Assembly: GCA_012520235.1 (NCBI GenBank)
Contig: JAAYOR010000121.1
Coordinates: forward strand, 1-35,386
Direction: 5' to 3'
DNA from: Fretibacterium sp.
GTDB lineage: Bacteria; Synergistota; Synergistia; Synergistales; Aminobacteriaceae
Length of the DNA stretch: 35,386 nucleotides
The position numbers and the translations under genes were made by a program. Under the pieces are notes generated by a model, which did no database searches, was not told the DNA's origin, and saw only the letters and a program-made list of their open reading frames with translations. Below, in pieces: positions 1-35,386 of the stretch. How positions within the stretch are numbered: position 1 is the first letter of the stretch; each line of letters starts with the position of its first letter.

Positions 1-1
1 C

Positions 2-1465
2 TACTGGCGCGAGGTCAACGAGACGAAGCGCAGAGAGTACGTCATCCAGCGCCTGAAGGAGCTGGGAGCGACGCCAGACATCCTGGATCTTCTCGTCAAG
101 GCGGGGACAGAGTCCAACAACCTGGCCAAGGTTGAGGATGTGGCCATGACTGCCGTCCAGGAAAATGATCTGGAGACGGCCCGCAAGCTGATGTACGATG
201 ATAACTACCAGAAGAGCAAAAACATCATCTGGGGATTCACCGACAAATTTGAGGAGAGAGTTCAGGCTCTGGGGCAGGACCGAGTGAAGAGATCAACGCA
301 CATTACCGGCTTTTATCTCTCCCTCTCCATAATCGGGGTCGTCACTCTCTTCGTCATCCTCCTGATCACCTTCGTCCTTCTGTTCCGCAAGATCTACGTC
401 CTCTACAGGGTGAACGTGTTGCTGCGGAACCTCGCGCAGCACGAAGGGGACCTGACCCAGCGGCTGGATATGCAAGGTCGGGACGAGTTCTGCGAGATTG
501 CCCAGAACGTGGATTCCTTTGTGCAGAAGGTCCGGGAGATCGTGGTCGACGTTGCGGACAGGACCAGCTCTATGATGGCCTCTGCCGAGGAGCTGAGCGC
601 GAACAGCGCAAACTCCGCGGATATGGCCGACAAACTGGACCAGTCCATTGAAGAGATAGCCCAGGCTGTGACGGCCCAGGCCGGGAACACGGAGAACGGA
701 GCCCGGCACGTGGACGACCTGGGGCGCGTGATAGGAGAGGACTTCACGCTTATTCAGGCTCTGACGGAACGATTGAACGAGGCCGTCGTCCTCGTCGGGG
801 CCGGGGAGGAGGCTCTTGATCAGCTTAACGTCAATTCCGATGAGAACAGCAAGCTGGCTCAGGAGGTCCATGAGGCGCTTGCCGAGACAAACAGCAGCGT
901 CTCCCATATAGCTCAGCTCAGCGCGATGCTCTCCGGTATCGCCAAGCAGACCAACCTTCTTGCCCTCAACGCGGCCATTGAGGCGGCCCGGGCGGGTGAC
1001 GCCGGCCGCGGCTTTGCCGTTGTGGCGGAGGAGGTCCGCACTCTGGCGGAGGAGACGACGAACTTCACGGGCGAGATAACGAAGGTCATCGACCTGCTGG
1101 TTGAGAAGACCGATAAGGCCGTCTCCGTAATGGAGGAGACCCAGTCTATAGTCACCCTGCAGAACGAGAGCGCCCGGGAGACCGGCGAAAAATTCTCCAG
1201 CCTCAAAAAGGCAGTGGACGAGATGTTCCGGACCTCAGAGTCCCTGAACGAGGTGGGGACTCACATGAACGAAGAAAAGGATCGGCTCATTGATGTGCTC
1301 TCAAACCTGACGGCAACCTCGCAGGAGAACGCTGGGGTGACGAACGAGGCGTCTGACTCCGTGCAGAAGCAGGCTACGGCTATCAACGAAATCTCCAAAG
1401 CCAGCCATGAGGTGGCCAAGATGACTGAGGAGATAGTACACATCATCAACCGCTTCAAATACTGA
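2..1465 (+). CDS. Methyl-accepting chemotaxis protein, 5'-truncated by the window edge
   Basis: This is the C-terminal part of a transmembrane chemoreceptor that signals to CheA/CheW. The frame is open from base 2, so the start and most of the periplasmic sensor lie outside the window; the internal ATG at 140 is not the start. Visible in order are a helical periplasmic remnant, one transmembrane segment (about nt 305-390, [12 protein letters not shown]...), a HAMP-like stretch ([15 protein letters not shown]) and a long coiled coil. The coiled coil carries the conserved signalling tip [15 protein letters not shown] near nt 950-1000, followed by [12 protein letters not shown]. The protein ends shortly after the descending helix (HIINRFKY), with no CheB/CheR-docking pentapeptide visible. 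The family call is secure; the ligand is unknown. Confidence 0.93.
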
Positions 1466-1477
1466 TCTACAATAGTT

Positions 1478-1509
1478 ATGCGGCCCTCCGGAGCGAGGGC
1501 CGCATTTTT
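1478..1509 (+). terminator. Intrinsic terminator after the chemoreceptor
   Basis: A perfect 10-bp stem, ATGCGGCCCT (1478-1487) with AGGGCCGCAT (1496-1505), closes an 8-nt loop and runs into five Ts. It lies 12 bases after the stop codon. Confidence 0.93.
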
Positions 1510-1564
1510 CTTGAGCTTTTTGAGTTTTTAAGGAACTCCGCAGCTCCACACAGAGGGGGCTGAG

Positions 1565-2062
1565 ATGCGGGGACGAGGTGCGAGCCAGACGCTTCACGCT
1601 CATAGCTTCAACACGCCCATAGGCAGGTTGACTCTGATAGAAGAGGCCGGGGCTTTGGTGCGCCTTTTGTTTGAGAAGGAGGGCGAAGCAGCCGAGGTCC
1701 TGGGAGCCCGTTTTGAGGAGACCGCCTTTTTAAGAGAAGCGACGTGCCAGCTTGAGGAGTATTTTGAGCGCAGGCGCAGGGTCTTCACCCTCCCTCTCCG
1801 GTTCAGCGGCACAGATTTTCAGCTTCGCGTATGGAACGCGCTCCTGGCAATTCCCTACGGGCAGACACGGACCTACGGACAGATAGCCGCGGCTATCGGG
1901 AGCCCCAAAGCCAGCCGCGCCGTGGGCGGCGCCAACCATCGTAACCGGCTGCCCATCGTGATCCCCTGTCACAGGGTGGTGGCAGCGGGAGGGGGTTTGG
2001 GCGGCTTTGGAGGAGGGCTGGAGGTCAAGGAAAAGCTGCTGAGGCTGGAGGGTGGGAGGTGA
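1565..2062 (+). CDS. ogt: Methylated-DNA--[protein]-cysteine S-methyltransferase
   Basis: This is a suicide repair protein that moves the alkyl group from O6-alkylguanine in DNA to its own cysteine. The 165-residue length fits the single-domain Ogt type. The active-site motif IPCHRV has Cys135. The DNA-binding winged-helix part (FQLRVWNALLAIPYGQTRTYGQIA, where Arg finger and helix would sit) and the asparagine hinge (GGANHRN) precede it; the end is GLEVKEKLLRLEG. The ATG at 1565 is preceded by AGAGGGGG. The gene follows the chemoreceptor terminator, so it is probably transcribed on its own, though I see no clear promoter in the 55-base gap. Directly after its stop begins repeat copy A. Confidence 0.95.
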   Translation: MRGRGASQTLHAHSFNTPIGRLTLIEEAGALVRLLFEKEGEAAEVLGARFEETAFLREATCQLEEYFERRRRVFTLPLRFSGTDFQLRVWNALLAIPYGQTRTYGQIAAAIGSPKASRAVGGANHRNRLPIVIPCHRVVAAGGGLGGFGGGLEVKEKLLRLEGGR

Positions 2063-2070
2063 GAGGGAAG

Positions 2071-2255
2071 GAACCGCGAACCACGGAAAACACGGAAAAA
2101 GACTTGAAAAAACTTGGAAGGAAACGGAAAAACAGAAAAACGGAACCGCGAACCACGCGAAAGACACGAAAAAAGCACGAAAAAAGCACGAAAAAAGAAA
2201 AACAGATCATACAAGTTTTCGCGATTTTCGCGTTTTTAGCGCGTTTCGCGGTTAA
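2071..2255. repeat. Dispersed AT-rich intergenic repeat, copy A (double unit)
   Basis: This copy is built of short A-rich units of the type CGCGAACCACG / CACGAAAAAA. It holds AACCACGGAAAACACGGAAAA (2079-2099), which recurs exactly, inverted, in copy B. It also holds GAACCACGCGAAAGACACG (from 2150), which recurs with one mismatch in copies B and C. Its right end, 2226-2255 (TTTCGCGTTTTTAGCG...CGGTTAA), recurs in copy C. Left and right ends are imperfect inverted complements, so a transcript could fold into a long hairpin. Short ORFs through it are compositional artefacts. Confidence 0.8.
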
Positions 2256-2295
2256 AGAGCTTTTGTTTTTTAATCTGCGTCCATCTGCGTAATCA

Positions 2296-2435
2296 GTCGA
2301 AGACGAAGCCGTGGGGGCTTCGCTTCGACATAAGCAGGACCGAAGGGCGAAGCCCGTAGCTCGCTATACGACACGGCATTCGAAGCCTTGGAGAAAAACG
2401 GCTTCAAAGTAGCCGGTCGCCTGCTTATGCGAAGT
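2296..2435. other. Palindrome-dense element upstream of the MNT/HEPN pair
   Basis: A hairpin at 2296-2329 pairs GTCGAAG-a-CGAAGCC with GGCTTCG-CTTCGAC, 14 bp with one bulged A and a 5-nt loop. A second, outer inverted repeat pairs CATAAGCAGG (2329-2338) with CCTGCTTATG (2420-2429), with flanks (CTTCG / CGAAG and ACCG / CGGT) extending it imperfectly. GAAGCC or GGCTTC occurs five times between 2305 and 2405. The structure is seen directly; whether it acts as DNA or RNA is unknown. Confidence 0.6.
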
Positions 2436-2503
2436 TTGAGCTCGAAGGTCACAAAATCATGAACGATAGGGATTTGCCATGCGATATAATCACGAGTAAA
2501 TAG
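2358..2503 (+). pseudogene. Probable relic of a small protein-coding gene, frameshifted
   Basis: Reading from 2358 gives a protein-like stretch SSLYDTAFEALEKNGFKVAG. A second frame, running into the stop at 2501, gives AYAKFELEGHKIMNDRDLPC and a few more residues. Together they look like the C-terminal end of one protein broken by a frameshift near 2415. No start codon, ribosome-binding site or upstream portion remains. I do not recognise the family. It overlaps the palindrome-dense element, so the apparent coding signal could be fortuitous. Confidence 0.3.
2485..2490 (+). promoter_or_regulatory. Possible -10 box for mntA-hepT
   Basis: TATAAT sits about 40 bases ahead of the mntA start codon. 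No good -35 lies 16-18 bases upstream (the bases there read AACGAT or close to it), so the promoter assignment rests on the -10 only. Confidence 0.3.
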
Positions 2504-2528
2504 ATTTAATGGGCTGGAGGTGAGAGAT

Positions 2529-2966
2529 ATGGCTGTAACAGCACAAGAGTCTGTTCACAAACTGCGTCTCAAAGATGCAGTGAAGAAAGCCTTGGTGGAA
2601 TTTGTCCGTAGATTGCAGGAGTCAGAAGGAGACAATTTAATACGAGTAGCGCTCTTTGGCTCTATGGCACGAGGGGATTTTGATGACAATTCAGATACAG
2701 ATGTGTTTGTCTTGTTGCATGAGGGGGATCCCGTCCAAAAAATGCTTGACATCACGGATATTGCAACTGACGTTTCTTACGATATCGCTTTTAAAGACCC
2801 TGACAACGTTGACCAATGGTATGTCCTGTTGTCCCCTTTGGTAGAAACCGAGGCAGCTCTGAAACGTCAAGTAAGAGGCATTCCAAGATGGAGACTTGAA
2901 CCTGTCTTTAAGCGTATTGATGCAGAGGGGGTATCTCTATTTGAGCGGGACGGGGGTTTAGCATGA
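2529..2966 (+). CDS. mntA: MNT-type nucleotidyltransferase, antitoxin-like partner of the HEPN protein
   Basis: This is a minimal nucleotidyltransferase of the polymerase-beta fold. The signature GSX10DXD is intact (GSMARG followed by SDTDVFVLL). In characterised MntA-HepT pairs the MNT protein neutralises the HEPN partner by adding AMP to it; that role here is inferred from family and pairing. The ATG at 2529 is chosen because GGAGG ends 8 bases before it; an in-frame GTG at 2520 would overlap that Shine-Dalgarno. It overlaps the next gene by ATGA. Both genes are clearly AT-richer than the flanking chromosome, and together with the repeats and relic upstream this points to horizontal acquisition. 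Confidence 0.85.
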   Translation: MAVTAQESVHKLRLKDAVKKALVEFVRRLQESEGDNLIRVALFGSMARGDFDDNSDTDVFVLLHEGDPVQKMLDITDIATDVSYDIAFKDPDNVDQWYVLLSPLVETEAALKRQVRGIPRWRLEPVFKRIDAEGVSLFERDGGLA

Positions 2967-3382
2967 CGCTTCAACCTGATGAACGAAAAATCATGATAGA
3001 GCTAAGCCTTGAAAAATCTGAGGAAAACTTGAATGCAGCCAAATATTTGTTAAATGTTTTTCCATCGAAAGCGGCTAGTGCTGCATATTACAGTGCCTTT
3101 CATGCGATGCAAGCTCTCTTCCTACAGGATGGACTTGTTATCGCAAAGAAACGAGGGCATCGAAGCGGAATCGCTCTTTTCAATAAGGACTTCATCCACA
3201 CAGGAATTTTCCCTCAAGAGATGGGGCGTGTCCTTGGGCAGCTTGAGAGAGTTCGTAATCAAGGTGATTATTCGATTCAAGAAAATGTCACCCCAGAGCT
3301 CGCCGCTCACTTCATTGAGCAAGCGGCGAAATTTAACCTTGCAATTCGGAACCACATCCAGAAACAGCAGCAAAAAGCCTGA
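2963..3382 (+). CDS. hepT: HEPN-domain protein (UPF0332 type), toxin-like partner
   Basis: This all-helical HEPN protein of 139 residues is translationally coupled to the MNT gene. Family landmarks are the helix AAYYSAFHAMQALF, the segment KKRGHRSGIALFNKDFIHTG and the RVRNQGDY motif. The canonical HEPN RNase motif RX4-6H is not present; the equivalent position has Arg-Asn-x-x-Asp-Tyr, as in the UPF0332 branch. A nuclease role is therefore less certain than for classical HepT. The pair may be a toxin-antitoxin module or another two-component nucleotidyltransferase/HEPN unit. AT-rich like its partner. Confidence 0.8.
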   Translation: MTLQPDERKIMIELSLEKSEENLNAAKYLLNVFPSKAASAAYYSAFHAMQALFLQDGLVIAKKRGHRSGIALFNKDFIHTGIFPQEMGRVLGQLERVRNQGDYSIQENVTPELAAHFIEQAAKFNLAIRNHIQKQQQKA

Positions 3383-3401
3383 ATAACTATACTTTTCATA
3401 T

Positions 3402-3418
3402 GGGGAGCGATCTTCCCC
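3402..3418. other. Weak hairpin between convergent genes
   Basis: GGGGA (3402-3406) can pair with TCCCC (3414-3418) in the gap between hepT and the converging HD gene. It has no T-run on either side. It may serve as a weak end signal, nothing more. Confidence 0.2.
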
Positions 3419-3443
3419 GTCCTCCAGCCCCACCATTCACCGT

Positions 3444-4649
3444 TCATCGAAAGTATTCAAAGAGCGAGCCGATGGGGAAGCCATTGATCTGAGCGCGGTG
3501 GAACCGCTCGTAGAGGTGGCGTTTGCCGTCCTGCAGGGCGGGCGAGCGGATGCCCGTGTCGATGGATATGGAGGTCTCAATGTAGGCCGCTAGCTTATCA
3601 CAGGCCTCTATGAGGCGTCCGTCCATCGGGCTGTAGCAGTCGTGGTTCAGCTCATCGGGGATATCCTCGGGGTGAAGCTGGAGGGGGTCTATCTGGCCTT
3701 CCTGCCAGGTTTTGTTAAAAAACTCCCCCTCGGTGTAGCGGCGCAGCTCCTCGTGCCAGTGAGGAGGCAGAAGGGGGTAGATGCGTTCCTCCATCGCCTG
3801 GCGTTCGTAGTGGTGGAGCGTCTCTTCCAGGCCGGCCACTGAGGCCTTGACCGGGGAGATGATGTCGCGCGTCAGCACCTCTGGGAGGTCGTGGAAAAGT
3901 CCCCCGAAAAAGTTGTTGTAGAGACGTTTGGGACAAGCTCCAATCTCGTGGGACACCAGCCATGCGACGACGGCGACGAAGAACAGGTGTCCCAATACCG
4001 AGGTCTTGGGCACACGCGGCGTCTGAGCCCACCGTTTTTGGAAGGAGAGCTGCCCCACCAGGGAGATGAAGCCCCAGAGAGGGGAGTCCGGGTTCAGGAG
4101 CATGGCTCGGGCGGCCGGGATGTCTATCGCCTTCATCTGTGCGGCTATCTCCCGTGCGGTCTGATCGATCCCGTACATGGAGGCGCTCCAGTGTTCGATG
4201 AAGGAGAACTCCCATTTCGTGGCCATAAAATGCGCGGCCCTCAGCAGGCGCCGCACGAGGCCTGGCGTGCGCTCCCGGACGCTGTGATAGTTGCGGAACC
4301 GTCGCGCCATCCGAGGGGACAGGGCAGCCAGGTCCGGCTCCAGTTTCTCGGAGACCCAGTCGTTCAGCTCCTGCCTCGTGACGGGGTTCTGCATCAGCCG
4401 ATGAAAGACCGGCGGGCGGATGTCCGTCAGCACCACACGGTGCAGAAACTCAAAGACCCCTCCCTCGATCAGGGCGTTCCAGTCCATCCTTTGCCCTGCA
4501 TCCTCCTCGCTCCTGCCGAGGACCCAGGCGATGATCATCTTGTGTCCCTGCTTACCCAGCTCCGTGAAGACGTCTGGGTGAGGGTGATCGTTCCATCGCT
4601 CAATGAACGCGGCCTCAAAGATGCGCTCCAGAAGCGTGCGGGTGATCAT
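3444..4649 (-). CDS. HD-domain hydrolase (YfbR-like phosphohydrolase fold)
   Basis: This cytoplasmic protein of 401 residues has a metal-dependent HD phosphohydrolase core in its second half. A first His lies in SVLGHLFFVA, the HD pair in LFHDLPEVLTRDI, and a final Asp in ACDKLAAYIETS. The stretch HDLPEVLT...SPVK closely resembles the 5'-deoxynucleotidase YfbR family, so a nucleotide substrate is plausible but unproven. The N-terminal half is not recognised. The ATG at 4649 overlaps the larB stop (ATGA) and has GAGCGAGGG just upstream; a GTG at 4667 is in frame but would overlap larB further. It is the last gene of the dxs-tlyA-larB string. Confidence 0.75.
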   Translation of the reverse strand: MITRTLLERIFEAAFIERWNDHPHPDVFTELGKQGHKMIIAWVLGRSEEDAGQRMDWNALIEGGVFEFLHRVVLTDIRPPVFHRLMQNPVTRQELNDWVSEKLEPDLAALSPRMARRFRNYHSVRERTPGLVRRLLRAAHFMATKWEFSFIEHWSASMYGIDQTAREIAAQMKAIDIPAARAMLLNPDSPLWGFISLVGQLSFQKRWAQTPRVPKTSVLGHLFFVAVVAWLVSHEIGACPKRLYNNFFGGLFHDLPEVLTRDIISPVKASVAGLEETLHHYERQAMEERIYPLLPPHWHEELRRYTEGEFFNKTWQEGQIDPLQLHPEDIPDELNHDCYSPMDGRLIEACDKLAAYIETSISIDTGIRSPALQDGKRHLYERFHRAQINGFPIGSLFEYFR

Positions 4650-5428
4650 GGTTTGCCCTCGCTCCACAACGATCGACGGGCAGTCTCTATCTGAAGGACG
4701 ATGCGGGCCGCGAGATAGCCGGCGCTCAGCCCGTTGTCGATGTTGACGACACTGACGCCCATGGCGCAGGAGTTGAGCATCGTCAAAAGCGGCGCGAGCC
4801 CGCCCAAGTTGGCCCCGTAGCCGGTGCTGGTGGGGACCGCGACGACAGGGCAGCTCACCAGCCCGGCGATAACGGTGGGGAGGGCGCCCTCCATGCCAGC
4901 GACCGCAACGATGGCTTTTGAGCTCTGGAGGCTGTCCAGATGGGCTAAAAGGCGATGCAGTCCGGCCACTCCCACGTCATAAAGCCGCTTGACGTCGCAG
5001 CCCATGTACTCGGCTGTGACTGCTGCCTCCTCGGCCACCGGGACGTCGCTGCTGCCCGCCGTCACGACGGTGACGCCGGGGGTGTGTTGGGAGGGCTTGC
5101 GCTTCAGCCCTGTCAGGCGCGCCTGCTCGTGGTAGATAGCGTCCGGGAGCAGGGCGGCGACCAGAGCGTGCTGGGCGGGGGTGATGCGGGAGAACAGCAC
5201 GCTCTCGGAGGTGTCTTTCAGAGCCTGCGCTATTTTGCGGAGCTGACTGTCGCTCTTCCCGGGGCAGTAGATTACTTCGGAAAAACCGGTCCTGGCAAGA
5301 CGGTCCGTATCCAGCTTCACAGAGTCCATGTCGCGAAACGGCAGGGCGCCGAACTGGCGCAGCGCGTCTATCGGCAGTGAGGAGTCGGAAGGGTCCGGTT
5401 GGTTGGGTTCGTGTTTCCCGTTTGACAT
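4646..5428 (-). CDS. larB: Nickel-pincer cofactor biosynthesis protein LarB
   Basis: LarB carboxylates and hydrolyses nicotinic acid adenine dinucleotide, the first step towards the nickel-pincer nucleotide of lactate racemase and related enzymes. The C-terminal PurE-like domain is plain: VVTAGSSDVPVAEEA, VAGMEGALPTVIAGLVSCPV, AVPTSTGYG, then LTMLNSCAMGVSVVNIDNG. The ATG at 5428 is favoured by AAAGGA about 6 bases ahead; the longer reading from 5473 lacks a better site. The gene lies 56 bases after tlyA and overlaps the HD gene by 4. No larC, larE or larA is in the window, so the cofactor's user is unknown. Confidence 0.92.
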   Translation of the reverse strand: MSNGKHEPNQPDPSDSSLPIDALRQFGALPFRDMDSVKLDTDRLARTGFSEVIYCPGKSDSQLRKIAQALKDTSESVLFSRITPAQHALVAALLPDAIYHEQARLTGLKRKPSQHTPGVTVVTAGSSDVPVAEEAAVTAEYMGCDVKRLYDVGVAGLHRLLAHLDSLQSSKAIVAVAGMEGALPTVIAGLVSCPVVAVPTSTGYGANLGGLAPLLTMLNSCAMGVSVVNIDNGLSAGYLAARIVLQIETARRSLWSEGKP

Positions 5429-5484
5429 GTTCGTTCCTTTAGTCCTTTCGTCGGCAATGGGTTTCACTCCCAAGGGAGGGTGCG

Positions 5485-6336
5485 TCAGGGCGCCAGGGCG
5501 GCGTGAGCAGCGACGACGACAGCCCGGGGCTCTGAAGGTTCGGAGGTTTTTTTGTCAGCATCGGTGTCGGCGTCGGGTCGGGTGAGGAAGCAGAGAAACT
5601 CCACGTTGCCCTCCGGCCCCCGGATGGGGGACCAGGAGAGGCCGGAGACGCAAAAGCCTGTATGCTCCCCGATGAAGGCCAGGAGCTCTTCCAGGATCTC
5701 GACGTGGACCTCAGGGTCTCGGACGACGCCTCGGCGGCCCAGCCGCTCCCGTCCGGCCTCAAACTGCGGTTTGATGAGGACGACCGCTCTGGCGTCCTCG
5801 GGAAGCAGGGCGTCGAGCACCGGCAGGAGCAGTTTCAGGGAGATGAAGGAGGCGTCACAGACCGCGCGCTCGGGCGTCTCGTCCAGATGGGCGGGCGTGA
5901 GGTTACGGGCGTTGGTTCGGTCCAAGACGACGACGCGAGGGTCGGAGGCCAGGCGCCAGAGGAGCTGTCCGTACCCCACGTCCACAGCATAGACCTTGCG
6001 TGCGCCCTTATCCAGCAGGACATCGGTGAAGCCGCCGGTCGAGGCACCCAGGTCCAGGACGGCACGTCCGGCGACGTCAAGGGGAAAGAGCTCAAAGGCG
6101 CGCAGCAGCTTAAAGGCGCCCCGGCTGGCCCAGCGCTGCCCGGACTCCACCTCCAGCACGCAGTCGGGTGAGATCTGAGTCCCGGCCTTAAGGGCACGTA
6201 TGCCGTTCACGCGCACGTGTCCTGCCATGATGAGAGCCTGGGCCCGCGTCCGGCTCTCAACGAGGCCCCGGTCCACCAGCAGCTTGTCCAGGCGATCTTT
6301 GTGAGCCTTGTGCGCTTTGCGAGCTTTGCACGCCAT
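5485..6336 (-). CDS. tlyA: TlyA family rRNA 2'-O-methyltransferase
   Basis: This is an S-adenosylmethionine-dependent methyltransferase of the TlyA type, which 2'-O-methylates cytidines in 16S and/or 23S rRNA. An S4 RNA-binding domain covers about residues 15-70 (RLDKLLVDRGL...AGHVRVNG). The FtsJ-like domain follows, with the SAM motif LDLGASTGGFTDVLL (residues 94-108). The family's catalytic blocks RGAFKLL, CDASFISL, IKPQFE and GNVEFL are all present. The ATG at 6336 overlaps the dxs stop by one base (TGATG), giving 283 residues; a longer in-frame reading would run into dxs. dxs-tlyA adjacency is common in bacteria. Confidence 0.94.
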   Translation of the reverse strand: MACKARKAHKAHKDRLDKLLVDRGLVESRTRAQALIMAGHVRVNGIRALKAGTQISPDCVLEVESGQRWASRGAFKLLRAFELFPLDVAGRAVLDLGASTGGFTDVLLDKGARKVYAVDVGYGQLLWRLASDPRVVVLDRTNARNLTPAHLDETPERAVCDASFISLKLLLPVLDALLPEDARAVVLIKPQFEAGRERLGRRGVVRDPEVHVEILEELLAFIGEHTGFCVSGLSWSPIRGPEGNVEFLCFLTRPDADTDADKKTSEPSEPRAVVVAAHAALAP

Positions 6337-8198
6337 CAGGCCGAGTGAACCTTGCGGGGCAGGCAACTCCGGCAGACGGCCAGAATGTTTTCGACCGTGA
6401 GGCCGTAGCGCTCGCGCTGTTCCTGGATGGTGGCGTGCTCCACGCAGACGTCCGGCACGCCAAAGCGCCTCAGGAACGTCGGGATGTTGTTTTCTGCGAT
6501 GTGGACGGCCAGCTGTTCTCCCAATCCACCGTTCAGATAGGTCTCCTCCGCGATGGCGACCAGCGGATACCCTTTGAGGATGGGGTGCAGGTCGTCGGCC
6601 GAGAGGGGCTTGAGACGCCTCAGGTCCACGACGGCAGGGACGGGCAGCCCCTCGGCCTCGGCGCGCGCTCGCACCTCCAACATCAGATGGACTGTGACCC
6701 CGTGGCCCAGCAGGGCCCAGCCCTCCCCGTCGCGTATGCGGACGGGGCCCAGATTCTCCTTGCCGTTGAAGAGATTGTTACGGATGGGCAGCGAGCCCCG
6801 CGGATAGCGGATGAGGGTGGGCCCCTCCCGCTCAGAGGCGTGAGCCATCATCTGGCGCAGGGAGACCTCGTCGGCGGGCGCGTAGACCTCCAGGTTGGGG
6901 ATGGCCCGAGCCCAGGAGACGTCCAGCAGGCCCTGATGGGTATCTCCGTCGGAGCCGACCAGGCCGGCCCGGTCCACCATCAGGACCACGGGGAGATTTT
7001 GTAGGGCGACGTCATGGGTGAGCTGGTCCATGGCGCGCTGAAGGAAGGTCGAGTAGATGAACACCCAGGGGCGCAGGCCCCCAGCAGCCATCCCGGCGGC
7101 AAAGGTCAGCATATGGCTCTCAGCGATGCCCACGTCAAAGAAGCGCTCGGGGAACTGGGCTCGGAAGTTCTCCAGCTTGACCCCTGTGGCCATGGCGGCG
7201 GTGAGGCAGACGATGCGCGGGTCCGAGCGGGCCAGCTGCTCCGTGACGGTCGAGGCTGCCTCGCTCCAGGAACGGGCCTTTGGCTGCTCGCGCTCCACGC
7301 GGGGGCCCATCTGATGATATCTGGTGGGGTTCTCCTCCGCTTCGGGGAGCCCTTTGCCCTTCACGGTGTTGAAGTGCAGCAGCACCGGGCGGTCGTAACT
7401 CTTGGCGAGCTCAAAGATCATTTCGGCTCCCTCAATGTCGTGCCCGTCGAAAGGGCCCCAGTAGTTGATGTCGAGGTCGTCAAAGATGTTGGAGGGCTTC
7501 ACGATGCTCTTGATCTGATCCCTCAGGTTCTCAAGCGCCTTCTCCAGAGCCCCTCCCGCAGGGAGCACACGGCAGGCCTCCTTGACGGCGGACTTGAGCT
7601 TGTTGTATCCGGGGTTCGCGGATAGGCGCGCCAGCATGGTGGCGAAGCCGCCCACGCGAGGGCTGATGGAGTGTCTGTTGTCGTTCAGGACGATGATCAG
7701 GCGGGTCTGGGTCTCCTTGATGTGGTTCAGGGCCTCGAAGGCCAGACCGTTGATCAGGGCGCCGTCGCCGATGAAGGCGATGGCGTGATGGTCCTCATTT
7801 TTCAGGTCCCGCGCCTTGGCGTAGCCCAGAGCGGCGGAGATGGAGGTGCTGCTGTGCCCCGTGTTGAAATGGTCACAGGGGCTCTCCGCACGGCGGGGAA
7901 AGCCGCAGATGCCGCCCTTGGTGCGGAGCGTTTCAAAGCGGTCGGACCGGTCGGTGAGGATCTTGTAGGGATAGACCTGATGTCCTACGTCAAAGACGAT
8001 GTGATCGCGAACTGGGTCAAAGCGGCGCAGAAGAGCGATGGTCAGCTCCACGGCACCCAGGGAGGAACCAAGATGCCCTCCGTTCTCCGCCACGACGCGG
8101 ATTATTTTCTGCCGCACCTCCGACGCCAGCTCCGGGAGCTTATCTGGGGCAAGCTGCAGCAGGTCCTTGTGAGTGAATCCTTCTTTGAGAATAGTCAT
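6336..8198 (-). CDS. dxs: 1-deoxy-D-xylulose-5-phosphate synthase
   Basis: This thiamine-diphosphate enzyme condenses pyruvate and glyceraldehyde 3-phosphate in the first step of the MEP isoprenoid pathway. It is full length at 620 residues. GHLGSSLG lies near residue 41, the ThDP/Mg motif GDG at 144-146 is followed by LNDN about 25 residues later, and HSSTSIS is present. The second domain has the catalytic Glu in DVGIAESHM and GLVGSDGDTHQG; the C-terminal transketolase domain ends VEHATIQEQRERYGL. The ATG at 8198 follows a short leader containing GAGG. It heads the minus-strand string dxs-tlyA-larB-HD. Confidence 0.97.
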   Translation of the reverse strand: MTILKEGFTHKDLLQLAPDKLPELASEVRQKIIRVVAENGGHLGSSLGAVELTIALLRRFDPVRDHIVFDVGHQVYPYKILTDRSDRFETLRTKGGICGFPRRAESPCDHFNTGHSSTSISAALGYAKARDLKNEDHHAIAFIGDGALINGLAFEALNHIKETQTRLIIVLNDNRHSISPRVGGFATMLARLSANPGYNKLKSAVKEACRVLPAGGALEKALENLRDQIKSIVKPSNIFDDLDINYWGPFDGHDIEGAEMIFELAKSYDRPVLLHFNTVKGKGLPEAEENPTRYHQMGPRVEREQPKARSWSEAASTVTEQLARSDPRIVCLTAAMATGVKLENFRAQFPERFFDVGIAESHMLTFAAGMAAGGLRPWVFIYSTFLQRAMDQLTHDVALQNLPVVLMVDRAGLVGSDGDTHQGLLDVSWARAIPNLEVYAPADEVSLRQMMAHASEREGPTLIRYPRGSLPIRNNLFNGKENLGPVRIRDGEGWALLGHGVTVHLMLEVRARAEAEGLPVPAVVDLRRLKPLSADDLHPILKGYPLVAIAEETYLNGGLGEQLAVHIAENNIPTFLRRFGVPDVCVEHATIQEQRERYGLTVENILAVCRSCLPRKVHSA

Positions 8199-8213
8199 GG
8201 ATTGCGTCCTCGC

Positions 8214-8241
8214 ATTGTATCGTAATTGTGCCGCGCGTCAT
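8214..8241 (-). promoter_or_regulatory. Candidate dxs promoter overlapped by a palindrome
   Basis: On the minus strand ATGACG (8241-8236), a 16-base spacer and TACAAT (8219-8214) form a plausible sigma-70 promoter, giving a leader of about ten bases before the dxs ATG. The inverted repeat CCGCGCG (8231-8237) / CGCGCGG (8247-8253) covers the -35. It may be an operator, or a plus-strand hairpin with the following TTTTT. Confidence 0.35.
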
Positions 8242-8289
8242 CTGCCCGCGCGGTTTTTCATGTTTTTTCATTTTAACATTCTTTTTTGT

Positions 8290-8352
8290 TTTTTTCTTTT
8301 CCGTGTTTTCCGTGGTTAATTGTTTTTTCGTGCCTTTCGCGTGGTTCGCGAT
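8290..8352. repeat. Dispersed AT-rich intergenic repeat, copy B (inverted, shorter)
   Basis: The minus strand reads GAACCACGCGAAAGGCACG followed by AAAAAA (8347-8323), identical to copy C and one mismatch from copy A. Farther along is AACCACGGAAAACACGGAAAA (8317-8297), an exact match to copy A. The right-hand end seen in A and C is missing. It lies between the 3' end of the TIGR02757-family gene and the dxs promoter. Confidence 0.75.
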
Positions 8353-8398
8353 TCATGAGATGAGTCCTTTTTTAATCTGTGCGAAGTTTGGGTCAGAG

Positions 8399-9193
8399 TC
8401 AGTCGAGCAGGCTGGGGAGCCCTTTGGCGTCGAGCCCGGAGCGGATTCCGAATCGGGTCAGGACAAAGTCATAGCGCGTCGGGTCCTCCGGCGATATGCA
8501 GGAGAAAGCGCGCGTGATCTCAAGGGCGGTCGTCAGGTCGGCGACTTTCCGTCGCGTCAGGCCGAGGCCCAGGGCCAGGGAGTGGATGTGGGTGTCCGTG
8601 GGCATTATAAGGTCCCGCGGGGAGATGAAGGTCCAGCCCCCGGGGTCCACGTCGTCGCGCCGTGTCATCCACTTGAGGAAGAGGAAAAGTCGCTTACAAG
8701 CGCTCCCGTCCCCGGGGGCGGGGATAAGGGGAAACCCCGTTCGCTCCGGCTCAAGCTCTGCGGAGAGCGCGTCAAGCGCCGGCAGCAGGCCGCCCTTTTC
8801 CTGCCAGGCTCTTTTTAGAAAAACTTCAAGGGAGCCGTGACGGCGCAGGAGGCGGGCGAGGTTTCGGATCAGACGGCTCACGTCCTCTGAGGCCGTGAAC
8901 CGATGCCGGAAGTCGGGTAGGGGCGGAGCGCCGGACTCTTTCAAGGTGCGACTGGGCTTTGTTCCGAGTACATCAAGGACCCGGTCCACGCTCTTTAATA
9001 TTTGCGCGACGCGCCCGTAGGCTAGGCACGAGGCCAAAAGGCCTGCAACCTCCCTGTCCGCAGGGTCCTCATAACGGTATAAAAAAATGAGCGGGTCGGG
9101 GTCGACCAGCTCTTTTCGGTTGTAGACGTAATAAAGTCCGTCCAGAAAGGCCCTCATACGGTCGAGGCGGGAGCCTTCTCTCATGGGCAACAT
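8399..9193 (-). CDS. TIGR02757/DUF2400 family protein, function unknown
   Basis: This cytoplasmic protein of 264 residues matches the TIGR02757 family by its pattern. It has an N-terminal YEDPADREVAGLLASCLAYGR block, the central KRLFLFLKWMTRRDDVDPGGW, LIMPTDTHIHSLALGLGLTRRK, and the closing SPEDPTRYDFVLTRFGI. No activity is established for the family that I can name. The start is not certain: ATGs at 9193 and 9184 are both usable and neither has a strong Shine-Dalgarno. It lies 10 bases after the flavoprotein gene and could be read from the same transcript. Confidence 0.85.
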   Translation of the reverse strand: MLPMREGSRLDRMRAFLDGLYYVYNRKELVDPDPLIFLYRYEDPADREVAGLLASCLAYGRVAQILKSVDRVLDVLGTKPSRTLKESGAPPLPDFRHRFTASEDVSRLIRNLARLLRRHGSLEVFLKRAWQEKGGLLPALDALSAELEPERTGFPLIPAPGDGSACKRLFLFLKWMTRRDDVDPGGWTFISPRDLIMPTDTHIHSLALGLGLTRRKVADLTTALEITRAFSCISPEDPTRYDFVLTRFGIRSGLDAKGLPSLLD

Positions 9194-9203
9194 TCCGGAG
9201 GGA

Positions 9204-9731
9204 TCACTTGATGCTGTTGAAGATGACGGTGGGGGCGTTGGCGGGCGACTTACCCTTCTTGAGGGTGTGGTAAGCGGCGTAAGTCAGAGGGGTGGCGGAG
9301 GTCAGGGTGCGGGCGCTCTTGACTGTGCCGATGAAGAGCTCGTGGGTGGATACGTCCACAATCTCCGTCACCTGGGCCTCCAGGTCGGCCACCACGTGTT
9401 TTGTCACCAGAGGGAGCCCCAGAGAGCCCATCTCGTAAGGGACCTTTGCGTATTTGTCATGATCCCGCCCCGAGCGGAACCCGAAGATTCCGATGAAGGG
9501 CATATCGACGTCCTCTGCCAGGACCGATACCGAGAACTTCCGGCTCTTCCGCATCAGCTCCGTGGTGAGATTGTCCTTGTGCAGGCAGACGGAGACGGAG
9601 ACCGGGCTGGAGGAGAGCTGCATGGCCGTGTTGGCTATCTGGCCGTTCAAGGCCCCTTCCCACTCCGTGCCGATGATGTAGAGGCCATAACTGATGGAAT
9701 ACAAAGCTCTGGGATCCAGGTTTTGTTCCAT
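9204..9731 (-). CDS. Flavin reductase-like FMN protein, resembling the N-terminal part of high-molecular-weight rubredoxin
   Basis: This small FMN-binding split-barrel protein (175 residues) resembles the flavin domain of high-molecular-weight rubredoxin (Hrb), which passes electrons from NAD(P)H to oxygen-reducing flavodiiron proteins. Landmarks are ALYSISYGLYIIG, GALNGQIANTAMQL, the run FIGIFGFRSGRDHDKYAK, and LTYAAYHTLKKGKSP. It stops exactly where Hrb proteins continue into a rubredoxin domain; no CxxC pair is present. Neighbouring ferritin and desulfoferrodoxin support a role in oxygen or peroxide stress. AGAAAGGAAGG lies 6-10 bases before the ATG. A strong hairpin separates it from ferritin. 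Confidence 0.78.
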   Translation of the reverse strand: MEQNLDPRALYSISYGLYIIGTEWEGALNGQIANTAMQLSSSPVSVSVCLHKDNLTTELMRKSRKFSVSVLAEDVDMPFIGIFGFRSGRDHDKYAKVPYEMGSLGLPLVTKHVVADLEAQVTEIVDVSTHELFIGTVKSARTLTSATPLTYAAYHTLKKGKSPANAPTVIFNSIK

Positions 9732-9754
9732 TTCTGTCCTTCCTTTCTTCCTGT

Positions 9755-9792
9755 AAAAACAAAGAGGGACGGCGAGGTCCCTCTTTGTTTTT
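9755..9792 (-). terminator. Perfect 16-bp hairpin between ferritin and flavoprotein genes
   Basis: AAAAACAAAGAGGGAC (9755-9770) pairs perfectly with GTCCCTCTTTGTTTTT (9777-9792) around a 6-nt loop. Because the stem ends in A/T runs, it works as a terminator in both directions. It follows the ferritin stop by 14 bases and ends only 23 bases before the flavoprotein ATG. Confidence 0.88.
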
Positions 9793-9806
9793 AATGGGCG
9801 CTGCAG

Positions 9807-10304
9807 TTAATCGTCGTCGCCGCTCCTGCGGCCCAGCTCCCTGTCCAACATGTAGATGCCGCCCGAGCCTCCAAGGAGCTCAAGGCTCTTGATGATGGCA
9901 GTGACGCTGGCCTCCTCCTCCACCTGCTCGTCGATGAACCACTGAAGCATCGACTGAGTGGCGTAGTCCTTCTCCTCAACAGCCAGATCCATGAGCTTGT
10001 GGATGAGGGCTGTGACGTGCTGCTCGTGCTTCAGGGTCTCCTTGAAGACGTCAAGTGGGCCGTCATATTTCTCCTTCGGCTTGGCGACCTCCTGGATCTT
10101 TACGGTCGCACCCCTCTCATAGAGGTGGTCCATGAACTTCTCCGCGTGCTCCACTTCCTCCTCATACTGCTTTCGCATCCAATGAGCCATGCCCGGCAGA
10201 TCGCTGTCCTCGAAATAAGCGGACATCCCCAGATAGATGAAGGCGGAATCAAACTCCGCTTTGATCTGATCGTTGATGGCCGCAACCATTTTTTTCGAGA
10301 TCAT
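9807..10304 (-). CDS. ftn: Non-haem ferritin
   Basis: This iron-storage ferritin of 165 residues oxidises Fe(II) and holds the mineral in a 24-mer cage. All ferroxidase ligands of the bacterial FtnA type are at their usual numbers: Glu17, Glu50, His53, Glu94, Gln127 and Glu130. Family signatures include EFDSAFIYLGMSAYF, YEEEVEHAEKFMDHLYERG and MLQWFIDEQVEEE. The ATG at 10304 is favoured (AGGA and GGGGGAG upstream); the in-frame extension to 10352 would run into desulfoferrodoxin. Four bases separate the two genes, so they form one operon pairing superoxide removal with iron sequestration. Confidence 0.96.
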   Translation of the reverse strand: MISKKMVAAINDQIKAEFDSAFIYLGMSAYFEDSDLPGMAHWMRKQYEEEVEHAEKFMDHLYERGATVKIQEVAKPKEKYDGPLDVFKETLKHEQHVTALIHKLMDLAVEEKDYATQSMLQWFIDEQVEEEASVTAIIKSLELLGGSGGIYMLDRELGRRSGDDD

Positions 10305-10308
10305 CGTC

Positions 10309-10683
10309 CTACTTCTCCCCCTTCCAAAGTCCGTGCTTGTTGCAGTACTCACGGGCTATGGGTTTGCCGCCGCAGCAGGCGCCTCCCGTAAAATCAGCCG
10401 CAGGCTGTTCGCCCGGCTTCAGGAATTTGCGGCACACTCTGTCCCCGTCAATGACTTCTATCCACTCGATGTAGTGGTCGGGGTCCATGGGGTGGATAGT
10501 GCTTCCTACCTGAACCTTGCAGCCGTCAAACACTGGGACGTGCTTTTCACCGGCAGCGTCGGCGGTGTGCTCCTTCATGAGGTTCATCGGGTCCCCACAG
10601 CAGGCCAGTGGCCCCGCTGCGTCGTTGAGCGCCTCAATGATGCGACCGCACTTGTTGCATTTAAAAACGTCAAATCGTGCCAT
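10309..10683 (-). CDS. dfx: Desulfoferrodoxin (superoxide reductase)
   Basis: This enzyme reduces superoxide to hydrogen peroxide without making oxygen, typical of anaerobes. It is a two-iron type with 124 residues. The N-terminal rubredoxin-like centre I uses Cys9, Cys12, Cys28 and Cys29 (KCNKCG, ACCG). Centre II has EKH with the key Lys47 and His48, His64 and His70 (STIHPMDPDH), then Cys114 and His117 (REYCNKH). The start is the ATG at 10683 with GGGAG about 11 bases upstream; a much longer same-frame reading to 11937 is only antisense to the next gene. It heads the dfx-ftn operon. No clear PerR or Fur box is visible upstream. Confidence 0.96.
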   Translation of the reverse strand: MARFDVFKCNKCGRIIEALNDAAGPLACCGDPMNLMKEHTADAAGEKHVPVFDGCKVQVGSTIHPMDPDHYIEWIEVIDGDRVCRKFLKPGEQPAADFTGGACCGGKPIAREYCNKHGLWKGEK

Positions 10684-11025
10684 TTTTGAAGAATCTCCCT
10701 TCTTTTTCTCGTTTGGGTAATGTACGTTTTGGAAACCCCTCGCAAGATGCTTCAGAAAACCTCCACAGAAAAAATCCTGTAACCTTCCACTGTCTGAAAT
10801 TCTTTCTGATGATGCTTCCTTCAGTTGTTCATGATAACTTAGTTCTCGGAGGAAAGCAAGATAAAAATGCTGAGTTGGGAGGGGTAAAATCTGTGCCCCG
10901 CCGGGAGAAAGGATGGGTTGATACACACCCGTAAATAAATTCATGGGTTTTCCCGTCGTTCTTATAGTAAAATAGAAGCGGTGATTGTATCTTAAATTCA
11001 GGAGAACCAGAAAGGCAAGGAGTGA
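10684..11025. other. Divergent intergenic region between dfx and the exported-protein cluster
   Basis: These 342 bases hold no convincing gene. The region is AT-rich near dfx. The best plus-strand promoter guess, TTCATG (10940) with a 17-base spacer and TATAGT (10963-10968), is weak at -35. I could not assign a dfx promoter. No long inverted repeat is evident. Confidence 0.4.
10940..10968 (+). promoter_or_regulatory. Weak candidate promoter for the exported-protein cluster
   Basis: TATAGT (five of six to consensus) lies 58 bases ahead of the first start codon. The paired -35, TTCATG, matches only three of six positions. Confidence 0.25.
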
Positions 11026-12087
11026 ATGCCATCCATGAAGACGGGCCGAGCCCTCAGAGGGGCCCTTACGGTAGGAGTTCTGTTTTTGTTCCTGGCCCTT
11101 TTCCCGTTCCGGGCGTGGGGGGACGGGCCCCGGCGCCTCTCTGTAGTTATCTTTCCGACGGAAAATACGACGGGGCTTGAGGTATGGGAGAGCAAGTATT
11201 ACCCTTACAATGTGCTGGAGCGAAAGATGTCGGATTACCTGGAGGTCCTGTTCAAGCGCTCTGCGCTCATTGACGTCCGCGTTCTGGACGAGAACGGGAT
11301 GAACCGATGGCTGAACGGCCCCAGGAAACCAGACGATATGGCCGTGCAGATGGAGCTCTTTGAGGCCCGCCTTAAGGAACGGGAGGTGATGGGCCGCGTC
11401 GACACCGGGACGGTCAACCTGCGTATGCGCCTCTTTGACGCCCGCAGGGCCGAGCAGTTTGCCACTCGCACAGCCTCTGGAGCGGACAGGCGCTACACTT
11501 TTGAAGGTGCTGAGAACCTTTACTGGATGGACGTTGCCTTTGTCTCGCTTCCGTTCCCTCTCAAGGGAGGGCTGGACCTTTTCGGGCTGACGGGCACGCG
11601 CGATCGGGGGCAGAGGATGAGCCGCCCCACCTGGAGCCAATTCCGGGACTCCTCGCACTGGCAGGCCATTCAAAATGCCATCTCGGATGCCTACGATCAG
11701 GCCATGGGCCAGGTCAGCGCCGCCATCCGGCGTAACGAGCCGGACGCGGAGGCTGAGGGGCGTGACTTCTTCTCCCCCTCCTTCACCACCGTGGGCCGCA
11801 TCATCTCCCCAACGGCGAACTCCAAGCGCAAGAGACGCGAGTACATCATATCCCTGGGGCGGCAGGACTCCATCCGAGTGGGTGACGTCCTTGAAGTGGT
11901 GCGCAGCGACACTTACGTGACGGTGGACCCGGAGCACCCTGTCGTCGTGCTCCCCAAGACCGTCGGAAAGGTCAAAGTCCTCTCCGTTCAGGAGAAGAAC
12001 GCGGTCGTGAGAGTTATACGCGATAACAAGAAGGAACCTATCCAGCTGAAAGACATCGTCATCAAGGTGACGGGACCGAGGAGCTGA
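11026..12087 (+). CDS. Exported protein of unknown function, possible FlgT-C-like terminal domain
   Basis: A Sec signal peptide is clear: Lys/Arg-rich start, then GALTVGVLFLFLALF and a cleavage region near PFRAWG. The mature protein begins RRLSVVIFPTENTTG, a beta-strand opening like that of periplasmic CsgG/LpoB-type proteins, but that is only a resemblance. The C-terminal 100 residues (GRQDSIRVGDVLEVVR ... GKVKVLSVQEKNAVVRVI) look like a small beta-barrel of the FlgT C-terminal kind. ATGs at 11026 and 11035 are both possible, since AAGGAG sits 3 and 12 bases away respectively. It is the first gene of a five-gene plus-strand run, 5 bases ahead of the next. Confidence 0.75.
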   Translation: MPSMKTGRALRGALTVGVLFLFLALFPFRAWGDGPRRLSVVIFPTENTTGLEVWESKYYPYNVLERKMSDYLEVLFKRSALIDVRVLDENGMNRWLNGPRKPDDMAVQMELFEARLKEREVMGRVDTGTVNLRMRLFDARRAEQFATRTASGADRRYTFEGAENLYWMDVAFVSLPFPLKGGLDLFGLTGTRDRGQRMSRPTWSQFRDSSHWQAIQNAISDAYDQAMGQVSAAIRRNEPDAEAEGRDFFSPSFTTVGRIISPTANSKRKRREYIISLGRQDSIRVGDVLEVVRSDTYVTVDPEHPVVVLPKTVGKVKVLSVQEKNAVVRVIRDNKKEPIQLKDIVIKVTGPRS

Positions 12088-12092
12088 AAACG

Positions 12093-12953
12093 ATGAGCAA
12101 GCTAACAGAGCATCCTGAGCGCGGGAAGAAGGCCCGACGCCGGTTCTTAAGAGCTCTGGTCGGAGCCCTTCTCCTCTGGGGGCTCGGGTCGGGCGGGACC
12201 TCGGCCTGGGCCAACGGAAACGTTTCGGCCGACGAGAAGCCTGCGCCTCCCATCAAAAAATCCGTGCGCAAGGCGCCGGTGAGAAGGCCGGTCAAAAAAG
12301 CGCCTGCCAAAAAGGCGACAAAAAAAGCGCCCGTAAAGTCCGTAAAAAAGGTGGAAAAGGCAGCGCCCAAGCTGACCTCGCTGCAGCGGGGTATTGCTCT
12401 GATGCAGCAGGAACGCTGTGAAAAGGCGCGCCCTTGGCTTCAAAAGGCAGTGCAGGAGGAGCGCCACAACCCCAATGCCTGGTACTGGTACGGGCTCTGT
12501 CACGAGAAGATGGGACAGTTCGAGCAGGCTCAGGTCTTCTTCACCAGGGCCCTGGACTGCGACCCGACCTTCCCGCCCCTCTCCCGTCTGGTGGCCTACC
12601 CGAGCGATGGAGAGCGTGTGCCACTGTGGGATCCTCTGCGTCCCGCACGGGTTTACCCCATTCCCACCGACGACCTTGGCATCGCCGTTATACCGCCTGA
12701 CGCACCTCAGGCCCGGCGGCGGCCCGCTCCGCCCCTGCCGGATCCGGAGCGGCCCAGGGTCCCCGTCTACATTCCTCCCGAGCCGGGCGCAATGCCTGAC
12801 ATGGGCAATCCCTGGCAGCCGGGTGTCTACGTGCCGCCTGGGCCGGGTGAGACCCTGCAGGACGGAGGGCCGGTTTACGTTCCTCCCGAGACCTGGATCG
12901 GGCCGGAGCCTTTACTTCAGGAGGCTCCTCCCCATGCGTCCCCTGGCCCCTGA
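12093..12953 (+). CDS. Exported TPR-like protein with Lys/Ala/Pro-rich linker and proline-rich tail
   Basis: The N-terminus has a twin-basic charged start and a hydrophobic core (FLRALVGALLLWGLG) with cleavage likely after SAWA near residue 40. Residues about 48-90 are a basic low-complexity linker rich in KKAP and KKAT, similar in composition to histone H1 tails. One or two tetratricopeptide units follow (about 95-165: MQQERCEKARPWLQKAV, NAWYWYGLCHEKMGQFEQAQ). The last 100 residues are proline-rich with three related units, VYIPPEPG, VYVPPGPG and VYVPPETW. It could bridge envelope layers: basic linker to anionic polymers, TPR to a partner. The GAGGAG overlapping the preceding stop serves as its ribosome site, so the two genes are coupled. 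Confidence 0.75.
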   Translation: MSKLTEHPERGKKARRRFLRALVGALLLWGLGSGGTSAWANGNVSADEKPAPPIKKSVRKAPVRRPVKKAPAKKATKKAPVKSVKKVEKAAPKLTSLQRGIALMQQERCEKARPWLQKAVQEERHNPNAWYWYGLCHEKMGQFEQAQVFFTRALDCDPTFPPLSRLVAYPSDGERVPLWDPLRPARVYPIPTDDLGIAVIPPDAPQARRRPAPPLPDPERPRVPVYIPPEPGAMPDMGNPWQPGVYVPPGPGETLQDGGPVYVPPETWIGPEPLLQEAPPHASPGP

Positions 12954-13021
12954 GAGGGGGAGCATAGGTCTATCTTAGGGAAGCGTTGGATGCGGAAAAC
13001 TGTGAAAGGAGAGATGTCTTG

Positions 13022-13831
13022 ATGGAACGCAAGACCTTGTGTGTCTTCCGAGGGCCCCTGGTTTTGTTGCTTGTTTCGGTGCTCTTCGTGGGAGCTCCTT
13101 CGGAGGCGGATGTCCTCATGGTCTGTCCCCCTACTCCTCTGTTGTTTCCCGCTCCTGTGGAGGTGGCGCCTGTGGCCAGCTGCAGGTCGCCTGCTGTTTC
13201 CTGGACCCCGGCGCTCCGGCAGCCCTTCGGCTTTTATCGAGCTCCCGTCTCTTGTCCCTATGTTGCCCCTCAAGCAAGGACACATACCTACGTCTGTGCC
13301 CCTGCCCTTTACCCTGCACCCTATGGCCTCTTTGTCCGTACACGGTGGGGTAGGGTTCCCTACGTTGTCCCTTACGCAAGGGCGTACGCCTATACAGTCC
13401 CGATTCTTCCGACCCACTACTCGTACTACCGACCACGCTGCGATGACTTCCGTGAGAGCTCCCTCTCTCAACCGACAGCTCTCCTGCCTGTGGTCCAGAG
13501 GATGGCAGTGAGCCCGAATCGTGATAAGAGGTTCCGGTTTCTGGCTATGGGGGGTTGGAACAATCACGTGGATAGGGCGGGGATGCTGCTCTCCCTCGGG
13601 CTTCCTGCTGCCTGGAAGGGCAGTCGCCCCAAGGTCATCTACGTCTGGACCGGTGACGACTGGTATCGCGTGAGGCCGAAGAAGATTCCCTTGGACCCCG
13701 CGAAGACCCTGAAGGTTGCCTCAGACGAGCTGACTCGTGTGATGAACCTGGGGGGCGGCTACTTCCCGGACGAGGAGCAGTGGGCCCGGCAGGTTGCGGC
13801 CTGGGGCTATACCTGGGCAGGGCAGCTTTAA
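13022..13831 (+). CDS. Exported Tyr/Pro-rich protein with shared C-terminal domain
   Basis: A signal peptide (GPLVLLLVSVLFVGAPSEA) is followed by about 110 residues rich in Pro, Tyr, Ala and Cys, with no recognised fold. The C-terminal domain (about residues 170-269, from FRFLAMGGW through AAWKGSRPKVIYVWTG to WGYTWAGQL) is clearly paralogous to the next gene's. The start is chosen by AGGAG 10 bases ahead of ATG 13022; a TTG at 13019 is equally possible, and longer readings have no site. An ATG at 13014 opens a two-codon frame whose TGA overlaps the real ATG. Function unknown. Confidence 0.72.
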   Translation: MERKTLCVFRGPLVLLLVSVLFVGAPSEADVLMVCPPTPLLFPAPVEVAPVASCRSPAVSWTPALRQPFGFYRAPVSCPYVAPQARTHTYVCAPALYPAPYGLFVRTRWGRVPYVVPYARAYAYTVPILPTHYSYYRPRCDDFRESSLSQPTALLPVVQRMAVSPNRDKRFRFLAMGGWNNHVDRAGMLLSLGLPAAWKGSRPKVIYVWTGDDWYRVRPKKIPLDPAKTLKVASDELTRVMNLGGGYFPDEEQWARQVAAWGYTWAGQL

Positions 13832-13900
13832 TAGAGAGGGACCCTCTGTAGCACGAATTTTTTTTGAAAGCTTTGAGAGCTTTGGGAGGATGAAGCGAGG

Positions 13901-14719
13901 ATGAAGAGCGAGAGAATGAGTTCGCTGAACACATGGCGGAGGCGATTTCTGCATTTGCTACCGCTCCTGGTTCTGGTGGCCGCAGGGCTGGGGTTTCCCT
14001 GCGAGGCAGAGGCCAAGGTTTACGTGGCCGAGCCTCTTCTGGTGGCACAGCCCGCTTATGCGGGGATGCGTTTTTACGTGTATCAGCCCTATGAGATGCC
14101 GAAGGGGTGGTACGTCACCTTTGACGGGTATGCGGTGAAGAAGAACGCGGACGGGGTGTGGGTCTATGGCACCATGTCGGGCCCTAACCTGACGCCGACC
14201 AACTACGTCGTGGGTTCGGTGGTCCCCTCCATGGCCGGACTATCGCCTTGGGCTCAGTCGCATCAGATATCGTCCATCATCTCGACCCAGGACCTTGCCT
14301 CGGCCGGGACCAGAAAGCTTGAGGTCTCGCAGCCCACCGGACTGAAGAGCCCGCAGGGCCTCCAGAAGGCCTATTCCACCTGGGTCCCCGATTGGACCTT
14401 CAATCCTCGATTCATGGCCATAGGCACCTGGCAGAAGACCGTGGATCGCATTGGCGTGCTGCACAACCCCGCCACCCCCGTGGCCTGGAAGGGGAACAGG
14501 CCTAAGGTCATCTACGTCTGGACCGGAAGCTCCTGGTACCAGGTGACTGTGAGGGAGAGCCAGCGTCCTGTGGACGCCCTGAAGAACCGCCTGTACGATC
14601 TGGTGCGCATGGTGAAGCGCACTCAGTTCGTCTGGTACGAACCGGATACGCCTGTCCTGGCTCAGCACGCCACGATGTGGGGGTATTACTGGATGGGGGA
14701 GGTCGTCCCTGCGCGATGA
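13901..14719 (+). CDS. Exported protein with shared C-terminal domain and internal GY module
   Basis: This protein of 272 residues has a signal peptide (FLHLLPLLVLVAAGLG, cleavage near EAEA). Residues about 69-94 (GWYVTFDGYAVKKNADGVW) match a module in the following gene. Residues about 169-270 (NPRFMAIGTWQKTVDRIGVL, VAWKGNRPKVIYVWTGSSWY, MWGYYWMGE) match the preceding gene's C-terminus, including the invariant WKG-RPKVIYVWTG core. The ATG at 13901 has GGGAGGA about 10 bases upstream; ATG 13916 is an alternative. The 69-base gap before it holds a short T-run but no convincing terminator. Family not recognised. Confidence 0.75.
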   Translation: MKSERMSSLNTWRRRFLHLLPLLVLVAAGLGFPCEAEAKVYVAEPLLVAQPAYAGMRFYVYQPYEMPKGWYVTFDGYAVKKNADGVWVYGTMSGPNLTPTNYVVGSVVPSMAGLSPWAQSHQISSIISTQDLASAGTRKLEVSQPTGLKSPQGLQKAYSTWVPDWTFNPRFMAIGTWQKTVDRIGVLHNPATPVAWKGNRPKVIYVWTGSSWYQVTVRESQRPVDALKNRLYDLVRMVKRTQFVWYEPDTPVLAQHATMWGYYWMGEVVPAR

Positions 14720-15066
14720 GGAGCCTTACATATCTCCAAGTCCTGGCGGTGTCCTTGGTTCTGATGTTTTCGTCGGCAGCCTTGGCCTTTGCTCCCTGGC
14801 CCTTCTCAGACCCGGCTCTGATAGCGCATCCGGACTGTGGGAACTCCTTCACGATGGACCTTCGCCCGCGCCGGAACCCTCAGACCCTCGGCACTCTGAC
14901 TGCGGACGGATACCCTGTGCTGCTGGACCGGCAGGGCGTCAAAGGACACTACGTGATGCCGCGCGGCTCGGATCTCCCGAACCCGGTCCGGGTGCCAAGC
15001 CTCTCCAGCGGCTATGGACACTTCTCCGGTGGGGACGGGCATTTCTCCGGCGGACGCGGATATTAG
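14716..15066 (+). CDS. Small exported protein with GY module and Gly-rich repeat tail
   Basis: This 116-residue protein starts at an ATG overlapping the previous stop by 4 bases (ATGA), so it is translationally coupled. A signal peptide spans residues 1-25 (LQVLAVSLVLMFSSAALA). Residues about 58-84 (LGTLTADGYPVLLDRQGVKG) echo the DGY module of the preceding protein. The C-terminus is a short glycine-rich repeat, GYGHFSGG / DGHFSGG / RGY. The longer reading from 14677 would lie inside the previous gene without a ribosome site. It closes the five-gene cluster. Function unknown. Confidence 0.72.
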   Translation: MRSLTYLQVLAVSLVLMFSSAALAFAPWPFSDPALIAHPDCGNSFTMDLRPRRNPQTLGTLTADGYPVLLDRQGVKGHYVMPRGSDLPNPVRVPSLSSGYGHFSGGDGHFSGGRGY

Positions 15067-15082
15067 ACAAATACACTCTTGA

Positions 15083-15128
15083 ATCGAATCAGGGCCCCAG
15101 CCATTACTTGACTGGGGCCCTGTTCGAT
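15083..15128. terminator. Long hairpin terminator between convergent operons
   Basis: CAGGGCCCCAG (15090-15100) pairs perfectly with CTGGGGCCCTG (15112-15122). An outer ATCGAA / TTCGAT extends the stem past one bulged T. It sits 16 bases after the exported-protein cluster and 14 bases after the converging chemoreceptor, and can serve both strands although the T-runs are poor. Confidence 0.75.
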
Positions 15129-15142
15129 CTTGCAAGGGGAGG

Positions 15143-17530
15143 TCATGAAGACTTGCGAGTCTTTGTCTTTTTCAGCAGTCTGTTCAGCCTTTTGATGACC
15201 TCGCCGGAGTGTTTTTCCAACTTTTTGAAATGCTCTGCTGCCTGACGGGCGTCCTTGCGCGCGTGGGCTGCGACTGCGAGGCGAGCCTGCTCGTGTGCCG
15301 TCTGACGGGCGGTTTCGATGCTCTTGAAGCGAAGGTCCTTACTCAGGGGGCTGTCGGGTGAGCAGTGTGACAGTTCGAAGGCGGACTGTCCGGAGGGGAT
15401 TTTCTCCTCAGAGTGGGAGGAAGGTTTTCCCTTCAGCATGTTGGCGATGTGGATCTTCAGGAGCAGCTGGTCGGATTTGGCCTGCCTGAACCTCTCTTCG
15501 TCGGAGAGCTCTGACGGCGCGTCAGGCAGCTGGAAGAGGGAGACCTTGTCTCCCAGCTCCGTTGCTATGGAGCTGAGTTCCTGAGTCCGGGCGCTGATGT
15601 CTATGGCCGAGCTGCTGACCTCTTCGGTCATGGCGGAGACCTCCTCCGCTCTCTCCGCGCTCTCGTCCAGGCTTTTAAGGAGACCTTCTATCATCTTGAC
15701 GAGCTGTCTGGAGTTCTCCTCCTCGGACTGGGCCATCTCGACCATCTCCTGGATGGCCGAGCCTGTCTCGTGGGTCGCCCCGGAGATGGCCTCAAGAGCT
15801 TTGACGGTCCGCTCCACGGTGGCGAACCCGTTTTCGACCTCGACGCGGTTTTTTTGGATGCTCTCCATGGCGCCTGCGGTGTTCTCCACGATGCGGGCCA
15901 CAAGCTCCGCAACCTGGGAGGCGCCTTTGTTGGACTCCTCAGCGAGCTGGCGCACCTCGTCCGCCACGACGGCGAAACCCTTTCCGGCCTCTCCTGCCCG
16001 CGTCGCCTCAATGGCAGCGTTGAGCGCCAGGAAGTTGGTCTGGCGGGCAATGGAGGTTATGGTCTCCGTGATGTTGGAGATGCGGCGCGAGTTCTCCTCA
16101 AGGATCTGCATCAACCGCTCCGTATCCTCGCTGAGATCTTTTGCTCTGTCCATGGCCTCTACGGCTTCGGCTGCAATTTTACGGCCGGACTCAGCGGTCC
16201 TCAAGGTCTCCTGCGAGCTCTCAAGGACCGATTGCCCCTTATGGAAGGTGGCGGCTATCAGGCTGGCCAGCTCCTGAAGTTTGCCGGTGGCGGTCTCAGC
16301 GAGGTCCCTGCCCTTCCTCATGAGCTGTGAGACCGAATCGACGCTGGCTGCAGCCTCCTCTGTAGCGGCAGTCACCTCCATTGTGGTGTTAGCTATCTCC
16401 TGTGATGCATGCTGGACGAAATCGGACGACTCCCGAATTTGCCTCACTGTAGCAGCCTGCTGTTGTGTCATCTGATTAAAGGTGGCCGTCAGTTCAGCTA
16501 GCTCTCCGTCGGACATGACCTCGGCGTGGGCGGAGAGGTCGCCGCTCTCAACGCGGGTCATCGCGAGTCTCAGGCGGAGCAGAGGACGGGTGATGGAGTT
16601 GACGAACGGCCAGCAGGCGAGCATGAAGAGCAGAAGAAGGGAGACGCCTATGATGAGAGTGGAGTTGATGGCCGACCTCCGGACGGCTGCGACCTGGTCG
16701 TAAGAGAGGCTGGACTCCAGGGCCCCCACGACGGTTCCGTCGGTACCGACGAGGGGCGTGAACACGCTGTGATGGGAGGCCCCCAGCTCAGGGTCTTCGG
16801 CGTGCAGGATGGGAGCTGGAGTTTTCGCGGGTTTACCGGTGGGAAAGAGTTCCTGAGAGAGGGGGGTCACGAGGCGTTTACCACTCTCTTCAAGGGTTGA
16901 GGAGGAGATGCGGTCTTTGCCGGCAAAGAAGGAGAATACCCCACCGGTCATCTTGCAGGCTTCGTCCACGATGGAGTTTGAGCTGATCGTGTAGCCGGTG
17001 GAAAGGGCGCCGATGATGTCTCCGAAGGCGTTGTGTACAGGAGCGCCCGCGCGCAGGGAGAGCTTGACGACAGCCCCCTCCTCGATGCCGACAGTCTCTT
17101 CGCCGGCCAGGGCGCGCTGGATGTTCCACTGGTTGTAGATGTTGTCATCCTTGGCCGGGATCTCGTCAGGGCGGTGAGCCCGGTACAGCACGCGTCCCTC
17201 TGAGTTGGTGACGACGAGATACTCCATGCCCGACTGTTCCAGCAACGGCTGGAGGGTCTTCTGGAGGAGATTGAAGTCCGCAAACTCTACGGCCTGAGCG
17301 ACGTCCTTGCGCGTGGAGAGGGTTTTGGCGGAATGCAGAGACTCTTGTTTTCGCATGTTCATGATGGAGAGGATCGCTTGTAGATTATCCTGGGCTTTTT
17401 CAGCCAGCTGTTCGTTCAACAGGCGCTTGGAGACATTGATTCCTCCGGCCGAGACCAGCGTGATAGCTGTTACGCTCAAGACTCCGACAAAAAACATCAG
17501 GCGCTGCCGGACAGTTTTCAGGTATCGCAT
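15143..17530 (-). CDS. Methyl-accepting chemotaxis protein with Cache sensor and degenerate CZB-like C-terminus
   Basis: This full-length chemoreceptor has about 795 residues. An N-terminal membrane helix ([20 protein letters not shown]) is followed by a large periplasmic double-Cache-type sensor (about 40-290, including [16 protein letters not shown] and [11 protein letters not shown]). A second membrane helix ([20 protein letters not shown]), a HAMP domain and the coiled-coil signalling region with [20 protein letters not shown] come next. After the signalling part, about 110 residues resemble a chemoreceptor zinc-binding (CZB) domain with lost ligands. The ATG at 17530 has GAGG 9 bases ahead; starts at 17539 and 17545 overlap that site. 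It is transcribed alone, converging on the exported-protein cluster. Confidence 0.93.
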
Positions 17531-17910
17531 CCCAATCATCCTCACAATTCATTTATAGTTTTCTGAAAAAGTAATGAGGAAGTACACAAGAAAATATATA
17601 AAAAGATGAAAAGCAGTTAAAGACGATAGAAAAACAAAATAAAAGTTAAGAAATGGAGTCAATCCCAATTCTTTCATTCTATCACAGGCTGATTTTCCTG
17701 TGCATATATTTATTCCATCTCCAACCTGAAGTTGCCTCCATCCCCCTGTATCTCGCCATGTTTCCGGGATTCCTGGAGGAGGATATACCATCCAGTTCTA
17801 AGGAAACGCTTGTTAAATCAACGGTGCATTAGTGGTTTTGATGGGATAAAATGAAGGTCGTCGACGGGGCTTCTCGGAGGCTTGTAAAAATCTTTCTAAA
17901 GGAGGTACGC
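17531..17910. other. AT-rich divergent intergenic region
   Basis: These 380 bases separate the chemoreceptor from the kinase gene and hold no credible ORF. The first 150 are very AT-rich and must contain the chemoreceptor promoter. A minus-strand TTTAAC, 17-base spacer and TATATT (about 17615-17590) is possible but weak. Near 17845, ATAAAAT could be a -10 for the kinase gene without a clear -35. Confidence 0.35.
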
Positions 17911-19173
17911 ATGAGTCTTAAAGAGGACGCGAGGAACATTGTGGAGGCAGCCATCCGGCGCGTTCTGCCGGAGAACGCCGTCAAGGCGGCTCTGGAGAGC
18001 GCGGGGTTTGCGTCGTGCCGTGGACGGGGTGGGAAGCTCATCATTGCAGCTATCGGCAAAGCTGCCTGGCGCATGGCCAAAGCCGCTGTTGATGTGCTGA
18101 AAGGGGAGTTTGACGGAGGGGTGGTCATCACCAAGTACGGACACTCTTCAGGTCCTATCGAGGGGCTGGAGATCCATGAGGCGGGACATCCTCTGCCGGA
18201 TGAGAACACCTTGAGGGGCACCGAAGTCCTGTTGAGGGCGGTGGAGGACCTGAACGCAGACGACACGGTCCTGTTCCTGATCTCGGGTGGAGGCTCGGCG
18301 CTCTTTGAGAAGCCGCAGGAGGGCGTATCGCTCAGCGACCTTATCTCCGTGACGGAGCAGCTCCTGGCCTGCGGGGCGGACATCGTAGAGATCAACACGA
18401 TCCGCAAGCGCCTCTCTTCCGTGAAGGCCGGGCGCTTTGCCCTGCGAGCGGCACCAGCCTTCGTCTACTCCGTGGTCCTCTCTGACGTCTTAGGCGACCG
18501 GCTGGACTCAATCGCGTCCGGCCCGGCTTTTCCGGACTCCTCAACTGTGGATGAGGCATTCGCCATCGTCGAAAAGTACGCTCTCTCCCTCAGCCCGCAG
18601 CTCCGGAAACTCCTGAGGCACGAGACGCCAAAGGCTTTGGACAATGTTGAGACCGTCATCACCGGCAGTGTTCTGGGCCTGTGTGAGGCTGCCCAGGAAG
18701 AGGCGCGAAAGCTCGGCTACTTACCCCTGTTCCTCACCAGCACCCTGGACTGTGAGGCGCGGGAAGCCGGGGCTTTTATGGCTGCTCTGGCGCGCGAGGT
18801 GCGATCCTCCGGACGCCCCATCGCTCCTCCCTGCGCCCTGATCCTGGGCGGCGAGACCATCGTGCGCCTGAGAGGAAACGGCAAGGGTGGCCGCAATCAG
18901 GAGCTGGCCCTGTCGGCCGCGCGCGGCATCGCAGGGCTGGAGGGGACGGTTCTGGCTTCGGTCGGCTCCGATGGGACCGATGGGCCCACGGATGCGGCCG
19001 GAGGGATAGTAGACGGCGACGTTTGGGAGGCCCTGAAACGTTCCGGGGCAGACCCGGAAAAGCTTTTGGCGGACAACGACTCGTACCATGCGCTGGCCTC
19101 TGTGGGGGCGCTTGTCATCACAGGCCCGACGGGCGTCAACGTCAATGACCTCACCCTGCTTCTTTGCCGTTAG
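17911..19173 (+). CDS. Glycerate 2-kinase, DUF4147/MOFRL family
   Basis: This cytoplasmic kinase makes 2-phosphoglycerate from D-glycerate with ATP, linking glycerate or serine breakdown to glycolysis. The N-terminal DUF4147 domain shows [24 protein letters not shown] and [14 protein letters not shown], with [12 protein letters not shown]. The C-terminal MOFRL domain shows [22 protein letters not shown] and [13 protein letters not shown]. The start is fixed by a full AAAGGAGG (17898-17905) 5 bases before ATG 17911, giving 420 residues; the 20-residue upstream extension has no such site. Followed by a poorly defined region, with no kinase partner gene adjacent. Confidence 0.92.
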
Positions 19174-19416
19174 CCTTTCGACGTGGGCGTCGTCCTCAGA
19201 GAGGTTGAACCTTCTGGCCACCCTTGTCACTACCTCGTCCCGGGAAGCGCTGAAGTTGTGCCCGGTCCCCTCATCAAGCCCGCCCTCGATCTTTTGTGCT
19301 ACGTTTTTTTGGAGTTTGGCCATTGCTTTGCGCTTGTCTTTTCTCAACCATTTACGTATACTTTTTTTGTCCTTCATTTTGGGACAAATCCTGTCGAACG
19401 AGGAGGATTCTGTCAT
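18721..19416 (-). CDS. Doubtful minus-strand ORF, partly antisense to the kinase gene
   Basis: This reading frame starts at an ATG preceded at good spacing by CAGGAAAG. Its first 80 residues, outside the kinase gene, are protein-like: very basic [18 protein letters not shown], then [19 protein letters not shown]. Beyond 19173 it runs antisense through the kinase's conserved MOFRL part, so that half is probably not a selected protein. It may be a truncated gene whose true end was lost, or chance. I do not recognise the family. Confidence 0.25.
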
Positions 19417-19798
19417 GATCGCTTTCCTGTGACAAGCCTGTGGTGCACGGGTTGCATCGCGTCGTGCGATTTCCTCCGCCCTCGGTCTTCTTTAGTTTTT
19501 TCCCCTTCAGAATTCTCATCACCATTCCCGAAGGCATGTCCTCTGAAATCGCACCTCCGCCAAAAGTGCTAAAAGATGCGCCTTGAGGCGCCAGCTTCTC
19601 TGTCGATGAGGTCGGCGAAAACAAGGATATGATTTGACATGGGGCGAGGGCCCGGTAAATCCTCTGGAACGGAGCTCCAGAACGGTGCGGCTGCGGTGGT
19701 CCGTTGCATGGTTCCGGCCGCAGGGGATGAGGGGGCGTTCGTCCCTGGTTGTGGAGAGCAAAGCCTGATGTGGAGAACAAAAAAGGAGAGTCCGGACG
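19417..19798. other. Intergenic region ahead of the iron-sulfur protein pair
   Basis: About 380 bases without a convincing gene. A plus-strand reading of about 60 codons starting at 19639 has no ribosome site and overlaps the next start out of frame. A short GCGCC-TTGA-GGCGC hairpin lies near 19575. The only promoter-like signal is the perfect TTGACA at 19634. Confidence 0.35.
19634..19661 (+). promoter_or_regulatory. Candidate promoter for the iron-sulfur protein pair
   Basis: A perfect -35 TTGACA (19634-19639), 16-base spacer and a poor -10 TAAATC (19656-19661). It would give a leader of about 130 bases. Confidence 0.25.
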
Positions 19799-20947
19799 AT
19801 GCACGATGTCGAGAAGATATTTGAGAAGATGAGCGCGGCCCTACCTGAGGGACCTGTGAGGATCAAGGAGGCTGTGGAGGCAGGGCGGAAGGTCGTGGGG
19901 TGCTACTGCGCCTTCACCCCTTACGAGGTCATCCGAGCGGCCGGGGCCATCCCGGTCTCCCTGTGCAGTACCAGCGAAAAACCTATAGCTGCGGGGGAGG
20001 AACACCTGCCGCGTAACCTCTGCCCACTCATTAAGGCCAGCTACGGGTTTGGCTTGACGGACACCTGTCCTTACTTCCACTTCTGCGACCTCGTGATCGG
20101 AGAGACCACCTGTGACGGCAAGAAGAAAATGTATGAGCTGCTGGACCGGCTGCGCCCCACTTACGTGATGCAACTGCCCCAGATCGTGAGCGAGGAGGCG
20201 GTGGAGTCCTGGAGGCATGAGATAAAGCTTCTGGCGCGTCACCTGGAGGAGACCCTGGGGACGGCCATCACGGAGGAGGCGCTTCGGCGCGAGATCCGAT
20301 GGCGCAACGAGGAACGCAAAGTCATGAACGAGCTCTACGAGCTCTCCCGCCTCTGTCCTCCTCCGCTCTCGGGTCGGGAGCTGCATTTAGTTAACGAGTT
20401 CTTCAAGGTAGGCTTTGGAGAAGAAGCTTATCTGAATAAAGTGCGGGAGCTGACTCGTTGCCTGAGAGAGAACTATGAGGCGGGGCAGCGCCGGGTCTCG
20501 GACGAGAAGCGACGGATCATCGTCACGGGCTGCCCTACGGGCAAAAGCGTAGAGAAAGTGTTTCACGCCATAGAGGAAAATGGCGGTGTTATCGTCGCCT
20601 TTGAGAACTGCGGGGGCGTCAAACCCTCCTATGAGCTGGTGGACGAGGCTCTTCCGCCCTACGAGGCCCTGGCGCACAAGTACCTGGGCATTCCCTGCTC
20701 CTGCATGAGCCCCAACGGAAAGCGCCTGAAGCTGTTGGAGGATCTTGTGGCGGAGTATGAGGCCGATGGGGTTGTGGACCTTATTCTGCAGGCGTGCCAC
20801 ACCTACGCGGTTGAGAGCTTCCTGGTGCATGAGACCGCGCGCGCCTCAGGGATCCCCTGCATCACGGTGGAGACGGACTATTATCAGGGCGATGTGGAGC
20901 AGCTCTCCACCCGCATGGGTGCTTTTGTGGAGATGATGGGGATTTGA
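19799..20947 (+). CDS. Double-cubane-type iron-sulfur protein, 2-hydroxyacyl-CoA dehydratase (HgdB/BcrC) superfamily
   Basis: This 382-residue protein belongs to the superfamily of 2-hydroxyacyl-CoA dehydratase subunits and the double-cubane cluster proteins (DCCP; YjiM in E. coli), which reduce small molecules at very low potential. Cysteine landmarks run through it: VVGCYCAFTPYEVIRAAG, LPRNLCPLIKASYGF, DTCPYFHFCDLVIGETTCDGKKK, TGCPTG, ENCGGVK, GIPCSCMSPN and LQACHTYAVE. A single catalytic gene paired with one activator, rather than two dehydratase subunits with CoA-transferase and acyl-CoA dehydrogenase genes, favours the double-cubane type. ATG 19799 has AAAGGAGAG ahead of it. The next gene overlaps by 4. 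Confidence 0.85.
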   Translation: MHDVEKIFEKMSAALPEGPVRIKEAVEAGRKVVGCYCAFTPYEVIRAAGAIPVSLCSTSEKPIAAGEEHLPRNLCPLIKASYGFGLTDTCPYFHFCDLVIGETTCDGKKKMYELLDRLRPTYVMQLPQIVSEEAVESWRHEIKLLARHLEETLGTAITEEALRREIRWRNEERKVMNELYELSRLCPPPLSGRELHLVNEFFKVGFGEEAYLNKVRELTRCLRENYEAGQRRVSDEKRRIIVTGCPTGKSVEKVFHAIEENGGVIVAFENCGGVKPSYELVDEALPPYEALAHKYLGIPCSCMSPNGKRLKLLEDLVAEYEADGVVDLILQACHTYAVESFLVHETARASGIPCITVETDYYQGDVEQLSTRMGAFVEMMGI

Positions 20948-21762
20948 GCATTTCCCTGGCGTCCTGGGCGATGGGCCTCGACGTGGGCTCTGTAGCGGCC
21001 AAGGGAGTTCTTTTGAGGGACGGGGAGTGGGTGGCGCGCGCGATGATCGCCACAGGCTGGGACCCGGCGGAGGCGGGCCGCAGGCTCCGAGCTGAGCTTA
21101 CGGATAGTGTCGGGATGGACCTGGAACTGCCCCGTGTGGTCGCCACTGGCTACGGGCGCAATGCTGTTGAGGCCAACGGTCGGGTGACGGAGATCTCGTG
21201 CCACGCCCTGGGCGCGCGCCGGCTCTTTGGGGATGGCGTGAGGACGATCCTGGACATCGGCGGACAGGACAGTAAGGTCATTGCGCTTGACCGCTCGGGG
21301 AACGTCGCCAATTTCCTGATGAACGACAAATGCGCTGCCGGGACGGGTAGGTTCCTGCAAAATATGGCTGTGATGCTGGGCTGTTCGCTCTCAGATTTCA
21401 GCTCGTTGTCGGAAGACCTGGAGCCTCACGGCATCTCCAGCATGTGCACGGTCTTTGCCGAGTCGGAGGTGGTGGGCCTGCTGGCGCGGGGAGTGGATAA
21501 AAACGCCCTTGCTCTGGGCCTACTGGACGCTGTCGCTTCCCGTGCTGAGGGGATGATGCGTCGGTTGGGGCTCCAACCGGAGGTTGTCTTCACAGGAGGC
21601 GTCTCCCAAAGCCGGAACCTGAGAGCCCTTTTGGAAAAACGCCTTAATCTGCCCGTGAGGGTGAGTGAGGACTCTCAGTACGCGGGCGCCCTTGGGGCTG
21701 CGCTTCTGGCAACAAGGAAAACAACCCGACGCAGACGCAGAGACGAGGACGCCCCAAAATAA
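20944..21762 (+). CDS. ATP-dependent activator (BadF/BcrA/HgdC type) of the iron-sulfur protein
   Basis: This homodimeric ASKHA-fold ATPase carries one [4Fe-4S] cluster between subunits and injects electrons into its partner on ATP hydrolysis. MGLDVGSVAAKG is the phosphate-1 loop, TILDIGGQDSK the phosphate-2 loop. Cluster ligands lie in NDKCAAGTGRFL and SSMCTVFAESEVVGLLA, and VVFTGGVSQSRNLR is the adenosine motif. The TTG at 20944 overlaps the upstream stop (TTGA) and has GATGGGGA before it; ATG 20971 also fits the family's usual start. The C-terminus is a basic tail (TTRRRRRDE). It matches the YjiL half of the YjiM-YjiL type pair. Confidence 0.9.
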   Translation: MSISLASWAMGLDVGSVAAKGVLLRDGEWVARAMIATGWDPAEAGRRLRAELTDSVGMDLELPRVVATGYGRNAVEANGRVTEISCHALGARRLFGDGVRTILDIGGQDSKVIALDRSGNVANFLMNDKCAAGTGRFLQNMAVMLGCSLSDFSSLSEDLEPHGISSMCTVFAESEVVGLLARGVDKNALALGLLDAVASRAEGMMRRLGLQPEVVFTGGVSQSRNLRALLEKRLNLPVRVSEDSQYAGALGAALLATRKTTRRRRRDEDAPK

Positions 21763-21892
21763 AGTCTGAGGTCTTTGGCTTCAGCTTTGCCGGGGAGCTA
21801 TTCTTCCCCTCCAGACCTCTTCTCATCCTCCCTCGCTGCTATCCGTTCAACTCATCAACTCAAACTTTGCACGGACTAAAAAAGGACTGGTT

Positions 21893-22069
21893 CCATGAAC
21901 CGTGAACCACGCGAAAGGCACGAAAAAAGGAAAAATCAAAAACTATCAACCATGGAAAACTCAGAAAATACAGAAAGAGCAAAGAAACGGAAGAAGATAC
22001 GAAAAAGGCATGAGAAAAAAGAAAACAGACCGCACAAACTTTCGCGTTTTTAGCGTGTTCCACGGTTAA
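21893..22069. repeat. Dispersed AT-rich intergenic repeat, copy C
   Basis: The left end GAACCACGCGAAAGGCACG plus AAAAAA (21904-21928) is identical to copy B inverted and one mismatch from copy A. The right end (22040-22069, TTTCGCGTTTTTAGCGTGTT, CACGGTTAA) matches copy A closely. The body is A/G-rich on this strand with units such as GAAAACTCAGAAAATACAGA. It follows the activator gene. Confidence 0.78.
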
Positions 22070-22115
22070 TTTTGTTTTCAACAAACTATGCCACTAAGGC
22101 GTCTGTGAAGTTTTA

Positions 22116-22144
22116 ATAACAAGACAACTTCAATAAGTTATAAT
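22116..22144 (+). promoter_or_regulatory. Candidate promoter for the amidohydrolase gene
   Basis: ATAACA (22116-22121, four of six), 17-base spacer and perfect TATAAT (22139-22144). It lies downstream of repeat C and would give a leader of about 230 bases before the amidohydrolase. Confidence 0.45.
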
Positions 22145-22151
22145 ACAGAGC

Positions 22152-22256
22152 ATGGTCAAGAGACTGCGGGCGCCCCGTGGCTTCAAGCCGTACTGGGCTG
22201 TTACCTTGGGTTTTCTCCATCTGAATCTGCAGGGTGCTGAGCTTTTTGTTTTTTAA
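22152..22256 (+). CDS. Possible 34-residue leader ORF (uncertain)
   Basis: An ATG at about the expected transcription start of the promoter above opens a 34-codon frame (MVKRLRAPRGFKPYWAVTLG...) ending at TAA. It has no Shine-Dalgarno, so it would need leaderless translation. It has a basic start and hydrophobic middle, but its reality is doubtful; it may simply be untranslated leader. The remaining leader to 22381 holds a hairpin (GGGACGCT / AGCGTTCC near 22310-22330). Confidence 0.15.
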   Translation: MVKRLRAPRGFKPYWAVTLGFLHLNLQGAELFVF

Positions 22257-22381
22257 AAGCCTGGGAAATCTGAAGAAAGGGCAAAAGGCTCGAAAGATCT
22301 GTCGGTCGGTGGGACGCTCTGGAGCGTTCCAAAGCTGCGGAGTCGCACTCGGCTCTTATTCTTATTGTGGAAAGGAGCGAG

Positions 22382-23545
22382 ATGATGGGCAGGATTTTTG
22401 AGGAGATGAAGAAACGACACGAAGAGATGAAGGAGTGGTTCTACGCCCTCCACAGGAAGCCTGAGCTGGCCTTTGAGGAGGAGGCCACCTCTGCTTTTGT
22501 GGCTGAGAAGCTCAAGAGCTGGGGGTATGAGGTGGAGGAGAAGGTGGGCAGGACCGGCCTTGTCGCTTCCATGACGCTCGGGGATGGGCAGAAGAAGCTT
22601 GGACTTCGGGCGGACATGGACGCGCTTCCCATCCAGGAGGAGAACGACCTGGAGTACAAGAGCCAGATCCCGGGCAAGTCGCACCTCTGCGGGCATGACG
22701 GGCACGTTACAATGCTGCTGGGGGCTGCTAAATATCTAGCTGACACCCGCAATTTCAACGGCGCCATCCGGCTTATCTTCCAGCCTGCCGAGGAGATCAT
22801 GGGCGGGAGTCTGGCTATGATCGAAGATGGGCTTTTTGAGCGTTTCCCCATGGACGCGGTGTTTGCCATGCACAACATGCCCGGGCTCAAGCTGGGGACC
22901 TTCCATTTCTACGAGGGAGAGATGATGTCGGCGGTTGACAACTGGGAGATAGAGCTCACCGGCAAGGGTAGCCACGGCTCCATGCCGGAGAAGAGCATTG
23001 ATCCGCTCGTCGCTGGCGCGTCCCTGGTGATGGCGCTTCAGACCATTGTCTCCCGGAACATCCCGGCCATGAACAATTCGGTGCTCTCCGTGGGAGCGTT
23101 CCAGTCAGGTGAGGCGGGCAACGTGATTCCGGCAAACGCTATCCTGCGGCTCTCCATGCGTAACATACAGGCTGAGACCCGGACTCTGATGCTGGAACGC
23201 ATCCGGGCCATCACAAAAGCCCAGGCGGAGTGCTACAACTGCAAGTGGGAGATTCGCGAAGGGACCCCGGGTGCGGTGCTGGTCACCGACACGGAAATGA
23301 CCCGTTATGCCATGGAGGTTGCCGAAAAGACCTTTGGCCCGGAGAGCGTCGGCACCCTGAAGCGTCCCTACATGGCCAGCGAGGATTTTGCCTTCATGCT
23401 CCAGCAAAGAAAGGGGACCTATTTCTCCATCGGCAACGGAGAGGACGCCCAAATGCCCCACAACCCCGGGTTTATCGTGAACCTGGACCTCCTGCCCTAC
23501 GGGGCGGCCTATTGGGCGGCGTTGGCAGAGGACTATCTGAAGTAG
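22382..23545 (+). CDS. M20-family amidohydrolase (hippurate/N-acyl amino acid type)
   Basis: This cytoplasmic metallopeptidase-fold hydrolase releases amino acids from N-acyl or related amides. Order of motifs: LHRKPELAFEEEATSAFV, GLRADMDALPIQEEN, the metal site LCGHDGHVTMLLGAAKYL, FQPAEEIMGGS with the catalytic Glu pair, FAMHNMPG, the dimerisation lid with GKGSHGSMPEKSIDP, and the last metal ligand region MASEDFAFMLQQRKGTYFSIG. Its length of about 387 is normal. AAAGGAG (22371-22377) precedes tandem ATGs at 22382 and 22385; either works, while the upstream GTG would overlap the site. It probably supports amino acid or peptide use; the exact substrate cannot be told. Confidence 0.92.
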   Translation: MMGRIFEEMKKRHEEMKEWFYALHRKPELAFEEEATSAFVAEKLKSWGYEVEEKVGRTGLVASMTLGDGQKKLGLRADMDALPIQEENDLEYKSQIPGKSHLCGHDGHVTMLLGAAKYLADTRNFNGAIRLIFQPAEEIMGGSLAMIEDGLFERFPMDAVFAMHNMPGLKLGTFHFYEGEMMSAVDNWEIELTGKGSHGSMPEKSIDPLVAGASLVMALQTIVSRNIPAMNNSVLSVGAFQSGEAGNVIPANAILRLSMRNIQAETRTLMLERIRAITKAQAECYNCKWEIREGTPGAVLVTDTEMTRYAMEVAEKTFGPESVGTLKRPYMASEDFAFMLQQRKGTYFSIGNGEDAQMPHNPGFIVNLDLLPYGAAYWAALAEDYLK

Positions 23546-23644
23546 CAGCGGCAACAGAAAATATTAAAGAAGCAGAAGATAGACAGAAAGAAGCCGAAGG
23601 GCGGAGGATCGTCTGCGACAGTATAGACAGGTGGAAGCGACGAA

Positions 23645-25813
23645 ATGGATTTTTTAACGCTCATCGACTACATTGGAACCTTCGCCTTCGCTATCAGCGG
23701 CATCCGTATGGCGAGCGACAAAAAGGTGGACATTTTTGGCGCGTATGTGGTGGGGTTTGTCACCGCCATCGGAGGGGGAACCATAAGGGATGTCCTTCTT
23801 GGCGTGACCCCTTTTTGGATGTTGGAACCCTCTTATATCATCATCACGGGGATAGCTCTTCTCTTGTTCCTCTTCTTTGGTCGGTTTATCACCTCTCTGA
23901 GCCGGGCGCTCCTGTTCTTTGACGCTGTCGGGCTTGGCCTTTTTGTAGTGGTAGGCCTTACCAAAACTCTGTCAGCTGGGTTTCCTTTCGTCATTGCCGT
24001 CATCATGGGCACCATGACCGGCTGCGGAGGTGGGCTCATCCGGGATGTCCTGTTGAACGAGCTGCCCCTGGTGTTTCGTCAGGATTTTTACGCCCTCTCC
24101 TGTGTTTTTGGAGGTTGGGTTTACTACGCTGCTCAGGAGCTGGCCTTTTTACCTTCCGTCACTCACGCCCTCGCTGCTTTTGCTGTCATAATCTCCCGGC
24201 TGGTGGCGGTTCAGTTTGAATTGTCCGTCCCTGTGCTCAGGCCTCTGGATTGCAAAAGCCGCCAGGAGCCTGCTCCTGGCGGCAAAGACGCGGAGAACGT
24301 CCCCCTGCCTTCCGGAGAGCCCCTGGAGGGCGAGGGACAGGATCAGAAAGGAGTGGTAATGATGAGTAAAGAAGTCTCAGGTTCTTTCAAGGGCAACGAC
24401 ATCCTTCTGTTTGGGATGATCGCGGGAGTTCTGTCCTTCTGGCTTTTTGCCCAGAGCGCGATGAACGTCTCATCGCTGATGGCCGCAGAGCTGGGGCTGG
24501 ACGACACCATCAGGAACTTTGCGGTCTCCATGACGGCGCTTTTTTCCGGGATATTCATCGTCCTGATGGGAGGTCTTGCGGACCGCGTCGGCAGGGTTAA
24601 GGTGCTCCGAATCGGTTTTGTCCTGTCCATTGCGGGCGCGCTGCTCGTGGGCTTGGCGCCTGTCGGAAAGATGGCAGCTCCCGTACTGCTCCTGGGTAGG
24701 GCGCTGCAGGGATTCTCCGGCGCCTGCATCATGCCGGCGAGCCTGGCTCTGGTGAAGGCCTATTGGGAGGGCCCGGCCCGTCAGAGGGCACTCAGCCTCT
24801 GGTCCATCGGCTCGTTTGGAGGCGCAGGCTTTGCCTCTCTGTTCGGAGGGCTGGTCTCCCAGAACTTCGGATGGCGGATGATCTTTTACTCCTCGGCCGC
24901 AGTGACTCTGGCGGGGCTTTTAATGGTGTGGTCCACCCCGGAGAGCAAGGTGGAGTCCGAGGAGGAGTACAAGTTTGACGTCCCCGGGGTGCTGGCCTTC
25001 ATGGTCACGATGGTGTCGCTTCAGATGCTGGTCTCCAAGGGGCACGACTTCGGTTGGGGGAGCCCTCTTTCCATCAGTCTGGCGGCGCTCACCGTGATAG
25101 CCGCGATCGTCTTCTTCCGGGTGGAGACGAGGAGCCCCTCGGCTTTTATCGATTTCAACCTCTTTTCCAACAAAATTTACGTGGGTGCGACTCTCTCCAA
25201 CTTCCTGCTCAATGGCGTCATGGGCATGCTCATGGTCTCCATGTTGCTGGTTCAGAAGGGAGCGGGGATGACGGCCCAGCAAGCTGGCATGTTAACGCTG
25301 GGTTATGCCCTGGTCGTCGTGCTTTTTATCCGGGTGGGGGAGAAGCTGCTTCAGCGCTTCGGTCACAGGAAGCCCATGGTGTGGGGCATCCTCATCGTGG
25401 CTCTGTCGGTATTCCTGCTGATGTTCACGAACGTGATGACGGCAGTCTACAAGGTCCTGGCGATCCTTGCCTACTCGTTCCTGGGCCTGGGGTTGGCCTT
25501 TTATGCGACTCCGTCCATGGACGCAGCCCTCTCTAACTTGCCGGACAACCAGTCGGGGGCAGGAGCAGGAATTTACAAGATGGCTTCATCCCTGGGGGCG
25601 TCCTTTGGTATCGCCATCTCAGCTGGGATCTTCACGGCTCTGAGCAGCGGGACTGAGCCCATCAAATGGATCAGCGGCATGATCACCTTTGTGGGACGCC
25701 AGGACAACACGGCCATCCGTCAGGCGGCTTTGGTGGCTTTTGGCTTCAACCTCATGATCGTCCTGATGGCTGCCCTCATTGTCATGCTCACCGTCCCCAA
25801 GAGCGAGAAATAA
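23645..25813 (+). CDS. TRIC-type channel fused to an MFS transporter in one ORF
   Basis: The first 200 residues are a TRIC/UPF0126 (YicG-like) membrane protein of about seven helices, with the family's duplicated GGGTIRDVLLG and GGGLIRDVLLNE motifs. A hydrophilic linker rich in Gly, Pro and Glu (about 201-238) leads without a stop into a major facilitator transporter of about 484 residues. The transporter shows LMGGLADRVGRVKVLR, LLGRALQGFSGACIMPASLAL, WRMIFY and about 14 helices, so is DHA2/EmrB-like. The linker contains AAAGGAG followed by ATGATG (24359, 24362), an ideal internal start for the transporter alone. It may therefore be two genes whose stop was lost, a real fusion, or both products. 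Substrates unknown. Confidence 0.85.
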   Translation: MDFLTLIDYIGTFAFAISGIRMASDKKVDIFGAYVVGFVTAIGGGTIRDVLLGVTPFWMLEPSYIIITGIALLLFLFFGRFITSLSRALLFFDAVGLGLFVVVGLTKTLSAGFPFVIAVIMGTMTGCGGGLIRDVLLNELPLVFRQDFYALSCVFGGWVYYAAQELAFLPSVTHALAAFAVIISRLVAVQFELSVPVLRPLDCKSRQEPAPGGKDAENVPLPSGEPLEGEGQDQKGVVMMSKEVSGSFKGNDILLFGMIAGVLSFWLFAQSAMNVSSLMAAELGLDDTIRNFAVSMTALFSGIFIVLMGGLADRVGRVKVLRIGFVLSIAGALLVGLAPVGKMAAPVLLLGRALQGFSGACIMPASLALVKAYWEGPARQRALSLWSIGSFGGAGFASLFGGLVSQNFGWRMIFYSSAAVTLAGLLMVWSTPESKVESEEEYKFDVPGVLAFMVTMVSLQMLVSKGHDFGWGSPLSISLAALTVIAAIVFFRVETRSPSAFIDFNLFSNKIYVGATLSNFLLNGVMGMLMVSMLLVQKGAGMTAQQAGMLTLGYALVVVLFIRVGEKLLQRFGHRKPMVWGILIVALSVFLLMFTNVMTAVYKVLAILAYSFLGLGLAFYATPSMDAALSNLPDNQSGAGAGIYKMASSLGASFGIAISAGIFTALSSGTEPIKWISGMITFVGRQDNTAIRQAALVAFGFNLMIVLMAALIVMLTVPKSEK
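24258..24283. other. Perfect hairpin in the TRIC-MFS linker region
   Basis: GCCGCCAGGAG (24258-24268) pairs perfectly with CTCCTGGCGGC (24273-24283) around a 4-nt loop. On the minus strand it is followed by TTTTG, on the plus strand by AAAG. It sits exactly where two separate genes would have been joined. Confidence 0.6.
24347..24364 (+). promoter_or_regulatory. Internal ribosome-binding site and start for the MFS part
   Basis: AAAGGAG (24347-24353) stands 5 and 8 bases before in-frame ATG codons at 24359 and 24362. Translation from here would give a complete 483-484 residue transporter. Confidence 0.65.
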
Positions 25814-25846
25814 GCGTTTCGGCTTTGCGCTGGACGATGGAACATG

Positions 25847-25886
25847 AACCGCCCCGCAGCCCTTTTGAGAGCTGCGGGGTGGTTTT
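25847..25886 (+). terminator. Terminator after the TRIC-MFS gene
   Basis: AACCGCCCCGCAGC (25847-25860) pairs with GCTGCGGGGTGGTT (25871-25884), 14 bp with one G-U, loop of 10 bases, and a short T-run. Confidence 0.8.
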
Positions 25887-25919
25887 GAGGGTGACAGAGT
25901 ATTAATCCAAGGGCTGTTT

Positions 25920-25947
25920 TTGAGAGATTTTGACGTTATACTATAAT
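25920..25947 (+). promoter_or_regulatory. Strong candidate sigma-70 promoter for the nnrD operon
   Basis: TTGAGA (25920-25925, five of six), 16-base spacer and perfect TATAAT (25942-25947). The expected start of transcription falls at about 25954, the first bases of the following hairpin. Confidence 0.6.
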
Positions 25948-25952
25948 GAAAG

Positions 25953-25978
25953 CCGGCGCGAAAATGCGCCGGTTTTTT
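25953..25978 (+). terminator. Terminator-like hairpin at the very start of the nnrD transcript
   Basis: CCGGCGC (25953-25959) pairs perfectly with GCGCCGG (25966-25972) around a 6-nt loop, followed by six Ts and, shortly after, another six. It has textbook intrinsic terminator form but lies where the nnrD transcript should begin. Confidence 0.75.
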
Positions 25979-26010
25979 CGATTTTTTCGATGAATTGAGG
26001 TGACAAGGCC

Positions 26011-26862
26011 TTGCCTGATTTTTTTGTTTCGGACGCCGCAGCTCTCCTGCCGACGCGGCGGGAGGATATGCACAAAGGGGACCGTGGCCGGCTGCTGGTG
26101 GCCGGTGGGTCGGAGACTTACCCGGGCGCGCCGGCCCTCAGCGCCTTGGCGGCTTTGCGCAGCGGCGGAGGGGTGGTGACCCTGCTATCCCTGGAGAGCG
26201 TCTGTCACGCCTGCGCGGCCTGGTTGCCTGAGGTGGTGCATCTGCCCGTTCGGGGCGACTGGACGGCTGCGGCCCTAACGCTCCTTTCCTCGGTAGGGGC
26301 TCTTGTTCTCGGGCCGGGCCTGGGTCGATCAAAGGAGGCTTCTGCCTTCGCGCGGGCGATGTGGCGACTCTGGACAAAGCCTATCCTAGTGGATGGCGAC
26401 GGCCTTTACGCTCTCTCTCTGCCGGGGGAGCCTCTGAGCGCCCGGGACGACGCCCTCCTCACCCCGCATGAAGGAGAGGCTGCACGGCTTCTGGGCACGA
26501 CGTCCGAGGTTGTCCGGGCCGACCGGCCGGGGGCGGCAGCGGCTCTGGCGGAGCGCTGGGGCTGTGTCCTGCTGAAGGGACGCGGGAGCCTGGTTGCCTG
26601 TGGGGGAGAGCTGCGGCGTCTGACGGTTGGCGGTCCGGAGCTATCCGTCCCGGGCTCCGGCGACGTCCTCTCCGGCTGTGCTGGGGCTTTTATGGCTGCG
26701 GGGCTGACGCCTTTTGGGGCCGCTCTGCTGGGAGGGACGTTGCACGCGCTGGCCGGAGAGCGCCTGAGAAAAAGGTCGGGGTTGGATGGCATCCTGGCCT
26801 CGGAGCTGGCGGACGAACTTCCGGCGGTAGTGACCGAGCTGAGGGGAGGAGGCGGCAAATGA
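26011..26862 (+). CDS. nnrD: ADP/ATP-dependent (S)-NAD(P)H-hydrate dehydratase
   Basis: This metabolite-repair enzyme of the ribokinase-like fold dehydrates damaged NADHX/NADPHX. The 283 residues equal the C-terminal half of bifunctional Nnr (YjeF); the epimerase (NnrE) half is absent here. Landmarks are HKGDRGRLLVAGGS, YPGAPALSALAALRSGGG, LVLGPGLG, LVDGDGLYAL, LTPHEGEAARLLG and PGSGDVLSG with the catalytic Asp (most relatives read GTGD). The start is a TTG at 26011 with GAGGTG about 8 bases upstream. The stop overlaps the next gene by ATGA, so four genes to tsaB are coupled. Confidence 0.92.
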   Translation: MPDFFVSDAAALLPTRREDMHKGDRGRLLVAGGSETYPGAPALSALAALRSGGGVVTLLSLESVCHACAAWLPEVVHLPVRGDWTAAALTLLSSVGALVLGPGLGRSKEASAFARAMWRLWTKPILVDGDGLYALSLPGEPLSARDDALLTPHEGEAARLLGTTSEVVRADRPGAAAALAERWGCVLLKGRGSLVACGGELRRLTVGGPELSVPGSGDVLSGCAGAFMAAGLTPFGAALLGGTLHALAGERLRKRSGLDGILASELADELPAVVTELRGGGGK

Positions 26863-27122
26863 GACCGCGTCGACGCAGGGTGGACTGGGACGAGGAGCTT
26901 CGCAAGACGGAGCGCATCCGCAAAAAGGGTTTTTTCATTTCCGGGCTGAGTTTTGCTGTGGCGATGGTCGTTCTCATTGGCGCGTCGCGCATGGGTGGCG
27001 ACACTCTTGTGGCGTGGCGCAAAGTGATAGCTATTTTCAGCCTCATTATCGCGGCATTTCTGTTTCGAGCCGTGGCGCGCCGCAGGGAGCGCCTGAGACG
27101 GGAGCGCGAGGGGGAGGAATGA
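26859..27122 (+). CDS. Small two-helix membrane protein, unknown
   Basis: This 87-residue protein has a strongly basic N-terminus (RPRRRRVDWDEELRKTERIRKKG), two hydrophobic segments (FISGLSFAVAMVVLIGASRM and VIAIFSLIIAAFLFRAV) and a charged Arg/Glu tail. The positive charges at both ends suggest both termini face the cytoplasm. It is coupled at both ends: ATGA with nnrD, and its TGA overlaps the tsaE start. No family recognised. Confidence 0.7.
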   Translation: MRPRRRRVDWDEELRKTERIRKKGFFISGLSFAVAMVVLIGASRMGGDTLVAWRKVIAIFSLIIAAFLFRAVARRRERLRREREGEE

Positions 27123-27625
27123 TGAACTTCACTCTCTTTTCCGACTCCGAGGCCCGGACTTTCCTCCTGGGAGAGCTCCTCGGGAGCGTCATGAGAGGCG
27201 GGCTCACTCTTCTGCTGGAGGGCGAACTGGGGACGGGTAAGACGCTGTTCGTCCGAGGGCTGGGGAGCGCTTTGGGGGTCCGACATGTGAGGAGCCCCTC
27301 CTTCACCCTCGTGAACGAGTACCGGACGAGACGGCTTACACTGGTTCATGCGGACCTCTATCGTCTTGACCCTGACGGGGTTGACGACCTGGGGCTTGAG
27401 GATTTCCTGAACGATGACGAGTTGCTCCTGGTTGTGGAGTGGCCGGACCGATGGAGAGACGCTCTCGCCTTCGAGGCGTTGCACCTCTGCCTGAGGGCCA
27501 GGAGCGAAGAGGTGCGCGAGATCGAGGGGAGCGCACGTGGGGAGAGGGTCGAGAGGATAGCGCGGGATTTCCTGGACGTCGTGCGTCGAGAGTGCCCCGA
27601 AGCCCTTAGGGAGGTAAGAGGATGA
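27122..27625 (+). CDS. tsaE: tRNA threonylcarbamoyladenosine biosynthesis ATPase TsaE
   Basis: TsaE is the ATPase that resets the TsaB-TsaD complex during synthesis of t6A37 in ANN-reading tRNAs. The Walker A motif GELGTGKT is at residues 34-41, then VRSPSFTLVNEY, HADLYRL (76-82) and VVEWPDR with the conserved Glu106-Trp. Length 167 fits. Two adjacent ATGs (27119, 27122) follow GGGGAGG; the second has the better 4-base spacing. It overlaps tsaB by ATGA. A longer in-frame reading from 27014 lies within the membrane-protein gene. Confidence 0.95.
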   Translation: MNFTLFSDSEARTFLLGELLGSVMRGGLTLLLEGELGTGKTLFVRGLGSALGVRHVRSPSFTLVNEYRTRRLTLVHADLYRLDPDGVDDLGLEDFLNDDELLLVVEWPDRWRDALAFEALHLCLRARSEEVREIEGSARGERVERIARDFLDVVRRECPEALREVRG

Positions 27626-28269
27626 GGGAAATGCCGTTGGTGCTGGCTCTGGATTGCAGCCTGCGTTTCACCGCGGTGGCGCTGCTACAGGGAGACGCGA
27701 TCCTGTGGGCGGAGTCGGAGGACCTGGGGAGGCGTCAGGCCGCGGAGCTCCCTCTGAGAGTGGAGTGCCTTTTGAAGGAGCAGGGGCTTCACTGGGAGGA
27801 TGTGGGCCTCGTGGCCCTGACCAACGGGCCCGGCTATTTCACAGGGTTGAGAGTTGGGGTAGCCTACGGAGCGGCCCTGGCTTATGCCCTGGGGGTCCGG
27901 GTCGTGCCGGTCTCCAGCCTGGAGATGCTGGCGGCCTCCGCCCTTGGAACAACCTCTCCGGAAGGTATTCTGTCGGTAGTCTACGCGGGGCGGGGGGCCG
28001 TATACGCCGCTTCCTTCGGAGGGCCGGATGTCCTTCCCGCAGGGGAGTACGATGGCCCTACGGTTGAGGCCTGGCTCAGCCAGGTAGGAGAGCCTGTGTG
28101 TGTGGTCTCGGACGACCCTCAGCGGGCGGCGGAGAGCGCGGGGCTCTCGTTCCCCATCCGGGCCGTGCGGCCTGACGCCGCGTCCGTCGCCCGCCTGGCC
28201 CTTCGCGACCGGGATAGAGCTCTCCTCCCGGCGGAGTTGCGCATCAACTACCATCGCGCGTCGCACTGA
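27622..28269 (+). CDS. tsaB: tRNA threonylcarbamoyladenosine biosynthesis protein TsaB
   Basis: TsaB is the inactive ASKHA-fold partner that scaffolds TsaD and TsaE in t6A synthesis. LALDCSLRFTAVALL opens the fold, ALTNGPGYFTGLRVGVAYGAALA is the family hallmark (usually GPGSFTGLR; here Tyr replaces Ser), and VVYAGRGAVYAASF corresponds to the second lobe. The C-terminus ends LLPAELRINYHRASH. tsaD is not in the window. After the stop a run of ten Ts (near 28272) has no clear stem before it. Confidence 0.93.
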   Translation: MREMPLVLALDCSLRFTAVALLQGDAILWAESEDLGRRQAAELPLRVECLLKEQGLHWEDVGLVALTNGPGYFTGLRVGVAYGAALAYALGVRVVPVSSLEMLAASALGTTSPEGILSVVYAGRGAVYAASFGGPDVLPAGEYDGPTVEAWLSQVGEPVCVVSDDPQRAAESAGLSFPIRAVRPDAASVARLALRDRDRALLPAELRINYHRASH

Positions 28270-28298
28270 TCTTTTTTTTTGTCCGGCCTGAGCCCACG

Positions 28299-28327
28299 GT
28301 GGCAAAAACCTTGATGCAGTGTATAAT
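28299..28327 (+). promoter_or_regulatory. Candidate promoter for the DUF819 gene
   Basis: GTGGCA (28299-28304, four of six), 17-base spacer and perfect TATAAT (28322-28327). A hairpin follows about 15 bases on. It makes the GTG at 28299 unlikely as a start codon. Confidence 0.42.
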
Positions 28328-28342
28328 GGGACTGTGCGGAGC

Positions 28343-28370
28343 GGGGCCGAATCGCGTTCGGCTCTCGTTT
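28343..28370 (+). other. Leader hairpin with T-run, possible attenuator
   Basis: GGGGCCGAA (28343-28351) pairs with TTCGGCTCT (28357-28365), 9 bp with two G-U pairs and a 5-nt loop, followed by CGTTTT. It lies just downstream of the TATAAT and ahead of the DUF819 start. Confidence 0.5.
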
Positions 28371-28421
28371 TATGTCGCGGCCACAGGGCCGCAGATCTTA
28401 CTTAGAAGAAAGGTGGTTTTT

Positions 28422-29669
28422 TTGGTGGGTTTTTTGTGGAAGGGAACTCTGGTTTCGGCGGACGACACCTGGGTTTTGTGGGCGACCATCATCACTTTTG
28501 CGGCGGCCTCCATCTACCTGGAGCAGCGTTATCGATGGGCTGAGAAGCTGTCAGGTCCTGTCCTTGGTCTGATCATGGCTATTGTGGCGGTCAACCTGAA
28601 CATCCTTCCGACGGATGCGCCCGTCTATGATGCCATCTGGACCTACTGCATCCCGCTGGCTGTCTCCATGCTGCTCTTTCGGGCGGACATCAAAGCCATC
28701 CTCCGGGACACCGGCAAGATGTTCTTCTGCTTCAACATCAGCGCTCTGGGCACCCTGGCGGGAGTGGTGGTCGCCTTCTTCCTTCTGAAGGGTTTGCTCC
28801 CCCATCCTGAACAACTGGCAGCCATGGCTACGGGAGGCTATATTGGCGGGGGCGTCAACATCTTTGCGGTCGTGAGCTCCCTCGGGGTCTCCGAAACGCT
28901 GCTGAGCGCCTACATGGTCTCGGACAACTTCATGATGGCTCTGGCCTTCATGGCTCTGCTCTGGATCCCCAGCAGCCAGTTCTTCACGTCCCGTTTCCGG
29001 CATCCCTATGAGGCCAAGTTCGAAACTCAGGGGAGTTCCGCGTCTGAGGCCGCTCAGACCAAGTCGGCGGCCTTCTGGGGGAAAAAGGAGATCTCCCTGC
29101 TCGACATCGCTTTGACCGTCGCCACGGCCTTTGTGATCTCAACGCTCTCGGTGAAGTTTGCGGGCTTGCTCAAGACGACTTTTGCGGCCCCTGAGGGCGG
29201 AGACCTGTGGAGCCAGCTCCCCGCTATGATCCTGGGCAATGAGTTTGTCATCCTGACCATCCTCTCGGTCCTGGCTGCCTCGCTTTTCCCGAACTACTTC
29301 AAGTCCCTCAAGGGCGCTCAGGAGATAGGCACCTTTATCATCTACGCCTTCTTCGTGGTCATCGGATGCCCGGCTGTCCTGAAGGACGTCATCCTCACCG
29401 CCCCTCTGCTCTTCGTCTTCAGCGGCCTGATAGCTCTAATCAACATCGTCTGGACTCTGTTCTGGGGCAAGCTGTTCCGTCAGAACATCGAGGAGCTGGC
29501 AGTTGCCTCCAATGCGAACCTGGGCGGCCCCTCCACCGCCGCAGCCATGGCTGTGGGCAAGGGCTATGACGAGCTGGTGATCCCCGCTATCCTGGTGGGG
29601 TTGTGGGGTTACATCATCGGGACGCCCCTGGGTCTCTTCATGGCGACCTGGCTGAAGCAGTATCTGTAG
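28422..29669 (+). CDS. DUF819 family integral membrane protein
   Basis: This polytopic membrane protein has about ten hydrophobic segments and is of the DUF819 (YjcL-like) family, suspected transporters of unknown substrate. Typical stretches are LEQRYRWAEKLSGPVLGLIM, the run IPLAVSMLLFRADIKAIL, GGYIGGGVNIFAVVSSLG, and near the end ASNANLGGPSTAAAMAVGKG followed by GLWGYIIGTPLG. The paired Gly-rich motifs, one per half, suggest an internal duplication. The start is uncertain: TTG 28422 or GTG 28425 lie 6 and 9 bases after AGAAAGGTGG, whereas 28299 overlaps the promoter. It is followed by a hairpin-rich gap. Confidence 0.85.
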   Translation: MVGFLWKGTLVSADDTWVLWATIITFAAASIYLEQRYRWAEKLSGPVLGLIMAIVAVNLNILPTDAPVYDAIWTYCIPLAVSMLLFRADIKAILRDTGKMFFCFNISALGTLAGVVVAFFLLKGLLPHPEQLAAMATGGYIGGGVNIFAVVSSLGVSETLLSAYMVSDNFMMALAFMALLWIPSSQFFTSRFRHPYEAKFETQGSSASEAAQTKSAAFWGKKEISLLDIALTVATAFVISTLSVKFAGLLKTTFAAPEGGDLWSQLPAMILGNEFVILTILSVLAASLFPNYFKSLKGAQEIGTFIIYAFFVVIGCPAVLKDVILTAPLLFVFSGLIALINIVWTLFWGKLFRQNIEELAVASNANLGGPSTAAAMAVGKGYDELVIPAILVGLWGYIIGTPLGLFMATWLKQYL

Positions 29670-29714
29670 AGGAGTACCGCAGCTTGAAGGAAGAGTATTT
29701 TGTTGAGCTGTTGA

Positions 29715-29757
29715 GGAGGCGCTGATTTAACCGGCGCTTTCCTGTATCAGCGCTTCC
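29715..29757 (+). terminator. Likely terminator after the DUF819 gene
   Basis: GGAGGCGCTGAT (29715-29726) pairs with ATCAGCGCTTCC (29746-29757), 12 bp with one G-U, but the loop is 19 bases and the nearest T-run (TTTTTT) begins only at about 29771. Confidence 0.5.
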
Positions 29758-29792
29758 TTGCGAAATGAAGTTTTTTCACTGTGCCATCATTA

Positions 29793-29820
29793 AAAAAGCC
29801 CTCCCCTCCCAGGGGGAGGG
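29793..29820 (-). terminator. Minus-oriented terminator upstream of the VanX-like gene
   Basis: CCCTCCCC (29799-29806) pairs with GGGGAGGG (29813-29820). On the minus strand the stem is followed by CTTTTTT; on the plus strand by TTCAG. No minus-strand gene lies nearby to be ended by it. Confidence 0.55.
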
Positions 29821-29865
29821 TTCAGCCTTAAGCTGGCGAGTGCAGGGTGCGGAAGGGAGAAGAGC

Positions 29866-30510
29866 ATGAACATCAGCACGGCGGGTGTCCCGAAGGATGG
29901 GCTTCCCGAGGGTTTTGTCTATATCGACGAGTGGATTGAGGACTGCATCATTGACGCGAAGTACTGGGGTACGGATAACTTCATCGGCTCGCAGGTTGAC
30001 GGTTACGAAAGGCCCCTGGTGGTCATGGCCCGCTCGGTCGCCGAGGGTTGTGTCCGGGCGGCGGAGCTGCTGAGGCCCCAGGGGTTCCTGATGAAGTTCT
30101 ATGACTCGTACCGGCCCCAGAGGGCGGTCGATCACTTTGTGAGGTGGGCCTCGGACGTGGAGGACATCCGGCGTAAGCCGGTGCATTACCCCGGGGTCGA
30201 CAAGAAGGATTTCTTTGAGCTTGGCTACGTCGCCAAAAGATCAGGACACACAAGGGGTTGTGCGGTCGACCTGACCCTTGTGGATGCCAGGACGCATCAG
30301 GAGCTGGACATGGGGTCCATCTTCGACTTTTTCTCCCCCCGTTCCCACGTCATCACGGAGGGGCTGACGGAGAGGCAGGAGGCCAACCGCTCCATCCTGA
30401 GGAGCGCGATGAGCCTCTCTGGCTTCAGCCTTTATGACTGCGAGTGGTGGCACTTCAGTCTGAAGAACGAGCCTCATTCCGACGTCTACTTTGACTTTCC
30501 CATCCGGTGA
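29866..30510 (+). CDS. D-alanyl-D-alanine dipeptidase (VanX/DdpX family)
   Basis: This zinc peptidase hydrolyses the free dipeptide D-Ala-D-Ala. All VanX catalytic residues are present with identical spacing: Arg83 (SYRPQ), zinc ligands His128 and Asp135 (SGHTRGCAVD) and His196, and the general base Glu193 (CEWWHF). No signal peptide is evident, so it is cytoplasmic, like VanX and E. coli DdpX. GGGAG precedes the ATG. It stands 7 bases ahead of the hydrolase gene and in the same run as murF and ddl, which make and use the same dipeptide. No vanH, vanA/B or vanRS homologue is present, arguing for turnover or recycling rather than acquired glycopeptide resistance. Confidence 0.93.
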   Translation: MNISTAGVPKDGLPEGFVYIDEWIEDCIIDAKYWGTDNFIGSQVDGYERPLVVMARSVAEGCVRAAELLRPQGFLMKFYDSYRPQRAVDHFVRWASDVEDIRRKPVHYPGVDKKDFFELGYVAKRSGHTRGCAVDLTLVDARTHQELDMGSIFDFFSPRSHVITEGLTERQEANRSILRSAMSLSGFSLYDCEWWHFSLKNEPHSDVYFDFPIR

Positions 30511-30517
30511 GGACAGT

Positions 30518-31309
30518 GTGGAGCTGAACGTCAAGGGGGTTCCCGTTCACTTTCGGGACGAAGGGAGTGGCAAGACCGTCCTCTTTCTGCACGGTTGGGG
30601 CGTCGATCACTCGTCGTTTGGTGAGGCCTTTGAGCGTACGCGCGGACACTATCGCGTCTGTGCCCTGGATCTGCCCGGCTTCGGGCGGAGCGAGGAACCC
30701 CCCGCTGCCTGGGGGGTGGGGGACTACGCCGACTTCGTGCTGGCCTTCCTGGCCGAACGGGAGATCCGGGAGGCTGTGCTCGTCGGGCACTCGTTTGGCG
30801 GGAGGATCGCCATCAAGCTGGCTGCCCTGCAGGGGGCGCTTCAGGTCCCTAAGCTGGTGCTTGTGGACAGCGCGGGGGTTCCCCCTGTCCGCACCCTCTC
30901 CCAGAGGCTGAGGACGTTTTTCTACAAGACGGCCCGGCGGCTCCTCTCCATCCCGCCCCTCAGAGAGAGAACCTCCGGTTTCATCGAGAGGTGGAGGATA
31001 AGGCGGGCCTCAACGGACTATCGGAACGCCTCGCCCCGGATGCGCGAGTGTCTCGTCCGGGTCGTCAATGAGGACCTCACCCCTCTTATGCCCCTGATCT
31101 CCTGCCCGACGCTTTTGATCTGGGGAGAGAATGACACGGCCACGCCCGTGAGCGACGCCCGGGTCATGGAGAGGCTGATCCCGGACGCAGGGCTCGTCGT
31201 CTTCAAGAATGCCGGTCACTACTCTTTTCTGGACCAGAGCTATGCCTTTGGACGGGTCCTGGACTCCTTTCTGGGTATCGTGCGAGCGGAGGAGGAGGGA
31301 AGGCCATGA
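30518..31309 (+). CDS. Alpha/beta hydrolase
   Basis: This is a 263-residue serine hydrolase of the alpha/beta fold. The oxyanion-hole motif FLHGWG, the nucleophile elbow GHSFGG (Ser92), the acid in WGENDTATP and the last His in NAGHYSF form a full catalytic set. A lid region of about residues 125-190 is Arg-rich. The GTG at 30518 has TGAGGA 4 bases ahead; a TTG at 30491 would overlap the dipeptidase gene. The stop overlaps murF (ATGA). Its place between a D-Ala-D-Ala peptidase and murF hints at a cell-wall role, but sequence alone gives no substrate. Confidence 0.88.
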   Translation: MELNVKGVPVHFRDEGSGKTVLFLHGWGVDHSSFGEAFERTRGHYRVCALDLPGFGRSEEPPAAWGVGDYADFVLAFLAEREIREAVLVGHSFGGRIAIKLAALQGALQVPKLVLVDSAGVPPVRTLSQRLRTFFYKTARRLLSIPPLRERTSGFIERWRIRRASTDYRNASPRMRECLVRVVNEDLTPLMPLISCPTLLIWGENDTATPVSDARVMERLIPDAGLVVFKNAGHYSFLDQSYAFGRVLDSFLGIVRAEEEGRP

Positions 31310-32859
31310 TCCTGAGGGCAGTCCTGACGGCTTCGTTTCTACTCTGTTATGTGTCGGTAGCCTTTTATGGCCACCACATGCATCAGCTCAACGGCTACAA
31401 GGCCGGCGTGCACCTGACCTGGCTGAGGCGGCGCTTCTGGGATTATCTTCTGCGGCATGGGGCGGGCCTCGTCGTTTTGGTCATTAGCCTCTCGTCCCTC
31501 CGCGGATGGGCCGGGGTCATTCCGGTCTCACTTCTCTTTCTCCTCCAGGCCTGGGTCGGACGGCCCCGCAAGGCCAAAAAGCCGCTGGTCTTCACCCCGC
31601 GTCTCAAGCGGATGGTCCTGACCCACGGGTTTCTAATCGGAGGGGCGGTCGGTCTTTCCTTTCTCTCTGCTCCGGAGAGGCAGTGCCTTTTTCTGGGGCT
31701 CCTTCTTCTCGCTTCACCGTTCGTGCTCCTCCTCTCGAATCTTCTGAACACGCCCCTTGAGAGGGCTATCAACTTCTGGTATGTGAACGACGCGAAGCGT
31801 ATTTTGAGAGAGAGCCCGCGACTGGCAGTCATCGGGGTCACGGGGAGCTACGGTAAGACCAGCACCAAATATTTCCTGCAAAAACTCCTCTCGGGTCGCT
31901 ACAACGTGCTCATGACGCCGGAGAGCTACAACACCACCCTGGGTGTGGTCAAGACGATCCGGATGCAGCTCAGGCCAACTCACGAGCTCTTCGTCTGTGA
32001 GATGGGAGCCCGGAACCGGGGCGATATCAGGGAGATCTGCGAGCTGGTGAACCCGCATTACGGTGTGATCACGTCCATCGGTCCCCAGCACCTGGAGTCC
32101 TTCAGGACCCTTGAAAACGTCCTTGCGACCAAGTTTGAGTTGGCTGATTCTCTCCCGGCCGACGGGGTCGCCTTCCTGAATTGGGACGACCCCAATATCA
32201 GGCAGCGGCCCTGCAGCAGGCGGGTCGTCTCCTACGGCATCATCCAGGAGAAGGCCGACTACCGGGCATGCAATATCCAGGTCTCAGCCTCAGGCTCGTC
32301 CTTCACCGTCCGGCTGAAGGATGGGGAGGAGCGCCGTTTTGAGACACGCCTGATCGGGCGGCACAACGTGCAGAATCTGGTCGGGGCCATTGCCGTGGCC
32401 GATTTTCTGGACGTCCCGGCGGACGACCTCGTCATCGGACTCCGCAGGCTTGAGCCTGTGCCTCATCGCCTGCAGCTGAGGCGGCAGGGTGGCATCACCA
32501 TCATCGACGACACCTACAACTCCAACGAGAGCGGTGCCAAGGCAGCGCTGGACGCGCTGGCGATGTTCGAGGGTTTCAGGATCCTGGCGACCCCCGGCAT
32601 GGTCGAGCTGGGGGAGAAGGAGCACGAGCTCAATCGACGCTTCGGCCTTCAGGCGGCGGAGGTCTGCGATCTCGTCATCCCCGTAGGGGAGGGGCAGACT
32701 GCCAGCTTTGTGGTGGGCCTGAGGGAGGGAGGCTGCCCGGAGGACAGGATAAGGCCCGTTCGGGATATCGAGCAGGCTTTTGAGCTCATTCAGAGTCTCC
32801 CGTCTCAGGGGCGGCCGAAGATCGTGCTGCTGGAGAACGACCTGCCGGACAACTATTGA
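31306..32859 (+). CDS. murF: MurF-like ligase with an N-terminal membrane domain
   Basis: This Mur-family ATP-dependent amide ligase is predicted to add D-Ala-D-Ala to UDP-MurNAc-tripeptide. The central ATPase domain has the P-loop GVTGSYGKTSTK (177-188), then SYNTTLGVV, CEMGARNRGDI and HNVQNLVGAIAVA. The C-terminal ligase domain has IIDDTYNSNESGAKAALDAL and PGMVELGEKEHELN, and ends LLENDLPDNY. Unusually, the first 160 residues are not the normal MurF substrate domain but contain three or four hydrophobic helices (about 4-20, 52-82, 103-121, 127-147), so the enzyme is probably membrane-anchored. Coupled to the hydrolase, 82 bases ahead of ddl. Confidence 0.88.
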   Translation: MILRAVLTASFLLCYVSVAFYGHHMHQLNGYKAGVHLTWLRRRFWDYLLRHGAGLVVLVISLSSLRGWAGVIPVSLLFLLQAWVGRPRKAKKPLVFTPRLKRMVLTHGFLIGGAVGLSFLSAPERQCLFLGLLLLASPFVLLLSNLLNTPLERAINFWYVNDAKRILRESPRLAVIGVTGSYGKTSTKYFLQKLLSGRYNVLMTPESYNTTLGVVKTIRMQLRPTHELFVCEMGARNRGDIREICELVNPHYGVITSIGPQHLESFRTLENVLATKFELADSLPADGVAFLNWDDPNIRQRPCSRRVVSYGIIQEKADYRACNIQVSASGSSFTVRLKDGEERRFETRLIGRHNVQNLVGAIAVADFLDVPADDLVIGLRRLEPVPHRLQLRRQGGITIIDDTYNSNESGAKAALDALAMFEGFRILATPGMVELGEKEHELNRRFGLQAAEVCDLVIPVGEGQTASFVVGLREGGCPEDRIRPVRDIEQAFELIQSLPSQGRPKIVLLENDLPDNY

Positions 32860-32941
32860 TGCGCTGATGCGGATTGGCAGTTTCGTTTGGAAGGGTTCCG
32901 CCTTGGGCGGAGCTCTCTGACACAAGACAGAGGGGTGTGCG

Positions 32942-34132
32942 ATGGCGATAAGGGTAGGGGTTTTTTTCGGGGGCAAAAGCGTTGAACATGAGGTTTCCAT
33001 CATCTCCGCGCTCCAGGCGCTCCCGTTCTTCGACCGGGGCAAATACGATCCTGTGCCGGTCTATATGACCAAAGAGGGGCATATGTACGTCGGAGACCTC
33101 ATTGGAAAAATTGAGGAGTATCAGGATGTCCCCGCCCTCCTCTCCCGAAGCCGGAGGGTTGTTGGCGTTCGAGAGGAAGAGCGCTTCTTCCTGATGCGTT
33201 ACCCCTTTCGGCGCTTTGGCAGTTCGGTGCATTGCGAGCTTGACGTGGCCTTCCCCATCGTCCACGGGACAAACGTTGAGGATGGCGCGCTTCAGGGGTA
33301 TTTCAGAACGATGGGGCTCCCCTTTGTAGGCCCGGACGTGGCCGCCTCAGCCCTTGGCATGGAGAAGGGTTTTATGAAATCTATCCTCAGGGATGCCGGG
33401 CTCCCCGTTCTGGATTGCCGCCACGCTTACGTCCGGGACTTCTTCAGGGACCCGGACGGGACGGTGAGGGATATAGAGGCCGCATTTCCGTACCCTTTGG
33501 TGGTCAAGCCCGTCAACCTGGGCTCCAGCATCGGGATAAGCCGGGCCGAGGATGCCCTGGAGCTGAGAGGAGCGTTGGAACATGCCTTTCAATACGCACA
33601 GAACGCCCTGGTGGAACCGGCTGTCGCTAACCTCAGGGAGGTGAATTGCGCTGTCCTGGGCGACCAGGAGTCCATTTTGGCGTCCGAGTGCGAGGAGCCC
33701 CTGACGACCCATGCCATTTTGAACTATGAGGACAAGTACGCTCAGGGCCCGGCTAAGGGAAAAAGCTTCGGCGTCGGCGGGATGAGCTCCGCCAGGAGGA
33801 AGCTGCCGGCCGACCTGCCTCACGAGGTGCGGGAGCAGGTCAGGAGCCTGGCTCAGAGGACCTTCCGGGCGCTCGGCTGTAACGGCGTCGCGCGTGTGGA
33901 CTTTTTGATGGATGCCTCTGATGGAACCCTCTGGGTCAACGAAATCAACACCATCCCGGGCTCCCTGTCGTTTTATCTGTGGGAGCCCGTGGGGCTTTCC
34001 TACAAAGAGCTCATCGATCGATTGATAGAACTGGCCCTGAAGCGGGAGCGGGAGAAGGCGGGCGTCTCCTATTCCTTTGAGACCAACATCCTGGCAAACC
34101 TGTCCCGCTATGGGGGTAAGGGCAAAAGTTAG
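32942..34132 (+). CDS. ddl: D-alanine--D-alanine ligase
   Basis: This ATP-grasp ligase makes D-Ala-D-Ala for peptidoglycan. Conserved parts are GGKSVEHEVSIIS with Glu15, PIVHGTNVEDGALQGYF, PLVVKPVNLGSSIGIS with the active-site Ser, LVEPAVANLREVNCAVLG, and RVDFLMDASDGTLWVNEINTIPG with metal ligands. The omega-loop NYEDKY keeps the Tyr found in D-Ala-D-Ala ligases, in place of the Phe typical of depsipeptide (D-Lac) ligases, so a normal dipeptide product is predicted. At 396 residues it is longer than E. coli DdlB. The gap before it has a short hairpin (TCCGCC-TTG-GGCGGA) but no T-run, so read-through from murF is likely. Confidence 0.94.
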   Translation: MAIRVGVFFGGKSVEHEVSIISALQALPFFDRGKYDPVPVYMTKEGHMYVGDLIGKIEEYQDVPALLSRSRRVVGVREEERFFLMRYPFRRFGSSVHCELDVAFPIVHGTNVEDGALQGYFRTMGLPFVGPDVAASALGMEKGFMKSILRDAGLPVLDCRHAYVRDFFRDPDGTVRDIEAAFPYPLVVKPVNLGSSIGISRAEDALELRGALEHAFQYAQNALVEPAVANLREVNCAVLGDQESILASECEEPLTTHAILNYEDKYAQGPAKGKSFGVGGMSSARRKLPADLPHEVREQVRSLAQRTFRALGCNGVARVDFLMDASDGTLWVNEINTIPGSLSFYLWEPVGLSYKELIDRLIELALKREREKAGVSYSFETNILANLSRYGGKGKS

Positions 34133-34152
34133 GGAGGCGCTGAAGGGCCTCC
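34133..34152. other. Short hairpin after ddl
   Basis: GGAGGC (34133-34138) can pair with GCCTCC (34147-34152), followed by TTGATTG. It is a weak terminator candidate between ddl and the converging phosphatase gene. Confidence 0.3.
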
Positions 34153-34208
34153 TTGATTGATGCCTCTTGACCGTTGTTAGCTGTCTTTACAAATGAGCCG
34201 ATGCTCCC

Positions 34209-35386
34209 TCAGGCTTCTGAGGCTTTTGTTTTCCGCTTGGGTGTGGAGGAGACTGGGCCCGTGGGCTTGAAACGGAGTTCAAATTCTTTGTCGACTTTGC
34301 CGAAGGCTGTTTTGAGCGACGAGAGGTCATTTTGAGCAGCCGCCAGCTCCACGGAGCACTCCTCCTCACTGACCCCCTGCAGGAGGAGGACGTAGCGCTT
34401 GCCGTCCATCAGGAGTTCCGCCTGGGATATCAGGGAGCGATGGGATCGGTCGAGGGCCTCGCAGAAGCGCAGCAGGGCGCCGTTTAGGGTCACGACGTCC
34501 CGGATGGTCTCAGAGCAGGAGCTCAGGTACTCCTTTGCGAGGCTCTTTTTCCCGTGACAGTAGGCCCCACCTGCCATGATTTCAATCTCCTCGTCGTAGA
34601 ATCCTGCCATCTCCGCGTTGCGGATGAAGTAACAGCTGTGAGCAGGGTGGTTCTTCAGGGACAGCAGCGTCCCCACGTCGTGCAGTAGCGCGGTGTAGCT
34701 CAGAAGCTCCCTGTCATGAGGTTGGGGCTGAATAAGGCCCAGGATGCGGGCGCAGTCAAAGAGGTTCAGAGCCAGATGCTTCACGTGTTCGGCATGACGC
34801 TTCTGCGCTCTGCAGAGCCGGGCCAGCTGAAGGACGCTGAGCTCCCTCACAGGCATGTGTTCGTCCAGGAGGCTCAGGCTGTTTTTGCGCAAGGTGTCCA
34901 GCAGGATGCCGTCCTGAAGGCCACGGCTGCTGACCAGGATGTTCTCCAGCTCCAACTCGGACATGAGGGTCTGGATGATGGCGGCGCCGGCTACGATGAC
35001 CTCTGCCCGTTGGGGGTTTATGCCGGGCAGCTCACGCCTTTTTTCAAGGGGCAGGGAACAGAGAAGCTCTGCCAGCTTGGTCAGGTCGTTGTAATTGAGA
35101 AAACGCTCGTGTGGGGGAAGGGCCTCCAGATGGCTCTCGGGGTCCTTGAGCCTCAGGGCTATCTCGGCCAGGTTTTCGATGGTCCCGGAGCTGCCGACAG
35201 CCAGGTCGATGGCGAAGGTCTTGAGGTGATTGATGGTGCGCCGGGTCTGGTTGCGCACTTTGGCGCATATTTTCCTGTAGACTTTTGGAGGAACCGGCCC
35301 CGTGTCCTCAGACGTGAAAAACTTATTGGTGAACCGGACGCAGCCGCAGTTCATGGAGTCCAGGAAGAAGTATTCCTCGGAGTTCC
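34209..35386 (-). CDS. ppx: Ppx/GppA-type exopolyphosphatase, 5' part outside the window
   Basis: This is the C-terminal portion of an exopolyphosphatase/guanosine pentaphosphatase. The frame stays open to the right edge (NSEEYFFLDSMNCGCVRFTN), so the ATG at 35354 is not the start and the ATPase N-lobe with its GGGSTE motif is missing. What is seen: the glycine block DLAVGSSGTIENLAEIAL, the Ppx region INPQRAEVIVAGAAII with VSSRGLQDGILL, then an HD domain (LLSYTALLHDVGTLL, HPAHSCYFIRN). The tail is basic (TPKRKTKASEA). HD-containing Ppx proteins hydrolyse polyphosphate or (p)ppGpp; which one applies here is open. Confidence 0.9.
   Translation of the reverse strand, partial: NSEEYFFLDSMNCGCVRFTNKFFTSEDTGPVPPKVYRKICAKVRNQTRRTINHLKTFAIDLAVGSSGTIENLAEIALRLKDPESHLEALPPHERFLNYNDLTKLAELLCSLPLEKRRELPGINPQRAEVIVAGAAIIQTLMSELELENILVSSRGLQDGILLDTLRKNSLSLLDEHMPVRELSVLQLARLCRAQKRHAEHVKHLALNLFDCARILGLIQPQPHDRELLSYTALLHDVGTLLSLKNHPAHSCYFIRNAEMAGFYDEEIEIMAGGAYCHGKKSLAKEYLSSCSETIRDVVTLNGALLRFCEALDRSHRSLISQAELLMDGKRYVLLLQGVSEEECSVELAAAQNDLSSLKTAFGKVDKEFELRFKPTGPVSSTPKRKTKASEA

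Follow-up and report, generated by a model that had tools for sequence, protein, structure and literature searches.

What do the five exported proteins encoded side by side in this stretch of Synergistota DNA form together, and which structure of the cell do they serve? The window, by which we mean the whole 35,386-nucleotide stretch that was analysed, lies on contig 60 of a 2.33-Mb Synergistota genome (G000) whose named relatives are Synergistaceae/Synergistales genomes. P1 to P5 are five (+) strand open reading frames that make up one co-directional operon, and this operon is kept within Synergistota (Table 1). The gap between P1 and P2 is 5 bp, the gaps on either side of P3 are 68–69 bp, and P4 and P5 overlap in an ATGA. 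As judged by eye from the sequence, the N-terminus of each protein is a hydrophobic, signal-peptide-like segment. Beyond P5 is a perfect inverted repeat that is terminator-like, without a clear T run; it was not reported by a terminator scan, and an Rfam scan of the window gave no match. The repeat lies between P5 and the operon's convergent neighbour, a chemoreceptor gene (sCache, HAMP and MCPsignal domains; 15143-17545, (−) strand). A desulfoferrodoxin gene also adjoins the operon in G000.

Table 1. Features of the P1–P5 operon, in positions of the window
Feature	Position	Strand	Description
P1	11026..12087	+	FlgT-like exported protein, 353 aa; opening gene of the operon
FlgT_C domain of P1, residues 273-347	11842..12066	+	PF16538 match, AF2 model
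P2	12093..12953	+	Exported TPR protein; N-terminal Lys-rich KKAP linker, C-terminal YVPPxPG repeats
TPR region of P2, residues 97-168	12381..12596	+	TPR_2 match
P3	13022..13831	+	Exported WKG-domain protein; TTG at 12986 is an alternative start
WKG / WGYxWxG domain of P3, C-terminal	13451..13828	+	Alignment to P4
P4	13901..14719	+	Exported, DGY module and WKG domain; most widespread unnamed member
DGY module of P4, residues ~43-110	14027..14230	+	Alignment; six predicted strands
WKG domain of P4, residues ~162-268	14384..14704	+	Four strands, helices, last strand (model)
P5	14716..15066	+	Small exported DGY protein, Gly-rich tail
Perfect 11-bp inverted repeat, CAGGGCCCCAG...CTGGGGCCCTG	15090..15122		Read from sequence

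The initial annotation had held that none of the domains in this cluster could be named. This does not hold for P1, whose C-terminus matches FlgT_C in Pfam (PF16538, 1.8e-12, above the cut-off), and the same match is present in all 20 of 20 P1 orthologues. FlgT_N and FlgT_M gave no Pfam match in the window's P1 or in any of the 20 orthologues. P1 is the best conserved member of the operon, with 46–67% identity between the window protein and its orthologues. An AF2 model of P1, built from three sequences, was best in FlgT_C (pLDDT mostly about 75–85) and poor outside it, with a mean pLDDT of 46. When this low-confidence model was compared with the PDB by Foldseek, the best match was Vibrio FlgT (3w1e, E = 1.3e-6, 348 columns) and the second a chain of the LPHT ring (8z5n, E = 5.1e-6, 345 columns). 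These were the sole PDB matches below 0.001 for the weak model, at a TM of about 0.2 to FlgT and about 11% identity in the structural alignment.

For P2, the TPR that had been read from the sequence was borne out by Pfam (TPR_2, PF07719, 1.2e-10), and the KKAP linker, the PP repeats and the Gly-rich tail named alongside it are visible in the sequences; the Lys-rich linker and YVPPxPG repeats of P2 are also seen in the alignment of its orthologues. The one sequence match of P2 to a family of flagellar TPR scaffolds, FlcA in NCBIfam (E = 0.035), reflects generic TPR similarity. P2 likewise shares TPR similarity with MamA and PilW-type proteins in NCBIfam, but falls far under the curated cut-offs (44 versus 200 bits and 30 versus 154 bits), and neither a magnetosome nor a pilus context was seen.

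The last three proteins are built from two modules. The C-terminal domain noticed in the third and fourth proteins, here called WKG, was confirmed at 40% identity over 134 residues between P3 and P4 (E = 1e-21). A DGY module had also been assigned to both P4 and P5; when the two window proteins were compared, the similarity was not significant (E = 7.7), but P5-like proteins elsewhere match the P4 profile (L056, 8e-18; L039, 2e-5; L073, 3.5e-11), and the assignment stands by way of these relatives. In the P3 of G000, Pro/Tyr/Ala-rich sequence takes the place of the N-terminal DGY module. Confidence in the AF2 model of P4 was fair to good for the WKG domain (pLDDT mostly 80–93), with a pLDDT of about 55–83 in the DGY module, and the family alignment shows invariant W, G and Y positions in the WKG domain. 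Neither the window's P3–P5 (Pfam, NCBIfam) nor the 28-member P3/P4 family (Pfam) yielded a significant or meaningful family match, in keeping with the earlier description of these proteins as undescribed, as far as the libraries searched extend. Two candidate routes to a known fold were rejected: the best PDB match for the P4 model reached only E = 0.25, and a PDB sequence-profile search with the 28 family members gave no convincing match. Known S-layer or adhesin domains were not found in P1–P5 by Pfam or NCBIfam.

A third, diverged DGY+WKG paralogue is encoded away from the operon, on contig 53 of G000 (13820-14689, (−) strand; L003, L037). In relatives, a TPR-like gene follows this dispersed paralogue (L160-L164, L168), so that the pairing with a TPR protein recurs. 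The contig (C53) also carries flgFG-flgA-flgHI-flgJ; we rejected the P4 paralogue there as neighbourhood evidence because it sits elsewhere in relatives, and its nearness to those genes is thus probably chance.

To place the operon among relatives, we compared 24 loci, most of them selected for holding a P4 relative. P1 orthologues were present at 20 and P2 orthologues at 21. The four loci without P1 include one on a cut contig, one at a contig edge and that of the dispersed paralogue. The recurring order is P1-P2-(P3)-P4-(P5), in which P3 is often missing and P5 occurs in part of the genomes, in several others directly after P4. P1–P2 adjacency spans families f1 to f11, and since the pair is also present in families f3, f4, f6 and f11, P1 and P2 look like the oldest core of the operon. 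Family f4 shows a fusion of the WKG domain with the TPR protein (L058 6283-7575 and L059 7773-9143; about 1e-17 to the P2 profile and about 1e-35 to the P4 profile), and in the f4 genomes listed the P4 profile match is confined to this fused domain. Such a fusion suggests contact between P2 and the WKG domain in their work. By profile search, 106 of 188 Synergistota genomes hold a P3/P4-type match. Gene order, which the initial annotation had put forward as a check, is therefore conserved in relatives, and its proposal of one envelope assembly agrees with a co-inherited set of exported proteins that has shared modules and a kept order. Two further genes were observed beside members of the operon. 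Genus g16, from the gut, has a gene of ~390–420 aa directly before P1 (L034, L035, L045, L048, L050, L052), without a Pfam match in the two copies scanned, and in G131 a gene for a PDZ-domain protein is just upstream of a separate P4 gene (L062 8684-9436).

We found that P1 is distributed with flagella. Across the 188 genomes, we searched for P1 with a profile of 20 members and for flagella with FliG_C, FlgH and, for exceptions, FlhA; four FliG-negative genomes were counted as flagellated because they have FlgH and FlhA (G006, G022), FlhA (G157) or FlgH (G091). P1 and flagella occurred together in 123 genomes, P1 only in 2, flagella only in 10 and neither in 53 (Fisher 7e-34, with related genomes counted as independent). 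Both P1-only genomes are incomplete, at 64% and 65%. The corresponding counts for P4 were 104, 2, 29 and 53. A control with the neighbouring desulfoferrodoxin gene showed no association (107/47/26/8, p = 0.53); P1 was absent from 53 of the 55 genomes without flagellar markers, while this gene is kept. Contrasts within genera are independent of the relatedness problem that affects the Fisher value: P1 and flagella are jointly missing in G005 (congeners G023/G033 have both), in G038 (G002/G021/G031/G042 have both) and in G077/G096 (G068/G084/G100 have both). A search of the same 188 genomes for FlgO gave only 2 weak matches, none of them in G000, and FlgO is thus essentially absent from Synergistota. 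In G004 the flagellin N-terminal domain was matched 20 times, and several of these matches fall in open frames that are 800-2000 codons long.

Core flagellar genes do not adjoin the operon in the genomes examined, with the exception of G006 (L042, C1:1806290-1818000). There, flhA, a PilZ-type gene, cheB and cheA come after P1-P2-P4-P5, an arrangement that is suggestive and has N-filled assembly gaps between the two groups of genes.

The regions upstream of P1 provided a second line of evidence. GCCGATA occurs in 18 of 44 of them, where 0.8 would be expected; none of 1000 shuffles gave more than 4, and the reverse strand gave 1. The longer pattern TAAGN15-17GCCGATAA has 6 sites in 12 genomes. 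The 4 sites before P1 had served in choosing the pattern, and the other 2, just upstream of fliD, had not; the exact-site count of 6 does not exceed that of a reversed-pattern control (5), and only the positions are informative. GCCGATA is also present in 6 of 17 fliD upstreams (0.4 expected). The box resembles the sigma28 (FliA) consensus of other bacteria. We rejected GCCGATAA as proof of sigma28, as the flagellin upstreams, our first positive control, were without the box: its exact form was absent from the 16-18 flagellin genes examined (0/18 upstreams in one scan). For this reason fliD was taken as the independent training set and the motif termed fliD-type. When a weight matrix was built from fliD sites alone, with random windows from the same loci as background, 19 of 45 P1 upstreams scored at p<0.01, where 0.45 would be expected. 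The window's own P1 has no recognisable fliD-type promoter by this matrix (p = 0.79). The leaders of several Synergistota flagellin genes (L097-L123) share GGA-containing motifs, CGGACGTAAA and ACAGGGAGG, and could be under CsrA-type control.

Together, we consider it very probable that the P1–P5 operon is linked to the flagellum in Synergistota. The initial annotation had favoured a surface layer or adhesive structure, and a generic envelope, S-layer or adhesive assembly unrelated to the flagellum would accommodate proteins that are all exported, proline-rich or repetitive and have modules in common, as well as an operon that, G006 excepted, is not adjacent to core flagellar genes in the genomes examined. 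We regard such an assembly as highly improbable, as P1 carries a named FlgT domain and a FlgT-like fold match, is missing from nearly all non-flagellated genomes while the unrelated neighbour gene is kept, tracks flagella where that control does not, and is in many cases preceded by a fliD-type promoter. It is also very unlikely that the operon encodes an envelope system of its own, such as a chemosensory accessory, merely co-lost with flagella as lineages become non-motile. Co-loss by itself cannot tell a part of the flagellum from something used together with it, and the convergent neighbour is a chemoreceptor gene; that gene, however, is on the opposite strand, and the FlgT_C domain and FlgT fold match of P1 speak against this reading.

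A closer contender is a role at the flagellum other than in a ring: P1–P5 could be assembly factors (periplasmic chaperones, or helpers of export or of cell-wall opening), or a sheath or outer-membrane rim active only in filament growth. The same co-occurrence and fliD-type promoters speak for this, fliD being a gene of filament growth. TPR proteins such as P2 are often chaperones or scaffolds, and the P4 model is without a structural match. P1, however, resembles FlgT, which in Vibrio is a ring component and not a chaperone (PMC6375700), and we hold a non-ring role to be rather unlikely. A structural flagellar ring or collar, H-ring-like and with new partners, is in our assessment the probable function of the operon.

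In Vibrio, FlgO, FlgP and FlgT make up an H-ring that surrounds the L-ring, and both the H- and T-rings depend on FlgT (PMC6375700). P1 is like Vibrio FlgT (3w1e; LPHT ring 8z5n) in being exported, in its FlgT_C domain and in the 348-column match of its low-confidence model, and like a flagellar FlgT in being nearly confined to the flagellated genomes of its phylum; it is unlike Vibrio FlgT in the missing Pfam matches to FlgT_N and FlgT_M and in the low identity of the structural alignment. The operon also departs from the Vibrio H-ring in that the usual partner FlgO is missing in Synergistota and P1 is instead encoded with TPR and WKG/DGY proteins. Periplasmic TPR proteins are found beside the rings of other flagellar motors, for example PflA, FlcB and MotC/MotK (PMC13023049). 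Like these, P2 is exported, contains TPR and is tied to flagella, here by operon and distribution; unlike them, its TPR is only about 70 residues long and is joined by a Lys-rich linker and proline repeats.

From these comparisons we infer the ring location, direct contacts and mechanical role of P1–P5, in a flagellum-associated periplasmic module of Synergistota. P1 would be the FlgT-like component and would probably encircle the P/L rings at the outer membrane, in the manner of FlgT in the Vibrio H-ring. P2 would serve as a scaffold of the TPR type: with its basic linker and proline repeats it could bind the cell wall or reach across it, and could connect P1 with P3–P5. The small, beta-rich WKG/DGY proteins P3–P5 would probably decorate or close the ring, replacing partners such as FlgO. 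Such an assembly would reinforce the stator scaffold, the outer-membrane bushing or both. More tentatively, P2–P5 may give the Synergistota motor a periplasmic ring, collar or disk not described before, on a FlgT-like base, an independent elaboration whose WKG and DGY modules have yet to be seen in a solved structure.

Most known examples of extra rings, disks and scaffolds of the motor come from Proteobacteria, Campylobacterota and spirochaetes (PMC13023049), and in a literature search that left most subscription journals outside we found no paper on the Synergistota motor or its FlgT. A FlgT-type ring is known; what would be new here is the set of flagellar partners of a FlgT-like P1, including three unnamed protein types. 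The flagellar reading offers those three unannotated types, P3–P5, a function open to test, and it predicts for Synergistota motors an extra density that can be sought by cryo-ET. If it is true, periplasmic reinforcement of the motor would be older, or more often reinvented, than thought.
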